Source of the DNA: Devosia sp. MC521
GTDB taxonomy: Bacteria; Pseudomonadota; Alphaproteobacteria; Rhizobiales; Devosiaceae
Length of the DNA: 64,000 bases
Reading direction: 5' to 3'
Assembly (NCBI RefSeq): GCF_014127105.1
Contig: NZ_CP059902.1
Coordinates: 2,575,001-2,639,000 of the forward strand
Numbering within the stretch: position 1 is the first letter of the stretch; each line of letters starts with the position of its first letter. The notes under the pieces were generated by a model. It was given only the letters and a program-made list of their open reading frames with translations. It was not told where the DNA came from and searched no databases. This document shows positions 1-64,000 of this stretch, piece by piece. A program made the translations under genes and the position numbers.

Positions 1-189
1 GGTCCCAACAGCGACGTGTTGAACGATCTCACTATCGTAACCCATCAGCAGCAGCGCGTTGGACAGCGCAGGCACGATGACCGCGCCCCCGCCAATCCCA
101 AGCAGACCAGCGGCAATTCCGGACACAATACCGGTGGCGAGCAACCCGACAACGAACGGCCAATAGCCGATAAGTTCGCCCCAATTCAT
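1..189 (-). CDS. TauE/SafE family sulfite exporter-like permease, N-terminal fragment
   Basis: The gene starts with ATG at 189 and runs off the left edge, so only 63 codons are visible. The N-terminus reads MNWGELIGYWPFVVGLLATG and continues into a glycine-rich hydrophobic helix (AAGLLGIGGGAVIVPAL). That glycine-rich first segment is typical of TauE/SafE permeases (formerly DUF81), inner-membrane transporters proposed to export sulfite or other organosulfur anions. Only 3 bases separate it from the upstream yjbQ-like gene, so the two are probably cotranscribed. The substrate cannot be judged from this fragment. Confidence 0.75.
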   Translation of the reverse strand, partial: MNWGELIGYWPFVVGLLATGIVSGIAAGLLGIGGGAVIVPALSNALLLMGYDSEIVQHVAVGT

Positions 190-192
190 GTG

Positions 193-612
193 TTATTCTC
201 CGATGAGGTGGAGCACGATCTCGCGCCGATGCGGTCGGCGGCGGTGCTCAAAAAGATAAATACCCTGCCAGCTTCCGAACACGGGACGCCCCTCGCTCAC
301 CGGCACGCCGATTGAGGTCTGCGTCAGCGCGGCCTTTATGTGCGCCGGCATATCATCAGGCCCTTCAAGCGTATGGGCCAGCCAATCCATAGTCTCCGGC
401 ACGAGGCGTTTGAAGAAACCATCAAGGTCCACTTGCACGTCCGGATCGGCATTTTCCTGGATGGGCAGAGAGCAACTGGTGTGCCGGACAAAAACTGTCA
501 GCAGCCCCGTCGACATGCCAGTTTGCGCAACGAAACTGTTCACTGCACGAGAAAATTCGTAAAGCCCCGGCCCTTGCGTCTGAATGCTGTGACTGTGTAT
601 CGCTTGCTGCAT
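193..612 (-). CDS. YjbQ/UPF0047 family protein (secondary thiamine-phosphate synthase-like)
   Basis: The product has 139 residues, the usual length of the YjbQ/UPF0047 family. It carries the family blocks HTSCSL (about residues 44-49), PDDMPAHIK (about 85-93) and WQGIYLFEHR (about 114-123), whose His residues and acidic residues line the putative metal/phosphate site. E. coli YjbQ has weak thiamine-phosphate synthase activity, but the physiological role is unknown. The gene lies 3 bp upstream of the TauE/SafE gene on the same strand, which suggests an operon. Family assignment is firm; the biochemical role is not. Confidence 0.88.
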   Translation of the reverse strand: MQQAIHSHSIQTQGPGLYEFSRAVNSFVAQTGMSTGLLTVFVRHTSCSLPIQENADPDVQVDLDGFFKRLVPETMDWLAHTLEGPDDMPAHIKAALTQTSIGVPVSEGRPVFGSWQGIYLFEHRRRPHRREIVLHLIGE

Positions 613-867
613 CGCACATGCCTATCACGACGGGTTGGACTGGAGGAGCCTGACCACTGCGAAATCGTCCAGCGCCCCAATCCCGCCGCATTGTCGGATT
701 GCTTGTGTTATCCAGAATGTCTTGAGGAACTGCCCCAACAGCCCGGCGTTAGGGGATTATTACAAGATCTCCACCTGCTCCTGGCGACTGACACTTCGTT
801 CAGACTGGGTTCAGGCAAATAAATCGATCTTCCCGTCATAGTGTTACACACTCGAAGGAATTGACAT

Positions 868-3294
868 ATGAGTTTCAAGACCTGGCTCCTCACCGGGACC
901 AGCATCGGCCTCTTGGCCGTCGCGCCGCTTCCCGCCAATGCACAGGGTGCACAACTCCAATCTGCAATCCAGTCCTACCTGCAAGCGCAGGCATCGGGCG
1001 ATGCCGCCGCTCTTGAAGCTGCACAGTCGACGTTGACCAATGAGTGTATCGTCGCGGGCTTCTCTAGCGTCGAAGAATGCTTAGCATCGGGTGGTAGCGC
1101 TCCTGCGGCCCCCGCCGTCGATAATGCCGCCGCCGAAGCTGAAGCGGCCGCTGCTGCCGAAGCAGAAGCTCAGGCTGCTGCGGAAGCAGAGGCTGCCGCC
1201 GCTCAGGCCGCAGCTGACGAGCAAGCGCGCCAGGCAGCGGAAGCCGCTGCCAATGAAGCAGCAGCACAAGCTGCTGCCGAGGCCGAAGCACGTGCCGCTG
1301 CTGAACAGCAGGCTGCCGACGAAGCCGCTGCCGCTGCAGCGCGTGAGCAGGAAGAAGCCGCAGCCCGCGCTGAAGCTGAGGCTGCCGCACAGGCTCAGGC
1401 CGAAGCTGACGCCGCCGCTGCAGCTCAGGCAGAACAGGCCGCTCCTGTTGAACAGCCTGCCGTAGAGCAACCCGCCCCAGCCCCTGAGGCAACCCCTGAG
1501 GCTGCACCCGCTCCAGAGCCAACCCCTGCCCCTGTGGCACAGGTAGCCCCAGAAGCCGCACCAGCTCCAGCACCAGAAGCTGCGCCAGCACCCGAAGTCG
1601 CGCCTGCGCCTGCTCCAGAAGCGGTGCCAGTAGCACCGGGCGTTGACTATCAGGCAGAGTTGACCCGTCTCGTCACCGACTACGAAACAGCTATTTCCGA
1701 TCTACTGAACGGCGCCAATGCAGACGAAGTGAACCAGCGTCTCGCAGCCATCCGTGCAGAAATCTCCGACCTCTGCGCCGCTCAGGGCAATGGTGATGTC
1801 ACCTCCTGCCTCGCCGCCTTTGGCTTGGCACTGCCAGAAGTGCCTGGAATTGCCGCTCAACCTCCAGTGGAACAGCCTGTCGAACAGCCTGTAGTCGCGC
1901 CAGAAGTGCCAGTTGAACAGCCTACGCCTGTCGAGGAAACCACCTCTGATGGTCAGACTGCAGAACCGATCACGGAACTGCCAGCTGGCATCGAAGCCGA
2001 GCAAATCGCTCCGCTGCTCGATAGTGCCAAGGATGAGCCAATGGTGGCAGCGCCAGCCCCTGTTGACGGCCAACCAGCTGTGATTGCACCAGTCGAAATT
2101 GCTCCGGCAATCGTGACGGTCGAAACCCTGCCACAGACGGATGAAGCGGCACAGTCCGAAGAAATCCGCGCCATGGTCGAGGCGCCTCTCGCGAACGCAG
2201 AGGCAGGCACCGAAGTCGCTGCGACGAACAACACAACGGTCAACCAGACCGTGGTCAACAACTACGTGACCAATATCGTCAACAACGTCTCGAACGTCAA
2301 CAACAGCGTCACCAACAACACCACCGTGAACGACACGGTGACGAATAACAACACCAACATCACGAACAATCAGAACACCACCAATATCGGGCAGCAGAAC
2401 AACTACGTTCAGATAATTGAGGCCCCGGTACTGCAGCAAACCTCAACTGGCGATGCCATCGCACAGGTGATCCTGCAGGTTGGTACACAGCTGATTGTGA
2501 ACTCCATCGGTCAGGACACCAACCGCTTCTACAATCCGCAGCAGGACGAGATTTACTACGAAAATCTCTCCAACGGCCGCACGCGTGAAGTGATTGTCCG
2601 TCCTGATGGCACGCAGGTCATCACCGTGCGCAACCGCAATGGCGACATCCTGCGTCGCACGCGCATCACCCCAGATGGTCAGGAATATATCCTCGCCTAT
2701 TTCGATGATCGCTATGAGGAAAACCTCAACAACTGGCGCGATCCGGGTCTGGACCTGCCTCCGCTGCAGCTCAACATTCCAGCACGCGACTACGTTCTGG
2801 ATGCCCGTTACGCCGATGACCGTCAGCTGACGACCTTCTTTGCTCAGCCTCCGGTTGAACAGGTTGCCCGTCTCTATTCGATCGACGAAGTGAAGCGCTC
2901 GGCTCGTGTTCGTGACAGTGTGCGTAAGCTCGAAGTGGGTAACCTCACTTTCGATACGGGTGCTGCCACCATCGGCCGTGATCAGGTCGGTTCGCTCCAG
3001 AGCGTTGCCAACGCAATGCTGGCTCTGCTGCGCACCAATCCGAATGAAACCTTCCTTATCGAAGGTCACACGGACGCGGTCGGTTCGGACATTTCCAATC
3101 TCCGCCTCTCGGATTCTCGTGCCGCCACAGTCGCCCGCGTTCTCTCGGACTTCTATGGCGTACCGCCTGAAAACCTTGCCACCCAGGGTTACGGCGAACG
3201 CTATCTCAAGATCCGCACCGAAGCTGGCGAACGTGAAAATCGTCGCGTCACCATCCGCCGCATTACGCCGCTGGTAACAGTGGCAAACCGCTAA
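868..3294 (+). CDS. Exported OmpA-domain protein with Ala-rich helix, Pro-rich and Asn-rich segments
   Basis: The start is ATG 868 behind GAAGGA. Residues 1-25 form a signal peptide ending PANAQ. After a small domain (26-75), residues 87-192 are almost only Ala, Glu and Gln, as in a long helix or coiled coil. Residues 193-258 are Pro/Ala/Glu-rich, a second small domain spans 259-325, more Pro-rich linker follows, and residues 454-512 are dominated by Asn with Thr and Val. Residues 530-660 form an unassigned region, and 687-800 is a C-terminal OmpA-like peptidoglycan-binding domain (TFDTGAATI, EGHTDAVGS, NRRVTIRR). Cys pairs 60/71 and 303/314 have identical spacing. Peptidoglycan anchoring follows from the domain; the low-complexity arms suggest an envelope-spanning or surface role, which is inference. 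It is flanked by intergenic DNA and followed by a strong terminator, so it is probably monocistronic. Confidence 0.9.
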   Translation: MSFKTWLLTGTSIGLLAVAPLPANAQGAQLQSAIQSYLQAQASGDAAALEAAQSTLTNECIVAGFSSVEECLASGGSAPAAPAVDNAAAEAEAAAAAEAEAQAAAEAEAAAAQAAADEQARQAAEAAANEAAAQAAAEAEARAAAEQQAADEAAAAAAREQEEAAARAEAEAAAQAQAEADAAAAAQAEQAAPVEQPAVEQPAPAPEATPEAAPAPEPTPAPVAQVAPEAAPAPAPEAAPAPEVAPAPAPEAVPVAPGVDYQAELTRLVTDYETAISDLLNGANADEVNQRLAAIRAEISDLCAAQGNGDVTSCLAAFGLALPEVPGIAAQPPVEQPVEQPVVAPEVPVEQPTPVEETTSDGQTAEPITELPAGIEAEQIAPLLDSAKDEPMVAAPAPVDGQPAVIAPVEIAPAIVTVETLPQTDEAAQSEEIRAMVEAPLANAEAGTEVAATNNTTVNQTVVNNYVTNIVNNVSNVNNSVTNNTTVNDTVTNNNTNITNNQNTTNIGQQNNYVQIIEAPVLQQTSTGDAIAQVILQVGTQLIVNSIGQDTNRFYNPQQDEIYYENLSNGRTREVIVRPDGTQVITVRNRNGDILRRTRITPDGQEYILAYFDDRYEENLNNWRDPGLDLPPLQLNIPARDYVLDARYADDRQLTTFFAQPPVEQVARLYSIDEVKRSARVRDSVRKLEVGNLTFDTGAATIGRDQVGSLQSVANAMLALLRTNPNETFLIEGHTDAVGSDISNLRLSDSRAATVARVLSDFYGVPPENLATQGYGERYLKIRTEAGERENRRVTIRRITPLVTVANR

Positions 3295-3304
3295 AACCAC
3301 CCTC

Positions 3305-3336
3305 AAGGTCGGCCTTCGGGCCGACCTTACTTTTTA
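3305..3336 (+). terminator. Intrinsic terminator after the OmpA-domain gene
   Basis: A perfect 10-bp stem AAGGTCGGCC / GGCCGACCTT closes a TTCG loop and is followed by ACTTTTTA. Confidence 0.9.
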
Positions 3337-3407
3337 CCCTGCGGCGCAGAGACACTTGCGCGCCACAATCGTCTTGATAAGCCGGAGGCAATTGCCTTGG
3401 AGTTATC

Positions 3408-3923
3408 ATGAAAAAACTCGAACTCTTTGTTGAAAGCATTATCCTGGCGTCGCGCTGGCTGCTGGTCGCTTTCTACATCGGCCTGGCCGCCGCGCTTGGC
3501 CTCTACGCCCTCTCCTTCTTCGGCAAGCTCTTTGACTTTGCCACGAAGTTCATGGAGCTGAGCGAAAACGATACCATCCTCAAGCTGCTCAGCCTGATTG
3601 ATGCAGCCCTCATCGCCAGCCTAGTGGTTATGGTGATCATCTCGGGCTACGAAAACTTTGTCTCGCGTTTTGACGACGACAAGGACGTTCACTGGCTCGG
3701 CAAAATCGACGCAGGCTCGCTAAAAGTTAAGGTCGCTTCGACCATTGTCGCGATCTCTTCAATTCACTTGCTGCAGATTTTCCTCAACATCCCGAAGTAC
3801 GAAAACAACGAGATCATGTGGTACACAATTCTGCATGTGACCTTCATTTTCTCGGCGCTCTTCTTGGCCTACATCGATAAAATTACAAAAAAAACGGGCA
3901 AGGACGACACCCCGGGGCTCTAA
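3408..3923 (+). CDS. UPF0114/YqhA family inner-membrane protein
   Basis: This 171-residue protein matches the YqhA (UPF0114, TIGR00645) family in length and layout. It starts MKKLELFVESIILASRWLL, has a hydrophobic segment at about 14-38 and another at about 60-80, the family block SGYENFVSR (about 79-87), then TM helices around 107-125 and 138-156 and a short charged tail. The function of the family is unknown. The start follows GGAG 5-9 bases upstream. Terminators on both sides indicate a single-gene transcript. Confidence 0.88.
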   Translation: MKKLELFVESIILASRWLLVAFYIGLAAALGLYALSFFGKLFDFATKFMELSENDTILKLLSLIDAALIASLVVMVIISGYENFVSRFDDDKDVHWLGKIDAGSLKVKVASTIVAISSIHLLQIFLNIPKYENNEIMWYTILHVTFIFSALFLAYIDKITKKTGKDDTPGL

Positions 3924-3948
3924 CCCACAGAGCAAACTACTGTCAGTA

Positions 3949-3980
3949 GGGCGGAAATCGGCAAGATTTCCGCCCTCTTC
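3949..3980 (+). terminator. Intrinsic terminator after the YqhA-like gene
   Basis: An 11-bp perfect stem GGGCGGAAATC / GATTTCCGCCC with a 5-base loop is followed by TCTTC. Confidence 0.8.
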
Positions 3981-4055
3981 ACGTCTTTCGTCGTTTTGGA
4001 ACCAGCGAATTAAAAACGCGTTGAATCGGGGACGTTGAAACAAAGGAAACCTAAA

Positions 4056-4409
4056 ATGGCGACCCCAGAACGTGATCCAGTCTACACCCGCGACGAAAGC
4101 CGCACCGTTTACACTCGTGAGAGCAATGGTACCGGTTGGTTCGTCGGCATCATCGTAGCCCTAGCACTCCTCGCAATTGGCTATCTGGTTTTCTCCGCCA
4201 ATACCGGGCCAGCGACCGTTGATACCACTGCGCCAGCGCCAGCTATCGAAAGCACCGCTCCAATGACTGAAGCGCCTGCGACAGACGTTGCGCCTCCAGC
4301 TGCGCCAGCAGCACCAGAAGCGACTACCCCAGCTCCAGCAGCTCCGGCCGCTCCAGTGACCCCAGCTGCTCCGGCTACTCCGGCTACTCCGGTTGTGCCA
4401 GCCAACTAA
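4056..4409 (+). CDS. Small single-TM protein with Pro/Ala/Thr-rich tail
   Basis: The product has 117 residues. I chose ATG 4056 because AAAGGAAA lies 7 bases upstream, whereas the in-frame start at 4035 has no ribosome site. Residues 1-27 are charged and cytoplasmic-like, 28-48 form one TM helix (GWFVGIIVALALLAIGYLVF), and the rest is a disordered tail of APA/TPA repeats. Its topology is probably N-in with the tail in the periplasm. Similar short anchored Pro/Ala proteins occur widely in Hyphomicrobiales without known function. It is a single-gene unit with its own terminator. Confidence 0.75.
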   Translation: MATPERDPVYTRDESRTVYTRESNGTGWFVGIIVALALLAIGYLVFSANTGPATVDTTAPAPAIESTAPMTEAPATDVAPPAAPAAPEATTPAPAAPAAPVTPAAPATPATPVVPAN

Positions 4410-4441
4410 TTGATTGCACAGCCACATTAAGCGCGTTTAGC

Positions 4442-4472
4442 AGACCCCGGCTTGCCGGGGTCTTGCTATTTT
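4442..4472 (+). terminator. Intrinsic terminator
   Basis: The stem AGACCCCGGC / GCCGGGGTCT with a TT turn is followed by TGCTATTTT. It ends the small membrane-protein gene. Confidence 0.85.
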
Positions 4473-4542
4473 GACTTCATAGGACCGCTCCTATTGTAAT
4501 CCCCGACCGCGCGCACCATGTGCAGTTTTTCACGGAGACGAC

Positions 4543-5223
4543 ATGTTCAACATCGACCAAATTCTAAAGACGCTGCAGTCCGACCCGAACCTCAAGAGCA
4601 AGGCTCTGACCGGTGCGGCTGGCATGGCTGCTGGTATGTTGCTCTCTGGCGGTAAGCCGCACAAACTTTTGGAAACCGGCCTCAAGGCTGGGGCTATCGC
4701 AGCCGTTGGTGGCCTTGCGTATAAGGCTTGGCAGAACCATCAGGCCAATCAGGCCGGTCAGGCCGCGCCAGTGCGCGAAGATGCCTTCATCCCACAGCCG
4801 AACACGCCAGCGCAGGAAGATTTGGGCAAAACCCTCGTCCGCGCCATGATCGCCGCATCCAAGGCCGATGGTCGCATCGACGCCGACGAAAAAGAAGCAA
4901 TCTTCGCCAAGCTCAACACCATGCAGCTGTCCGGCGAGGAAAAGGCTTGGGTGTTTGACGAGCTCTCGTCCCCACTCGATATCAATGCTGTTGTCGCCCG
5001 CGCGGACACGCCTGAGCACGCCGCCGAAATCTATGCGGCCTCACTCGTCGCGATCACCGCTGATACCGCCGCAGAACAGGCTTATCTCGAAGCGCTGGCG
5101 GTCAAACTCAAGCTTGACCCAGCCCTCGTTGCTGAAATCCATCGTCAGGCCGGCGAAAAGCTGCCTCAGCCGAGCCAGCAGCCAATCGCCCCGCTCGCCT
5201 ACACCCCACAGTGGCAGCGCTAA
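4543..5223 (+). CDS. TerB/DUF533 (YebE-like) family protein
   Basis: The 226-residue protein has the two-part DUF533 layout. A glycine/alanine-rich amphipathic N-terminal part (residues 20-65, with GAAGMAAGMLLSGGK) is followed by a helical TerB-like domain (about 90-215) containing IAASKADGRIDADEKEAI, the acidic metal-binding motif of TerB folds. E. coli YebE is an inner-membrane protein of the envelope/zinc stress regulon, and no reaction is known. The gene stands alone between two terminators. Confidence 0.88.
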   Translation: MFNIDQILKTLQSDPNLKSKALTGAAGMAAGMLLSGGKPHKLLETGLKAGAIAAVGGLAYKAWQNHQANQAGQAAPVREDAFIPQPNTPAQEDLGKTLVRAMIAASKADGRIDADEKEAIFAKLNTMQLSGEEKAWVFDELSSPLDINAVVARADTPEHAAEIYAASLVAITADTAAEQAYLEALAVKLKLDPALVAEIHRQAGEKLPQPSQQPIAPLAYTPQWQR

Positions 5224-5238
5224 TATCTCCGATCCAAG

Positions 5239-5268
5239 AAGGCCCTCTTCCCGAGGGCCTTTTCATTT
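5239..5268 (+). terminator. Intrinsic terminator after the TerB-like gene
   Basis: A 9-bp stem AAGGCCCTC / GAGGGCCTT with loop TTCCC is followed by TTCATTTCT. Confidence 0.85.
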
Positions 5269-5359
5269 CTGGCAACAAAAACCTACCGTAGTTACATTCA
5301 TGTGCGCTCTTGCGTCATGCACCGGCTGCCTCCACTTCACGCGCTAAGGAGATACACCC

Positions 5360-6397
5360 ATGGAACTCGGCCTATATTCCTTCGCGGAAAACACCCCAGA
5401 CTTGCTCAACAATGGGCATTTGCAATCCCCGGCAGAACGCTTGCGGGATTTGATTGAAGAGATTGAGCTTGCCGATCAGCTCGGCCTTGCGTTCTACGGC
5501 TTGGGCGAACATCACCGCTCCGACTATGTCGCCTCGTCTCCGGTCACCATTCTGGCCTCCGCCGCCGCGCGCACCAAACAGATCAAGCTTTCGACCGCCG
5601 TCACCGTCCTCTCCTCAGAAGACCCTGTGCGCGTCTGGCAGCAGTTTTCAACGCTCGATCTTCTGTCCAATGGCCGCGCCGAAATCATGGCCGGTCGCGG
5701 CTCCTTCATCGAAAGCTTCCCGCTCTTCGGGCTCGATCTCAACGACTATGATGATCTCTTCGAGGAAAAGCTCGACATGCTCCTCGCTATCCGCAAGGGC
5801 GGGAAGGTCGCTTGGCCGGGCAGCCAGCATACAACCCCCATTCCGGGTCTGGAAATCTACCCCAAGCCCGCTCAGGAGCAGTTGCCGCTCTGGATCGCCG
5901 TTGGCGGCACCCCCAATTCCGTCGCGCGCGCCGCCTATCACGGCCTCAACCTGATGATTGCGATCATTGGTGGTCGTCCCCGTCAGTTCCAGCCGCTGAC
6001 CGAGCTCTATCGCCAGACCGCCGAAAAGGTTGGCCATGATGTGACCAAGCTCAAACTCGGGGTCTCCGGCCATGGCTTCATCGCTGAAAACAGCCAAGAT
6101 GCCCGCGACATAGCGTACCCGGCCCATAGCGCTGCCATGAATAAGATCGGCGCCGAACGCGGCTGGGGCCCAAGTTCACGCGCCCAGTTTGATGCCAACA
6201 CCACGCTTGAAGGGGCCTATTACATGGGCTCGCCGCAAGAAGTGATCGACAAGATTTTGGCTCAGCACGAATGGTTTAAACATGACCGTTTTGGTCTGCA
6301 GCTCAGCGTTGGTACGCTTCCTCATGACAAGGTCATGAAGGCAATTGAGCTTTACGGCACGGTCGTAAAACCGGCGATTGATAAGGCATTAGCATAA
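5360..6397 (+). CDS. LLM-class flavin-dependent oxidoreductase
   Basis: This is a 345-residue member of the luciferase-like monooxygenase superfamily. It starts MELGLYSFAENTPD after AAGGAGA and contains GLGEHHRSDY near residue 50, LLSNGRAEIMAGRGSFIE (about 97-114) and PLWIAVGGTPNSVARAA (about 175-191), which are typical TIM-barrel flavin-binding segments of the MsnO8/atf-type LLM group. It probably uses reduced FMN supplied by a separate reductase. The substrate is unknown and no neighbour hints at one. The gene is monocistronic. Confidence 0.88.
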   Translation: MELGLYSFAENTPDLLNNGHLQSPAERLRDLIEEIELADQLGLAFYGLGEHHRSDYVASSPVTILASAAARTKQIKLSTAVTVLSSEDPVRVWQQFSTLDLLSNGRAEIMAGRGSFIESFPLFGLDLNDYDDLFEEKLDMLLAIRKGGKVAWPGSQHTTPIPGLEIYPKPAQEQLPLWIAVGGTPNSVARAAYHGLNLMIAIIGGRPRQFQPLTELYRQTAEKVGHDVTKLKLGVSGHGFIAENSQDARDIAYPAHSAAMNKIGAERGWGPSSRAQFDANTTLEGAYYMGSPQEVIDKILAQHEWFKHDRFGLQLSVGTLPHDKVMKAIELYGTVVKPAIDKALA

Positions 6398-6464
6398 GTG
6401 AGTACGTCTTAAGCGCAGGCCCGACTTAACCATCGGTTAAGCGGGCCACGCCTAGCTCACGCGC

Positions 6465-6818
6465 ATGTGTTTTTCTTATCTCGTGCCTGAAAACTCAGCG
6501 AGCCGATCCAAGACGTCTCTCCTGAAAAACGCTGTCACTTGGCTCCCCGCAGTCGCTTTTGCGCTAGTCGGCGCCGGACTTCTTGCTGCCCCACAAGCGG
6601 CAGCAGACACCGGCGAGATGGCGGTGATCTTCCCCCCCTTCACCTCAGAAGCCACTGCTTGGGAACGCATCCACGAGGCTGGCGGCTTTGTTGTCGGTCC
6701 GACCCGCTTTTCCAACATTGTCGTCGTCTACGCCGACGATCCAGATTTCAAGTACCGCGCCAGCCAATTTGGCGCCCTTTGGTTCACCGCTGCCACTGGC
6801 CTATGTGCCGAGGCCTAA
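6465..6818 (+). CDS. Small membrane-anchored protein of unknown function, upstream of a chemoreceptor
   Basis: The 117-residue product has a hydrophobic segment around 25-46 ([20 protein letters not shown]) that could be a signal anchor. After it comes a compact soluble part with [20 protein letters not shown] and ends [15 protein letters not shown]. Short proteins with an 'FPPF/W-TSE' segment recur in Hyphomicrobiales as uncharacterised membrane proteins. The following chemoreceptor starts only 10 bases after its stop, so a shared transcript is likely. The start is uncertain: no clear Shine-Dalgarno precedes 6465. Confidence 0.65.
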
Positions 6819-6828
6819 AGCTAGTTCA

Positions 6829-8517
6829 ATGACACTTAACAATATTCGTTCTGTCGCGACCATTATGGTCACGGCCCTGACCCTGTTTATGGCGGCGACT
6901 GCTATCGTCGTAGAGCTGCTCATGCAGGGCAATTTTGGCACCACAGCGCTCATCGGCGCTGCCGGCATCGCAACGGTAGTAACCGGATTCTTGACCACAA
7001 GATCGAGCGCCGGCTTCCGTTATCTGCTGGTGACAGTGCTGATGGTCTCCATCTCTGCCATCATCGCTGCAACCAAGGGCACGCCTTGGCAGACCGACTT
7101 GCACATGGCTTTCTTCGCCTCGCTCGCTTTGAGCTCTTTGCTCTACGACGCGCGCGTCATTCTGGTGGGCACCATCGTTATCGCCATCCACCACCTTCTT
7201 CTGGGCATGACCCTGCCCGATCTGGTGTTTTATGGCGGCGGCGGCTTCCCCCGCGTCGTACTGCACGCTGTCATTCTGCTGGTCGAGGCCGCAGGCCTGA
7301 TTTGGCTGCTCCGCAATACTTTCGCTTTCGTCTCGCTCGCTGATCAGAACGCAAATGATGCAAACGCCAATGCCGAGCGTGCCATTTCGCTCGCTCGTGA
7401 CGTCGAGGAAAGCGAAGAAACACGCGTTGAAGACCGTCAGCGCACCCTGCAAGAGCTGCGCGATCAGTTCGGCACAGTCATCACGGCTACGCTCAATGGC
7501 GAATTTGGCCGCCGTGTGCCCGAGACCTTTGCAGAGCCCGACCTCAACAATCTGGCGCATGCCGTCAACGATCTCATTGCCAACCTTGAGACCGGGCTTG
7601 CGGAAACGTCATCCGTCATGGCGGCACTGTCGCAGAAGGACTTGAGCGCGCGCGTTACCGGCACCTATGCCCCCGTGTTTTCCGGCCTCAAGACCGACAC
7701 AAACCTCGTTGCCGACCGCATGAGTGACGTCATCACCACGATCCGGACCGCCACAACCACGCTGGCGCACGCAACGGGCGAACTCCTCGACGGCGCGGAA
7801 GCGCTCGCCCGCCGCACCAACGAGCAGTCAGAGGCCGTGCGTGAAACCGCCGTCGCCCTGGAGCAGCTGAGCCGCAATGTGGACGAGACCGCCGAGCGTG
7901 CTTCCAAAGCCCGCGCAGCCACGGAGTCCGTTGCCACCACGGCCGATCGCGGTACCACGGTCATGACCAATGCAACCGCCGCCATGGAGCGGATTGCCGC
8001 CTCCTCCCAGCAGATCGCTGGCATTATCACCATGATCGACGACATCGCCTTCCAGACCAACCTGCTGGCGCTCAACGCCTCAGTTGAAGCGGCCCGTGCA
8101 GGCGATGCCGGTCGCGGCTTTGCTGTGGTCGCGGTCGAAGTGCGCCGTCTGGCGCAATCTGCCGCCTCCTCATCCGCTCAGATCAAAACCCTGATCGAAC
8201 AGGCCACCAGCCAAGTTGGACAAGGTACGGTTCTGGTCAAGGATGCAGCGAGCGCCCTGAGCGAGATCACCCAGGCAGCCCATGTGAGCGACAGGCTCAT
8301 GCATGACATTGCCGAGGCCACGTCCGAGCAGAACCACGCCTTGCGCGCGATCGACGAAGCAGTGCAGCACATCGACGTGCTCACCCAGCACAATGCGCAA
8401 CTGGTTGAAACAACCCACAGTGCGGTTGCAGAAGCTCAGGGCGAAGCTGGAGCGCTCAATACGCTCGTCGGTGAGTTCCAGCTCGAAACCCGAGTTCCAC
8501 TCGCCAAGAGCGCTTAA
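6829..8517 (+). CDS. Methyl-accepting chemotaxis protein with multi-TM N-terminus
   Basis: I place the start at ATG 6829 ([15 protein letters not shown]), because an upstream in-frame extension overlaps the preceding gene. This gives 562 residues. About six hydrophobic helices fill residues 1-180, with no periplasmic sensor loop. Charged coiled-coil and HAMP-like segments follow (about 200-300), then the MCP signalling domain with the hairpin tip [20 protein letters not shown] at about residues 400-419. The C-terminus lacks a CheR/CheB tethering pentapeptide. Such receptors probably sense membrane, redox or energy state. Together with motAB in this window it indicates a motile cell; no che genes are present here. 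Confidence 0.92.
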
Positions 8518-8551
8518 AAAAGAAATGGCGCCATCGCGGGATGGCGCCATT
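8518..8551 (-). terminator. Terminator hairpin between the chemoreceptor and the minus-strand block
   Basis: A perfect 12-bp stem AATGGCGCCATC / GATGGCGCCATT closes a GCGG loop. Read on the minus strand it is followed by TCTTTTTT, so it ends the minus-strand transcript; on the plus strand it follows the MCP stop directly without a T-run. Confidence 0.8.
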
Positions 8552-8588
8552 CATAGCAGCTTACGCTCGCACTGTTCCAAGATAGACC

Positions 8589-8810
8589 TTACTTACCCGA
8601 ACGGCTCAGCGACTTGATAGCGAGTGGTGGCATGCCGGACTTTTCAGAAATCGCACGGTCCTGAGCTTCAATCTCAGCACGTGCAGGCTCATCGCCATCG
8701 AGGCCGCCGAGCAGGCCTGCATCAACCTTACGGTTCGAGCGCTGGGAGCCGTCTTCGTACACAACGTCAAACATCACGAATTCAGTGCGGGCAGTTGGCT
8801 TACGGGCCAT
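8589..8810 (-). CDS. Small conserved protein of unknown function (73 aa)
   Basis: The start is ATG 8810 because AAGGAGAA lies 8 bases upstream; the in-frame start at 8834 lies inside a terminator stem. The product reads MARKPTARTEFVMFDVVYED and has the internal motif LLGGLDGDEPARAEIEAQDR. It is hydrophilic, with no signal peptide or TM helix. I recall comparable short proteins in many Hyphomicrobiales but no function for them. An intrinsic terminator ends only 13-23 bases upstream of its start, so expression may depend on readthrough from the HlyU-like gene. Confidence 0.75.
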   Translation of the reverse strand: MARKPTARTEFVMFDVVYEDGSQRSNRKVDAGLLGGLDGDEPARAEIEAQDRAISEKSGMPPLAIKSLSRSGK

Positions 8811-8824
8811 CAGAGTTCTCCTTG

Positions 8825-8857
8825 CAAAAAACAACCGCGGGCCGATCGGCCCGCGGT
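8825..8857 (-). terminator. Perfect palindromic terminator just upstream of the 73-aa gene
   Basis: ACCGCGGGCC / GGCCCGCGGT form a perfect 10-bp stem around GATC. On the minus strand it is followed by TTGTTTTTTGC, and the ribosome site of the next gene comes immediately after. It ends the HlyU-like gene. Confidence 0.85.
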
Positions 8858-8882
8858 CGTCAAAAAGTCAGTTATTCTGGGC

Positions 8883-9173
8883 TTAGCGGAAGATGTGCTC
8901 GCCCTGCTCATCGATGATCTGCCGACCCTTGCTCAGAGCTAGCATAACCAGATCTTCGCGCGAGCTCATGCGGTCGGCGCGAATAAAGCGGTAGGTTTTC
9001 ACCTCGCCGCCAATTTCTTTTTCGATGGTGCCAGCGAGCTGGAGCTCTGAGCCGACCTTCATCTCAATGGCCTTGATCTTGAAGCCCTTGTAGTCTTCTT
9101 CGCCCAGCGACTTATCGCCAGCAGGCGCGGCTTCCGATTTCCCGCCACCAAATAGCTTCTTCAAGAACGACAT
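8883..9173 (-). CDS. HlyU family protein
   Basis: The 96-residue product starts MSFLKKLFGGGKSEAAP at ATG 9173, preceded by GAGGGGAG. It shows the HlyU family pattern: a short basic N-terminus, then YKGFKIKAIEMK, a central beta-rich part with RFIRADRMSSREDL, and the ending IIDEQGEHIFR. The family name comes from a Vibrio haemolysin activator annotation, but this alphaproteobacterial group lacks a recognisable helix-turn-helix and its role is unproven. It lies between the DUF2442-like gene and the 73-aa gene on the same strand. Confidence 0.85.
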   Translation of the reverse strand: MSFLKKLFGGGKSEAAPAGDKSLGEEDYKGFKIKAIEMKVGSELQLAGTIEKEIGGEVKTYRFIRADRMSSREDLVMLALSKGRQIIDEQGEHIFR

Positions 9174-9189
9174 GGGAGCTCCCCTCAAT

Positions 9190-9456
9190 CTACCGTCGCC
9201 GCAGTGGTCTCGGATGTTCGAGTTCACCGCGTTTCTCCATCTCCTCCTGCAACCACGCAGGCGAGATATCAAAATAGTTGGGCCAGATCGGCTTGCCGTT
9301 GACCAGCTCGACCTTAGCGAAGAAATTCCGATCCCGCAGAGGCTCAGTCCCCTCCCCCCGCTCAGAGAGCATGGGGGCCGCGTTGAACGTACCATAAGTG
9401 GCGTCCGAGAACGTCACCACCAGCTTGAACGGCACAACGGCCTTCAAGCTGGTCAC
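9190..9456 (-). CDS. DUF2442 domain protein
   Basis: The frame immediately downstream of rpoD encodes VTSLKAVVPFKLVVTFSD, then LRDRNFFAKVELVNGKPIW and PNYFDISPAWLQEEM. This is the DUF2442 pattern (VTFSDG..., LRDP..FF..V.L..G...WPN..D), common in small proteins of toxin-antitoxin-like or phage-like settings. The start is not certain: I use GTG 9456, giving 88 residues. No good Shine-Dalgarno is visible, so translation may be coupled to rpoD, whose stop is 31 bases upstream. The HlyU-like gene starts 17 bases after its stop. Confidence 0.65.
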   Translation of the reverse strand: MTSLKAVVPFKLVVTFSDATYGTFNAAPMLSERGEGTEPLRDRNFFAKVELVNGKPIWPNYFDISPAWLQEEMEKRGELEHPRPLRRR

Positions 9457-9487
9457 CTTCAGCCGAACCGGCTTTAGCGGAATGATC

Positions 9488-11542
<2,055 letters not shown>

Positions 11543-11734
11543 CTGCTACTCCTCGGGACCGTTGGGCACGGAGGTCCCGGCTTTGTCTTAGGTGGTGACA
11601 ACTCAAGACAAGGTAAAGGTTTGGTCACCAGACCGTTAACGGGGTGCCATACGCTGGTCCGCTATGGAGCATAGCAACGAGTGATTCGCCACAACGCAAA
11701 ATCGCGCAATTCGCCCGTAATTAGAGAATGACCT

Positions 11735-13681
11735 CTAAAAACTGCGACTTGCGCGTCCAGATAGCGAACCAAACCCTTCAATCAATGCTTCAGTGCCATC
11801 GACAGTGGTGATCTGGTTCTTGATGTCCCGCAGCCGTTCAAAGGTTTCTTCGCTCGGGTCTTCGCCCAGCGCCGCTTCTGCTGCTTTGAGCTCTCTATTT
11901 AGCTCAACTTTCTTTTTATGCAAGGCCAAGGCGTGACTCAAACCGATTTCCGCGTCCGTTGCCGCGACCTCGGTATCGACTTGCCAGACCCCCTGAATTT
12001 TTAAAATCTCATTCATCCGGTACAGTGCCGGACCATGACCACGCACACCCAAAGCGGCCCGCAAATCTTCTGCAGAAATGTCATGGTGGCGCACGACTAG
12101 CGCCAAAATGTCGCTCAAAACTTTCTGTGCAATAGTCGTCTCACAGTCGAATGCACCCAGCGCATCGAACTTATCCTCGACCAGCGAGGGGTGATTGACC
12201 AGCGTCAGAATAATAGTGGCTTCACGCGGAGTAGCATCGACAGCGGTCGCACCACTACGCACGAGGCGTGAATTGCGCAGCGTATCAGAGACCACGAGCT
12301 TAGGCGTACCGCGTGAGGGGAAACCATAGCCCCCGCTCTGACCATAGGCCGGCTTGCCACCGCCACTCCAATTTCCCTGCCGTCCCTGCTGCCGGATTGG
12401 CGCAAAGAACGCTTTCAGCTTTTCCTCAAACGCCTGCGCGTAGTGGAAGCTGACATTGGAGTCCTGAATGGATTTCGCCCGATCACGAAGTCGTGCCTGC
12501 AAGGCCGCGCGCTCTTCGGGCGCCTCTGGCACAATCCCGCCAGTCTCAATGCTCCAGATCGTGTCCGAAAGGCTGCGTGCCTTGTCGATCACATCAGCAA
12601 AAGCACCCCGCCCCTGCGCCTTGATCAAATCGTCCGGGTCTTGCCCTTCAGGCAAGGTCGCGATTTTGACCGTTTTTCCGGGCTGCAAATGCGGCAGAAC
12701 GATTTCGGCAGCGCGCTGCGCCGCCTTTTGCCCAGCCTTATCGCCGTCAAAGCACAAAACCGGCGCATCGCTCATGCGCCAGAGCAATTGCACATGCTCT
12801 TCGGTCAGCGCCGTACCGAGCGGCGCAACCGTGCCCTCAAAACCCGCTGACACCGCTGCGATAACGTCGAGATACCCCTCAACCACCACGACCGTCGCGC
12901 CTTCATAGGCCGCGCGTTTTGCTGTCTGGCCGTTGTAGAGCGTTTGCCGCTTGGAAAAGAGCTGCGTCTCCGGCGAATTGAGATATTTCGCCGGCACATC
13001 TGCGCTCATCGCCCGGCCACCAAAGGCGATCACCCGCCCTTTGAAATCGGTGATTGGAAACATCACCCGGTTGCGAAACCGATCATAGGTCAGCGGGTCG
13101 CCGTCACGACTTGTCACGAGGCCAGTATCGATCATCGCCTGCGCCGAAACCCCGTTCGCCGCCAGATGTTCTTTCAAGCCATTGCGACTGTCGGGAGCAA
13201 AACCGATACGAAACCGGCTCTGGCTCGCGGCCGACACGCCGCGCTCAAACAGATACCCCCGCGCTCGCGCACCAATATTATGCGCCAGCGCCGCCTCGAA
13301 ATACCGCGTCGCCAACTCCATCACATCGATCAACGAACGCTGTGCGGCCTCGCGACGCTCCGTGCGCTCGTCGCGCGCCGGCATCGCAACACCAGCCATG
13401 CTGGCCAGTTTTTCGACAGCCTCTGGGAAACTCATCCCTGTCTTTTCAGTGAGGAACCGGAAGTGGTCCCCACTCACGCCACAGCCAAAGCAGTGATAGA
13501 TCCCGCGACGATCGTCCGCGTGAAAACTTGGGCTCTTTTCGCCGTGGAACGGACAACAGGCCCACATATCGCCCTTGCCGGGCTGCGATTTCCGCTTATC
13601 CCAAAGCACGTGCTCGCCCACCACCTGCGTTATCGGCAGGCGCTGACGAATTTCATCCAAGAAATGATCGGAAAAGCGCAT
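11735..13681 (-). CDS. dnaG: DNA primase
   Basis: The 648-residue DnaG makes RNA primers at the replication fork. The N-terminal zinc ribbon has CPFH (Cys43, His46) and CFGC (Cys64, Cys67). The TOPRIM core shows VVVVEGYLDVI and the metal-binding CFDGDKAGQKAA. The C-terminal part is the helicase-binding domain (about 450-648). The protein is complete, at normal family length. It lies upstream of rpoD on the same strand. A 36-codon ORF starts divergently 56 bp upstream. Confidence 0.98.
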   Translation of the reverse strand: MRFSDHFLDEIRQRLPITQVVGEHVLWDKRKSQPGKGDMWACCPFHGEKSPSFHADDRRGIYHCFGCGVSGDHFRFLTEKTGMSFPEAVEKLASMAGVAMPARDERTERREAAQRSLIDVMELATRYFEAALAHNIGARARGYLFERGVSAASQSRFRIGFAPDSRNGLKEHLAANGVSAQAMIDTGLVTSRDGDPLTYDRFRNRVMFPITDFKGRVIAFGGRAMSADVPAKYLNSPETQLFSKRQTLYNGQTAKRAAYEGATVVVVEGYLDVIAAVSAGFEGTVAPLGTALTEEHVQLLWRMSDAPVLCFDGDKAGQKAAQRAAEIVLPHLQPGKTVKIATLPEGQDPDDLIKAQGRGAFADVIDKARSLSDTIWSIETGGIVPEAPEERAALQARLRDRAKSIQDSNVSFHYAQAFEEKLKAFFAPIRQQGRQGNWSGGGKPAYGQSGGYGFPSRGTPKLVVSDTLRNSRLVRSGATAVDATPREATIILTLVNHPSLVEDKFDALGAFDCETTIAQKVLSDILALVVRHHDISAEDLRAALGVRGHGPALYRMNEILKIQGVWQVDTEVAATDAEIGLSHALALHKKKVELNRELKAAEAALGEDPSEETFERLRDIKNQITTVDGTEALIEGFGSLSGRASRSF

Positions 13682-13737
13682 ATAGAGTACTTAGGGTCTA
13701 ACCCTCCGAAAGTCACGGCTCAGGATTTTGATTATAC

Positions 13738-13848
13738 ATGCGACCAATCCGCAAAACGCCAAAGCCCATGCTTGCCGCTTTAATTATCGGCCCCGTGCTG
13801 TGTGTCGTGCTGACGCTGTGGTTCGTCTGGACGCTCATCCCGGCCTAG
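13738..13848 (+). CDS. Possible 36-aa single-TM small protein
   Basis: An ATG at 13738 opens a 37-codon frame encoding a basic N-terminus (MRPIRKTPKPM) and then one continuous hydrophobic helix (LAALIIGPVLCVVLTLWFVW) ending TLIPA. AGGA lies 11 bases upstream, a weak ribosome site. The layout, positive residues first and then a single helix, is that of a small membrane protein. It sits between divergent dnaG and the convergent HdeD-like gene. It could also be chance in GC-rich DNA. Confidence 0.45.
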   Translation: MRPIRKTPKPMLAALIIGPVLCVVLTLWFVWTLIPA

Positions 13849-13872
13849 CAGGACAAGCGCCCATTGCTTCGC

Positions 13873-14433
13873 TTAAGCCTTGCTCGCCTTGTAGAGCCGC
13901 CAAGCCCAGCCAAATAGGCCAATAGCGAAGGCGATCAACAAGACACCGCCCAACATAACGCTCACCACCGCCGTCAGCATCGGGAACAGCAGGAAGACGA
14001 GCCCGAGAAGCACATAGGAAATCCCGGCCAACACCACAGGCCAAATTCGTGCGTAGCTATCGCGCTCGCGCACCACGACGACAATCTGCATCACCCCGAC
14101 CACGATGGCGACCAAGCCCACCATGGTGGACATGAATGTCACGGTCAAAATCGTCGCCAACAGCGGGCTGATCAGAACGACAATACCCAGCACCAGCGAC
14201 GCCGCATTGGCCACAACGTCAAACCAATAATTGCCGCTCTTGCCGCCCCCGAAGGTTAGGCTCCACAGGCCAAGCGCACCGTCGATCAACAACAGCGCCC
14301 CCCCAAACAGCACCAAAACAGTCAGCGCTTCGGCAGGCACCAGCAGGGCATAAACGCCCCCAACAAACATCAAGAGACCCCGCAGCGCTGTAATCAAAGC
14401 GAAGCGGCGTTTGGTTTCGGACGACACAGGCAT
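13873..14433 (-). CDS. HdeD family membrane protein
   Basis: Six hydrophobic helices fill this protein of about 186 residues, in three pairs, as in HdeD (DUF308) family proteins. The segment GGVYALLVPAEALTVLVLFG and the repeated 'glycine-leucine-proline' helices are typical. E. coli HdeD acts in acid resistance, but alphaproteobacterial homologues are uncharacterised. I prefer ATG 14433, which has GAGGGG 7 bases upstream, over ATG 14439; the difference is two residues. Confidence 0.85.
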   Translation of the reverse strand: MPVSSETKRRFALITALRGLLMFVGGVYALLVPAEALTVLVLFGGALLLIDGALGLWSLTFGGGKSGNYWFDVVANAASLVLGIVVLISPLLATILTVTFMSTMVGLVAIVVGVMQIVVVVRERDSYARIWPVVLAGISYVLLGLVFLLFPMLTAVVSVMLGGVLLIAFAIGLFGWAWRLYKASKA

Positions 14434-14622
14434 CGACATTCCCCTCTTTGACGGCTCTCCTACCGTCACCCTAACTGCGTCGCCCACGTTACGCCCATTG
14501 TGCAAGGGCGCAAGTGCGCAAGCATCAGGGGTCACGGTCCACACCAGCGGCGATTTAGCCGTTGCCCTTTACCCCCGCACATGGGATGCAGCACCCCCCC
14601 CTCCCAAACCGGTCGCCCTTTT

Positions 14623-15822
14623 ATGTCTGTGCCTCTCCTCGCGCTTTTCCTGACTGCTTTTGCTTTCGGCACAGCTGAATTCGTTATTGCCGGCCTTCTC
14701 CCCGAAGTCGCCCTCGGCCTGGATGTCTCCGTACCCGTCGCGGGCTATCTCATCTCCGGTTACGCCATCGGCATTGCCGTCCTTGGTCCGCTGCTGACGC
14801 TGGCGACCAAGAGGTTCAATCGCAAGACCACAGTTGTTGTGCTCGGCGCGCTCTTTGCCGTGGGTCAGGCGCTCTGCGCCATCGCGCCCAATTTTGAACT
14901 GCTCATGGCGGCCCGCGTCTTCGTCTCGGCGCTACACGGCGCATTCTTCGGCATGGCCTTCGTGATTTCTACCGGTCTGGTGCCGCCCGAGCGTCGCGGC
15001 TTCGCCGTTGCGCTTGTTCTCTCCGGCCTCACGGTGTCGAACGTCATCGGCGTGCCGCTGGGCACGGCCATTGGTCAGCTGTTCGATTGGCGCGCGACGT
15101 TCTGGGCTGTAGGTGCCCTCGGCCTTATCGCTTCAATCGTCATCGCCGTTTTCCTGCCCAAGACTGCGGGTTCTGAATCAACCCACTCTAGCTTTGCCCG
15201 CGAATTCAAGGCGCTCGGCCGTCAGCAGGTCTATCTGGGCCTCGCCATCGCGACCTTGGTGATGCTGGCCCAATACGCCGTCTTCACCTACATCGCTCCG
15301 CTTTATCTCGAAGTGACGCGCCTCGAGGAAGAAATGGTTCCGATCATGCTGCTGATCTACGGTGTCGGGGCCACCATCGGCGTGTTTCTGGGCGGGCGTT
15401 TGGCCGATTGGAACCTCGGCAAGTCCATTGTCCTCGTTCTTGCCGGCCAAGTGCTGCTGTTCGGGTCGCTCTATTTTGTGGCGCCCTACCCGCTCGCCAT
15501 GGGCATCACCACCTTCATTTGGGGCGGCGTCAACTTTGCCTTTGGCTCGCCCTTGCAGTCGCGCATGCTCCTCTGGGCCAATGACGCGCCAAACCTGACC
15601 TCGTCGCTGATCCCAACGGGCTTTAACGTCGGCATTGCCGTGGGCGCGATCTTATCCGCCAATCTGCTTGAGCAAGGCATGGGCTATCACAACCTGCCTT
15701 GGGTCGGCACGGTCGTCATCACGATCGCGCTTCTGCTCGCCATCATTTCTGTGGTCTGGGAAGCCAAGAGCACCAATCGCCCCCCTACTGGCGATGCCGA
15801 CACCATAATTGTTGCGCACTAA
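14623..15822 (+). CDS. MFS exporter of the DHA1 (AraJ/YdhP-like) type
   Basis: The 399-residue protein has twelve hydrophobic helices. Its first, FLTAFAFGTAEFVIAGLLPE, is diagnostic of the AraJ/PbuE/YdhP group, where GTxEFxxxGLLP is conserved. The loop with RRGFAVALVLSGLTVSNVIG (motif C region, TM5) marks it as an antiporter-type exporter. The start is ATG 14623 (MSVPLLALFLTAF); the longer in-frame extension would run through non-coding leader. No Shine-Dalgarno is obvious. Substrates of this group include purines, arabinose and drugs, and none can be assigned here. Confidence 0.88.
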   Translation: MSVPLLALFLTAFAFGTAEFVIAGLLPEVALGLDVSVPVAGYLISGYAIGIAVLGPLLTLATKRFNRKTTVVVLGALFAVGQALCAIAPNFELLMAARVFVSALHGAFFGMAFVISTGLVPPERRGFAVALVLSGLTVSNVIGVPLGTAIGQLFDWRATFWAVGALGLIASIVIAVFLPKTAGSESTHSSFAREFKALGRQQVYLGLAIATLVMLAQYAVFTYIAPLYLEVTRLEEEMVPIMLLIYGVGATIGVFLGGRLADWNLGKSIVLVLAGQVLLFGSLYFVAPYPLAMGITTFIWGGVNFAFGSPLQSRMLLWANDAPNLTSSLIPTGFNVGIAVGAILSANLLEQGMGYHNLPWVGTVVITIALLLAIISVVWEAKSTNRPPTGDADTIIVAH

Positions 15823-15914
15823 CCACAAACACTGACGAGCAAACAATTTGTCAGTTTAAATTAACACATCGTACGGACTTCCTTCCTATCTAACTCCCCT
15901 AGGGGGGCCGTACG

Positions 15915-17060
15915 ATGATCGACTTAGAGACGCTGCGCGTAGCGGTGGCCATTTCTAGCGCCTCATTGGCGATAGCTCTGGGAATTGGCTGGCACTACTC
16001 AAGAACGCAGACGTTCCTCGCCCATGGCGCACTCGGTGTCGCTGTCGTCGTCATCGGACTTACGGCTATGACGCTCATGGGTGGTCTCTACACCCCTTGG
16101 TACAATTTAACGCCCTTTTGCATCGTGCTTGTCGGCCTCAGCGGCATCTATTCGGCAACACGGCGTTTCCGCTCCGAGTCATCGAGCATCTTGCCACCCG
16201 TCGTAGCCGCAGTCAGCTCTGTGGCCCTCGCGCTTGCCCCTGCCATTGTGAACTTGTCAGGCGTCAGCGCCCTCATGCTCAACGGGGCTTCAGGGGTCAT
16301 TCTTTTGCTCTGCGCATTTGAGAGTTGGCGCGCCCGCAAAGAATCAAGACTAGCGATCACCGCCAACGCCTTTATCTACACTCTCACCGGCATTTCGTTC
16401 CTCAGCTGCTCCTACGTAATTCTGATAGAGCAGAGCTGGTATCTAACCACTATCCCCAAAAACTGGGCAGAAGACTTCAACACGGTCATGTCGCTGATCG
16501 GGGCGACGACCATTGGCGCCCTTACTCTGACCCTGCACCATGCGCGTTCCGCTGCACTGCACAAGGACGAAGCGAATACCGATCCACTAACGGGTGTCCT
16601 CAATCGACGCGCCCTTTTTAGTCGCCTAGAGGCTGTGCCGTCCTGCGAAGGTCATGCGGTCATCATGTTTGACCTCGACCATTTTAAGCAGGTCAACGAC
16701 CAATTCGGCCACGAATATGGTGACAGCGTCCTGCGCCAGTTCGCGCTCGTCCTCAAACAGCACCTTCGCAATGAAGACGCCATCGCGCGATTGGGTGGTG
16801 AAGAGTTCTGCGTCGTCGTCAAAATTGAGGGCAGAGATAACGTTCAGCAAATTGCCGACCGCATTCGGCGCGCATTCGTTGCGCTGCGCATTCCCGGTGG
16901 CCCACAAGGCAAATTCGCGACGGTCAGTATTGGCTTGGCGCTCGGTTCCCCAGAGGAAACTTTCCCTACCGCCCTCCGCCGCGCCGATGCAGCGCTATAT
17001 GAAGCAAAGCGATCCGGACGCAATCAGGTCCAGATCGCTTCACTCAGATTGGTGGCGTGA
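15915..17060 (+). CDS. Membrane diguanylate cyclase (GGDEF)
   Basis: The 381-residue protein has six to seven hydrophobic helices in residues 1-215, with no recognisable sensor fold. The C-terminal GGDEF domain starts at DPLTGVLNRRALF (about 222). Its active-site signature GGEEF is at residues 294-298, so synthesis of cyclic di-GMP is expected. An inhibitory I-site RNED (285-288) lies exactly five residues upstream, indicating product feedback. There is no EAL domain. The start is ATG 15915 behind CTAGGGGGG. The stop abuts the stop of the convergent YqeY gene with no base between. Confidence 0.93.
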   Translation: MIDLETLRVAVAISSASLAIALGIGWHYSRTQTFLAHGALGVAVVVIGLTAMTLMGGLYTPWYNLTPFCIVLVGLSGIYSATRRFRSESSSILPPVVAAVSSVALALAPAIVNLSGVSALMLNGASGVILLLCAFESWRARKESRLAITANAFIYTLTGISFLSCSYVILIEQSWYLTTIPKNWAEDFNTVMSLIGATTIGALTLTLHHARSAALHKDEANTDPLTGVLNRRALFSRLEAVPSCEGHAVIMFDLDHFKQVNDQFGHEYGDSVLRQFALVLKQHLRNEDAIARLGGEEFCVVVKIEGRDNVQQIADRIRRAFVALRIPGGPQGKFATVSIGLALGSPEETFPTALRRADAALYEAKRSGRNQVQIASLRLVA

Positions 17061-17513
17061 TTAAGCCGAAAGAGTCGAGCGAACCTGGCCGCTGACCTTA
17101 CCAAAATCGATTCGGCCCGGATAATCGGCGCGCAACTGGGCGATAACTTTGCCCATGTCCTTTGGCCCTTCGGCCCCTACGGCAGAAATTGCTGCTGTAA
17201 TTGCCGCAGCGACTTCTTCTTCTGTCAAAGGCTTAGGCAGGAACTCATTGAGAATATCAATTTCTTCCTTCTCCACGGTGGCGAGATCGGCGCGACCGGC
17301 GCCAACATAGATCGCGAAGCTCTCTTCGCGCTGCTTCACCATCTTCTGAATAATGCCCAAAACCTCGTCATTCGTGGCTGGACCCTTGCCATCACCGCGA
17401 TTTGCAATGTCACGGTCTTGCACCGCCGCATTGATTGCGCGCAATGTTGCTGTGCGGCGCTGATCACGGGCTTTAAGAGCCTGTTTCAGACCCTCGCTGA
17501 TGTCTTCGCGCAT
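17061..17513 (-). CDS. GatB/YqeY domain protein
   Basis: The start ATG 17513 (MREDISEGLKQALKARD) follows AAGGAG at a spacing of 9. The 150-residue product matches the stand-alone YqeY family, whose fold resembles the tRNA-binding tail of GatB, with the ending ITAAISAVGAEGPKDMGKVI. Its function is unknown; a role in tRNA or amidotransferase metabolism is only suggested by homology. In many alphaproteobacteria it sits between carA and dnaG. Here it is divergent from carA and separated from dnaG by four genes. Confidence 0.9.
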   Translation of the reverse strand: MREDISEGLKQALKARDQRRTATLRAINAAVQDRDIANRGDGKGPATNDEVLGIIQKMVKQREESFAIYVGAGRADLATVEKEEIDILNEFLPKPLTEEEVAAAITAAISAVGAEGPKDMGKVIAQLRADYPGRIDFGKVSGQVRSTLSA

Positions 17514-17595
17514 GTGGTTTTGGCTCCTTGCTATGCAAAATCTTGCCCCCATATAGGCATTAAAGCGCAGCTACGCCACTTGCGTTGATCGCTTT

Positions 17596-17614
17596 GGCCT
17601 TCTAAGGAAAGGCC
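17596..17614. promoter_or_regulatory. Inverted repeat in the carA leader/promoter region
   Basis: GGCCTT / AAGGCC arms around a 7-base spacer lie about 90 bases upstream of carA, between divergent carA and yqeY. It may be an operator or leader hairpin; no T-run follows. Confidence 0.3.
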
Positions 17615-17703
17615 TCAACCGACATCTTCACTGCGCGACCCGCTAGGCCCCAAGCTTAGGTCCTTGTCGCGCGACCGTATAAACCGAGCCTTGGAGACCC
17701 AAA

Positions 17704-18915
17704 GTGACCGGCTGGCAAAACACACCCGCGACCGCAGTTCTAATTCTGGCTGATGGCACGCGACTTGAAGGCCAGGGCATCGGCGCCGTCGGTCATTCGG
17801 CAGGCGAAGTTTGCTTCAACACCGCCATGACCGGCTATCAGGAAGTCCTCACCGACCCGTCCTACGCTGGCCAGATCATCACCTTCACCTTCCCGCACAT
17901 CGGCAATGTCGGCACCAACGACGAAGACATTGAAACCGTTAACATGGCTGCCCTCTCCGGCATCCGTGGTGTCGTGCTCAAGGCTGACATCACCAATCCT
18001 TCGAACTATCGCGCAGCTGAAAAGCTCGACGCATGGCTCAAGAAGCGTAACATCGTCGGCATCACCGGCATCGACACCCGCGCCCTCACTGCGTTGATCC
18101 GTGAAAACGGCATGCCGAACGGCGTGATCGCGCACGAACCATCGGGCATTTTCGACGAAGCCTCGATCAAGGCTGAACTCAACGCCTTCCCGGGTCTTGA
18201 AGGTCTCGACCTTGCCAAGGAAGTCACCACGGCTCAGACCTATCATTGGGACGAAGCCAGCTGGGAATGGAATAAGGGCTACAGCGCCCTCGAAAACCCA
18301 GACTTCCACGTCGTCGCCATCGACTTCGGCGCCAAGCGCAATATCCTGCGCTGCCTCGTTGATCAGGGTGCCAAGGTCACTGTTGTTCCGGCCACTGCAA
18401 CCGCAGCGGACGTGCTCGCCCACAATCCAGACGCAGTGTTCCTGTCGAACGGCCCCGGCGATCCGGCAGCGACTGGCGTTTACGCTGTTCCAACCATTCA
18501 GAAGCTGATGGAATCCGGCAAGCCAATGTTCGGCATCTGCCTGGGTCACCAGCTGCTCGGTCTGGCTCTTGGCGGCACCACCTCCAAGATGCATCAGGGC
18601 CACCACGGCGCGAACCATCCTGTGAAGGACCTCACCACTGGTAAGGTCGAAATCACCTCGATGAACCACGGCTTTGCTGTGGACGCCGAAAGCCTGCCTG
18701 CTGGCGTCACCCAGACCCACATCTCGCTGTTCGACAACACCAATGCTGGCCTTGCGGTTGATGGTAAGCCGATCTTCTCGGTTCAGTACCACCCAGAAGC
18801 CTCCCCAGGCCCACAGGACAGCCATTACCTCTTCACGCGCTTCCTCAACCATGTCCGCAAGCAAAAGGGCATGGCCGAGCTCCCTGAGCACCAAGCTCCT
18901 GGCGCAGCAGCGTAA
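17704..18915 (+). CDS. carA: Carbamoyl-phosphate synthase small (glutaminase) subunit
   Basis: The 403-residue CarA starts at GTG 17704 with GGAG 9 bases upstream. The N-terminal CPSase small-chain domain contains GEVCFNTAMTGYQEVLTDPS. The C-terminal class I glutamine amidotransferase domain has the nucleophile motif GICLGHQ (Cys279) and the His/Glu pair in YHPEASPGP. It releases ammonia for CarB to make carbamoyl phosphate for arginine and pyrimidines. carB lies 21 kb away in this window, so the subunits are not in one operon. A strong terminator follows. Confidence 0.98.
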   Translation: MTGWQNTPATAVLILADGTRLEGQGIGAVGHSAGEVCFNTAMTGYQEVLTDPSYAGQIITFTFPHIGNVGTNDEDIETVNMAALSGIRGVVLKADITNPSNYRAAEKLDAWLKKRNIVGITGIDTRALTALIRENGMPNGVIAHEPSGIFDEASIKAELNAFPGLEGLDLAKEVTTAQTYHWDEASWEWNKGYSALENPDFHVVAIDFGAKRNILRCLVDQGAKVTVVPATATAADVLAHNPDAVFLSNGPGDPAATGVYAVPTIQKLMESGKPMFGICLGHQLLGLALGGTTSKMHQGHHGANHPVKDLTTGKVEITSMNHGFAVDAESLPAGVTQTHISLFDNTNAGLAVDGKPIFSVQYHPEASPGPQDSHYLFTRFLNHVRKQKGMAELPEHQAPGAAA

Positions 18916-18927
18916 GACACGAAAAAA

Positions 18928-18962
18928 GAAAAACCCGGCTCCGGCCGGGTTTTTTGTTTTTG
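18928..18962 (+). terminator. Intrinsic terminator after carA
   Basis: The stem AAACCCGGC / GCCGGGTTT with loop TCCG is followed by a long T-rich run (TTTGTTTTTG). Confidence 0.92.
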
Positions 18963-18997
18963 GGCCTTTTGCATCCAGTTGAGCACAAAGCGCTGCT

Positions 18998-19050
18998 CTC
19001 ACCTCTCCCCCACGGGGAGAGGTCGGCCTCCTTAGGCCGGGTGAGGGGGC
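18998..19050. repeat. Palindromic intergenic repeat, type 1 (copy 1)
   Basis: The outer arms CTCACC / GGTGAG enclose two hairpins, CTCTCCCC-CA-CGGGGAGAG and GGCCT-cctt-AGGCC, and GGGGGC follows. The second copy at 52349-52400 keeps this cruciform with paired base changes. Confidence 0.8.
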
Positions 19051-19090
19051 CTTGGGTACCAGCACAAATCCCCCAAAAACTCGATCCAGT

Positions 19091-19123
19091 CCCTCCCCCT
19101 ATCAGGGGTAGGTTAGGTGGGGG
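19091..19123. repeat. Palindromic intergenic repeat, type 2 (copy 1)
   Basis: CCCTCCCCCTATCAGGGGTA followed by GGTTAGGTGGGGG. It shares the CCCTCCCC...GGGGAGGG...GGTGGGGG layout with copies near 43.1, 53.9, 59.4 and 61.8 kb; this copy is slightly degenerate. Confidence 0.7.
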
Positions 19124-19140
19124 TATTTACGTAACCCTGA

Positions 19141-20667
19141 TTACCGCCCCGTCACCGCAGTAACATTGGGCAGTGCTGCAACATCAAAGCCCGCATCACG
19201 CGCCGCAATCGCCAGCCCTGCCGCATCGCGATGGAACTTCACCGGCTCCACCGCAAACCGAACACCGGCTGCAATCACCTCGGCGCGCACGAACACGACA
19301 TCAGCGCCAACAATCGTCACCGGCGCGATCTGGAGGGGACGCAAATCGACCAGCGGCAGACCTGAAGGTGAGGCCACGCGCGAGACGACGCCCCCCAATG
19401 CCCCGGCCCGATACAATCCCTTAAAGATCAAATCTGAATACAACAGCGTATCCTCATTGCGGCTCTCACCCGTCGGCGAAACCACATCGAGCGTCACAAC
19501 GCCCTTATCCGCGCCCACAAGCGCCTCCACAGTGCCCGCAGCCAATTCCACCAGCCTGCCATCAAGGATCAGGCACTGCTTATTTCCCGCAGAGACCAAC
19601 ATCGCATTGTGCTGTTGAGCAGCGCCCTCGATTGCCGGGAACACTTCAAAGCCAAATCCGGCCGCTGCCAGCTTGGCGCTCACCGCGCCGATAACCTCTG
19701 GCGTGCCGCCAAACAGCCCAAAGCTCAGCTTTGCCCGATCATAAGTAATGGACGTCAAGACCGCCCCAATAGCGTCCCCGCCCTGCCCCAGATCGACCGC
19801 CACGAAAACCTCAGGCCAGTCGGTAAACCGAGCAAACTCTTGCTTATGGAAAATCCGACGCGCCGCCGTAAACTTCGTCTGTGCAATCTGCGGATTGGTC
19901 TGACGGCGCCACCACCATTGGATCTTGTTTGGCACCTTCCAGAATTCTGGGCCCTTATAGAAAAAGGGCATGAACCAGCTGTTGCGCCAGAGGTGCGAGA
20001 CGAGCGTCGGCTTCCCCCGACCGATCACGGTGAACTCAGCTTCCACAGCGTCCGCATAAGCGTCCGACATTGGCGCGAACGTGCCATGCCCCGATTGGGG
20101 GCTCCACCGATCCGGCAGCAGCACATCTGGCCGCTCGTCCTTGGGCGCTCGCAGCGCCACCCCATTGACGAGACGCGGCCCCGTCGCATCCACCACGTCA
20201 TTGCTGGCCGCACAGCGCGCCATCGCGTCCATGCAGCGTTCCCAGAACTTGTGCCCCGGCACCGAGCCCATAAACGCATTGCACAGCACAAACGGCATGC
20301 CGCGATACAGCCCGTCGTTCTCTTCGACATGGCGTTCTGGCTCCGCGCCGACGAAACACTCTGTCTCCTCGATCAGCTCATCAATCCGCGCCTTGGGCAG
20401 CACATCGAGATCGGCATAGATCCCGCCCTCATGATGCAGCACGAAAAAGCGCCACGCATCGGCGCGGAAAATCCCCGAGCGATAGCCATCATAAGTGGAG
20501 AGGTGTTCCGGATAATGCTCGGCAATCAGCGCCCGGCAATCCGCATCGTCCCAGAGCTTTAGCTCAAAATCGGGGTGCGTTCGCTGCCATTCATCCCAAG
20601 TGCGCTGCGCAAACTTCGTTAGAGTTTTGGTCTTCCACGTAAAGTGTACGACTTTAGGGATGCTCAT
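19141..20667 (-). CDS. GT32-type glycosyltransferase with long unassigned C-terminus
   Basis: Residues 1-230 form a GT32 (OCH1/sugar-binding DXD) domain. The product starts MSIPKVVHFTWKTK, has GIFRADAWRFFVLHHEGGIY (65-84) and the metal-binding DLD at 86-88. This predicts transfer of a sugar from a nucleotide donor, probably onto a cell-surface glycan. Residues from about 260 to 508 match no domain I recognise and look like a separate soluble domain. No signal peptide is present. The ATG has no Shine-Dalgarno: an intrinsic terminator of the upstream metallopeptidase gene ends 8 bases before it. Confidence 0.85.
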   Translation of the reverse strand: MSIPKVVHFTWKTKTLTKFAQRTWDEWQRTHPDFELKLWDDADCRALIAEHYPEHLSTYDGYRSGIFRADAWRFFVLHHEGGIYADLDVLPKARIDELIEETECFVGAEPERHVEENDGLYRGMPFVLCNAFMGSVPGHKFWERCMDAMARCAASNDVVDATGPRLVNGVALRAPKDERPDVLLPDRWSPQSGHGTFAPMSDAYADAVEAEFTVIGRGKPTLVSHLWRNSWFMPFFYKGPEFWKVPNKIQWWWRRQTNPQIAQTKFTAARRIFHKQEFARFTDWPEVFVAVDLGQGGDAIGAVLTSITYDRAKLSFGLFGGTPEVIGAVSAKLAAAGFGFEVFPAIEGAAQQHNAMLVSAGNKQCLILDGRLVELAAGTVEALVGADKGVVTLDVVSPTGESRNEDTLLYSDLIFKGLYRAGALGGVVSRVASPSGLPLVDLRPLQIAPVTIVGADVVFVRAEVIAAGVRFAVEPVKFHRDAAGLAIAARDAGFDVAALPNVTAVTGR

Positions 20668-20703
20668 AAGAAAAAGGCCCGGGCAAAAAACTATGCCCGG
20701 ACC
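20668..20703 (-). terminator. Intrinsic terminator abutting the GT32 start codon
   Basis: On the minus strand the stem GGTCCGGGCA / TGCCCGGGCC (one mismatch) is followed by TTTTTCTT and then directly by the ATG of the GT32 gene. Confidence 0.88.
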
Positions 20704-20717
20704 TATAAATCACAAAC

Positions 20718-21659
20718 TTAGACGTTGCCAGTAAACGTATCGCAGGCGCCGGGATCGCCGGTTTCATATCCACGCTGGAACCAGTCTTTACGCTGCGCCG
20801 ACGTGCCGTGGTTGAACGTCTTAGGCACGGCAAAGCCCTGCATCCGCTTTTGCAGCGTATCGTCGCCAATCTGATTGGCCGCGTTCAGTGCTTCGTCAAT
20901 GTCCCCGCCCTCGAGCAGGTTTTGCTGCCCAGCGTGGTTCGCCCACACACCCGCATAGCAGTCTGCCTGCAACTCAACGCGCACCGAATAGGCATTGGCC
21001 TGTTCCTGGCTCATGCTGGCCCGGCGCTGGTTAAACTGAGGCAGAACGCCAGTTAGGTTCTGAACGTGGTGGCCCACTTCATGCGCCAACACATAGGCCT
21101 GCGCAAAGTCGCCGGGCGCACCGAACTTACGGTGCAGCTCGTCATAAAAACTGAGGTCAATGTAAACCTTGCTATCGGCGGGGCAATAAAACGGGCCAAC
21201 CGAGGAGTCCGCTGCGCCACATCCCGTGCTCACCGCATTGGTGAACAGCACGACATTTGGCTCAGGATAGTCCTCGCCGATTTTGGCGAATTCAGCGTTC
21301 CAGAGGTCCTCGGTTTCCCGGACCACAACAGCGACGAAATCGGCAAGTTCATCTTCGCCCTCAGCCGGCAATTGGCGAGAACTCGATGCCGAAGGCGCGA
21401 AATTCGAACCTGCCCCGCTGCCGCCTGCGAGCATATCAAGCGGGTTCTGCCCCGTCGCAAACCAGATAATGCCCAGCACGACAACAATGCCGATCAGACC
21501 GGAAATCCCGCCTTTGCCACCGCCGCCGCCGCCGCCACCCATAGGGATGCGAAAGCCGCCACGCTGGCCTTGTCCAAAGCCACCGCCCAGTCCACCGCCG
21601 CCACGTTGACCGCGTAGGTCCTGCACATTGGAGCTGCGCTCCCTCCCACGCCACTTCAT
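20718..21659 (-). CDS. YpfJ-type neutral zinc metallopeptidase
   Basis: The 313-residue protein has a cytoplasmic Gly/Arg-rich N-terminus (with a run of glycines at 41-48), one TM helix (about 52-69), and an extracytoplasmic catalytic domain carrying the zinc motif HEVGH (193-197) in AYVLAHEVGHHVQNLTG. This is the YpfJ / neutral zinc metallopeptidase family. The substrate is unknown. Cys147 and Cys159 in the mature domain could form a disulfide. It has its own terminator, which also forms the leader of the GT32 gene. Confidence 0.92.
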   Translation of the reverse strand: MKWRGRERSSNVQDLRGQRGGGGLGGGFGQGQRGGFRIPMGGGGGGGGKGGISGLIGIVVVLGIIWFATGQNPLDMLAGGSGAGSNFAPSASSSRQLPAEGEDELADFVAVVVRETEDLWNAEFAKIGEDYPEPNVVLFTNAVSTGCGAADSSVGPFYCPADSKVYIDLSFYDELHRKFGAPGDFAQAYVLAHEVGHHVQNLTGVLPQFNQRRASMSQEQANAYSVRVELQADCYAGVWANHAGQQNLLEGGDIDEALNAANQIGDDTLQKRMQGFAVPKTFNHGTSAQRKDWFQRGYETGDPGACDTFTGNV

Positions 21660-21697
21660 GTCGCGCCTCTCAAAAATTCTTTCAACACAGATGAAAA

Positions 21698-21727
21698 GTA
21701 AAAAAGCGCGGGTGAAGTTCCCGCGCC
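21698..21727 (-). terminator. Intrinsic terminator after the fructuronate reductase gene
   Basis: On the minus strand GCGCGGG / CCCGCGC with a 7-base loop is followed by TTTTTTAC. Confidence 0.88.
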
Positions 21728-21752
21728 TTTCGCATTCGCTCTGCTTCTGTCG

Positions 21753-23237
21753 CTATTCCTGCGCCGACAGTTGATAATTGGCAACGGTTTCATGCGCCCC
21801 GTTTTGCCAGAAGCTCCACAATTGCTCGAGCACAGCGTTGCGGAACACCTCATTATCGATGAGATCAGTGCCGAAGATCGACTGGATGGACACCAGCCCG
21901 TTGAAATAGGCTTCCGGGTCCTCGCCCGCGTCTGCCGCAATGGCGAGCAGTTTCAGCGCCAACGGATCGCGCACGTCGATCTCATTGCCCTCTTCGTCGA
22001 TCGCCATCACATAGCGCATCCACGCCGCGACGCCCAAAGCCAGACGATCAATGCTCTGCCCCGCCGCAAGGCGATCCCGGATCGTCCCCAGCAAGCGCTG
22101 CGGCAGCTTCTGCGAGCCGTCCATAGCAATCTGCCAAGTGCGATGCTTCAGCGCCGGATTGGCAAAACGCGCGAGCAACTGATCGCGATAGGCTTCCAGA
22201 TCAACACCGGGCATGTCGAGGGTCGGTATGACTTCTTCCGTCATCAACCCATGCACCAGCTCACGGTAGTCTTCGTCGCCAACCACTTCAGCGATATACT
22301 CATACCCACCGAGATAACCGGCATAGGCCATGGTCGAGTGCGAGCCATTGAGCATGCGCAGTTTCATATGCTCGAACGGCTCAACGTCCTGCACCAGTTG
22401 CGCCCCGACCTCTTCAAACGCCGGACGGCCACTTGGGAAATTGTTTTCAATCACCCATTGGGTAAACGGCTCGGTCATGATCGGCCACGCGTCTTCCGCC
22501 CCGATCAGGCGCGCAACCTCTTCGCGATCCGCATCGGTGGTGGACGGCACAATGCGATCAACCATGGTCGATGGGAAAGCAACGCCCTTCACCCATTCGC
22601 CCAGTTCCGCATCGCGCTTGGCCGCAAATGCTGTGACGATGCGCTTGGCCGTCTGCCCATTGTTCGGCAGATTATCGCAGCTCATCACCGTAAAAGGCGC
22701 GATCCCTGCCGCCTTACGACGCGCCAGCGCTTCCACCAGCATCCCCGGCGCCGATTTCGGCACGCTCGGGTTGCTCAGATCGTGCTGGATATCGGCGTGA
22801 TTCAGGTCCAGATCACCCGTCGAAGGCTCGTAGCAATAGCCCTTTTCTGTCACCGTCAGCGACACGATGCGAACCTCAGGGCTCGCCATCAGATCGAGCA
22901 GCGCGTCGCGCTCAGTATTGGCGTCCATCACCTTAAGAATCGAGCCGATCACGCGCGGATGTGTCCCCGAAGCATCGCGCACAGCAATCGTATAGAGCCC
23001 GTCTTGCGGCTCCAAAGCATCCTTGGTGTCAGGGCGACGCAAGCTCGCGCCGACAATGCCCCAACTCGGGTCCTTGCTCAGCAGATCGTCGACATAAACC
23101 GCCATATGCGCGCGATGGAACGCACCAATGCCCAGATGCACGATCCCAGCCGTCACCGCGCTGCGGTCATAATTCGGAACAGTAATGCCTGCCGCCAAAG
23201 TCGACACGGTCTTTAGATTGAGGCGTTGCTTGCTCAA
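21753..23237 (-). CDS. uxuB: Mannitol dehydrogenase family oxidoreductase, probably fructuronate reductase
   Basis: The start is TTG 23237 with AGGAGA 6 bases upstream. The 494-residue protein carries the polyol dehydrogenase pattern: GIVHLGIGAFHRAHMAVYVD near residue 32 (nucleotide binding), SLTVTEKGYC (about 125-134), VMSCDNLPNNG (about 178-188, substrate-binding Asn residues) and LRMLNGSHSTMAYAGYL (catalytic Lys region preceded by EHMK). Mannitol 2-dehydrogenase and fructuronate reductase share this fold. The divergent KDG kinase gene favours fructuronate to mannonate in hexuronate breakdown. The symbol is inferred from that context. Confidence 0.85.
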   Translation of the reverse strand: MSKQRLNLKTVSTLAAGITVPNYDRSAVTAGIVHLGIGAFHRAHMAVYVDDLLSKDPSWGIVGASLRRPDTKDALEPQDGLYTIAVRDASGTHPRVIGSILKVMDANTERDALLDLMASPEVRIVSLTVTEKGYCYEPSTGDLDLNHADIQHDLSNPSVPKSAPGMLVEALARRKAAGIAPFTVMSCDNLPNNGQTAKRIVTAFAAKRDAELGEWVKGVAFPSTMVDRIVPSTTDADREEVARLIGAEDAWPIMTEPFTQWVIENNFPSGRPAFEEVGAQLVQDVEPFEHMKLRMLNGSHSTMAYAGYLGGYEYIAEVVGDEDYRELVHGLMTEEVIPTLDMPGVDLEAYRDQLLARFANPALKHRTWQIAMDGSQKLPQRLLGTIRDRLAAGQSIDRLALGVAAWMRYVMAIDEEGNEIDVRDPLALKLLAIAADAGEDPEAYFNGLVSIQSIFGTDLIDNEVFRNAVLEQLWSFWQNGAHETVANYQLSAQE

Positions 23238-23253
23238 ATCGATCTCCTCATAT

Positions 23254-23271
23254 CCATACCATCTTGTATGG
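23254..23271. promoter_or_regulatory. Candidate operator between uxuB and kdgK
   Basis: A perfect inverted repeat CCATAC-N6-GTATGG sits 16 bases upstream of the uxuB start in the 125-bp divergent promoter region. Such sites are typical of GntR-type sugar-acid repressors. No regulator gene is adjacent. Confidence 0.5.
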
Positions 23272-23362
23272 AAGTTTGACGCAGGTTAGGAGCCTGTTTA
23301 ATGATCCCATCTTGCTCGCGCAAGACCGCACCTGCATAAGCGAGCAAAGACATTTGGAGGGA

Positions 23363-24277
23363 ATGGCAGTGTCGCAGCGTATCGTATCCATCGGTGAATG
23401 CATGATCGAGATGAGCGGCGGCGAAGATCGCAGCTATCGCCTTGGCTATGCAGGCGACACTCTCAACTCTGCTTGGTACCTGCGCGCCCTCCTCCCCGAC
23501 GCTTGGAAGGTCGATTATGTCACCGCTCTGGGGGCAGACAAATACTCCGGCGACATTCGTAACTTCCTCCAAACCAACAACATCGGCACCGATCACATCC
23601 AGACCATCCCGGCCCGTCGCCCCGGTCTTTATATGATCCACCAGGAAGCAGGCGATCGTCACTTCACCTATTGGCGCGACATGTCTGCGGCCAAACTCCT
23701 TGCCGACGACAAATCCGCCCTCGCCGCTGCCGTTGAAGGCGCAGACCTCGTCTATTTCTCCGGCATCACCCTTGCCATTCTGGCCCCCAAGGCCCGCGGC
23801 CGCCTCCTCGGCGCTATCGTAAAAGCGCGCGACAATGGCGCCAAAATCGCTTTCGATACCAATCTGCGCCCCGCTCTCTGGTCGTCACCCCGCGTCATGG
23901 CCTCTGTGCTCACTGCTGCCGCCAGCCTTTGCGATATTGTCCTGCCCACCCACACCGACGAAGCCCCCCTCTTCGGCGACGCGACAGTGGACGACACCGC
24001 CAATCGCTATCTCGAGCTCGGCGTTGAAGAAGTCGTCGTCAAAGACGGCTCCAAAGAAGCCCTCATCGCCACCGCCACCGAACGCGTCCGCATGGCCCCG
24101 CCCCCTGCCGCATCCGTGGTCGACGCCACCGGCGCTGGCGACAGTTTTAACGGCGCCTATCTCGCCGCGCGCCTGCAAGGCAAATCCATCACCGAAGCCG
24201 CTCAGGCCGCCCACCGCACCGCAGGCATCGTCATCGGCCACAAAGGCGCCCTCGTCGATCCAGCTTTAGTGCGCTGA
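23363..24277 (+). CDS. kdgK: PfkB family sugar kinase, probably 2-dehydro-3-deoxygluconokinase
   Basis: The start is ATG 23363 with GGAGGG 4-9 bases upstream, giving 304 residues. It begins RIVSIGECMIEMSGGED, which resembles KdgK more than fructokinase, has AGDTLNSAWYLR (substrate loop) and the C-terminal PfkB signature DATGAGDSFNGAYLA with the catalytic Asp. It would phosphorylate KDG to KDPG, the last hexuronate step before aldolase cleavage. It is divergent from the fructuronate reductase gene with a shared operator-like site. Mannonate dehydratase and the aldolase are not in the window. Confidence 0.88.
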   Translation: MAVSQRIVSIGECMIEMSGGEDRSYRLGYAGDTLNSAWYLRALLPDAWKVDYVTALGADKYSGDIRNFLQTNNIGTDHIQTIPARRPGLYMIHQEAGDRHFTYWRDMSAAKLLADDKSALAAAVEGADLVYFSGITLAILAPKARGRLLGAIVKARDNGAKIAFDTNLRPALWSSPRVMASVLTAAASLCDIVLPTHTDEAPLFGDATVDDTANRYLELGVEEVVVKDGSKEALIATATERVRMAPPPAASVVDATGAGDSFNGAYLAARLQGKSITEAAQAAHRTAGIVIGHKGALVDPALVR

Positions 24278-24292
24278 CGAACCCATGCGGTC

Positions 24293-24347
24293 GCAACCTT
24301 GCAAAGGTAAGGAATTTCCATTACCTTTGCATTCCATGAAAGGTTGC
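24293..24347 (+). promoter_or_regulatory. Nested palindromes upstream of prlF-yhaV
   Basis: The inner inverted repeat has perfect 11-bp arms TGCAAAGGTAA (24300-24310) and TTACCTTTGCA (24321-24331). An outer one has GCAACCTT (24293-24300) and AAGGTTGC (24340-24347). They cover the promoter and ribosome site of the antitoxin gene, as expected for autoregulation by the AbrB-type antitoxin complex. Confidence 0.65.
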
Positions 24348-24350
24348 GTG

Positions 24351-24683
24351 ATGACATCGGTTCTTAAAGAAGAAAGCACCATCACCGCCAAGGGCCAAAC
24401 CACGGTACCAAAATCGGTACGTCAGGCCTTGGGCGTCGATTACGGTGGCCGCATCACCTTCACCGTTGATGCGCAGCGCCGTGTCATTGTCGAAAAAGTT
24501 GAGGACGAAGCTGCAGACCCGGTCGTCGGCAGCTTCCTCAATTTCCTCGCTCAAGACATGGCGGCCAACCCCCAACGGTCCATCGTCCCACTGACGTCAG
24601 CATTGCTCTCTCGGGTTGCCGTGCTGGTCGAAGACCTTGAAAGCGATCCGGGCGAGACAATCGACGGCGAGACGGTGCTTTAG
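24351..24683 (+). CDS. prlF: Antitoxin PrlF (SohA), AbrB-like
   Basis: The 110-residue product has an N-terminal swapped-hairpin AbrB DNA-binding domain (ESTITAKGQTTVPKSVRQAL, residues 8-27) and a C-terminal helical part that would bind the toxin. Length is very close to E. coli PrlF (111). I chose ATG 24351 because AAAGG lies 8 bases upstream; ATG 24336 is possible. The toxin gene starts one base after its stop. In E. coli PrlF neutralises YhaV and represses the operon. Confidence 0.92.
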   Translation: MTSVLKEESTITAKGQTTVPKSVRQALGVDYGGRITFTVDAQRRVIVEKVEDEAADPVVGSFLNFLAQDMAANPQRSIVPLTSALLSRVAVLVEDLESDPGETIDGETVL

Positions 24684-24684
24684 C

Positions 24685-25149
24685 ATGCTCACCGTCAACG
24701 GTTGGACCCTGCTTGCCCATCCGCTGTTTCTTCAACAACTCGAAAAACTCACCGCGGCCGTTCAGGTCCTGAAGGCCAAAAAGTCCGACACCTACGCGCA
24801 AAACGCCAATACCAAGCTTCTCGCGGCGCTCAATCGGTTAGCCTTCGAAATCATTCCTTCTGATCCGACCGCCACCGTCTACAGGCAAGGGGCAACACAG
24901 GGACCGGACTACAAGCATTGGTTCCGCGCCAAGTTCGGTGGCGGACGGTTCCGACTGTTCTTCCGCTACGATACCGCGTCCAAGATAATCATCTACGCTT
25001 GGGTGAATGACGAGAATTCCTTGCGCACATACGGGTCCAAGACCGACGCCTATCACGTCTTTAAATCCATGCTAGACGGTGGCACCCCGCCCGATGATTG
25101 GCCCGCGCTTCTTTCTCAGGCGCAGCCAATCGACGTCGACGAAGCCTAG
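24685..25149 (+). CDS. yhaV: Toxin YhaV, RelE-superfamily ribonuclease
   Basis: The 154-residue protein equals E. coli YhaV in length and has its landmarks: an N-terminal NGWTLLAHPLFLQQLEKL, YRQGATQGPDYKHWFRAKF around residues 68-86, RFRLFFRYD, and IIIYAWVNDENSLRTYGSK. YhaV is a translation-linked mRNA endoribonuclease of the type II PrlF-YhaV system. The frame is intact and tightly coupled to prlF, so an active module is likely. GC content and flanks do not show a mobile-element boundary. Confidence 0.93.
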   Translation: MLTVNGWTLLAHPLFLQQLEKLTAAVQVLKAKKSDTYAQNANTKLLAALNRLAFEIIPSDPTATVYRQGATQGPDYKHWFRAKFGGGRFRLFFRYDTASKIIIYAWVNDENSLRTYGSKTDAYHVFKSMLDGGTPPDDWPALLSQAQPIDVDEA

Positions 25150-25211
25150 TCCAACTTTGCATTTCCGCGACAATTTCCGTTAGACTGACCAAGTACTATC
25201 CGAGGACCACC

Positions 25212-26192
25212 ATGCTGCGCAGATTGACCACTCTTGCCTTTGCCTTGATCTGCGCTCCAGCCTACGCGGAAGTCCCTCTCTCGGGCACATTCACCGCCGC
25301 CGAAGCCTGCCCAGCATTGCAATCAATCAGCCGCGAAACCAATCCCGGCAACATCACCACTCAGGCTGGCACGCAGTATGAGCTGCTCGCAGGCAACCGC
25401 ACCCCGCCGACCCATGTGCGTGTTCGCATTCCCGGAGCGCAGCCCGATTTGCGTTGGGTGAGCGTCGCATGCGGCTCCTCTCCTGCCCTCACTGGCGAAG
25501 CCCCCAGTCAGCCAACGCGCAATGCCGCATCAGCGCCCAAGCAACACTATATTCTCGCCGCCAACTGGCAGCCGGCCTTCTGCGAAACCGCACCGCGCAA
25601 AACCGAGTGCCGCAATCAGCGCCCCAATAGCTTTGAGGCGACAAATTTCACCCTGCACGGCCTCTGGCCACAGCCCAAAGATGCCGAATACTGCGACGTC
25701 TCCAATCGCGACCGCTACGCCAGCCAGGACGGTCGTTGGCGCGACTTGCCGCAACTTGACCTCACCATCGCCCAACGTCGGGAACTCGACGTCGTCATGC
25801 CCGGCAGTGCCTCAGGGCTTGATCGCCACGAATGGATCAAACACGGCACCTGCTATGATGGCAACCAGCGCGACTATATCGACGCTTCGCTCTTTCTTAT
25901 GCAGGCCCTCAACGATTCCGAAGTCGCGCATCTCTTTTCGGAAAGCATTGGCCGCCGCGTCGCCATTGATCAGGTCCGTGCCACCTTCGACGCCAGCTTC
26001 GGCCGTGGTGCGGGCGACCGTGTCGCCATGGATTGCGAGACCGATGGCAACCGCACCATCATCACCGAACTGCGCATCGCGCTTGCGGGCGAGATCACCT
26101 CACCAGACGATTTCGCCGATCTCGTGCGCGCAGGTACGCCGCAACGCCACACCTGCCGCTCTGGCCACGTCGACGCGGTCGGACTGCAATAA
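25212..26192 (+). CDS. Secreted ribonuclease T2 with N-terminal extension
   Basis: The 326-residue product has a signal peptide (about 1-19, ending AYA). Residues 20-108 are an extra domain with Cys33 and Cys87, and then the RNase T2 catalytic domain follows. Catalytic motif CAS I is FTLHGLWP (147-154) and CAS II is HEWIKHGTC (206-214), both with their active-site His. Several Cys residues fit the disulfide pattern. The enzyme would cut RNA in the periplasm through 2',3'-cyclic phosphates. The next gene encodes a cyclic phosphodiesterase/3'-nucleotidase that could finish the job. Confidence 0.93.
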   Translation: MLRRLTTLAFALICAPAYAEVPLSGTFTAAEACPALQSISRETNPGNITTQAGTQYELLAGNRTPPTHVRVRIPGAQPDLRWVSVACGSSPALTGEAPSQPTRNAASAPKQHYILAANWQPAFCETAPRKTECRNQRPNSFEATNFTLHGLWPQPKDAEYCDVSNRDRYASQDGRWRDLPQLDLTIAQRRELDVVMPGSASGLDRHEWIKHGTCYDGNQRDYIDASLFLMQALNDSEVAHLFSESIGRRVAIDQVRATFDASFGRGAGDRVAMDCETDGNRTIITELRIALAGEITSPDDFADLVRAGTPQRHTCRSGHVDAVGLQ

Positions 26193-26536
26193 GCACAGAC
26201 CCGAGATTTGTGATCGCGCCGCCCCGTGGCGCGATCCAACCTGCTCTCCCGACGCCTCAACCCCCTGTCAGACCATAGTTTTTTCTCCATGGACGTGTAT
26301 TAGGGCGTGTATTAGGCACACACTAAGGCATTGATTTTTCGCGCCAATTTTATCTCCTCATTTGCTTTGACCAAGCGATCAAAACCGTCCTACGCTCCTC
26401 ACGTCGTCGTCATTGCCGTGTCACAGCACGCCGCCATGAAGAGACCACGCTAGGAAAACTGGCGCACAATGACCGGTCGAAAAGCCGGGTTCGGGAGCAC
26501 GCCCCCGCACAAGCATTGGTCAGAGGAGAGGTAAGC
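26193..26536. other. Intergenic region between RNase T2 and the cyclic phosphodiesterase gene
   Basis: A hairpin GATCGCGCC / GGCGCGATC (26212-26236, 7-base loop, no T-run) lies near the RNase T2 stop and may be a terminator or mRNA end. A tandem direct repeat of CGTGTATTAGG occurs at 26294 and 26306. I see no gene in it. Confidence 0.6.
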
Positions 26537-28522
26537 ATGAATTTCTTCCCGAGCATTTCCCGCCGTGCGTTTCTCGCCGGCTCCGCCAGTGTCGGGGCCG
26601 CAGTCGCCCTGCATCCCTTCGCGGTCTTTGCGCAGGCCAATCAGGCCCATCTGCGCATCATAGAAACCACCGATATTCACGTCGCCATCCTGCCCTATGA
26701 CTATTACGCCGACGGCGCCAATGACACGATGGGCCTCGCCCGCACCGCGACAATCATCGAGAACATCCGCGCCGAAGCGGGCAATGCCGTGCTCTTTGAC
26801 AATGGCGATCTGATCCAGGGCAATCCGATGGGCGATTACATGGCCTATGAAAAGGGCCTCAATCAGGGGGATATCCACCCCGCCATCAACGCCCTCAACA
26901 CCTTAGGCTATGACGCTGCCACTCTGGGCAATCACGAATTCAATTACGGCCTCGAATACATGGACCGCGCTCTGGCGGGCGCAAAATTCCCCTTTGTTTC
27001 GGCCAATGTCGTGCGTGGCGTGGATCTGGGCGAAGACCCAACCGACGACGACACCTATATCGCGCCCTATAAAATCATCGAGAAAACCCTCCTTGATGGC
27101 TCGGGCGCTGAACACACGATCAAAATCGGCGTCATCGGTTTCGTCCCCCCGCAAATCCTCACTTGGGATTCAACCCATTTGACCGACAACGTTGTCGTCC
27201 GCGACATGGTCGAAACCGCCCAAGCTTGGGTGCCAAAAATCCGCGAAGAAGGCGCTGATATTGTCGTCGCCCTTGCGCACACCGGCATCGAATCTGGCCC
27301 CCATGTCCCCGGCATGGAAAACGCCGCGCTCCAACTGGCCGCTGTTGACGGCATCGACGTTGTCCTCACTGGCCACCACCACCGTGTCTTCCCCGGCAAG
27401 GACTATGAAGGCATCGACGGCGTCGACACCGTGGCAGGCACACTCAACGGCAAGCCCGCCGTCATGCCGGGCTTCTGGGGCAGCCACATGGGCCTTGTCG
27501 ATCTGCTGCTCGAAGTGGATGCGAGTGGCAAATGGACCATCGCCTCGCACACGTCCGAAGCCCGTCCGATTGTCGAGCGCATCGACAATAAGAACGTCCC
27601 AACCGTCGTGTCTCTCCCGGCCGTTGAAGCTGCCGTCGCCACCGAACATCAGGAAACGCTGGACTATATCCGTCGTCCGGTTGGCGAAACCTCAGCCCCC
27701 CTCCATTCCTATTTCGCCCTCGTTGCCGACGATCCATCCATTCAAATCGTTACTCAGGCTCAGTCTTGGTATCTGACGCAAATGATGATCGGCACCGAAT
27801 GGGAAATGCTGCCCATCCTCTCCGCCGGTGCGCCGTTCAAAGCCGGCGGCCGTGGCGGCCCCGACTACTACACCGACGTGCCCGTCGGCCCGGTGGCGAT
27901 CAAAAACGTCGCCGACCTTTATCTCTATCCCAACACCATCCAAGCCGTTCTGATCACCGGTGCGGACGTAAAGAACTGGCTTGAACGCTCAGCGGGCATT
28001 TTCAACCAGATCGAGAAAGGCGCGACCGACGCCCAACTGATCAACCCCGCCTTCCCGTCCTATAATTATGACGTTATCGACGGGGTCACCTATAAGATTG
28101 ATCTCACCCAGCCGTCGAAATATGCTGCTGATGGCGGTGCGCTCGAAAACCCCGACGCCAACCGTATCGTTGATCTGCAATTTGACGGTCAGCCCATCGA
28201 TCCGGCGCAGCAATTCATCGTGGTCACCAATAACTATCGCGCTGGCGGCGGCGGCGGTTTCCCCGGCATTGGCCCGGACAAAATCATCTTCATCGGCCCC
28301 GATACCAATCGCGATATCATCGTGCGCTACATCATCGAGCAGGGCACCATCGACCCCAAGGCCGACAGCAATTGGTCCCTCGCCCCAATCGGCGACACCA
28401 CCGTGCTCTTTGCCACTGGCCCAAAAGCCGCCGATAAAGTTGCCGATGTCACTGCCGTCAAAATCGAAGCGACCGGCGATACCGATGAGGCCGGTTTCGG
28501 CATCTATCGCATCGCGCTCTAA
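26537..28522 (+). CDS. cpdB: Tat-exported 2',3'-cyclic-nucleotide 2'-phosphodiesterase/3'-nucleotidase (CpdB-like)
   Basis: The start is ATG 26537 with AGGAGAGG upstream. The N-terminus holds a twin-arginine signal ([13 protein letters not shown]). The metallophosphatase domain has [22 protein letters not shown] and TGHHHRVF, which supply the two-metal site. The 5'-nucleotidase C-terminal domain includes the substrate-stacking segment [15 protein letters not shown]. At 661 residues it is close to CpdB (about 650). It would hydrolyse 2',3'-cyclic nucleotides and 3'-nucleotides in the periplasm. Sitting next to a secreted RNase T2, it suggests an RNA-scavenging pair. Confidence 0.93.
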
Positions 28523-28531
28523 ACGGTTCAG

Positions 28532-28563
28532 GGGGAGAGGTTCCGGCCTCTCTCCTACTTTTC
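28532..28563 (+). terminator. Intrinsic terminator after cpdB, overlapping the ohrR end
   Basis: GGGGAGAGG / CCTCTCTCC (one G-T pair) with loop TTCCGG is followed by TACTTTTCTG. The downstream arm touches the convergent ohrR stop. Confidence 0.75.
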
Positions 28564-29004
28564 TGCCAGCGCCGCATCCAAGCGCGCGCGCAAGGCCAGT
28601 AGCTCAGCGCGCATGGCCGAAATATCGTCCATCGCTAATCCTGTGCCCTTTGCCACGGCCAGCGGCACCACCAAAGCCTTAGCTTTCAGCCCCTGCCCCG
28701 CCTCGGTCAGCCCTATCCGCACCTGCCGCTCGTCGCCCGCATCACGCTTTCGCGTCACCAGCCCCCGCGCTTCGAGCCGCTTTAACAAGGGCGTTATTGT
28801 GCCACTATCGAGGAACAATCTCTCCCCGAGCGCTTTGACCGTGATGTCGTCCTTTTCCCAAAGCACCAGCAAAGCGAGGTACTGCGGATAGGTCAGTTCA
28901 AAGGCATCCAGCCGTGGCTTGTAAAACCGCGTAAAGGCATGCCCCGCCGCATAGACGGCGAAACACAGCATATTGTCGATCGTCGGCATGGTCTCGTCAG
29001 CCAT
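28555..29004 (-). CDS. ohrR: MarR-family organic peroxide sensor OhrR
   Basis: The 149-residue protein is a MarR winged-helix regulator with TVKALGERLFLDSGTITPLL (recognition helix) and LVTRKRDAGDERQVRI (wing). A Cys at residue 14 (NMLCFAVYAA) is in the position of the peroxide-sensing Cys of OhrR. The start is ATG 29004. It is divergent from ohr, with a palindrome in the 101-bp gap, which fits repression of ohr until organic peroxides oxidise the Cys. Confidence 0.93.
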   Translation of the reverse strand: MADETMPTIDNMLCFAVYAAGHAFTRFYKPRLDAFELTYPQYLALLVLWEKDDITVKALGERLFLDSGTITPLLKRLEARGLVTRKRDAGDERQVRIGLTEAGQGLKAKALVVPLAVAKGTGLAMDDISAMRAELLALRARLDAALAEK

Positions 29005-29056
29005 CGCCCTACCCTCGCTAAGTTGCAAAAACAGCCTACATAAAAAATAGATTGCG

Positions 29057-29071
29057 CGCAATTTAATTGCG
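29057..29071. promoter_or_regulatory. Candidate OhrR operator
   Basis: The inverted repeat CGCAAT-TTA-ATTGCG lies in the ohrR-ohr promoter region. An overlapping TTGCGCGCAA palindrome lies just to its left (29052-29061). Confidence 0.6.
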
Positions 29072-29105
29072 AACTATGAATTATCCATCTTCAAGGAGAA
29101 CTGTC

Positions 29106-29537
29106 ATGAGCATTAAATCTGCAGTCTACATCGCCCACGCCCACACCACTGGCGGCCGCACTGGCACCAGCAAGACCGACGATGGCCGCCTAGAAGTTAC
29201 TCTCGACACGCCCAAGGCCATGGGCGGCAATGACGGCCCGGGCACCAATCCCGAACAGCTGTTCGCCGCTGGCTACTCCGCCTGCTTCCTCGGCGCGCTC
29301 AAGGCTGTTGCCCGCGCTGAAAAGGTGAAGATCCCAGACGAAACCACCATCGACGCGTCCGTCTCCTTCGGCGAAAATGCCAAGGGCATTGGCTACAATA
29401 TCGCCGTCGCGCTCAAGGTCAGCATTCCCGGCTTTGATCACGCCGAGGCCGAAGCTCTCGTGGAAAAGGCCCACCAGGTCTGCCCTTATTCCAATGCCAC
29501 CCGTGGCAATATCGACGTCACTCTGACGGTCGCCTAA
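29106..29537 (+). CDS. ohr: Organic hydroperoxide reductase Ohr
   Basis: The 143-residue thiol peroxidase has the two conserved redox Cys residues: one in FAAGYSACFLGALK (about residue 60) and one in HQVCPYSNATRGNID (about residue 125). It reduces organic hydroperoxides, usually using lipoylated proteins as electron donor. The start is ATG 29106 with AAGGAG 8-13 bases upstream. It is divergent from its regulator gene ohrR and ends at a bidirectional terminator shared with motB. Confidence 0.96.
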   Translation: MSIKSAVYIAHAHTTGGRTGTSKTDDGRLEVTLDTPKAMGGNDGPGTNPEQLFAAGYSACFLGALKAVARAEKVKIPDETTIDASVSFGENAKGIGYNIAVALKVSIPGFDHAEAEALVEKAHQVCPYSNATRGNIDVTLTVA

Positions 29538-29540
29538 AAC

Positions 29541-29577
29541 AAAAAAGGCGGTGTCCACAGACACCGCCTTTTCTTTA
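29541..29577. terminator. Bidirectional terminator between ohr and motB
   Basis: The perfect 11-bp stem AAGGCGGTGTC / GACACCGCCTT with loop CACA has TTCTTT on the plus side and TTTTGTTTT on the minus side. Confidence 0.92.
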
Positions 29578-30495
29578 TGGCGTGAGGCCTACCGGAACCG
29601 GTGGCGCTTGGTGCAGTACGGTAATTCTCACCCGTTCATTGGCAGCCATATAAGGGTCATTGGGGAAGAATGGATCGTCCGTCGACCGGCCGATCACCGA
29701 CTTCACCCGATCATCGCTCAAACCAAACTCGCTCAAGATCGAGCGCGTGACATTGGCGCGATCCGCCGACAATTCCCAAGGTCCATAGCGCGGGTTATCA
29801 AAACGACCACCAGCCGCCGTATGGCCGGACACAGACACCTGCGCATTGAGCCCCTGCAAAATCGGCGCCATCACCGAGATAGCCAGACGTGTTGGCTCCA
29901 CCGGATACTTCGAGCCTTCCGGGAACATGCGCGCCCCCTGCTGCTCGACGATCTGGATGTCCAAGCCCTCTTCGGTCTCTTCAACCAGCAGATTGTCTGC
30001 AAATGGGGTCAGCTCCGGCAGAGACTGCCAGGCCTGCTTAATGCTCGCCGCAGCACTGTGGAACGAACGATCTTCCGTCGCCCGCATCGATTCCGCGCTT
30101 TCAGCAGTTTCGGCGTTTTCTTCGCCCTGGCTCCGATCGGGACCACCAGAATTCACGTCAGCGGTGTTCTGCGCCGAACCCGTTGGGCTCGACAGCGAAC
30201 TCAGCGACACTTCTTCAACCGAACCCGACATCATATTGCCGTCGCGTGCCATCGCCGTGCCGCCCAGCACACCGCCGGCCCCGCTCATGGTTTCGCTGAC
30301 AGAAGCGGGCGCGAAATAATTCGCCAGCCCTTCTTTCTGCTCAGGCGTAGTCATGCTGATCAGCCACATCAACAGGAAGAAGGCCATCATCGCCGTCACG
30401 AAGTCGGCATAAGCAATCTTCCAAGCGCCACCATGGTGGGCGTGTTTGTGTTTCTTGACCTTCTTAATGATGATCGGTCGTTCTAAGTCCGCCAT
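29575..30495 (-). CDS. motB: Flagellar stator protein MotB
   Basis: The 306-residue protein has the single TM helix ADFVTAMMAFFLLMWL with the proton-accepting Asp31, then a linker (60-145) rich in Ser, Gly and Glu. A C-terminal OmpA-like peptidoglycan-binding domain (about 165-300) contains VSGHTAAGG and NERVRITV. The stator subunit anchors MotA to the wall. It lies 24 bp downstream of motA on the same strand. No other flagellar gene is nearby. Confidence 0.96.
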   Translation of the reverse strand: MADLERPIIIKKVKKHKHAHHGGAWKIAYADFVTAMMAFFLLMWLISMTTPEQKEGLANYFAPASVSETMSGAGGVLGGTAMARDGNMMSGSVEEVSLSSLSSPTGSAQNTADVNSGGPDRSQGEENAETAESAESMRATEDRSFHSAAASIKQAWQSLPELTPFADNLLVEETEEGLDIQIVEQQGARMFPEGSKYPVEPTRLAISVMAPILQGLNAQVSVSGHTAAGGRFDNPRYGPWELSADRANVTRSILSEFGLSDDRVKSVIGRSTDDPFFPNDPYMAANERVRITVLHQAPPVPVGLTP

Positions 30496-30519
30496 TCTGG
30501 CTTCTCCTTTCCGCCGACC

Positions 30520-31383
30520 TTAGCTGGTCGCCGGCAGGTTAGCTGTGGACGCTTCAACTTCGTTGAAGGTCGGACGAACTTCACTCATCAGCGCCTTACG
30601 GGCAAATTCAATCGCCATCACTGGCGGCTGACCATTGATATGAGCCAGCATACCAACCTTGAGCGACAGGAAGTACTTGCCTTCCGACTCATAGGTCGCG
30701 CGCAGGGACTGGGTGAACGGTGCAAAGAAGCCATAAGCAACGAACACGCCGAAGAAGGTACCAACCAGCGCGCCGCCGATCAGGTGACCCAAAACTTCTG
30801 GCGGCTCGGTAATCGCGCCCATGGTCTTGATCACGCCCAAAACGGCCGCAACGATCCCGAGAGCTGGTGTACCATCGGCCAATGCCTGCATCGCAGTCAC
30901 ATTGCGCTCTTGTTCCTGATGGTGGGTTTCCAGTTCCTCATCCATCAACGCTTCAATTTCGTGCACATTGTTTGCGCCCATCGTCACCATGCGCATGTAG
31001 TCACACACGAACTGCACTGCGTGATGGTTCTTGGCAAAAGTTGGGAACGCGTTGAAAAGCGTGGAATTGTGCGGGTCTTCAATATGGGACTCGATACCCA
31101 AGATGCCCTTCTGCTGGACGATCTTAAACATGGCATACTGCATGCCGAGCAGTTCCAGATATGCGGTCTTGTCGTATTTTGGGCCCTTAAACAGCGAGCC
31201 AAACATGCCCGGCACGGCCTTCAATACAGGCGCGCCGTTAGCAATGATGAAGGCACCAAGCGCAGCACCCAGAATGATCACGAATTCCCAAGGTTGCCAC
31301 AGAACCTCGACATGTCCACCCATCATATAATAGCTGCCCAAAACGCAGGCAAAAACGACGATGGTTCCCAAGATAAGACGCAT
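30520..31383 (-). CDS. motA: Flagellar stator protein MotA
   Basis: The 287-residue MotA has four TM helices (about 1-20, 30-50, 170-190 and 200-225) and the large cytoplasmic loop with charged residues that contacts FliG. Segments GTPALGIVAAVLGVIKTMG and LIGGALVGTFFGVFVAYGFF carry the conserved Pro and Gly residues of the proton channel. With MotB it forms the proton-driven stator. The 246 bp upstream must hold the promoter; I see no clear sigma28 site. Confidence 0.97.
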   Translation of the reverse strand: MRLILGTIVVFACVLGSYYMMGGHVEVLWQPWEFVIILGAALGAFIIANGAPVLKAVPGMFGSLFKGPKYDKTAYLELLGMQYAMFKIVQQKGILGIESHIEDPHNSTLFNAFPTFAKNHHAVQFVCDYMRMVTMGANNVHEIEALMDEELETHHQEQERNVTAMQALADGTPALGIVAAVLGVIKTMGAITEPPEVLGHLIGGALVGTFFGVFVAYGFFAPFTQSLRATYESEGKYFLSLKVGMLAHINGQPPVMAIEFARKALMSEVRPTFNEVEASTANLPATS

Positions 31384-31572
31384 GGAGGTGACCGACCTAA
31401 TACATTACGACACGAGCGACAAAAAACGGCGCAACCGCTTAGCGCGTAAGGATATTGCCTCGTATTGACTTAACGGGGGGTGTACTTCTCGCCGCAACAC
31501 GCCGCTAACGCCGCGGCAAATTGCAAAAAAATTGGTGCAAAAACACAAACTCGGCGTACTGCGTAAACGCTG

Positions 31573-31604
31573 TGCAAACAAAAACCCCCGCCGAAGCGAG
31601 GGTT
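31573..31604 (-). terminator. Intrinsic terminator after the YghU-like gene
   Basis: On the minus strand AACCCTCGC / GCGGGGGTT (one mismatch) with loop TTCG is followed by TTTGTTTG. Confidence 0.8.
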
Positions 31605-31629
31605 CGATGACCTTGATATTCCAGTCGCG

Positions 31630-32502
31630 TTAGATTGTGCCGCGCTCTTTGCGGATAGCCAAAACGCGGTCAATGTCCGCTGCAGAGTGGCGCTCGGCCA
31701 GCATTTCATCTTCCGGACCCCAAGCAGTGTTCACGCAGCGCCCGCGCTTGACCGGCTCGCGTGCGTCGATCTCTTTGGCCCAGCGGATAACATTGGTGTA
31801 GATGCCCACATCCAAAAATTCGCCGGCATTGTAAGACCGGTTCAACACCATGCCGCCATACCAAGGGAAAATGGCGATGTCGGCGATCGAATAGTCCTCG
31901 CCCGCGATGAACTTGTTCTTGGCCAACTGCTTATCGAGCACGTCGAGCTGGCGCTTGGTTTCCATCGCATAGCGATTGATCGGATACTCAAGCTTTACCG
32001 GTGCATAGGCATAGAAATGCCCGAACCCGCCACCAACAAAAGGCGCACTGCCCATCTGCCACATCAGCCAGTTCATCACTTGCGCGCGTTTAGCTGGGTC
32101 CTTTGGGTAAAACGCCCCAAACTTTTCTGCCAGATGCACGAGGATAGACCCGCTCTCAAACAGAGCGATGGGCTCCGCGCCTGAGTAGTCCCACATCGCC
32201 GGGATCTTGCTGTTGGGGTTGACCTCAACAAAGCCCGAACCGAACTGATCACCCTTGCCGATATTAATCAGCCAGGCGTCATATTCCGCGTCATGCCCCG
32301 CCGCCAGCAGCTCTTCGAGCATGATAGAGACCTTCTGACCATTTGGCGTCGCGAGCGAGTGGAGCTGGAACTTGTGCTTCCCGCGCGGCAAGACAGCGTC
32401 ATGGGTCGCGCCCGCCGTTGGGCGATTGGTGCTGGCAAAAGCCCCACCATTGCTTTGATCCCACTTCCAGACTTTTGGCGGCACATATTCTGCATCAGAC
32501 AT
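31630..32502 (-). CDS. yghU: YghU-type glutathione S-transferase / disulfide-bond oxidoreductase
   Basis: The 290-residue protein matches YghU in length and sequence. It starts YVPPKVWKWDQSNGGAFAS, followed by NRPTAGATHD and the glutathione-site segment VNPNSKIPAMWDYSG. The helical GST C-domain contains GEDYSIADIAIFPWYGG. Nu-class enzymes of this type bind two glutathione molecules and reduce disulfides and peroxides. It has its own terminator. The ohrR/ohr pair 2.6 kb away shares the theme of peroxide defence. Confidence 0.94.
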   Translation of the reverse strand: MSDAEYVPPKVWKWDQSNGGAFASTNRPTAGATHDAVLPRGKHKFQLHSLATPNGQKVSIMLEELLAAGHDAEYDAWLINIGKGDQFGSGFVEVNPNSKIPAMWDYSGAEPIALFESGSILVHLAEKFGAFYPKDPAKRAQVMNWLMWQMGSAPFVGGGFGHFYAYAPVKLEYPINRYAMETKRQLDVLDKQLAKNKFIAGEDYSIADIAIFPWYGGMVLNRSYNAGEFLDVGIYTNVIRWAKEIDAREPVKRGRCVNTAWGPEDEMLAERHSAADIDRVLAIRKERGTI

Positions 32503-32601
32503 GGCGTAACTCGGCTAAAAGAACTGGCACAACTATATCGTCATTTGCCGATGAAGCAATGTCCCATTGCTCTTCGCCGCACTCCCCGGTAATTCACCAG
32601 C

Positions 32602-33717
32602 ATGACCACCTCCCTCCTTGAAATCTATCTCGTCGCCACGCCGGGCCTTGAAGCCCCACTTGCTCAAGAAGCCGTGCAAGCGGGCTTTATTGACGCCAAA
32701 GTCACTGATGGCGGCGTTACTTTCATGGGGACGTGGGGCGATGTTTGGCGCGCCAATCTCACCCTGCGCGGCGCCACCCGCGTGCTGGTGCGCCTCACCA
32801 ATTTCCGCGCCATGCACTTGGCGCAGCTCGATAAGCGTTCACGCAAACTCCCTTGGGCCGAATGGCTCCAGCCCAATGTTCCCATCACAGTTGAAGCCAG
32901 CTGCAAGCGTTCGCGGATTTATCACGCCGGGGCCGCCGCCCAACGCGTCGCCACCGCGATCACGGAAACCATCGGCACGCCCATCGCCGAAGAGGCAACT
33001 CTTCGCATCATGGTCCGCATCGAAGACGATCTTGTCACCATCAGCGTCGACACCACAGGCGAGTCCCTTCACAAGCGCGGCTTCAAGGAAGCGGTCAACA
33101 AAGCTCCTATGCGCGAAACCATGGCCGCCATGTTCCTGCGCCAATGTGGCTTCGACGGTTCCGAGCCAATCCTTGATCCCATGTGCGGCTCGGGCACCTT
33201 CCCGATTGAAGCCGCTGAAATCGCCGCTGGTCTCCTGCCCGGTCGCGCGCGTTCTTTCGCCTTCGAACAGCTCCCCGGTTTCAAGCCAAAGGCTTGGGCC
33301 GAGCTGCGCGCTGCCGTCCCGCCGAGCAAATCGACCGATATCCGCTTTTACGGCTCAGATCGTGATGCGGGCGCCATCCGTATGGCTGGGGAGAATGCGG
33401 AACGCTCCAGCGTTTCAGCCCTCACGATATTCGAGCAAAAGAACATCGAAGACCTCGCCCCACCGTGCGAGCAGCCAGGCCTCATCATCGTCAATCCGCC
33501 CTATGGCAGCCGCATTGGCCAAAAGGGCCCGCTGATCGCCGTCCACAAAACCCTCGGCACCGTGCTCAAGACCCGCTTCAAGGGCTGGCGCGTTGGCATT
33601 ATCACCGCCGATAAGCAGCTCGCCCAGGCCACCGGTCTTAAATTTGAACCACAGTTGCCCACCGTGCTGCACGGCGGCATCCGCGTCGCCCTCTATCGCA
33701 CCGCGCCACTAACATAA
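32602..33717 (+). CDS. THUMP-domain RNA methyltransferase (RlmL N-terminal/YpsC-like)
   Basis: The 371-residue protein has a ferredoxin-like/THUMP N-terminal part (about 1-160) and a class I methyltransferase domain with LDPMCGSGTFPIEA (SAM motif I, about 193-206) and IIVNPPYGSRIG (motif IV NPPY, amino-directed methylation). It resembles the m2G2445 half of RlmL and Bacillus YpsC/RlmL, so the target is probably 23S rRNA. It lacks the RlmK half found in E. coli RlmKL. The start is ATG 32602. Confidence 0.88.
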   Translation: MTTSLLEIYLVATPGLEAPLAQEAVQAGFIDAKVTDGGVTFMGTWGDVWRANLTLRGATRVLVRLTNFRAMHLAQLDKRSRKLPWAEWLQPNVPITVEASCKRSRIYHAGAAAQRVATAITETIGTPIAEEATLRIMVRIEDDLVTISVDTTGESLHKRGFKEAVNKAPMRETMAAMFLRQCGFDGSEPILDPMCGSGTFPIEAAEIAAGLLPGRARSFAFEQLPGFKPKAWAELRAAVPPSKSTDIRFYGSDRDAGAIRMAGENAERSSVSALTIFEQKNIEDLAPPCEQPGLIIVNPPYGSRIGQKGPLIAVHKTLGTVLKTRFKGWRVGIITADKQLAQATGLKFEPQLPTVLHGGIRVALYRTAPLT

Positions 33718-33795
33718 GCCAATACGCCGCCCCTACGGAACGCACGGCCCCCTCGTCCATTGGGCACCCATCGCAACTCTCTAAGGAGAATGAAG

Positions 33796-33993
33796 ATGGA
33801 CTGGAACCGTATCGAAGGTGGCTGGAAGCAGTTTGCTGGCAAGGCCAAGGAACAGTGGGGCAAGCTCACTGACGACGACATCGCCCAGATCAACGGCAAC
33901 CGTGAACAGCTCGAAGGTAAGCTTCAAGAGCGTTACGGGAAAACCAAAGACGAACTCCGCAAGGAAGTCGATGATTGGTCCAGCCGCTTCTAA
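33796..33993 (+). CDS. CsbD family stress protein
   Basis: The 65-residue protein reads MDWNRIEGGWKQFAGKAKEQ and continues WGKLTDDDIAQINGNREQLE, the classic CsbD pattern of short charged helices. I prefer ATG 33796 because AAGGAG sits at a spacing of 7; ATG 33790 would leave one base. CsbD-like proteins are abundant general-stress proteins of unknown action. It stands alone with a strong terminator. Confidence 0.93.
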   Translation: MDWNRIEGGWKQFAGKAKEQWGKLTDDDIAQINGNREQLEGKLQERYGKTKDELRKEVDDWSSRF

Positions 33994-33999
33994 GCGCTC

Positions 34000-34031
34000 A
34001 AACCCCTCCCACCGGAGGGGTTTTCTTTTTG
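34000..34031 (+). terminator. Intrinsic terminator after the CsbD gene
   Basis: The perfect 10-bp stem AAACCCCTCC / GGAGGGGTTT with loop CACC is followed by TTCTTTTTG. Confidence 0.92.
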
Positions 34032-34187
34032 TGGGCAAGCACGGGGGTCAGCGAGCACCCCGCTCACTCCGTAAAATTTGAACCAAATGCTAACCATAAT
34101 GGCAAGCTTGCCCGATCTCGGCGCAACCATCCTCCACCCAAGCCCTTGAATGCGCAGCGTCACCCTTCACCACCTAGGTCCTGACCC

Positions 34188-34556
34188 ATGAGCCCACTCA
34201 AGCGCCTCCTCGTCGTCGAAGACGATGCCTTACTGCTTCTATTCCTGATCGACGATCTCGCCGAACGCGGCTTGGAAGCCGTTGCCGCCAGCAGTGCCCG
34301 CACGGGTGCCCGTCGCATGGCTGAAAACATCGACGCGCTCATCACTGATATCGAACTGGGCGATGGTCCCAATGGCTTGGCCTTGGCCCGCCTCGCGTCC
34401 CAATATCGCCCCGGCCTGCCCATCGTGATTGTCTCGGGTGGCGTCACGCCCAAGCCCGAGGACCTCCCCAAGGGCGCGATCTTTATTCCCAAACCCTACA
34501 GCATCGACCGGATACTCTCCGCTTTGGAAAAGCAGCGCGTCACCCGCGCCGCCTAA
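34188..34556 (+). CDS. Single-domain response regulator
   Basis: The 122-residue protein is only a receiver domain. It has the acidic pair in VVEDDALL (11-13), phosphoacceptor Asp54 in LITDIELGDGPNG, Ser/Thr at about 83 (IVSGGV) and Lys102 in FIPKPYS. No output domain is present, so it would act by protein contact, as in phosphorelays or CheY-like control. No histidine kinase gene is adjacent. The 'D-ELG-DG-NG-LA' loop is common in rhizobial stand-alone receivers. Confidence 0.9.
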   Translation: MSPLKRLLVVEDDALLLLFLIDDLAERGLEAVAASSARTGARRMAENIDALITDIELGDGPNGLALARLASQYRPGLPIVIVSGGVTPKPEDLPKGAIFIPKPYSIDRILSALEKQRVTRAA

Positions 34557-34608
34557 ACACAGCAAAGTCAGAGCGCAGCACTATGGCCGCGCTCCGATCT
34601 GGCGGGCG

Positions 34609-35814
34609 TTAGTCGCCCTGGCTAATCCGCACGATTGTCGAGCCACCGCCCTCAGTCACTGCATAGATCGCCCCATCAGGCCCGACCTTCACATCGCGTA
34701 CGCGCGCGCCGACAGGAATGCGCTCTTCGTGCTTCACCCGTTCGCCATCCATGTGCAGCACCACGACGGCCTTGCCCACAAGCCCGCCAACCAGAAATGC
34801 GCCATCCAGCTCGGGGAATTCATTGCCTTCATAATAGGCCATGCCTGAAGGCGCGATCACTGGGTCCCAATAGTAAACCGGCTGCTGGGTTTCCGCGTCC
34901 GCGGTCACACCCTGCCCAATGGCTTGCCCTGAATACTCGACGCCGTAAGCGACATCCGGCCAGCCGTAGTTAAGGCCAGCTTCGGGCAGGTTTAGCTCAT
35001 CGCCACCGCGCGCGCCGTGCTCAACGACCCACAGCCGGCCCTCACCATCAAGCGTTGCCGCCTGCGCATTGCGATGCCCAAAGCTCCAGATTTCCGGCAA
35101 TGCGCCCTCAACGTCAAGCAGCGGATTATCCGCCGCCGCCTTGCCCTCACCATCGATCTTGAACACCTTGCCCAGACCGCTGGCGAGTTCTTGCGCTTGC
35201 GGTCGCATCGGACGATCAGACCGCTCGCCAACCGTTACATAAAGCGCCCCATCAGCGGTTGGCACGATGCGCGAGCCGTAGTGCTTATCCCCGTCATAGC
35301 TTGGGGTTTGACGGAAGATAACGTTGACGTCTTCTAGCACTGCGCCGCCCTTGTCATCTGCCACCAAAACCGCCGAGGCGACACTGGTCCCGTTGCCATC
35401 GCTCCGCGGCTCGGCAAACGAGAAGAAAATCCGTCCCGAGGTTTCAAAGTCATAAGCCAGCGCCACGTCGAGCAATCCGCCCTGCCCGCGCGCATCAACC
35501 TCCGGCACGCCCGCAATCGGCGCGCTCACCGTCCCATCCGGCGCAACGATATGCATCGCGCCTTCTTTGGCCGTCACCAGCATGCGCCCATCGGGCAAAA
35601 ATTCCATGGCCCAGAGATGCGGCAGCCCCTGCGCAATCACCGTGCTCTTGGTCTTGAGCAAGTTATCGGGTTGGGTCGCGCGCGTCTGGCCTTCAAACGC
35701 TGGCACCTGCCCGCGCCCATTTGCTTCACCGACCGGAACAGGTTCGCCCTGTGCCACCGCACCAGCAACCATCAAGGCCCAGACGGACGTTATCGCCACG
35801 ATCTTCTGCACCAT
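34609..35814 (-). CDS. PQQ-dependent soluble aldose sugar dehydrogenase (YliI/Asd-like)
   Basis: The 401-residue protein has a signal peptide (1-21, ending AVAQ) and a six-bladed beta-propeller of the GSDH/YliI type. Landmarks are LPHLWAMEFLPDGRMLVTAK, YGSRIVPTADGALYVTVGER, IWSFGHRNAQAATLDGEGRL and LWVVEHGARGGDELNLPEAG. It would oxidise aldoses in the periplasm using PQQ and calcium. No PQQ synthesis genes are in the window, so the cofactor must come from elsewhere. Confidence 0.92.
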   Translation of the reverse strand: MVQKIVAITSVWALMVAGAVAQGEPVPVGEANGRGQVPAFEGQTRATQPDNLLKTKSTVIAQGLPHLWAMEFLPDGRMLVTAKEGAMHIVAPDGTVSAPIAGVPEVDARGQGGLLDVALAYDFETSGRIFFSFAEPRSDGNGTSVASAVLVADDKGGAVLEDVNVIFRQTPSYDGDKHYGSRIVPTADGALYVTVGERSDRPMRPQAQELASGLGKVFKIDGEGKAAADNPLLDVEGALPEIWSFGHRNAQAATLDGEGRLWVVEHGARGGDELNLPEAGLNYGWPDVAYGVEYSGQAIGQGVTADAETQQPVYYWDPVIAPSGMAYYEGNEFPELDGAFLVGGLVGKAVVVLHMDGERVKHEERIPVGARVRDVKVGPDGAIYAVTEGGGSTIVRISQGD

Positions 35815-35952
35815 CTCGTACTCTCCTTAAGTGTTGTTCGATCAGTATAACTGATCTGTGCCCGCTTCGTTCAACCACGCGTCTGCAACGGGATCGCGAC
35901 TGACGCGTTGACCTGCAAACACATTCGCCGAGAGCACGGGGCGCCCTTCTGC

Positions 35953-36876
35953 ATGTCTGAAAATCGCTATCACGTCATTCTCAATGCCAATTCTGGCACC
36001 GCTCATTCCTTGGGTGTCACCAAGGAATCCCTCCAAGCCCTCTTTGAAAGCCACGGCCTCAACGCCGAAATCGACGCCGATTCCGACAAGGATTTTGACG
36101 ATCGCATGAAAGCGGCTGTCGACAGCCCCGCCAATATTATCGTGGCCGCTGGCGGCGATGGCACCATCACCGGACTAGCAGACGTTATTATCGAGACCGA
36201 CAAAGCGCTCGCCATTCTCCCGCTTGGCACCGTCAATGCCCTCGCCAAAGACCTCAATATTCCGCTCGATCTCGAGGAGGCCGTGGCCGCCCTGGCCACC
36301 GGCCATCCAATGCAAATCGACGTCGGCGAGGTGAATGGCAAAGCCTTCCTTCATAAGGTCGTTGTCGGCGTCATCCCCGGCATGGCCGCCGCGCGCGAGC
36401 ACATCCGCGGCAGCGACGATCCAACCGCCAAAGTTGGCCTTATCCGCTATATGTTCCGCCGTATTCAGCGCGCCAAACGCATCGCTGTGGTCTTTGAACG
36501 CGCCGACGGCTCCCGCACGATCGAACGTTTGCACTCGCTGGCTGTCTCGTCCAACGCCTATGACCAGGGACTGGGACGCTTCTTCTCACGCTCCAAGCTC
36601 GATCAGGGTTTTTTGACCCTTTACACGCTGCGCCACTTCCGCACCTGGGACTTTTTCCGCCTCGTGTTCGGCATGATGTTTGGCAAGTGGCAGAGCGATC
36701 CGGAGCTAAATATCGAATCCATGCAATCGCTCACCGTCGACTTCCGTAAGCCGCAGATGCAGGTGATGTTTGATGGCGAAGTCATGCTGCTCGACACGCC
36801 CATGAAGTTCACCATCCGCCCCTTGGCCCTAACCGTCATCGTGCCTGAAACTGTATCGACTGAGATCGCCGCGTGA
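35953..36876 (+). CDS. Diacylglycerol kinase family lipid kinase
   Basis: The start is ATG 35953 (MSENRYHVILNANSGTAHSL). The 307-residue protein contains the nucleotide-binding GGDGT (67-71), LPLGTVNALAKDLNIP (about 93-108) and the C-terminal MFDGEVMLLDTPMKF. This is the DAGK/YegS/sphingosine kinase fold, acting on a membrane lipid. The stop overlaps the next gene by 4 bases (GTGA), so the two are translationally coupled. Confidence 0.92.
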   Translation: MSENRYHVILNANSGTAHSLGVTKESLQALFESHGLNAEIDADSDKDFDDRMKAAVDSPANIIVAAGGDGTITGLADVIIETDKALAILPLGTVNALAKDLNIPLDLEEAVAALATGHPMQIDVGEVNGKAFLHKVVVGVIPGMAAAREHIRGSDDPTAKVGLIRYMFRRIQRAKRIAVVFERADGSRTIERLHSLAVSSNAYDQGLGRFFSRSKLDQGFLTLYTLRHFRTWDFFRLVFGMMFGKWQSDPELNIESMQSLTVDFRKPQMQVMFDGEVMLLDTPMKFTIRPLALTVIVPETVSTEIAA

Positions 36877-37703
36877 AAATCCTTCATATCTCTGACCTCC
36901 ACTTCGGCAAGCATGACCCCGTTCTTGCCGAAGGCTTTGCCGACGACATCAACGCGCAAAACCCCGATCTGATTGTCGCCAGCGGTGACTTCACCCAGAT
37001 CGGCACCAAAGAAGAATTCATTCAGGCGCGGGTCTTTCTCGACAAACTGAACGCGCCGATTTTCGCCGTTCCGGGCAATCATGACGTGCCCGCCGTCAAT
37101 TTCGTGCGCCGCTTCCTTGATCCCTATGGCCTTTATAAGCGCTATATCTCGCGCCAGCTCGAGCCTTTCCTCGAAATGGATGGCGTCGCCATCCTTGGCA
37201 TGCGCACCTCGCGCCGCTTCCGCCTCGAATGGAATTGGGGCCACGGCACCATCTCCCGAAACCAACTGGCAGATCTCGAAGCCCGCTTCTCCCGCGCGTC
37301 CCCGCATGCGGTCCGCGTGATTGTCGCCCACCACCCCCTGCTCTATCCCACCGAGCAAATGGCACAAAAAGAAGCGCGCACCGTCAAACGCGCCGACGAC
37401 GCCCTCATGCGCTTTTCTGAGCTTGGGGTTCGCCTCGTCCTCTCCGGCCACTTTCATCTGTCGTATGTGCGCAAGCATGAACCAGCCTCGAAAAGCCGCG
37501 AAGGCGAACCGATCGGGGTCAGCAAATCCACCGCCGCGCCCATCCTAGTCGCGCAAGCGTCCTCGGCTATTTCCACCCGCCTGCGCGGTGAGCCCAACGC
37601 CTATAATCTGATCGACATCACACCCGATCAGATCACGGTCACCGTGCGTGAATGGCGCGACGGCTCCTGGATCACACGCGACAAGGCCTCCGAGCCTGTC
37701 TAG
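36873..37703 (+). CDS. Metallophosphoesterase of the CpdA/Icc-like type
   Basis: A GTG start at 36873 overlaps the lipid kinase stop. The 276-residue protein has all calcineurin-like metal motifs: ISDLHFGKHD, SGDFTQIG, VPGNHDVP, AHHPLL and SGHFHLSYV. The family contains cAMP phosphodiesterases and lipid-phosphate hydrolases such as UDP-DAG hydrolases. The coupling with a lipid kinase makes a phospholipid-linked substrate plausible, which is inference. Confidence 0.92.
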   Translation: MKILHISDLHFGKHDPVLAEGFADDINAQNPDLIVASGDFTQIGTKEEFIQARVFLDKLNAPIFAVPGNHDVPAVNFVRRFLDPYGLYKRYISRQLEPFLEMDGVAILGMRTSRRFRLEWNWGHGTISRNQLADLEARFSRASPHAVRVIVAHHPLLYPTEQMAQKEARTVKRADDALMRFSELGVRLVLSGHFHLSYVRKHEPASKSREGEPIGVSKSTAAPILVAQASSAISTRLRGEPNAYNLIDITPDQITVTVREWRDGSWITRDKASEPV

Positions 37704-37706
37704 CCC

Positions 37707-37781
37707 GAACCAATATTGGTTCAATTTATAGAACTGAACTCATTTCAGTTCATTTTTCTATCTTGAACCATTTTAAGTTCA
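37707..37781 (+). promoter_or_regulatory. Cluster of three GAAC/GTTC palindromes upstream of satD
   Basis: GAACCAATATTGGTTC (37707-37722) is a perfect 16-bp palindrome. GAACTGAA-CTCAT-TTCAGTTC (37731-37751) is a perfect 8-bp inverted repeat. TGAAC-N8-GTTCA (37764-37781) is the third. Their centres lie 26.5 and 31.5 bp apart, and the last ends 16 bases before the satD start. This AT-rich block looks like a repeated operator. Confidence 0.6.
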
Positions 37782-37797
37782 CAGGCATGCTCCGCGG

Positions 37798-38451
37798 ATG
37801 GATATTGCTCGCGCGCCAAATACCGCCGTTCTGATGGGCGACATCGTCAACAGCCGAGACCGGCACACACCGGCCCGGCTGCACGCCTTGTTCAATGATG
37901 CCGTCGCCGCTGCCAATCAAAACAATGGCGCCGACATTCTCTCCCCGCTTACCATCACCTTGGGGGATGAATTTCAGGGCATCACGACCTCATTGACGAC
38001 AGCGGCCACCATCGCGCGCCAGCTGCGTCTGGACCTGCTCCAATCTGGGATCGATTGCCGCTTCGTCATCGGCCAGTTGCGGCTGCAAACCCCCATCAAC
38101 ACGAGCATAGCGTGGAACATGATGGGCGAAGGCTTGGCACGCGCCCGCTCCAAGCTGAACGACAAGCAAACTGGCCTCTTCTACCGCGTCGCCCTGTTCG
38201 ATGATCCCACCCATGAGATCCTGTTCGACGCCCTATGCCTGAGCCTATCCACTATAGAAGAAGACTGGACCGACATTCAGGCCCAAACCGTCGCGCAAAC
38301 TCTCGCGGGGAGCAGCGTTGAGGATATCGCCACACGTCGCGCGGTTACGTCACGCAACGTTTACAAGACCCTCAAAAGCGCTAAGCTCGACGTCTACACG
38401 ACCCTATGGACCGCGCTACTGACCGGGTTCACCAAGATCGAGGAGCCATAA
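37798..38451 (+). CDS. SatD family protein with C-terminal helix-turn-helix
   Basis: The 217-residue product begins NTAVLMGDIVNSRDR (8-22) and has LTITLGDEFQGITT (51-64) and WNMMGEGLARARSKL (106-120), the conserved blocks of the SatD family. SatD was named for a Streptococcus secretion and acid-tolerance locus; its biochemistry is unknown. The GDIVxS and GDEFQG blocks recall a cyclase/polymerase-like palm, which is only an impression. Residues 173-197 (SVEDIATRRAVTSRNVYKTL...) look like a helix-turn-helix, so it may bind the palindromes upstream. The stop overlaps the next start by one base. Confidence 0.85.
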   Translation: MDIARAPNTAVLMGDIVNSRDRHTPARLHALFNDAVAAANQNNGADILSPLTITLGDEFQGITTSLTTAATIARQLRLDLLQSGIDCRFVIGQLRLQTPINTSIAWNMMGEGLARARSKLNDKQTGLFYRVALFDDPTHEILFDALCLSLSTIEEDWTDIQAQTVAQTLAGSSVEDIATRRAVTSRNVYKTLKSAKLDVYTTLWTALLTGFTKIEEP

Positions 38452-38888
38452 TGGACACCACAAGGATTGCCATTTCGCTGGTTTCCCTCGGCACATTCCT
38501 TGTCATCCTCACCTTCTTCGGCAATCTCTTCTGCAAATGGGTGCTTGCCGTCACCCACGTTACGCCCCTCCCGCAGGGCGCTAGCGAGACTGGCGAGACC
38601 CAGCACAAGCGCAACACCGCCGGGCGGTGGATCGGCGCGGTTGAACGGCTAATCATTGCTTTTGGCATAGCGCTCTCAAGCACCGAGATCATTGCGGCCG
38701 TTGTCGCAATCAAGGCGATCTCGCGCTTTCAGCAAATGGACAATAAGGACTTCGCGGAATACGTCCTCTTGGGCAGCCTCTGCAGCGTTCTCTGGGCTAT
38801 CGTCTGGACAGCCATCGTTCTGTCCATCGACGCAGCATGGGGCGCAAATCTGGTCGACCTCTGGCTCCACCAGATTACAGCGCCATAA
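38451..38888 (+). CDS. Small multi-TM membrane protein coupled to satD
   Basis: The start ATG 38451 shares a base with the satD stop (TAATG) and AGGAG precedes it, so the two genes are translationally coupled. The 145-residue protein has hydrophobic helices at about 6-30, 65-90 and 105-135, with a charged loop at 45-65. SatD genes in other bacteria are often followed by a small membrane protein (SatE/DUF3307); I cannot show homology here, but position and size are comparable. Confidence 0.8.
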   Translation: MDTTRIAISLVSLGTFLVILTFFGNLFCKWVLAVTHVTPLPQGASETGETQHKRNTAGRWIGAVERLIIAFGIALSSTEIIAAVVAIKAISRFQQMDNKDFAEYVLLGSLCSVLWAIVWTAIVLSIDAAWGANLVDLWLHQITAP

Positions 38889-38920
38889 CGCCGCCGCATT
38901 GCGCCCCCAGCCTACCGCCT

Positions 38921-39163
38921 ATGCGCCTACCGCTTACGCTCCTCGCCACGCTTCTGGTTCTGCCCATGCTCCCCGCATCAGCGCAGAGCCAAACCGAATC
39001 CATTGAAGCGCAGCTCTGCCGGAATCAGCTCGACCTCCTCCTCTCGCGTGAAAAGCTGACCCAAGATGAGGAGGCGGTGTTCAATGCCCAGTGCGATTGC
39101 CTTGAAGAGCAAGCAAAATCCAGTGATCCTGAGCGCCAAGCCTGCGCGCAGGCGCATGACTAG
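38921..39163 (+). CDS. Small exported protein with four cysteines
   Basis: The 80-residue product has a signal peptide (MRLPLTLLATLLVLPMLPAS, cleavage near AQS). The mature part is helical and hydrophilic, with Cys residues in QLCRNQ, NAQCDCLEE and RQACAQ. It could form two disulfides. It is 32 bases downstream of the membrane-protein gene, and its stop overlaps the next gene start by 8 bases. I do not recognise a family. Confidence 0.7.
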   Translation: MRLPLTLLATLLVLPMLPASAQSQTESIEAQLCRNQLDLLLSREKLTQDEEAVFNAQCDCLEEQAKSSDPERQACAQAHD

Positions 39164-39494
39164 CCCTAGTGGCACCATCCTCCTGTCAGTCTTGATCTTT
39201 TTGCCCTTTACCCTCGTCCCCGGCGCGACATTTGCGCAGTCCGACTGGGGGAGGCAGAAATGCGAACTATACGAAAACGCTTGGGCCCGCGCCCTCTCCA
39301 GCACCCCCAACACCGACATCAATGACAGTTTCCGCGCGGCTAACGAGACCTTCATAGCCTCGGGCTGCACTGAGAAAATTGCCGCCTGCCCCCGCTCAAG
39401 CGATGAACGGGAACTGGCCAATATGCTCACCATCGCCATGCTCAATGAAGGCGCCGCCAGCACCTTCCTTCCCTTTGCCTGCGACGATGAATAA
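39156..39494 (+). CDS. Small exported protein with four cysteines, overlapping its upstream gene
   Basis: ATG 39156 lies inside the end of the preceding frame (ATGACTAG), which implies coupled translation. The 112-residue product has a signal peptide (about 1-28, ending TFAQS) and a mature part with [29 protein letters not shown] and the ending PFACDDE, four Cys in all. It resembles its neighbour in size and Cys content but not in sequence. The family is unknown. Confidence 0.7.
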
Positions 39495-39567
39495 GTGCCG
39501 CTCCCTCTTCCCTTCTGCGCCCTCTTAAGTTAAACCGCCCACCTAACCACCATGTTCGGCCTTTATG

Positions 39568-39640
39568 CCCCGTGCCGCAGTGCTCAACTGCTGCGCGGGT
39601 TTCGCGCGGACGGGTGTGTCCGGGCGATTCTCCTCGCCCG
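39568..39640 (+). promoter_or_regulatory. Structured leader upstream of carB
   Basis: Three hairpins follow one another. CCCGTGCCGCAG / CTGCTGCGCGGG (39569-39599) is imperfect. CGGAC / GTCCG (39607-39622) and CGGGCGA / TCGCCCG (39621-39640, perfect 7 bp, loop TTCTCC) are perfect; these two overlap at 39621-39622 and so compete. No T-run follows. It may be a control leader of carB. Confidence 0.45.
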
Positions 39641-39673
39641 CGTCCTGATAGAAACGACAGCAGAGCGAGTCCC

Positions 39674-42985
<3,312 letters not shown>

Positions 42986-43004
42986 TCCGCGCGAAACCCG
43001 AATC

Positions 43005-43038
43005 CGAAAAGGCCCGCCCCGCGCGGGCCTTTTTTTAT
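43005..43038 (+). terminator. Intrinsic terminator after carB
   Basis: An 11-bp stem AAAAGGCCCGC / GCGGGCCTTTT with loop CCCGC continues into TTTATG. Confidence 0.92.
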
Positions 43039-43081
43039 GCTCTCAAAGACCACCGATACGCTCCCCAACACCGAACCAGCC

Positions 43082-43115
43082 TCCCTCCCCCTACCAGGGG
43101 GAGGCTTGGTGGGGG
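43082..43115. repeat. Palindromic intergenic repeat, type 2 (copy 2)
   Basis: CCCTCCCCCTACCAGGGGGA followed by GGCTTGGTGGGGGT. The arms CCTCCCCCT and AGGGGGAGG are a near-perfect hairpin. It lies between carB and the next gene. Confidence 0.75.
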
Positions 43116-43222
43116 TCCCCATCCACAGTCCCCACAGCAACCCTCCCCCTCGTCTCCGCATTCATCTACGATACATCTTGGCTCCGCCATAAAGAGCGAA
43201 ACCAAGCACACGAGGATTGCCC

Positions 43223-44158
43223 ATGTTGCGTCGTACTGCCGTTACACTCAGCCTTCTTCTCGCCACCACGTCTCTTGCCGTCGCCCAATCGGACACCGAC
43301 GAAGCCATCGCCCAGTTTACCGGGGCCAATGGCTTCTCGCTCGTCGACACCGAAACGCTTGAAGCAACTCTCGCCAGCTATTGGCTCGATACCAATGCCG
43401 CCACCCCAGACGGCACCGTCGGCCCTATCGAGAAAGCCCTGCTCATTGCCGATGACGCTATCGAGAGCACGCGCACCCGCACCGAGCTTTCTTATGGCGA
43501 AATGATCGACAGCGCAGAGGACGGATCTTCCGCCCCTGTGAGCTTTATCGAAGTCCGCCACTTCAACTTGGGCCCAACTATCCGCGCTGAACTGGCAGCG
43601 GACCTCGGGGAAGAAAACGTCGCCGACGCAGCCGAGTTCGGCACTGGCGAACACCGCGCTTGGCGCTTCGTCTTCACCCCGACCATGAACAATCAGGCGA
43701 TCCTTCTCCAAGCCTCGACCAAGGAAATCTCGGCCAAAGAGGCGTCAAAGCAGGATTGCCAGGGCACCCCCTGCCTCGACAGCTATCGTGACTTCCAAGA
43801 CATGGCGGATTGGACCGAAGTAGAGGGCGAGCAGCCCGATTGGCCCCTGCTCTATGCGGACGTCGCCGATGATGTGGCGATCCCTGCCTATGCCGCCGCG
43901 CGCCTCGCCACTCTGGGCTATTGGGCCAATGCCGAAAGCGGCGAGTATCAGTGGACCTATGGCGAGCACCCTGAAGGCGTGGAACGTTACGAAATGTACC
44001 GCTTCCTCTCCATGGACCGTAATCTCGGCAACGAAATCGGGCTGGACGCCGTCTGGCACGAAACCAAGCTCAACGACGATGCCGTCACCGATCTCTGGTA
44101 TCGCTTCGCCGATGTCGCCGGCTTCCACACGGTCTTTACCGCCAGCGCAGGTCGCTAG
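43223..44158 (+). CDS. Exported protein of unknown function
   Basis: The start ATG 43223 has GAGGA 8 bases upstream. The 311-residue product has a clear signal peptide (MLRRTAVTLSLLLATTSLAV, cleavage at AQ-SD). The mature protein is acidic, with a Cys pair in DCQGTPCLD (about 187-193) and a Trp/Tyr-rich second half. I recognise no family. The last four bases overlap the convergent flippase gene. A repeat and the carB terminator lie upstream. Confidence 0.75.
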   Translation: MLRRTAVTLSLLLATTSLAVAQSDTDEAIAQFTGANGFSLVDTETLEATLASYWLDTNAATPDGTVGPIEKALLIADDAIESTRTRTELSYGEMIDSAEDGSSAPVSFIEVRHFNLGPTIRAELAADLGEENVADAAEFGTGEHRAWRFVFTPTMNNQAILLQASTKEISAKEASKQDCQGTPCLDSYRDFQDMADWTEVEGEQPDWPLLYADVADDVAIPAYAAARLATLGYWANAESGEYQWTYGEHPEGVERYEMYRFLSMDRNLGNEIGLDAVWHETKLNDDAVTDLWYRFADVAGFHTVFTASAGR

Positions 44159-45435
44159 AAACGCTGAAAAACCATCAATCCGGTCGCGCGCCAAAGGCCA
44201 ATCGCCAGCGCGAGCGACCGGACTGCCATCGCAATTGCAGCCCCTGCCGCTGCGCCGATCAGCCCAAATTGAGGGGTGAGCGCCGCGATAAGCACCACGC
44301 TGGCCGTGACGCTGACAAGGTTGACGACGATCCCCGTCCTCTGTTTACCCAGCACGATCAGCGCCTCTTGGGCCTGACCGCTGAGCGATTTGGCCACCAT
44401 GCCTGCCCCAAGCACCGCCACCAGCGGCCACCCGGCCTCATAGGCCTCGCCGAACGCGCGCAACAGCAGTGGCGCGGCGATAATCGTCACAGCGACGGCC
44501 GCCGTCGTAAGCCCCACCGTCAGCATTGTCCCGCGCGAAATACTGCGCTGAAGTTGGTCGTTCGATGCGCCAGCGAAATCGAGCGCATAGCGCCGCCCTG
44601 CAACCAGCGTCATCGCATAGGCGACAAATCCCCCCAGCGCCAAACACCGCGCCGCCGCAAAATAAACCGCCACCTCTTCCGGCCCAGCCAACAGCGCCAG
44701 CATCAGCACGTCGGCATAGCCGGTCAAATCCTCGAGCCCCGACAGAACCAACAGCGGCAACGAGGCCGTCAGCCAAACCCGCTTTTGTCGCGCGCTCACC
44801 GCGCCCGCCACGCCGAGCCTGCGCACCCGCTGTCCCACCACCAGCGCCAGCGAACCACTGATCACAGCCATAGCCGTGATGAAAACGCCGCCCACCACCG
44901 GCAGGGTCAATTCAACGCCGCGCCCGTGCAGCAGCAAAACCGCGCCTATAACCAGCAGTGGCCGAACCACATAAACAGGCACCGCTGCCAGGCGGAACCA
45001 GCCAAAGCTGCGCGCGACGCCTTCAATGAAATACTCAAGCGCAATAAAGGGCAGCCCCAACGCGACCAAGATTATGACGAGCCCAGCGCCCCCTTGCGGC
45101 CCCAAGCCCATGCCGAGGGCAACGCCGGCTACGCCGAGCGCCACGCTGACCCCGCCCACAAGGCGCAAGCCAAACCGCCAATAGCCGAACAGCTTCACCC
45201 GCTTATCGCGCAGCTGATACCGCGGCAAAAATCGCACACTGGATTCGGCAAAGCCCAGCGCCGCAAAGCTCCCGAGCGCGAGGATCCAGCTCCACAGCGT
45301 CACGAACCCGCCGTAGTAATCGGCGGGCATCAGCCGCGCTAAAACCACCTGCATGGCGAACACAAGGCCCGCCCCGGCAACGCGAATGGCTATGGCAATC
45401 GCCGCATCGGCAAAACTGCTTTGACCGTCAGACAT
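44155..45435 (-). CDS. Polysaccharide flippase-like membrane protein (MATE/MVF superfamily)
   Basis: The 426-residue protein has about twelve hydrophobic helices and begins AAIAIAIRVAGAGLVFAMQV followed by VLARLMPADYYGGFVTLWSW, the typical first two helices of oligosaccharide flippases. It probably moves lipid-linked glycans across the inner membrane. The start overlaps the upstream acetyltransferase gene by 8 bases, so the two are coupled and likely serve one surface-glycan pathway. The glycan is unknown. Confidence 0.85.
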   Translation of the reverse strand: MSDGQSSFADAAIAIAIRVAGAGLVFAMQVVLARLMPADYYGGFVTLWSWILALGSFAALGFAESSVRFLPRYQLRDKRVKLFGYWRFGLRLVGGVSVALGVAGVALGMGLGPQGGAGLVIILVALGLPFIALEYFIEGVARSFGWFRLAAVPVYVVRPLLVIGAVLLLHGRGVELTLPVVGGVFITAMAVISGSLALVVGQRVRRLGVAGAVSARQKRVWLTASLPLLVLSGLEDLTGYADVLMLALLAGPEEVAVYFAAARCLALGGFVAYAMTLVAGRRYALDFAGASNDQLQRSISRGTMLTVGLTTAAVAVTIIAAPLLLRAFGEAYEAGWPLVAVLGAGMVAKSLSGQAQEALIVLGKQRTGIVVNLVSVTASVVLIAALTPQFGLIGAAAGAAIAMAVRSLALAIGLWRATGLMVFQRF

Positions 45436-46612
45436 ACAGCAGCAAACACACGCTACCTTGTAGGAAGTTCGTCCATCTCTGCATCAGTACTGGCAGCCGT
45501 TCATAGTGCCGCTTCACAAACGGCCGAACGGTCGGCAACCAGTAACCGGTATAGACCCGGCCCTTCCACGATAGCGGCTTGGCCCGTGTCGCCACGGCAT
45601 GCGCGCTATTGGTCCAGCTGTTTTTATAATCGGCCGGATTGACCAGCAGATCATATGCGCGCGCGCCCTGCTCGATCAGCCAGCCCACCGTCATTTCCAT
45701 CTGCACCTTGCCCGGAGACAGCTCGCGCAAGCTCCAGTCAAAGCTGCCGATATAGGCGTAGTAATGCCGGTAATGCAGAAAACCGAGTTCAAGCGCCACG
45801 ACCCTGTCGCCTACGCGCAGCACGGAAATACAGGCGCCAGAGCGCTGATCACTATCTCCAGGCAGTCGCTTGAGGAAGGCGGCATAGCCCTGGGCCGAAA
45901 ACCCCACACTCCGCCGCCCTGTCTGCGCCAGCCATTCGCGCTTCCAGTTCACCGCCTGCTCAACGAGCCCATCAAAGCCCGCATCGTCTGGAAAGACCAT
46001 CTCAAAAGACACGTCGCCCAATCGCGCCAGATGATTGCGCCGCCGATTGCGGTTCCGCTTCTGCAGTTTTCCCAAGCGCTCGAAGTAAGCATCAGCGCTC
46101 ACATAGGGCGTCAGATCGAGGACCGAGCTCTGATTAGGTTCTTCGCGGACCCGAGCAATGGTTGCGATCATGCGATCAAGCGCCGACCCTTCGATGACAC
46201 AACGCTGCACCCAAACGTCAGTCTTCGAGGCGCGCACGGCTAAGCGCAGCGCCTCAACGACCTCAGGGTCGCTCGTCGCGCCCGCCAAGGCCAGAGCACC
46301 ACAATATTGCGCGTGTGCCTCGCCAAGCGTCACGAGCCGCGCGATCCCGCCCTTACGGGTCACCACCAGCGGCACGATGGCCAGCAAGACTTCGTCGCGC
46401 CACAGCGTAATCACATAGGGCTCGGTCGCTTCAGTGCAGAATTCCGCAACCCACGATCGGCACCAGTCAAACGATTGGAAATAGCTCATCGGGTCGGAGC
46501 ATCGCAGCTCCAACGCCCGCCAGTGCTGTTCATTCGCATCAATATCGTGGAGCGACGCAAGAATTCGCGTTGTCACCCCGGATGTTACCGCCCGCAAAAT
46601 GTGATCTCCCAT
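45428..46612 (-). CDS. GNAT-type acetyltransferase of the CelD/BcsL (FemAB-like) group
   Basis: The product of about 394 residues has the CelD/BcsL N-acetyltransferase-like layout: an N-terminal half with DPMSYFQSFDWCRSWVAEF, and an Acetyltransf_6 half with KRNRNRRRNHLARLGDV and KVQMEMTVGWLIEQGARAYD then LLVNPADYKNSW. These proteins modify polysaccharides or peptidoglycan precursors. The start is uncertain: ATG 46612 is used, but a TTG shortly downstream has a better ribosome site (GGGAGAT). It is coupled to the flippase gene. Confidence 0.82.
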   Translation of the reverse strand: MGDHILRAVTSGVTTRILASLHDIDANEQHWRALELRCSDPMSYFQSFDWCRSWVAEFCTEATEPYVITLWRDEVLLAIVPLVVTRKGGIARLVTLGEAHAQYCGALALAGATSDPEVVEALRLAVRASKTDVWVQRCVIEGSALDRMIATIARVREEPNQSSVLDLTPYVSADAYFERLGKLQKRNRNRRRNHLARLGDVSFEMVFPDDAGFDGLVEQAVNWKREWLAQTGRRSVGFSAQGYAAFLKRLPGDSDQRSGACISVLRVGDRVVALELGFLHYRHYYAYIGSFDWSLRELSPGKVQMEMTVGWLIEQGARAYDLLVNPADYKNSWTNSAHAVATRAKPLSWKGRVYTGYWLPTVRPFVKRHYERLPVLMQRWTNFLQGSVCLLLYV

Positions 46613-46684
46613 CGTCACATTCGAACACAATGAAACGACCGACCGAATATGGAAACAGTAAAGTATTCTTACGGTAAATACTTA

Positions 46685-47704
46685 TTAGTCTTTGAAAAAC
46701 GTATCGACCGCCGAGATGGCATTTTCAATGTCATCATCGCCGATATCAATATGGGTGACCCAGCGATGCTCCCCATAGCCGCCGCCGAATGCAATACCCA
46801 TGCTTTCCAGATGCTCTGTCAGCGCTCCAGAGACTTCACGCTCTGCCTTTGCCCAGACGATATTGGTGTCCGGCATGGTCACACTCAATTGCGGGTGCCG
46901 CGCCAGACCCTCGGCCAAACGCTTGGCGCGCTTATGATCGTCGGCAAGCCGTTCAACATTATGGTCCAGCGCATAGAGTGCCGCGGCCGCCAGAATGCCC
47001 GACTGACGCAATCCGCCACCCACCATTTTGCGATAGCGCCGGGCTTTGCCAATCAGCTCCCCGCGCCCAACAAGCACCGAGCCCACGGGCGCACCCAAGC
47101 CCTTAGAGAGGCAGATCGAAACCGTATCAAACCGTTTCCCCAGCGTCGCAATATCGATGCTCAATGCCAGCGCCGCGTTGAACCCGCGCGCCCCATCCAG
47201 ATGCAGCCCCAGCCCATGGCGATCCGCCACATCAGCAACGGCATCCATATAGCCCATCGGCAGCGCCCGCCCGCCAAAAGTGTTTTCGAGCGCGATTAGC
47301 CGCGTCCGCGCATAATGACTGTCGTCAGGCTTAATGGCGTTTTCAATGTCATCGATGGCCATCGTTCCATCGGCCTGATGCGCAATAGGCTGCGGCTGGA
47401 TCGACCCGAGCACTGCCGCGCCACCGGCCTCATGCGCATAGCAATGCGCGTCCTGCCCCGCGATATATTCGTCGCCACGCTCACAATGGGCTAGGAGAGC
47501 CAGAAGGTTAGACATTGTGCCGGAAGGCACAAACATCGCCGCCTCTTTGTCCATCATGCCGGCTATGCGCTGTTCCAGCAGGTTGACCGTCGGATCGTCG
47601 CCGTAAACATCGTCCCCCACCTCCGCCTCTGCCATTGCTGCCCGCATCCCATCGCTGGGACGCGTGACAGTGTCAGAGCGAAAATCGTGGCGGATGGTAT
47701 TCAT
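46685..47704 (-). CDS. ltaE: Low-specificity L-threonine aldolase
   Basis: I chose ATG 47704 over 47710 because GGAG then has a spacing of 6. The 339-residue PLP enzyme has RHDFRSDTVTRPSDGMRAAM at the N-terminus, GDDVYGDDPTVNLLEQRIA, and the cofactor lysine in VSICLSKGLGAPVGS. It cleaves L-threonine and allo-threonine to glycine and acetaldehyde. No glycine-related neighbour is present. It is followed by the acetyltransferase gene on the same strand after 72 bp. Confidence 0.93.
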   Translation of the reverse strand: MNTIRHDFRSDTVTRPSDGMRAAMAEAEVGDDVYGDDPTVNLLEQRIAGMMDKEAAMFVPSGTMSNLLALLAHCERGDEYIAGQDAHCYAHEAGGAAVLGSIQPQPIAHQADGTMAIDDIENAIKPDDSHYARTRLIALENTFGGRALPMGYMDAVADVADRHGLGLHLDGARGFNAALALSIDIATLGKRFDTVSICLSKGLGAPVGSVLVGRGELIGKARRYRKMVGGGLRQSGILAAAALYALDHNVERLADDHKRAKRLAEGLARHPQLSVTMPDTNIVWAKAEREVSGALTEHLESMGIAFGGGYGEHRWVTHIDIGDDDIENAISAVDTFFKD

Positions 47705-47754
47705 GGTCATCTCCAGAGCTATCGCACCTTTATGGCCAAGTTCGGCGAGCGCCG

Positions 47755-48762
47755 CTAGGCAGCGACGTCACCATCCATGCCGACATCATTGGCGGCCGTC
47801 ATACTATGCTGCGGCTTTTGCGCCACCACCAAGATCCCGGTAATCGGAGCGCCGCGATCCATACGTAACTCGGCGGTTTCATAGCGCAAAATGCTGAACC
47901 CAGCGGCCACCAGCGCCGTGCGCGTCGCCTCAATGCCATGGGCATAGCGCAGGCTTGGGCGTAAAAACACCGCTTCAGGGCCGTCATGCGCTTCCAGCGA
48001 AAAGGCGACGAGCCCCCCCGGCTGCAAAGCGGGCATCATCGCGCTCAGAACTGGCTCTATTGCGCCGCAATAAATCAACACGTCTGCTGCCGTCAGCAGG
48101 TCCGTGTCGCGGTCGCACCGATTGAGTGCTTCAACCAGCTCGGCCTTTTCCAGTTTATCGTAAATGCCCTTGCGGGCCGTCTCTGCAATCATCGCGGCGG
48201 AAATATCAACGCCCTCAAGATGATCAACCTTGCCGCGCAAGCGCTGGCCCATCAAGCCTGTGCCACAGCCCAGATCAATCGCGCGGCCAAACCGCTCAAT
48301 GCCAAGGCGTGCCATCTCTTGATTGACAATTTCGTCGAGCAGTTCAGGCACTTTATAGCCCAGTTTACCGACCAGCGATTGCTCGAACTTGGCAGCATAT
48401 TGGTCAAAAAGGGCTTCGACATAGCCCACTGCCGTCCCCTGACCTGCAGCACCGGCATTATGCGCTGCCAGTTTTAATCTAGCCCCGAAAACACCGTGGT
48501 CATCGAGAGCTTCAAGCCGCCGCCAAGCGCCTATGGCCGCGGAAATATTGCCGGCTTTTTCGTGGTAGTTGCCGAGCAGGTCCCAACCGGCAGCCCATTC
48601 GGGGGCCAATTCCAGAGCCTGCTCCATCAGCTCTGAGGCTGCAGCGGGATCACCACTTTGGTCCAGCTGCCGCGCATAGTCGGCACGCCGATCGGCGAAT
48701 ACATCGCCGGAAGAATAAATCGCCTTGCTCAAGACGGTACGCTTTCGAGAGGACACGGCCAT
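47755..48762 (-). CDS. TPR-containing SAM-dependent methyltransferase
   Basis: The 335-residue protein has two TPR-like helix pairs (residues about 25-100: AAASELMEQALELAPEWAAG and WDLLGNYHEKAGNISAAIGA). A class I methyltransferase domain follows (about 125-315), with AIDLGCGTGLMGQRLRG as SAM motif I and GVDISAAMIAETARKG. Comparable TPR-methyltransferases occur across alphaproteobacteria; the substrate is unknown. The start is ATG 48762, although its ribosome site is weak. It is 50 bp upstream of ltaE on the same strand. Confidence 0.87.
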   Translation of the reverse strand: MAVSSRKRTVLSKAIYSSGDVFADRRADYARQLDQSGDPAAASELMEQALELAPEWAAGWDLLGNYHEKAGNISAAIGAWRRLEALDDHGVFGARLKLAAHNAGAAGQGTAVGYVEALFDQYAAKFEQSLVGKLGYKVPELLDEIVNQEMARLGIERFGRAIDLGCGTGLMGQRLRGKVDHLEGVDISAAMIAETARKGIYDKLEKAELVEALNRCDRDTDLLTAADVLIYCGAIEPVLSAMMPALQPGGLVAFSLEAHDGPEAVFLRPSLRYAHGIEATRTALVAAGFSILRYETAELRMDRGAPITGILVVAQKPQHSMTAANDVGMDGDVAA

Positions 48763-49188
48763 GCTGACCGCGACTGCGAATTAGCCGGAAAAACCGTACA
48801 CGCGCAAGGAGAATACAGGGCACGATTGAGGCACCGACCCGCGTGAAAATTTCGCCCCAGATTCCGCCGAAATCGGCACGAATTTTCACGATAATGCACG
48901 CGAAGGGCAATTGCCTTTTCAGAAATTGCTTCCGGCAAACAACTGACCACTCACGAGAACTGTCGCTATTTATCGAAAGCACCCCCATCAACACACGAGA
49001 TATTGATGCAATCGTTTTTTCAGGTTAGGTTCCGCCCATCGAATACTGCGGCCGACTGACCTAAAGACGCGAATTGCCATTCGCCATTGCTGTCATCATC
49101 TTCCGATAGTTCGATATCAACTAGGGGGCCTGATCAGGTGCATGATCAGAACCTCATTTAGCAGAGACGTCACGAGGGATAGCGCATT
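48763..49188. other. Intergenic region upstream of cspA, with a long hairpin
   Basis: No gene is visible in these 426 bases. A large imperfect hairpin occupies 48842-48890: perfect 10-bp arms CGTGAAAATT and AATTTTCACG, with a smaller complementary pair (GATT / AATC) inside. Nearer cspA, CCTGATCAGG (49129-49138) and GATCAG (49144-49149) can pair alternatively. This part is probably the long 5' leader of cspA. Confidence 0.55.
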
Positions 49189-49398
49189 ATGGCAACGGGC
49201 ACCGTTAAGTGGTTCAACGGCCAAAAAGGTTATGGTTTCATCCAGCCAGACGAGGGTGGCGCAGATGTGTTCGTTCACATTTCTGCTGTCCAGCGTTCGG
49301 GCCTGAACGGCTTGGATGAAGGCCAAAAGGTGAACTACGAAATCGTCAAGGACAAGCGCACGGGTAAGTCCGCCGCTGACAATTTGACGACGTCGTAA
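49189..49398 (+). CDS. cspA: CspA family cold-shock protein
   Basis: The 69-residue protein has the RNA-binding motifs [12 protein letters not shown] (RNP1) and VFVHIS (RNP2). It would bind single-stranded RNA and melt structure. The start is ATG 49189 with GAGGG about 10 bases upstream. The long, palindrome-containing upstream region fits post-transcriptional temperature control, typical of this family. A terminator follows at 49423. Confidence 0.97.
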
Positions 49399-49720
49399 TC
49401 ACGAACCTGGCTTAATGGATTGGGGCGTGCCCTAGGCGCGCCCTTTTCTCTTGCCCACGCTCTTTGCTACTTTTCAAGTGTCCTTGGGTGTGCGCTGCGC
49501 GGTTTGGCCTAGTTTCAACGGCTTGACCGCGAGCGAACCTCCGGGCAAGGTCAAATCTTCCCCAGATCCTTATTCGCGACGCATGAGCCGACCGACCGGC
49601 TGGGGTAAACTATTTGGGGCCAAGCTGGCTTCAAACCAGATCAACGACTAAGCAGCGCGGCCGGCAAATGTTGGCGGCGCGCTCATTACTATTTTGCCGA
49701 GCCGATTGGAGGCAGCAGGA
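49399..49720 (+). other. Intergenic region between cspA and greA
   Basis: It holds the cspA terminator. A GC-rich imperfect inverted repeat (about 49655-49682) lies in front of greA. A 22-codon frame (ATG 49583, MSRPTGWGKLFGAKL...) ends at 49651, but it has no good ribosome site and I do not call it. Confidence 0.5.
49423..49452 (+). terminator. Intrinsic terminator after cspA
   Basis: GGGCGTGCC / GGCGCGCCC (one G-T pair) with loop CTA is followed by TTTTCTCTTG. Confidence 0.85.
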
Positions 49721-50194
49721 ATGGACAAGATCCCAATGACGGTGCAGGGCCAAAAGGCCCTTGCCGCAGAATTCGAGCACCGCACAAGCAATGAGCGCCG
49801 TCGTATCATCGACGCCATCGCGGAAGCGCGCGCTCACGGCGATCTGTCTGAAAATGCAGAATATTCCGCTGCCAAAGAACAACAGGCACTGAACGAGGGC
49901 CGGATCAAGGAACTCGAGACCATTCTCGCCTTGGCCGATGTCATCGACGTCAGCAAGCTCTCCGGCACGACGGTAAAGTTTGGCGCGACCGTCACCTTCA
50001 TTGATGACGACACAGAAGTCGAAAAGACCTACCAGATCGTTGGCGATCCAGAAGCTGACGCTTCGGGCGGTCGCATCTCGATTTCGTCCCCGATTGCCCG
50101 CGCCATGATTGGCAAGGAAGAAGGCGATTCGTTCGAAGTCGCTGCTCCGGGCGGTTCGCGTGGCTACGAAATTCTCAAGATTCGCTATGTGTAA
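49721..50194 (+). CDS. greA: Transcription elongation factor GreA
   Basis: The start ATG 49721 follows a GGAGG/AGGA ribosome site. The 157-residue protein has the N-terminal coiled coil with the catalytic tip [14 protein letters not shown] (about residues 40-53, the two acidic residues that enter the polymerase channel) and a C-terminal FKBP-like domain ending [12 protein letters not shown]. It rescues backtracked RNA polymerase. It is a single gene followed by two terminator-like hairpins. Confidence 0.97.
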
Positions 50195-50214
50195 TCCGCA
50201 AGTCTGCGGATAAA

Positions 50215-50236
50215 TCCACAATAGCTGTGGTTTTCT
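50215..50236 (+). terminator. Small terminator hairpin after greA
   Basis: CCACA / TGTGG with loop ATAGC is followed by TTTTCTG. It is weaker than the next hairpin. Confidence 0.55.
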
Positions 50237-50240
50237 GTAT

Positions 50241-50277
50241 ACTCCCGCGTGGTTTCACTGCGCGGGAGTTTCTTTGC
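50241..50277 (+). terminator. Intrinsic terminator between greA and trxB
   Basis: The 9-bp perfect stem ACTCCCGCG / CGCGGGAGT with an 11-base loop is followed by TTCTTTG. Confidence 0.8.
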
Positions 50278-50349
50278 CTTGAAACCACCCCGGTTCGCAC
50301 CTTAACTAGGGGAAGAGGGAGCATTCCGTCTTTTAGGAGCGACATCGCG

Positions 50350-51300
50350 ATGCACGCAAAAGTCATCATCATTGGCTCGGGTCCAGCTGGCTACAGCGCC
50401 GCGATCTATGCTGCACGCGCAATGCTCGAACCGGTCATGATCCAGGGCCTTCAGCCCGGCGGCCAGCTCACCATCACCACCGATGTGGAAAACTATCCCG
50501 GCTTTGCTGATGTCATTCAGGGTCCATGGCTCATGGACCAGATGAAGGCGCAGGCCGAGCACGTCGGCACGCGCATGGTCAACGACATCATCACCGATGT
50601 GAATTTTGACGTGCGCCCCTTCGTCCTCACCGGCGATAGCGGCGACGTCTACACCGCCGATTCCATCATCATCGCCACCGGTGCTCAGGCCAAATGGCTT
50701 GGCCTGCCGTCCGAGCAGAAGTTCCAAGGCTTTGGTGTCTCCGCTTGCGCCACCTGCGATGGCTTCTTCTATCGCGGCAAGGAAGTGCTCGTTGTCGGCG
50801 GCGGCAATACCGCTGTTGAAGAAGCCCTGTTCCTCACCAACTTCGCCGAAAAGGTGATCGTTATTCACCGCCGCGACGAATTCCGCGCCGAACGCATTCT
50901 TCAGGATCGCCTGTTCAAGAACCAGAAGATTGAAGTGCGCTGGAACACCGAAATTGTCGAAGTTGCTGGCTCCGAAATGCCACCTTCGGTCAATGCCGTC
51001 ATGCTGCGCAATCGCGCCACCAACGAAGTTTATGAGCAGAAGATCGACGGCGTTTTCGTCGCCATTGGTCACGCTCCAGCCACCTCCATCTTCTCGGGCA
51101 AGCTCGACATGAAGGCTGGTGGCTATCTGCAAGTTAAGCCAGGCACCACGCAAACCAATGTTCCGGGCGTCTTCGCTGCGGGCGACGTCACCGACGACGT
51201 CTACCGTCAGGCGATCACTGCTGCTGGCATGGGCTGCATGGCCGCGCTCGATGCCGAGCGCTTCCTGGCAGAACACGAATTGGCCGAAGCGGCGGAATGA
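50350..51300 (+). CDS. trxB: Thioredoxin reductase
   Basis: The start ATG 50350 (MHAKVIIIGSGPAGYSAAIY) has TAGGAG upstream. The 316-residue flavoprotein has the FAD-binding GSGPAG, the redox-active CATC in SACATCDGFFY (about residues 135-138), the NADPH-binding GGGNTAVEEAL and the final FAD motif GVFAAGDVTDD. It recycles thioredoxin. The LysR gene downstream is its usual partner in Hyphomicrobiales. Confidence 0.98.
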   Translation: MHAKVIIIGSGPAGYSAAIYAARAMLEPVMIQGLQPGGQLTITTDVENYPGFADVIQGPWLMDQMKAQAEHVGTRMVNDIITDVNFDVRPFVLTGDSGDVYTADSIIIATGAQAKWLGLPSEQKFQGFGVSACATCDGFFYRGKEVLVVGGGNTAVEEALFLTNFAEKVIVIHRRDEFRAERILQDRLFKNQKIEVRWNTEIVEVAGSEMPPSVNAVMLRNRATNEVYEQKIDGVFVAIGHAPATSIFSGKLDMKAGGYLQVKPGTTQTNVPGVFAAGDVTDDVYRQAITAAGMGCMAALDAERFLAEHELAEAAE

Positions 51301-51338
51301 GGGTGACTGCCGTGAAACTCTTGCCTCACGCTAGAAGG

Positions 51339-51361
51339 AGCCGCCTCTGTCGGCTTTTCTG
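51339..51361 (+). terminator. Weak terminator-like hairpin after trxB
   Basis: AGCCG / CGGCT with loop CCTCTGT is followed by TTTTCTG. The short stem suggests partial termination, with readthrough into lysR. Confidence 0.5.
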
Positions 51362-51416
51362 CAGCAGCAAGACAAGCGTTCGCCCCGGCTGATCAACATA
51401 GAAGGCGTCACGAGAA

Positions 51417-52310
51417 ATGCTCGACTGGGACAAGCTCCGGATATTCCATACCGCCGCAGAGTCGGGCAGCTTCACGCATGCCGCCGAAAAACTAGGGATG
51501 AGCCAGTCGGCCGTGAGTCGGCAGATCTCCGCCCTAGAAGATGATCTGGGCTTTAAGCTCTTCATCCGCCACGCTCGTGGCCTCGTGCTCACCGAAGTCG
51601 GCGAGCAGCTCTTCCGCACAGCGCACCGCATGCATTGGGAACTCCAGCAAGTGGAGACCCAGATGTCGGAAAGCCAAGACGTGCCAACCGGCCCGCTGGT
51701 GGTCACCACCACCGTGGGCATTGGCTCCACCTGGCTCTCCTCGCGCCTCGACGAGTTCCTCAAACTCTATCCGCTGATCCAGCTCGAAATCCGCCTCAAC
51801 GACGCTGAGCTCGATCTGGCCATGCGCGAAGCCGACGTCGCCATCCGTCTGCACCGCCCTAACCAGTCGGAAATGATCCAGCGCAAGCTGTTCACGGTGC
51901 ACAACCACTTCTATGCCTCGGATGCCTACATCTCCGAATACGGCATGCCCAAGTCGCCCGAAGATTTGGACAATCACCGCATTATCAGCTTCGGCGAACC
52001 TGTCCCCTCCTATCTTGGCGACATCAACTATCTCGAACGCATGGGCCGCCCAGACTCCAGCCCGCGCCGCGCCGTACTCAAGGTCAACGCCATCTATGGC
52101 ATGATGAACGCGGCCCGCGCTGGCATCGGCATCGCCATGCTCCCCGCCTATGTGGTCGAGAAGGCCGACGGCCTGGTGCAGGTGCTGCCCGAAGTCGAGC
52201 TGCCAGCCTATGAGGCCTACTTCGTTTATCCACCCGCTCTGAAGAATTCAAAGCGCGTTGGCGTCTTCCGTGACTTCCTCGTCTCCAAAGCCCGCGAGTG
52301 GAGTTTTTAG
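51417..52310 (+). CDS. LysR-type regulator, LsrB/VtlR-like
   Basis: The 297-residue protein has an N-terminal winged helix (FHTAAESGSFTHAAEKLGMS then QSAVSRQISALEDDLG) and a LysR effector domain from about residue 90 (PTGPLVVTTTVGIGSTWLSS). In Sinorhizobium and Brucella the LysR genes lsrB/vtlR sit next to trxB and govern redox, envelope and small-RNA genes. The position and the IGSTWL segment make orthology likely but unproven. Start ATG 51417 has a poor ribosome site. Confidence 0.87.
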   Translation: MLDWDKLRIFHTAAESGSFTHAAEKLGMSQSAVSRQISALEDDLGFKLFIRHARGLVLTEVGEQLFRTAHRMHWELQQVETQMSESQDVPTGPLVVTTTVGIGSTWLSSRLDEFLKLYPLIQLEIRLNDAELDLAMREADVAIRLHRPNQSEMIQRKLFTVHNHFYASDAYISEYGMPKSPEDLDNHRIISFGEPVPSYLGDINYLERMGRPDSSPRRAVLKVNAIYGMMNAARAGIGIAMLPAYVVEKADGLVQVLPEVELPAYEAYFVYPPALKNSKRVGVFRDFLVSKAREWSF

Positions 52311-52348
52311 GCGCCTAACCGACCGAAGGCCAATCGCCCCTATTCTTT

Positions 52349-52400
52349 CTTACCTCGCCCCTACGGGGAGAGGTCGGCACGCAGTGCCGGGTAAGGGGGC
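52349..52400. repeat. Palindromic intergenic repeat, type 1 (copy 2)
   Basis: CTTACC / GGTAAG outer arms enclose CTCGCCCC-TA-CGGGGAGAG and GGCAC-gca-GTGCC. Against copy 1 (18998-19050) both base pairs change together in the outer stem and in the second hairpin. Confidence 0.8.
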
Positions 52401-52542
52401 CCTACTTGCAATAGGCACATCCGCAGCCCCTGCTCGGCCACGCTCAAAAGCCCCCAAATGCCCCTCGTGCGCCCTTGCTGCGGCCCATAAGTGCCAGCAA
52501 GATGCCACATAAATGCCCCTGAACGCCCCGCCGAGGTGAACC

Positions 52543-53259
52543 ATGGCTCGCATCACCACCATCGCCCTCGATGCTGACGATACCCTCTGGGAGAACGAGC
52601 AGTTTTTCCGCCTCACAGAGGAGCGTTTCACCACGCTTTTACGCGACCACACCGATAGCGCAGATCTCAACGATCGCCTGATCAGCGCCACCATGCGCAA
52701 TTTGGCTTTCTATGGTTTTGGCGCCAAAGGCTTCACCCTCTCGATGATTGAAACGGCCCTCGAGCTCACCGAACACCGCGTTCCCGGCCCCGTCATCGCT
52801 GAAATTTTGGCCGCCGGTCGCGAGCTACTCACCTATCCGGTCGAGACCCTGCCCTATGTTGATGAAGCGCTCCAAGCGCTTGAAAAGAAATATCGTTTGA
52901 TCCTCATCACCAAGGGCGATGTGATCGACCAAGAGCGCAAGCTTGCCGCCTCGGGCCTCGCTGAATATTTTGCGGCTGTGGAAATCGTCCAGGATAAAAC
53001 CACTGCGGTCTACGAGCGCATTTTCGCTCAGCACACCGAAGGCGCGGGCCACACGGTCATGGTCGGCAACTCAATGAAGTCTGATATCTTGCCCGCGCTT
53101 GAGGCCGGAGCCTTCGCCGTCTACGTCCCCCATCGCTTAACATGGGTTTATGAACAGGCTGATGAGCCAATAAATCATCCACGATGGGCAAAAATAGAGC
53201 ATCTCGGTCAGCTCCTGCCCGTCCTCGACACCTTCGCCACCCAGGCATCCCACCCGTAA
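52543..53259 (+). CDS. HAD-superfamily hydrolase
   Basis: The 238-residue protein has the HAD nucleophile motif ALDADDTLW (7-15), motif II in LILITKGD, motif III with a Lys at about 130-150 and motif IV in VMVGNSMKSDILPALEAGA. It belongs to the group of small phosphatases with a helical cap (YjjG/GS1-like). The substrate is unknown. The start is ATG 52543 with GAGGTG upstream. Immediately downstream begins the small-RNA cluster. Confidence 0.9.
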   Translation: MARITTIALDADDTLWENEQFFRLTEERFTTLLRDHTDSADLNDRLISATMRNLAFYGFGAKGFTLSMIETALELTEHRVPGPVIAEILAAGRELLTYPVETLPYVDEALQALEKKYRLILITKGDVIDQERKLAASGLAEYFAAVEIVQDKTTAVYERIFAQHTEGAGHTVMVGNSMKSDILPALEAGAFAVYVPHRLTWVYEQADEPINHPRWAKIEHLGQLLPVLDTFATQASHP

Positions 53260-53347
53260 AAAACCGAACGTTTCCGGGCGATTCCGTACGGGGACTTCTG
53301 CGCCAACCGTTGATGTGAACGTTTTTTGGCGACTACATGCGTACGGC

Positions 53348-53361
53348 GCATGGCTGACATG
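53348..53361 (+). promoter_or_regulatory. 14-bp box upstream of sRNA A
   Basis: GCATGGCTGACATG is identical to the box before sRNA B and matches 12 of 14 bases before sRNA C. CTATAT at 53396-53401 could be part of a promoter. It may be a promoter or activator element. Confidence 0.5.
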
Positions 53362-53399
53362 CCCATTAACCAGTTCCTCATCTTCGAGGATCACCCTAT

Positions 53400-53525
53400 A
53401 TACCGCGACATCACAGCGGGTGTTTCTCCTCCCTCCCTTGCGCCCGCTGCGTTCCCTCCTTAGTGAGCCGTCAGGCTTACTACTCCTTAGGCTCCGCTCT
53501 CCCCTCGAGCGGGGCCTTTCTTTTG
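53400..53525 (+). ncRNA. sRNA A with CTCCTCCCTCCC loop (cuckoo/CcsR-like)
   Basis: Hairpin 1 (53415-53448) has an 8-bp stem AGCGGGTG / CGCCCGCT and an 18-base loop containing CTCCTCCCTCCC (53426-53437). Hairpin 2 is AGTGAGCC / GGCTTACT (53462-53481, loop GTCA). The terminator AGGCTCCGCTC / GAGCGGGGCCT (53489-53517) is followed by TTCTTTTG. Loops with CCUCCUCCC can pair with Shine-Dalgarno sequences and define the alphaproteobacterial 'cuckoo' and Rhodobacter CcsR RNAs. The 5' end is estimated. Confidence 0.75.
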
Positions 53526-53554
53526 TCTGCAATTCTGTGGACCGATGCATAAAT

Positions 53555-53568
53555 GCATGGCTGACATG
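53555..53568 (+). promoter_or_regulatory. 14-bp box upstream of sRNA B
   Basis: GCATGGCTGACATG, identical to the box at 53348. It lies about 55 bases before the first RNA hairpin. Confidence 0.5.
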
Positions 53569-53599
53569 TGTTTTCCGGGATTGCCTACTAAACCAGTAG

Positions 53600-53814
53600 A
53601 GTACATAAAGGCCTCGTTGCTGAGGCGCGCTCCGATCTCCTCCTCCCTTCGGACCGTGTATCGCAACACTGAGCTGCGGATCGTAACCTCCTCCCTCGAT
53701 CCAATGTTCTGGCAGAGCAGCATACTCCTCCTCCCTTGCTCCTCTGCCTTTCACTTTCGATTTGGCCTCAGGCCCAGTCATCGGCCCCATCTTCGGATGG
53801 GGCCTTTTTTTTCT
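53600..53814 (+). ncRNA. sRNA B with three CCTCCTCCC loops (cuckoo/CcsR-like)
   Basis: After a 5' hairpin GCCTC / GAGGC (53611-53626), three stems present the motif in their loops. TCCGA / TCGGA (53631-53653) carries CTCCTCCTCCC; GGATCG / CGATCC (53678-53702) carries CCTCCTCCC; GGCAGAG-AGCA / TGCT-CTCTGCC (53711-53748) carries CTCCTCCTCCC. A shared single-stranded block CACTTTCGATTTGGC follows. The terminator GGCCCCATC-TTCG-GATGGGGCC (53783-53804) ends in eight T. The start is approximate. Repeated anti-Shine-Dalgarno loops suggest translation-related regulation or sponge-like binding. Confidence 0.85.
53783..53812 (+). terminator. Intrinsic terminator of sRNA B
   Basis: The perfect 9-bp stem GGCCCCATC / GATGGGGCC with a TTCG tetraloop is followed by TTTTTTTT. 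Confidence 0.95.
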
Positions 53815-53860
53815 GCCCACTGCAACCCGGTGAGCCACCCTCCCCACGCACGCAGTTCGA

Positions 53861-53898
53861 CCTCCCTCACCTTGAAGGGGAGGGATTGAGGATGGGGG
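53861..53898. repeat. Palindromic intergenic repeat, type 2 (copy 3)
   Basis: CCTCCCTCACCTTGAAGGGG followed by AGGGATTGAGGATGGGGG. It lies between sRNA B and sRNA C and belongs to the CCCTCCCC-TTGA-GGGGAGGG variant. Confidence 0.75.
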
Positions 53899-54047
53899 GA
53901 CGAAGCGCAGAACCAGCAATCCTCTCACGCCAGCCCGCCGGCCATCTCCCACTGAAACACAAGCCCCACCAGCCACTTGCCACGCTGCCGCGCCGCTTCA
54001 TCCATACAAGCTGCACATTAAATGGACAGTTTGTCGCTGTGCCTAAT

Positions 54048-54061
54048 GCATAGCTGGCATG
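54048..54061 (+). promoter_or_regulatory. 14-bp box upstream of sRNA C
   Basis: GCATAGCTGGCATG matches 12 of 14 bases of the boxes before sRNA A and B. It lies 257 bases before the end of the sRNA C terminator region, the same distance as for sRNA B. Confidence 0.45.
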
Positions 54062-54094
54062 ACGAAGCATGCATTGTTGTGGGGGCCAGAAACG

Positions 54095-54305
54095 CCTAGG
54101 TTGTGTGTGTCGACGGGACGCCGCTCCGTATCCTCCTCCCACGGACCCGCGTTGTCGACACCCGGATTGGAACCGTTTCCTCCTCCCTCGGTTCTGGTCC
54201 ACATGGTCTGACGCATATCCTCCTCCCATGCGCTCAGACCAACACTTTCGATTTGGCTTCGGCCCTATCATCAGGCTCCAACTTCGGTTGGAGCCTCTTT
54301 TTTTG
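54095..54305 (+). ncRNA. sRNA C with three CCTCCTCCC loops (cuckoo/CcsR-like)
   Basis: Three hairpins carry the motif. GTGTCGAC / GTCGACAC (54107-54161) encloses TCCGT / ACGGA with loop ATCCTCCTCCC. GAACCG / CGGTTC (54170-54194) has loop TTTCCTCCTCCCT. GGTCTGA-GCAT / ATGC-TCAGACC (54205-54240) has loop ATCCTCCTCCC. The linker ACACTTTCGATTTGGC is almost the same as in sRNA B. The terminator GGCTCCAAC-TTCG-GTTGGAGCC (54274-54295) is followed by TCTTTTTTTG. The stems differ from B while loops and linker are kept, so this is a diverged tandem copy. The 5' end is approximate. Confidence 0.85.
54274..54304 (+). terminator. Intrinsic terminator of sRNA C
   Basis: The perfect 9-bp stem GGCTCCAAC / GTTGGAGCC with TTCG loop is followed by TCTTTTTTT. 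Confidence 0.93.
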
Positions 54306-54389
54306 CCCGCACAAGACTGCAGCAAGGTGACGCGTAGATTTTGCATGGCAGCATTACGCAATTGGCGCTTTTCTAGGCACTGCCGCCGA

Positions 54390-54497
54390 TTGATAATGTC
54401 CTCAACGCAGCGCTCGTGGTGACGCTGCCCTCCAAGGTCTACGGTCCGCCGTGACCCTTAAGACCCTGCCCCTCCCCTCGGGCAGGGTCTTTTTTTA
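54390..54497 (+). ncRNA. Possible sRNA D
   Basis: Hairpin GGTC-ACGG / CCGT-GACC (54436-54456, one bulge) precedes a strong terminator. A partial box (GCATGGCAGCATTA at 54343, 9 of 14 bases) lies upstream. The terminator loop reads CTCCCCTC, so only a degenerate anti-Shine-Dalgarno is present. The terminator can only serve the plus strand, where no protein gene exists between it and sRNA C. It could be a short fourth RNA or a backup terminator for C. Confidence 0.5.
54461..54496 (+). terminator. Intrinsic terminator ending the sRNA cluster
   Basis: An 11-bp perfect stem AGACCCTGCCC / GGGCAGGGTCT with loop CTCCCCTC is followed by TTTTTT. The minus strand has no T-run. Confidence 0.92.
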
Positions 54498-54502
54498 GGC
54501 AA

Positions 54503-56128
54503 TCAAACGTCGGGCAATTCGCGCAGTGGCGTATCATCGTGAAGCGGCACGGTCTGGCGCTCGATCATGCGATGTACCCTCGGCGGTTCTGCCAACTGGT
54601 GCAGGGCCCGCAAGGCCAGCGTATTTTCCGCATCAGCCTTTGTCCGGCGCATGTTGTGCCGCAAATAATCATCCCAGGTGGGCACGTGGTAGCTTTCCAC
54701 CCACAGATCGGGTTCCTGCAAATCGCGCAGCACCGCCCATTGCCGCGCCCCGTCACGAATGCGGATACGGCGACGATCAGCCATCAGTTCCAAAAACTTA
54801 GGGATGTCGTTCTGCGCGATACGATAGTCGATCATCACGAGGATCGGCCCAGAGCGTGGCCGCAGATCGAGCCGCAAAGCGGGCTCATTAAACGTGTCGA
54901 GCGGGTTGAGGTCGCGCGAGCTAAAGGCCGGCAACGGCAAGCGTAGTCCCACAGCGCCGCAAAACACCAAGACGAGAGCCGCGCACAACAGGGCCAGCTG
55001 CGGCCCGCCAATATCCGCGAACAGGCCCCAAACCCAGCTGCCCAAGGCCATGCCGCCAAATGTAGCGGTCTGGTAGAGCGCCAACGCCCGGCCAACCACC
55101 CAACGCGGGGTCGAGAGCTGCACCGACACATTGAACAGCGAAAGCGCGAGCACCCAGCAAGCCCCAGCCGGGATCAACACAGCATGGCTCAGCCACACCT
55201 CGCGACTGAGCCCTAAGCCAACACAGCACAAAGCGAAAATGGCACAGGCGATCCGCACGATCACCTCATTGCTGAAGCGCTCCCGCACGCGACCATTGAG
55301 GAATGCGCCACCGATAGCGCCGAATCCGAAGCAGCCGAGCAATGTGCCATACACAAAGGCCCCACCACCCACATAGTCATTGGCCACCGATGGCAGCAGC
55401 GCCAGAATGACCACAGCCGCTAGGCCAAAGAGAAAGCCGCGGAACAACACCGTCGTTAAATGCGGCGACAGCGACACATATCTGATGCCCGCATACATGG
55501 CCGAGCCGAATTTTTCGCGCGGCAACTGGCTTTTGACCCGCACCGGCTTCCACCGCCAAAGCGCAAAGATCAGGGCGATATAGGACACCGCATTGAGCGC
55601 AAATGCAGCAGCGGCACCGGCTGTCGCCACAATCAGCCCACCAACCGCAGGGCCAACGCTGCGCATGAGGTTGAAACCCATAGAGTTGAGCGTCACCGCA
55701 CCGGGCAGGTCTTCGCGCGGCACCACATCGCCCATCGAGGCCTGCCAGCTTGGATTAAACAGCGCCGTGCCGCACCCGATGAGGAAGGTGAAGCCGAGCA
55801 GTAGCCAAGGCGTCAACAGGCCAAAAACTGTCAGTATCGCCAGAAGGATAGAGACCACCATCAGACCGATCTGAGCGACCAGCATGACGATACGTCGATC
55901 GAAATTGTCAGCGAGAGCCCCGGCCGCGAGCGAAAACAGCATGATGGGAAGCGTCGTAGATGCCTGCACCAGCGCCACCATATTGTGGGAGCTCGACAGC
56001 GTGGTCATCATCCACCCGGCACCCACCGATTGCACCAATCCTCCCAGATTGGAAAACAGCGTTGCCAGCCACAGCATTCGGAATGTCTCATGCCGAAAGG
56101 GGGCCAACATCGATTTACGCTCAGACAT
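54503..56128 (-). CDS. MFS exporter (MFS_3 type) with C-terminal soluble domain
   Basis: The start is ATG 56128 with GGAG 6 bases upstream. The 541-residue protein has twelve TM helices in residues 1-410 (first: HETFRMLWLATLFSNLGGLV), of the enterobactin-exporter/MFS_3 type. Residues about 425-541 form a soluble domain with ILVMIDYRIAQNDIPKFLEL and LWVESYHVPTWDDYLRHNMR, similar to the tail of other MFS_3 proteins and to antibiotic-monooxygenase-like folds. It probably exports a siderophore, drug or metabolite. Confidence 0.88.
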   Translation of the reverse strand: MSERKSMLAPFRHETFRMLWLATLFSNLGGLVQSVGAGWMMTTLSSSHNMVALVQASTTLPIMLFSLAAGALADNFDRRIVMLVAQIGLMVVSILLAILTVFGLLTPWLLLGFTFLIGCGTALFNPSWQASMGDVVPREDLPGAVTLNSMGFNLMRSVGPAVGGLIVATAGAAAAFALNAVSYIALIFALWRWKPVRVKSQLPREKFGSAMYAGIRYVSLSPHLTTVLFRGFLFGLAAVVILALLPSVANDYVGGGAFVYGTLLGCFGFGAIGGAFLNGRVRERFSNEVIVRIACAIFALCCVGLGLSREVWLSHAVLIPAGACWVLALSLFNVSVQLSTPRWVVGRALALYQTATFGGMALGSWVWGLFADIGGPQLALLCAALVLVFCGAVGLRLPLPAFSSRDLNPLDTFNEPALRLDLRPRSGPILVMIDYRIAQNDIPKFLELMADRRRIRIRDGARQWAVLRDLQEPDLWVESYHVPTWDDYLRHNMRRTKADAENTLALRALHQLAEPPRVHRMIERQTVPLHDDTPLRELPDV

Positions 56129-56395
56129 TACAGCTCCGAAGTATAGCACGGCGCAAAAGTGACGCGCCGCGCTCCCCTACGATAGGCCGAGTTGGTTCAC
56201 GCCGTCCTACCGATTCTCACTCTGGACCCAACGAAACTACAAAGTCTCGAGTTCACACCCGACAGACCAGAATAAGTTCTTGCCCGGCAGTTTTTACCGC
56301 CACCCCGAGTTGCTCCCAATGCGCGTCTGATTTCATTCAAAAATATCCGGCACGCCCATTGCATGGCTTATGGCAGAAGCTCGGGAGACACCCAC

Positions 56396-57508
56396 ATGGT
56401 CACCGTTACAGCGACTACCCCCTACTCGGCCTATCGCGATTACCGCGCCAGTACTGAACAGCCAGCCACCGCCGCGACAGAGCGTCAAGAAGCCGAAAGC
56501 ACTGTCGATCGGCCTGCCACGACGATTACCTTATCTGCCGAGGCGCAGGCCGCCTTAGCGGAGCGCGACTACGCCACCATCGTCAAAGACGCCGAGAGTA
56601 AACTCCTCACCCTCCTCACCGAGGCTCGCCGCTCCTCTCCCCTTCAAAACGGCAGTCTCGCGCTCGACTTATCCTCGCTCGATAATCGAGAGTTATTCTC
56701 CATGGCCAATGACGACCCGTTCAACTCTGAGGAGAAGCAAGCGGCAGGTTTGGAGATGGAGCGGCGCTTTCGGGCCGCACTGGCAGGTCCTGCTGCCATT
56801 GCCAAGGTAACGGGCAGTTATCTGGCGCTTTATCAAACCGCTGCCAACTATCTATCCTCTCTAGGCACAGAAGAGAAAAGCTCCGCAGATTGGCAAGCGG
56901 GGCGCGATGCTGTCCTCAAAGGCATTGAGAGCCTAAAGCTCACGCCCGGCACGCTCCCTGCGCCTGATAGTGCCGATCCGGTGCGCGCCTATCTTGCCCT
57001 CAGCGAAACGCCTGAGACCACCACAACGCCGATTGCCAACCTCGCTTCTAACGCCCGCGCAGCGCTTGATCAGCTCTACGCCCAGGCCGACGCCAATGGC
57101 AAATTTCCGAGCTTTAATCGCCAGACTAAAATCGGCCAATATATTGATGTATCAGCGTTTTCTAGCCGAACACTGTCGTCAATGGTCATCAATAAGGATG
57201 CGCTTTCTACGTCTGAAGAGGCATTCGCCGCTAAAACTGTGCTGGCCGCACGGAGCGGCGCGACGCTCTCCGAGAGCTTTTCGAGTGCCAGCAGCTCTGG
57301 CGACCCTACCGCCTTCAGCCGCAATATTATTGCCGCTTACTCATCATTGAGCGCCGAAGAGCGGCTGGCAGTCGGCTGGAGCGACAAGCTCTATCAGGCC
57401 GCGGTACAAAGCTATGCCTCAACCACAAAGATCATGAACACTTTAAACCAAACGGCCGGCTCTACCGCTTCCGATAGGCCGACCGTTTTGTCATTCTTGG
57501 GCCGCTAG
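56396..57508 (+). CDS. Unknown 370-aa Ala/Ser/Thr-rich protein
   Basis: The start ATG 56396 has GGGAG 8 bases upstream. There is no signal peptide and no TM helix. Residues 1-50 are disordered (MVTVTATTPYSAYRDYRAST), then TTITLSAEAQAALAERDYAT (about 43-62) opens a helical protein with many SS and SL pairs and repeated 'LSS-D' segments. Composition and the soluble N-terminus recall proteins exported without cleavage, such as flagellar or type I substrates, but I see no proof. The gene is separated from aspartate aminotransferase by 4 bases, in convergent orientation. Confidence 0.7.
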   Translation: MVTVTATTPYSAYRDYRASTEQPATAATERQEAESTVDRPATTITLSAEAQAALAERDYATIVKDAESKLLTLLTEARRSSPLQNGSLALDLSSLDNRELFSMANDDPFNSEEKQAAGLEMERRFRAALAGPAAIAKVTGSYLALYQTAANYLSSLGTEEKSSADWQAGRDAVLKGIESLKLTPGTLPAPDSADPVRAYLALSETPETTTTPIANLASNARAALDQLYAQADANGKFPSFNRQTKIGQYIDVSAFSSRTLSSMVINKDALSTSEEAFAAKTVLAARSGATLSESFSSASSSGDPTAFSRNIIAAYSSLSAEERLAVGWSDKLYQAAVQSYASTTKIMNTLNQTAGSTASDRPTVLSFLGR

Positions 57509-57512
57509 TGGC

Positions 57513-58796
<1,284 letters not shown>

Positions 58797-58974
58797 TTAC
58801 GCTGCTGCCAAAGCCATTTTTGTCTAGAGCACCCGCTCGCGTTCACGACTTCGTTCTCGCCTTTGCCACAGTTTCGCCCCCAACAAATCGCCACTTGCCC
58901 CAATCACCCCCTACTCACACCGCAATCTCATGGTGAATTGAGTACAGTTCAGTAAAGTGTAAGACGTCGATCCC

Positions 58975-59268
58975 ATGCAAAAGTCCGCGTCCCCCAAGTC
59001 GAAGAACCGTCGTGTTTTCACGCTTGCCGGCATCTCCTTGCTCTCCTTAGCTGCTATCGCAGCCGTCACAGTCTCGGGTGTCTCACCCGCCAACTTGGCC
59101 CAACAGGCAGACACTCAGATCGCTGTGTTCCTCATTCCAGTCGCGCTTCTCATGGCCGTGATGCTTTATGAAGCAGCTCGCTTCGTCATGGCCGGCCCCC
59201 TTCCAGCGCGCGTCACGGCCCCCAAGCGTCCAGCGCGACGCACCAATTGGGCCGATAGCGACCGCTAA
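58975..59268 (+). CDS. Small two-TM membrane protein
   Basis: The 97-residue product has a basic N-terminus (MQKSASPKSKNRRVFTL), hydrophobic helices at about 16-37 and 48-70, and a basic tail ending RRTNWADSDR. No family is recognised. The ribosome site is weak. A terminator follows directly, which supports a real transcript. Confidence 0.7.
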   Translation: MQKSASPKSKNRRVFTLAGISLLSLAAIAAVTVSGVSPANLAQQADTQIAVFLIPVALLMAVMLYEAARFVMAGPLPARVTAPKRPARRTNWADSDR

Positions 59269-59294
59269 CCCTCCCCCTGACCTCCCAAGACTTC

Positions 59295-59322
59295 AAGGAC
59301 GGCCCCCCGGCCTTTTTTTTTA
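59295..59322 (+). terminator. Intrinsic terminator after the two-TM gene
   Basis: AAGGACGG / CCGGCCTT (one mismatch) with loop CCCC is followed by TTTTTTTTATTTG. Confidence 0.85.
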
Positions 59323-59412
59323 TTTGAGTGCGATCAAACCAAGCTGCACCTGCGCGATTGCCATTTGCACCAACGCCTGCCCGGCCCCACACTCAACCGT
59401 AACGCCCTGCGT

Positions 59413-59450
59413 CTCCCTCCCCCTTGCGGGGAGGGATTAAGGGTGGGGGT
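59413..59450. repeat. Palindromic intergenic repeat, type 2 (copy 4)
   Basis: CTCCCTCCCCCTTGCGGGGA followed by GGGATTAAGGGTGGGGGT; the arms CCCTCCCC and GGGGAGGG form the core hairpin. Confidence 0.75.
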
Positions 59451-59567
59451 CCGTAAAGAAACACAGTTCTCCCCGCCCCACCACTCAGCGAGACCGCCGA
59501 ATGGGGGCCTATTGCATTTGTATGGCAGTCAACTACCGTCGTCTCACCTCTCACGAACGACATAACT

Positions 59568-60794
59568 ATGACCCAACTGCCACTCGATCCTGCCCGCGTC
59601 CGCGCGTTGTTCCCCGCCTTCTCCGAGCCTAGCTTGCAAGGTCAGGCCTTCTTTGAAAACGCAGGCGGTTCCTACACCGCCAAGCACACGCTGGATCTGC
59701 TGGATCGCTACTATCGCCAAACCAAGGTGCAGCCCTATGGCACCAGCCCGGCGTCAATCGCCGCGGGCAAGGCCATGGACCATGCCTATGAGCGGATCGC
59801 ACAAGCGCTCAATGTTTCCGCCGATTGGATCCATTTCGGTCCATCCACCTCGGCCAACACCTATGTGCTCGGCAATACCTTTGGGCAGTTTCTCAATCCC
59901 GGCGATGCCATCATCGTCACCAATCAGGACCACGAAGCCAATACCGGCGCATGGCGTCGCCTTGAGACGCTCGGCATCGAAGTGCGCGAATGGGCCGTCG
60001 ACGAAACCGGTCGCCTCAACCTCTCCGACCTCGACGCGCTACTCGACGGAAAAGTAAAACTCGTCGCCGCGCCGCACTGCTCCAACATTGTTGCGCACAT
60101 CAATCCGGTCGCAGAGATCGCCGCGCGCGCCCACGCGGTTGGCGCGTATTGCGCCATTGACGGCGTCAGCTACACCCCACACGGCCTACCCGATCTCGTC
60201 GCCCTGGGCGCAGACATCTATCTGTTCTCAGCGTACAAGGTTTATGGCCCCCATCAGGGCATCATGGCCATTCGCCCGGCTCTCGCCGAAAAGCTTCCCA
60301 ATCAGGGCCATTTCTTCAACGATATCAAACCGCGCTATCGCCTGACCCCTGCCGGTCCCGATCACGCTCAAATCGCCGCCTGCGCGGGCGTTGCCGACTA
60401 CCTCGAAGAAGTCGGCAATATGGTCTCCGGCACAATTGCTGGCGAAAACGCCTTCAGCCGCGCCCATACGGCCATGCGCAATCAGGAAATCGCTCTCGCC
60501 GCGCCGCTCCTCGAATATCTGCGCTCGCGCAATGACATTCGCCTTCTCGGTCCTGACGATCCGGTCGAGCGCGCGCCAACCATCGCCTTCGCCCACGCCG
60601 ACGCTGCCGTCGCCGTCGCCCAGCGTCTCACCAAACACGGCCTCATGGTCGGCGGCAGCCATTTCTACAGCTACCGCCTTCTTAAAGCCTTGGGCATTGA
60701 TCCCGATCATGGTGTTGTGCGTCTCTCCTTCGTCCACTACACCACGCCCGACGAAATCCAGCAGGCCATCAAAGCGCTCGACGCCGAGCTCTAG
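59568..60794 (+). CDS. Cysteine desulfurase-like protein (class V aminotransferase)
   Basis: The 408-residue PLP protein belongs to the SufS-related 'cysteine desulfurase-like' group. It contains IVTNQDHEANTGAWRRLE, LVAAPHCSNIVAHINPV, AIDGVSYTPHGLPDLVALGA and the cofactor lysine in FSAYKVYGPHQG. A catalytic Cys like that of SufS is not evident, so the reaction may be another lyase or aminotransferase step. The start is ATG 59568. No Fe-S assembly genes are near. Confidence 0.87.
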   Translation: MTQLPLDPARVRALFPAFSEPSLQGQAFFENAGGSYTAKHTLDLLDRYYRQTKVQPYGTSPASIAAGKAMDHAYERIAQALNVSADWIHFGPSTSANTYVLGNTFGQFLNPGDAIIVTNQDHEANTGAWRRLETLGIEVREWAVDETGRLNLSDLDALLDGKVKLVAAPHCSNIVAHINPVAEIAARAHAVGAYCAIDGVSYTPHGLPDLVALGADIYLFSAYKVYGPHQGIMAIRPALAEKLPNQGHFFNDIKPRYRLTPAGPDHAQIAACAGVADYLEEVGNMVSGTIAGENAFSRAHTAMRNQEIALAAPLLEYLRSRNDIRLLGPDDPVERAPTIAFAHADAAVAVAQRLTKHGLMVGGSHFYSYRLLKALGIDPDHGVVRLSFVHYTTPDEIQQAIKALDAEL

Positions 60795-60817
60795 GCCGCT
60801 GCCGTATGCCCCCTTCT

Positions 60818-60848
60818 AAAAGGGCCATCACTGGCCCTTTTTCTTTGC
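60818..60848 (+). terminator. Intrinsic terminator directly upstream of the EamA gene
   Basis: The perfect 10-bp stem AAAAGGGCCA / TGGCCCTTTT with loop TCAC is followed by TCTTTG. The EamA start codon lies 16 bases beyond the stem. Confidence 0.92.
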
Positions 60849-60856
60849 GAGTAATC

Positions 60857-61762
60857 ATGTCCCGCCCCATCGCTACCTTGATGCTTCTCATCTGCACCAT
60901 GTTCTGGGGCTTCGCCTTTATTGCGCAAAAGTCGGCCATGGACATGATGGGGCCGCTGACCTTCGCAGGCGTGCGCTACATTTTGGGCGGTCTGCTCATC
61001 CTGCCGCTGGCGATCTGGGAATATCGCCGCAAAGCCCCAAAGCTCACCGCCAAACACTGGATGTTCATCCTGACCATGAGCTGCGCCTTCTTCTTCGGCT
61101 CATGGCTCCAACAGGCCGGTTTGAGAACCACGACCGCCACCAACGGCGGCTTCCTCACCGGGCTCTACGTTTTCTTCGTGCCGATCTTGGTCTTCGTCCT
61201 GTTCCGTACGAAACCCCACCCGATCCTCTATGCCGCTGTTCCGACAGCACTTATCGGCATCTACTTCCTGAACGGTGGCGGCCTCGACAGCTTTAATTCA
61301 GGCGATTGGACAATTGTAGGCAGCGCAGTGTTCTGGGCGGTACATGTGATCCTTCTGGGTCACTGCGCTCGCATCACGGGCCTACCCATCTTTGTTTCGG
61401 CCGTCAGCTTCCTCTTCGCGGGCGTCATCGCCTCTGGTATTGCACTGGGCACAGAAGCTCCTTCCCTCCAGGCGATCAGTGCTGGCTGGGTCGAAATCGC
61501 CTATGCCGCCATTTGCTCGACAGCCATTGGCTTCACCTTCCAGGCCATCGGCCAGCAGCACGTGCCACCGGCCAATGCTGCAATCATTCTCTCGGCTGAA
61601 AGTCTGTTCGCGGCCTTGGGCGGCGCACTACTCTTGGGCGAGCGCCTGCCGACAGTAGGCTACTTCGGCGCCGCCTTGCTCTTCGCCGCGATCATTCTAG
61701 TTGAAGCACTGCCCCCGCTCTGGAACCGGCGCAAGGCGCACATCGAGCGGACGACCAACTAG
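60857..61762 (+). CDS. EamA/DMT-family transporter
   Basis: The start ATG 60857 (MSRPIATLMLLICTMFWGFA) gives 301 residues with ten hydrophobic helices in two EamA repeats (FWGFAFIAQKSAMDMMGPLT in the first and SAVFWAVHVILLGHCARITG in the second), as in drug/metabolite transporters. The ribosome site is weak (GCGAG). The terminator of the desulfurase-like gene is 16 bases upstream, so transcription must read through or start inside the hairpin. Confidence 0.9.
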   Translation: MSRPIATLMLLICTMFWGFAFIAQKSAMDMMGPLTFAGVRYILGGLLILPLAIWEYRRKAPKLTAKHWMFILTMSCAFFFGSWLQQAGLRTTTATNGGFLTGLYVFFVPILVFVLFRTKPHPILYAAVPTALIGIYFLNGGGLDSFNSGDWTIVGSAVFWAVHVILLGHCARITGLPIFVSAVSFLFAGVIASGIALGTEAPSLQAISAGWVEIAYAAICSTAIGFTFQAIGQQHVPPANAAIILSAESLFAALGGALLLGERLPTVGYFGAALLFAAIILVEALPPLWNRRKAHIERTTN

Positions 61763-61786
61763 GCTGCATTCGCTCTCGCTGAACGA

Positions 61787-61825
61787 CCTCCCTCCCCTTG
61801 AAAGGGGAGGGATTGAGGGTGGGGT
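61787..61825. repeat. Palindromic intergenic repeat, type 2 (copy 5)
   Basis: CCTCCCTCCCCTTGAAAGGG followed by GAGGGATTGAGGGTGGGGT. The hairpin CCCTCCCCTT / AAGGGGAGGG is perfect. It sits between two convergent genes. Confidence 0.8.
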
Positions 61826-61845
61826 GCCTCATAAAGAACAAGACC

Positions 61846-62238
61846 CTACCCGTTATAGCGATACATCTCGTAAGACTTGCAAAACACCGCCAGCACACAG
61901 CCTTGCAGCGTGATCTGGTTCTCGTTCACCTGCGTGATCGTGCCTGCCGCCTTGTGGCCATAGAGGTTGAGTTGCCCCTTCCATTCGCCCGGACGCGTTT
62001 GCGTGGCCTCGTTGATAATCAGCTGGTTGAGATAGGGGATATTCTCCGGCTGCTGTTCAGCACCATTACCCAGCCAGATCAATCGAACACAGAGTTGAGT
62101 GCCATCGCCACACATCGTCGCCTCATAGCGACTGTCGCGCATTTCAATTTCCCACGTGCCGACCGGCGACGCAAAAGCAGCGGTGGCCGCAGCAAGCGCA
62201 AGGCCAGCACCCAAGGCGTATCGAGCAAATCGGTTCAT
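61846..62238 (-). CDS. DUF2147-like exported protein
   Basis: The start ATG 62238 has GGAGTG upstream. The 130-residue product has a signal peptide (ending AFA-SP) and a lipocalin-like mature part: VGTWEIEMRDSRYEATMCGD then LCVRLIWLG, the DUF2147 pattern, with NLYGHKAAGTITQV. Four Cys residues suggest disulfides. Its role is unknown. Confidence 0.8.
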   Translation of the reverse strand: MNRFARYALGAGLALAAATAAFASPVGTWEIEMRDSRYEATMCGDGTQLCVRLIWLGNGAEQQPENIPYLNQLIINEATQTRPGEWKGQLNLYGHKAAGTITQVNENQITLQGCVLAVFCKSYEMYRYNG

Positions 62239-62330
62239 CTCACACTCCAAAATCGTTGGCTTAGCTCTAGTGCGCCACGGCTGAACTGAAACTGAACATC
62301 TGGGAAATTGATCTCGTTCCCCTCAGCCCG

Positions 62331-62792
62331 CTACTCACTTGGCCGGTCCAGCCCCATGGTGATCGTCACACAGGGCGAGCCCAACTCGCTACCCGGCTCA
62401 TTGTAGAGCTCGACCCAGCCGCGACGGAGATAGAATTGACGCGCCCTGTCGTTAAATTCGCGCACTTCCAGCCGACGCGCCCCACGCCGTTCGGCATCTG
62501 ACATCATCAGCCGCCCCACTCCGGTCCCCAGATGGTTGACCGCAACATGGATGGCATGGAGAAACCCGTCTTCAAGGTGATACACGCCAACAAGCGCCCC
62601 GTCCCGCTCCGCCACGGTGAACTTGGTCCAATACTGGCGAGCATAGCTATCCCCCGGACGTCCAAGCAAAAACGTCTGGCGCGAGGTCACACTCACATGC
62701 GGCCCCCAGTGGGCGATCCACGAGCGGAAGAATAATTTGTACAAGTCCGGAAGGTCATCCTCCCGCGCCGCCCGTAAAATCAGCCTCTCCAT
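62331..62792 (-). CDS. GNAT family N-acetyltransferase
   Basis: I chose ATG 62792 with GGGAG at spacing 5 over ATG 62807. The 153-residue protein has LRAAREDDLPDLYKLFFRSW at the N-terminus, the acetyl-CoA loop in HLGTGVGRLMMSDAERRG (motif A) and RQFYLRRGWVELY (motif B). The acceptor is unknown. It is divergent from tdk with about 100 bp between. Confidence 0.9.
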   Translation of the reverse strand: MERLILRAAREDDLPDLYKLFFRSWIAHWGPHVSVTSRQTFLLGRPGDSYARQYWTKFTVAERDGALVGVYHLEDGFLHAIHVAVNHLGTGVGRLMMSDAERRGARRLEVREFNDRARQFYLRRGWVELYNEPGSELGSPCVTITMGLDRPSE

Positions 62793-62893
62793 CGCTCTCC
62801 CATTCACCTGTTGAAGCCAGCACTCTTAGGCTTTCGCCCAGCCGCCCTGAGGTCTATCGCTATCCCAATCAGGGCCGCAGCAGGACTCGAAAC

Positions 62894-63487
62894 ATGGCTA
62901 AGCTTTATTTCTCCTATGCGGCGATGAATGCGGGCAAGTCTACCCTCCTCTTGCAGGCGGCGTATAACTACCGTGAACGCGGCATGAATCCGCTGCTCTA
63001 CACATCCGCACTTTATGCCGATGGCGGCGAAGGCTTGATCTCGTCCCGCATCGGCATTTCCGAACCTGCTCAGCTCTACGCTGCGCAGGACGATGTCTAC
63101 CAATCGGTCAAAGATCAGCACGAAGCGGCCAAAGTCGATTGCGTCTTCGTCGATGAAGCGCAATTCCTGACCCGCGATCAAGTTTGGCAGTTGGCGCGGG
63201 TCTCGGACCGGCTGAAAATCCCGGTCATGTGCTATGGCCTGCGCACCGATTTCCAAGGCAAGCTTTTCCCCGGCTCGATGGAGCTGCTCGCCATCGCCGA
63301 TATCCTGCGCGAAATCCGCACCATTTGCACCTGCGGCGCCAAGGCGACCATGGTCGTGCGCCAGGACATGTCCGGCCGCGTCCTCACCGCAGGCGACCAA
63401 GTGTCTATTGAAAAATCTGTCTATCTCTCCTTATGTCGTAAGCATTGGGAGGAAGCCGTCGGCCGTTGGCCGCCTAAAGGTCCTTAA
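62894..63487 (+). CDS. tdk: Thymidine kinase
   Basis: The 197-residue protein is a type II thymidine kinase. It has the P-loop in YFSYAAMNAGKSTLLLQA, VDEAQFLTRDQVWQL (Walker B, catalytic Glu), CYGLRTDFQGKLF and the lasso zinc Cys residues in ICTCGAKAT and SLCRKHW. It salvages thymidine. The next gene begins 4 bases after its stop, so the two are probably cotranscribed. Confidence 0.97.
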   Translation: MAKLYFSYAAMNAGKSTLLLQAAYNYRERGMNPLLYTSALYADGGEGLISSRIGISEPAQLYAAQDDVYQSVKDQHEAAKVDCVFVDEAQFLTRDQVWQLARVSDRLKIPVMCYGLRTDFQGKLFPGSMELLAIADILREIRTICTCGAKATMVVRQDMSGRVLTAGDQVSIEKSVYLSLCRKHWEEAVGRWPPKGP

Positions 63488-63491
63488 GAAT

Positions 63492-63881
63492 ATGAATGAC
63501 TCTGCCACTCAGCCTACGGGAACGCTCACAATCCGCACTTTGGCCATGCCAGCGGATACTAATCCTGCTGGCGATATTTTCGGCGGATGGGTCATGAGCC
63601 AAATGGACATTGCCGGTGCTATCGCCGCGGTCGAGCGGGTCCGCGGACGCGTCGTGACTGTTGCTGTCGAAGCGATGACATTTATTGCGCCAATCAAGGT
63701 CGGCGATGTCCTGTGCGTCTACTCCACAGTCGAACGCGTTGGCCGCACCTCGATCACAATCGCGCTGGAAGCATGGGTGCGCCGCGAACGCCACGAAGAC
63801 CGCCAGAAGGTCACCGAAGCGCGCTTTGTCTATGTCGCACTCGATGAAAATGGCGAGAAGCGCGCCATTCCTGCTGAATAA
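63492..63881 (+). CDS. Acyl-CoA thioesterase (YciA-like hotdog)
   Basis: The start ATG 63492 (MNDSATQPTGTLTIRTLAMP) gives 129 residues of a single hotdog fold, with ADTNPAGDIFGGWVMSQMDI (catalytic Asp/Asn region) and AVEAMTFIAPIKVGDVLCVY. YciA-type enzymes hydrolyse short to medium acyl-CoAs. It lies 4 bases after tdk. Confidence 0.92.
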   Translation: MNDSATQPTGTLTIRTLAMPADTNPAGDIFGGWVMSQMDIAGAIAAVERVRGRVVTVAVEAMTFIAPIKVGDVLCVYSTVERVGRTSITIALEAWVRRERHEDRQKVTEARFVYVALDENGEKRAIPAE

Positions 63882-63949
63882 TCAAAGCCATGAAACGCTG
63901 CGAAAGTGCCGTTTCACGGTTTCTGGCTTGCGGGCTGGGTTCTGATGGA

Positions 63950-64000
63950 ATGAAACCCATCTCAACCCGGCTCGCTGGCATCCTTCCCGCTTTTCTACTC
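63950..64000 (+). CDS. Possible start of an exported protein, cut by the window edge
   Basis: ATG 63950 opens a frame of 17 codons to the edge: MKPISTRLAGILPAFLL, which looks like the beginning of a signal peptide. A hairpin TGAAACG / CGTTTCA (63892-63917) lies between it and the thioesterase stop. Too little is visible to say more. Confidence 0.4.
   Translation, partial: MKPISTRLAGILPAFLL

Follow-up and report, generated by a model that had tools for sequence, protein, structure and literature searches.

The 64-kb window (the whole stretch of DNA analysed here) has a gap of about 1.24 kb in which no gene is convincing, flanked by a HAD-hydrolase gene on one side and a convergent MFS gene on the other. 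Four terminator-ended, small-RNA-like units, A to D, lie there in tandem on the plus strand. We consider it likely that they form an LsrB-controlled array of four trans-acting small RNAs, each transcribed on its own, that block translation by pairing with Shine-Dalgarno (SD) sequences. Their expression, their control by LsrB and their targets in Devosia are proposed by analogy with S. meliloti. A sequence-only reading of the same DNA had placed three small RNAs in a gene-free stretch at 53400-54305; the positions are correct and A, B and C are borne out by a terminator scan and the folds described below, but the array counts four units. Besides unit D, that reading had not noticed the LsrB locus, the AbcR-like plan of A or the four promoters with their equal spacing. 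All features are collected in Table 1.

The HAD hydrolase had been named as the next gene upstream, which is right (TIGR01549), but the most relevant neighbour is the LysR-type gene two genes upstream, which had been missed. This lsrB gene lies directly behind trxB, and lsrB is described as consistently paired with trxB in Rhizobiales (PMC11975290). The closest named LsrB proteins, from D. equisanguinis and from a metagenome-assembled genome labelled Phyllobacteriaceae, are 96% identical. An lsrB ortholog is present in 58/61 genomes of the family (E ≤ 1e-100) and in 172/199 genomes of the order (E ≤ 1e-90). The Rfam ar15 (AbcR) model has 41 matches in 31 order genomes; 23 of these, from 21 genomes, are found on the lsrB strand no more than 1 kb downstream of the gene, and the 21 genomes belong to families other than Devosiaceae. 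The LsrB protein of the window contains no cysteine. Cysteine is also absent from 39 of 60 LsrB proteins of other families, and in every alignment column fewer than 8 of the 60 have Cys; a conserved cysteine pair, C144/C273, is described for three species. The cysteine-free LsrB found here bears on how general thiol sensing by LsrB is.

Table 1 Genes, promoter elements and small-RNA features of the lsrB locus (positions in the window; starts of the small RNAs inferred; z, fold stability)
Feature	Position	Strand	Basis or remark
trxB, thioredoxin-disulfide reductase	50341-51300	+	NCBIfam TIGR01292, 409 bits (cut-off 343)
LysR-type regulator, lsrB/vtlR ortholog, 297 aa	51417-52310	+	name from synteny and literature, not from a family model
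HAD-IA family hydrolase	52543-53259	+	NCBIfam TIGR01549, above cut-off
LsrB/VtlR-type box of A, GCATGGCTGACATG	53348-53361	+	fits published GCAT-N3-TG-N3-T
Unit A, -35-like TTCCTC (53374-53379), 17 bp, -10-like TATATA (53397-53402)	53374-53402	+	
sRNA A: SL1 with loop CUCCUCCC, linker UUCCCUCC, SL2, terminator	53409-53523	+	z -8.1; family alignment; conserved in relatives
aSD1 loop CTCCTCCC of A	53426-53433	+	hairpin loop in MFE fold
aSD2 TTCCCTCC of A, between SL1 and SL2	53452-53459	+	conserved linker; unpaired in the window's MFE fold
Terminator of A, loop TCCCCTC (53500-53506)	53489-53517	+	pattern scan
LsrB/VtlR-type box of B, GCATGGCTGACATG	53555-53568	+	
Unit B, -35-like TTGCCT (53581-53586), 17 bp, -10-like CATAAA (53604-53609)	53581-53609	+	
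sRNA B: three aSD hairpins, small SL4, terminator	53616-53812	+	z -7.2; covariation
aSD loop 1 of B	53639-53647	+	
aSD loop 2 of B	53687-53695	+	
aSD loop 3 of B	53727-53735	+	
CACTTTCGATTTGGC of B: single-stranded 5' part, then 5' arm of SL4	53752-53766	+	fold; compensating arms in relatives
Terminator of B (TTCG loop)	53783-53804	+	pattern scan
LsrB/VtlR-type box of C, GCATAGCTGGCATG	54048-54061	+	
Unit C, -35-like TTGTTG (54074-54079), 17 bp, -10-like TAGGTT (54097-54102)	54074-54102	+	
sRNA C, plan as B	54109-54304	+	z -7.6; ar14 match below cut-off
aSD loop 1 of C	54132-54140	+	
aSD loop 2 of C	54179-54187	+	
aSD loop 3 of C	54219-54227	+	
CACTTTCGATTTGGC of C, structure as in B	54243-54257	+	
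Terminator of C (TTCG loop)	54273-54296	+	pattern scan
Degenerate LsrB-type box of D, GCATGGCAGCATTA	54343-54356	+	one change (TG to AG) from GCAT-N3-TG-N3-T; phasing as A-C
Unit D, -35-like TTTTCT (54369-54374), 17 bp, -10-like GATAAT (54392-54397)	54369-54397	+	
sRNA D: SL1 with apical CUCGUGGUGA, CCUCC linker, SL2, terminator	54404-54497	+	z -5.8
Terminator of D, loop CTCCCCTC (RNA CUCCCCUC)	54460-54491	+	pattern scan, fold
MFS gene, convergent	54503-56149	-	

The four units are preceded by elements in the same order: an LsrB-type box, 12 bp, a -35-like hexamer, 17 bp and a -10-like hexamer. The VtlR/LsrB box has been published as GCAT-N3-TG-N3-T (PMC7486931, PMC8844928); the boxes of A to C match it exactly, that of D with one change. 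With starts set by assumption 7 nt after the -10 hexamer, the box begins at -61 in all four units. This phasing agrees with that published for the S. meliloti promoter PabcR1, which has its LsrB box at -61 to -49 and a sigma-70 core with N17 spacing (PMC8844928). A simple sigma-70 scan of the window found none of the four promoters, which are visible only when the units are aligned. The 14-mer GCATRGCTGRCATG has exactly three copies in the genome, before A, B and C; allowing up to two mismatches gave 156 genome sites, compared with 61 for the reversed control. Two (L172, L176) of ten one-mismatch boxes were inspected by eye and showed neither a small RNA nor a DUF1127 gene.

In the relatives, a box that matches the core in 7 or all of its 8 letters stands before 51/52 A, 67/67 B and 52/52 C units, against 673 of 20,000 background windows; since this core was derived from the same units that it scores, the strict published box is the fairer test, and it was found in 32/52 A, 61/67 B and 28/52 C units, being absent in 20/52 A and 24/52 C units. 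Combining the strict box with an anti-Shine-Dalgarno (aSD) motif returned 7/199 order genomes, but this pattern matches only 4 of the 7 family genomes sampled and is thus too strict to show the distribution of the array.

Units B and C contain three exact CCUCCUCCC loops each, all unpaired in hairpins of the MFE folds. One loop in A and three each in B and C had been proposed before, and the MFE folds indeed place all seven in hairpins; the strong intrinsic terminators ascribed to the three RNAs were likewise recovered by a pattern scan (7 sites, 2.2 expected from shuffles). For each of B and C, none of 200 dinucleotide shuffles was as stable as the native sequence (z values in Table 1). The exact 9-mer CCTCCTCCC occurs 23 times on both strands of the 3.78-Mb genome, six of these copies lying in B and C, and the reversed-motif control occurs 18 times. 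The linker CACTTTCGATTTGGC, previously taken to be conserved throughout, is present in B and C, and GATTTGGC is kept in 38/67 B and 38/52 C units of relatives; A, however, has no such linker, and the 3' half of CACTTTCGATTTGGC is the 5' arm of a hairpin.

At the gathering score, no Rfam model matched anywhere in the 64-kb window. A covariance search with the cuckoo/CcsR-like models, which the sequence-only reading had suggested, did give matches, all of them below the gathering cut-offs: RF02344 (ar14) scored 34.8 bits with C and 27.7 bits with B (cut-off 58.8), and the CcsR1 model 25.9 bits with B (cut-off 65.3). In 12 loci scanned, array units of two relatives (L070 and L066) pass the ar14 cut-off with 67.8 and 62.2 bits. 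The proposed kinship with cuckoo RNAs is supported in the form of cuckoo/alpha-r14. The idea that two loops are usual and that three would make a distinct subtype is not borne out by the literature: RFMSmelA075 has three and RFMSmelA099 four CCUCCUCCC hairpins, compared with two in the Rhodobacter form (PMC3927594, section 2.7), and descriptions of alpha-r14 give three loops (PMC7143759).

In common with alpha-r14/NfeR1 (RF02344; RFMSmelA075, the 'cuckoo' family), B and C have three hairpins whose CCUCCUCCC loops are invariant while the stems vary. The S. meliloti RNA has an LsrB-dependent promoter, and the box of B and C, with its phasing, may serve the same control. B and C differ in the 3' part: the third aSD of the Rfam ar14 model sits in the loop of the terminator, whereas the Devosia form has SL4 after its three aSD hairpins and then a terminator that lacks an aSD, with a UUCG loop in both B and C. 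Two Pelagibacterium B units (L137, L139) carry CCTCCTCC in the terminator loop, a form between alpha-r14 and the Devosia type, and L136 and L142-L144 have CCTCC in the terminator region. A second difference lies in the location, as B and C are located at lsrB, whereas family f23 (probably Rhizobiaceae, judging from its top ar15 and ar14 scores) has no ar14 match near lsrB among the matches listed. In other families, 5 of 74 genomes with ar14 matches have a sub-threshold one 0.1-0.5 kb from lsrB. The sub-threshold match at G000:C1:3727931-3728050 was rejected, as it lacks CCTCCTCCC and covers the terminator only.

Selection on structure was assessed in an alignment of 76 B/C units, namely the two of the window, 44 of the 67 B and 30 of the 52 C units. 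Near-identical units, Pelagibacterium-type units and units without a detected terminator were left out, as were, by hand, B of L115 and L129 and C of L082, L091, L100, L105, L147 and L157. Changes on both sides were seen in 26 of 36 predicted pairs, with 418 such cells compared to 123 ± 13 in shuffles. Pairing was possible in 96.3% of cells versus at most 48.9% with partners slid, a comparison that favours the structure since it was derived from the same alignment. SL4 lies outside the consensus, and its arms change jointly in relatives (GGC-UUCG-GCC, GGAC-UUCG-GUCC, GGAU-UUCG-AUCC). The aSD motif was located wholly in a hairpin loop at 51/51 A, 181/189 B and 144/156 C sites of relatives, after units without a detected terminator (1/52 A, 4/67 B, 0/52 C) had been dropped; in B/C units with flanks shuffled around the fixed motif it was in a loop at 256/1725 sites. 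Stems that covary around fixed loops agree with the earlier view that selection acts on loops and fold, and its reading of the motif as complementary to the SD sequence, which makes these anti-SD RNAs, is equally supported.

Unit A is of another type. It has a single loop, CTCCTCCCTCCC (53426-53437), which is not the exact 9-mer CCTCCTCCC, and a second C-rich site. Its plan comprises aSD1 in a 5' hairpin, a conserved GCUGCGUUCCCUCC stretch with the second C-rich site, a variable SL2 and the terminator; AbcR-like units of other families have CAGCUGUUCCCCUCUGG in place of the GCUGCGUUCCCUCC stretch. None of 200 dinucleotide shuffles was as stable as A. The A units of relatives were judged by single folds, their misalignment at SL1/SL2 having spoiled an RNAalifold consensus, and aSD2 was fully unpaired in only 22 of 50 of their MFE structures. 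The terminator loop TCCCCTC is kept in 33/34 aligned A rows although the stem varies, and it may therefore be a further pairing site.

This plan resembles that of AbcR1/AbcR2 (alpha-r15, Rfam RF02345), which also adjoin lsrB with an LsrB-type box at a similar distance and have aSD1 CUCCUCCC in a 5' hairpin loop, a C-rich site between SL1 and SL2, SL2 and a terminator. Unlike AbcR, in which aSD2 is UUCCCCUC, A has UUCCCUCC with a different letter order, and its terminator loop also bears UCCCCUC. Rfam ar15 did not match the window's A at E ≤ 10, nor did it match in the seven Devosiaceae genomes sampled. A broader AbcR model, built from 19 lsrB-linked RNAs of other families, was applied to the window and to 36 of 40 loci of the family. 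Its best match was the A unit of L070 (E 5e-4); next came, in L054, a unit with one motif that follows B (E 0.0016), and then the A units of L064, L065, L066 and L067 (E 0.011-0.031), these A units belonging to basal genera. The window's A was unmatched at E ≤ 1, the model's sole match in the window overlapping B (E 0.18). A-type units of relatives also match MmgR/suhB (Rfam RF00519) below threshold, with up to 37.4 of 41 bits; unlike A, this is a two-hairpin model whose first hairpin has no aSD loop. By place, promoter and plan, A is AbcR-like and a candidate member of the family.

Judging from its sequence, D appears to be a further box-bearing unit, with a main loop different from those of A to C and an imperfect box. 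Its fold was matched in stability by none of 200 shuffles. Within 200 nt 3' of C, 38/50 loci of relatives have a box that agrees with the core in 7 or more of its 8 letters, and in 30/50 this box is followed by TTG and GATA hexamers at the same spacing. As a free search of 200 positions would, by our estimate, find a chance box in perhaps a fifth of loci, it is the phasing that carries weight for D. Pelagibacterium loci among these 50 did not show D (best boxes 5-6 of 8).

Related loci in close relatives, whose absence the sequence-only reading had named as one refuting outcome, are frequent, and the array is widespread in Devosiaceae. We examined 80 named lsrB loci, 55 of them from named Devosia, a sample from which the window's own record may be absent. 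A unit with at least three motifs is present in 67/80 loci, a second such unit in 52 and a single-motif unit before it in 52, one of which (L110) looks wrongly picked. The 13 loci without a multi-motif unit fall into six that stop within 3.5 kb of where lsrB starts and seven with one- or two-motif units only. Sixty chosen lsrB loci of other families, read over 4-11 kb on the lsrB strand, contained no cluster of two or more motifs; single motifs stand just downstream of lsrB in part of them. A three-hairpin core model gave 66 matches in 41/61 family genomes, of which 65 are on the lsrB strand, 0.3-4.4 kb downstream of the gene. No match was found in 20/61 family genomes, 16 of which belong to genera g6, g10 and g13; the model is narrow, because a g6 unit (L070) passes the Rfam ar14 cut-off.

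The remaining match falls, within the genome of the window itself, in a region that resembles a prophage (ORFs judged by eye), where a two-hairpin CCTCCTCCC RNA (L284:10120-10164; C1:1340119-1340163) with a fold of -48 kcal/mol is hit by the Devosia three-hairpin model at 45.5 bits. The short gene preceding it resembles, by eye, what we take to be DUF2312/GapR. IMG/VR holds at least 120 stretches with two CCTCCTCCC motifs 22-46 nt apart. Within viral loci L308-L387 (80 among the matches listed), both motifs fall in hairpin loops at 51/97 places, some of which overlap or repeat, and at 0/97 with shuffled flanks; 4 of 12 viral loci scanned pass the ar14 cut-off, two with equal score. Temperate phages seem to carry aSD-hairpin RNAs, the alternative being that these stretches are host flanks.

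For S. meliloti, LsrB is reported to activate AbcR1 and NfeR1, which in turn repress mRNAs through aSD motifs that act at the ribosome-binding site (PMC8844928, PMC10746234). By analogy, LsrB of Devosia would bind the GCAT-N3-TG-N3-T box, which lies about 61-48 nt ahead of every start, and activate a putative sigma-70-type promoter that matches the tested S. meliloti abcR1 promoter in sequence. Each RNA would then fold into hairpins, those of A, B and C holding CCUCCUCCC-type loops open for pairing with GGGAGGA-type SD sequences, and translation of many mRNAs would be blocked. By comparison with NfeR1 and AbcR1, the targets are probably mRNAs for nutrient uptake and catabolism. Here A would act as the Devosiaceae AbcR-like RNA, with B and C as alpha-r14/cuckoo-type RNAs living beside it; having copies in tandem may increase the dosage and allow the loops and promoters to diverge.

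The genome often has GGGAGGA before ATG (74 places, reversed pattern 14), so that many mRNAs could pair. A set of 39 loci (30 of the 74 places plus loci from a further motif count) yielded 22 genes after removal of ORFs below 60 aa, of the frame antisense to B, of one duplicate entry and of two extra copies of a transposase; the AAAGGAG control comprised 28 places with 19 ORFs of at least 60 aa, 18 of which were sent to Pfam. This rough test gave no support for a bias towards transporter targets, as substrate-binding proteins made up 5/22 genes with GGGAGGA before ATG and 4/19 with AAAGGAG; transport proteins in general numbered 8 of the 22 and 7 in the control.

This lack of enrichment for one function, and the commonness of GGGAGGA before ATG, would also suit general translation dampers, whose loops mimic the anti-SD of 16S rRNA and titrate SD sequences unspecifically, or sponge an RNA-binding protein. 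B and C together present six identical loops, and the loops resemble the motif at the 16S 3' end. The NfeR1 and AbcR RNAs of S. meliloti are, however, described as base-pairing with defined mRNAs, and we regard the damper explanation as unlikely.

The loop motif, the tandem copies and the 25.9 bits of B with CcsR1 recall CcsR1-4 of Rhodobacter (Rfam RF02791), which would make the locus a plain cuckoo/CcsR array driven by the stress sigma factor RpoH and processed from a precursor with a DUF1127 protein. The Rhodobacter RNAs have two hairpins each, share a single RpoH promoter (PMC10253847) and are processed from an operon with the DUF1127 protein CcaF1. Here, in contrast, B and C have three hairpins, box, promoter-like hexamers and terminator are repeated for every unit, no DUF1127 gene was recognised by eye in the neighbouring ORF list, and the CcsR1 score stays below its cut-off, all of which makes such an array very unlikely. 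Open frames do overlap the region on both strands, as would be expected if low-complexity C-rich sequence or small ORFs had been mistaken for RNAs. Such a repeat or coding artefact is hardly credible given the compensatory stem changes, the terminators in 51/52 A, 63/67 B and 52/52 C units, and motif spacings that differ among relatives (45-48 and 38-41 nt) and so break any single reading frame.

For the LsrB-controlled array that we favour, the novelty lies in both RNA types standing together at lsrB, in the separate aSD-free terminator and in unit D; the three loops are not new, since alpha-r14 already has three. Two predicted small-RNA types that relatives seem to keep apart are joined at one place here. 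In the open-licence literature we found no paper linking Devosia with LsrB and a small RNA, or with AbcR. A speculative and rather doubtful extension is that AbcR and NfeR1/cuckoo RNAs are one superfamily born from tandem duplication beside lsrB; Devosiaceae would then have kept the original place and promoter, and the multi-loop copies of Rhizobiaceae would have moved, some of them onto temperate phages. Work on symbionts and pathogens has treated AbcR and NfeR1 as separate LsrB-dependent RNAs. An array that has both kinds behind lsrB, under promoters of equal spacing, allows a natural test of a shared origin and a divided job, and it provides a free-living model for the LsrB RNA regulon.
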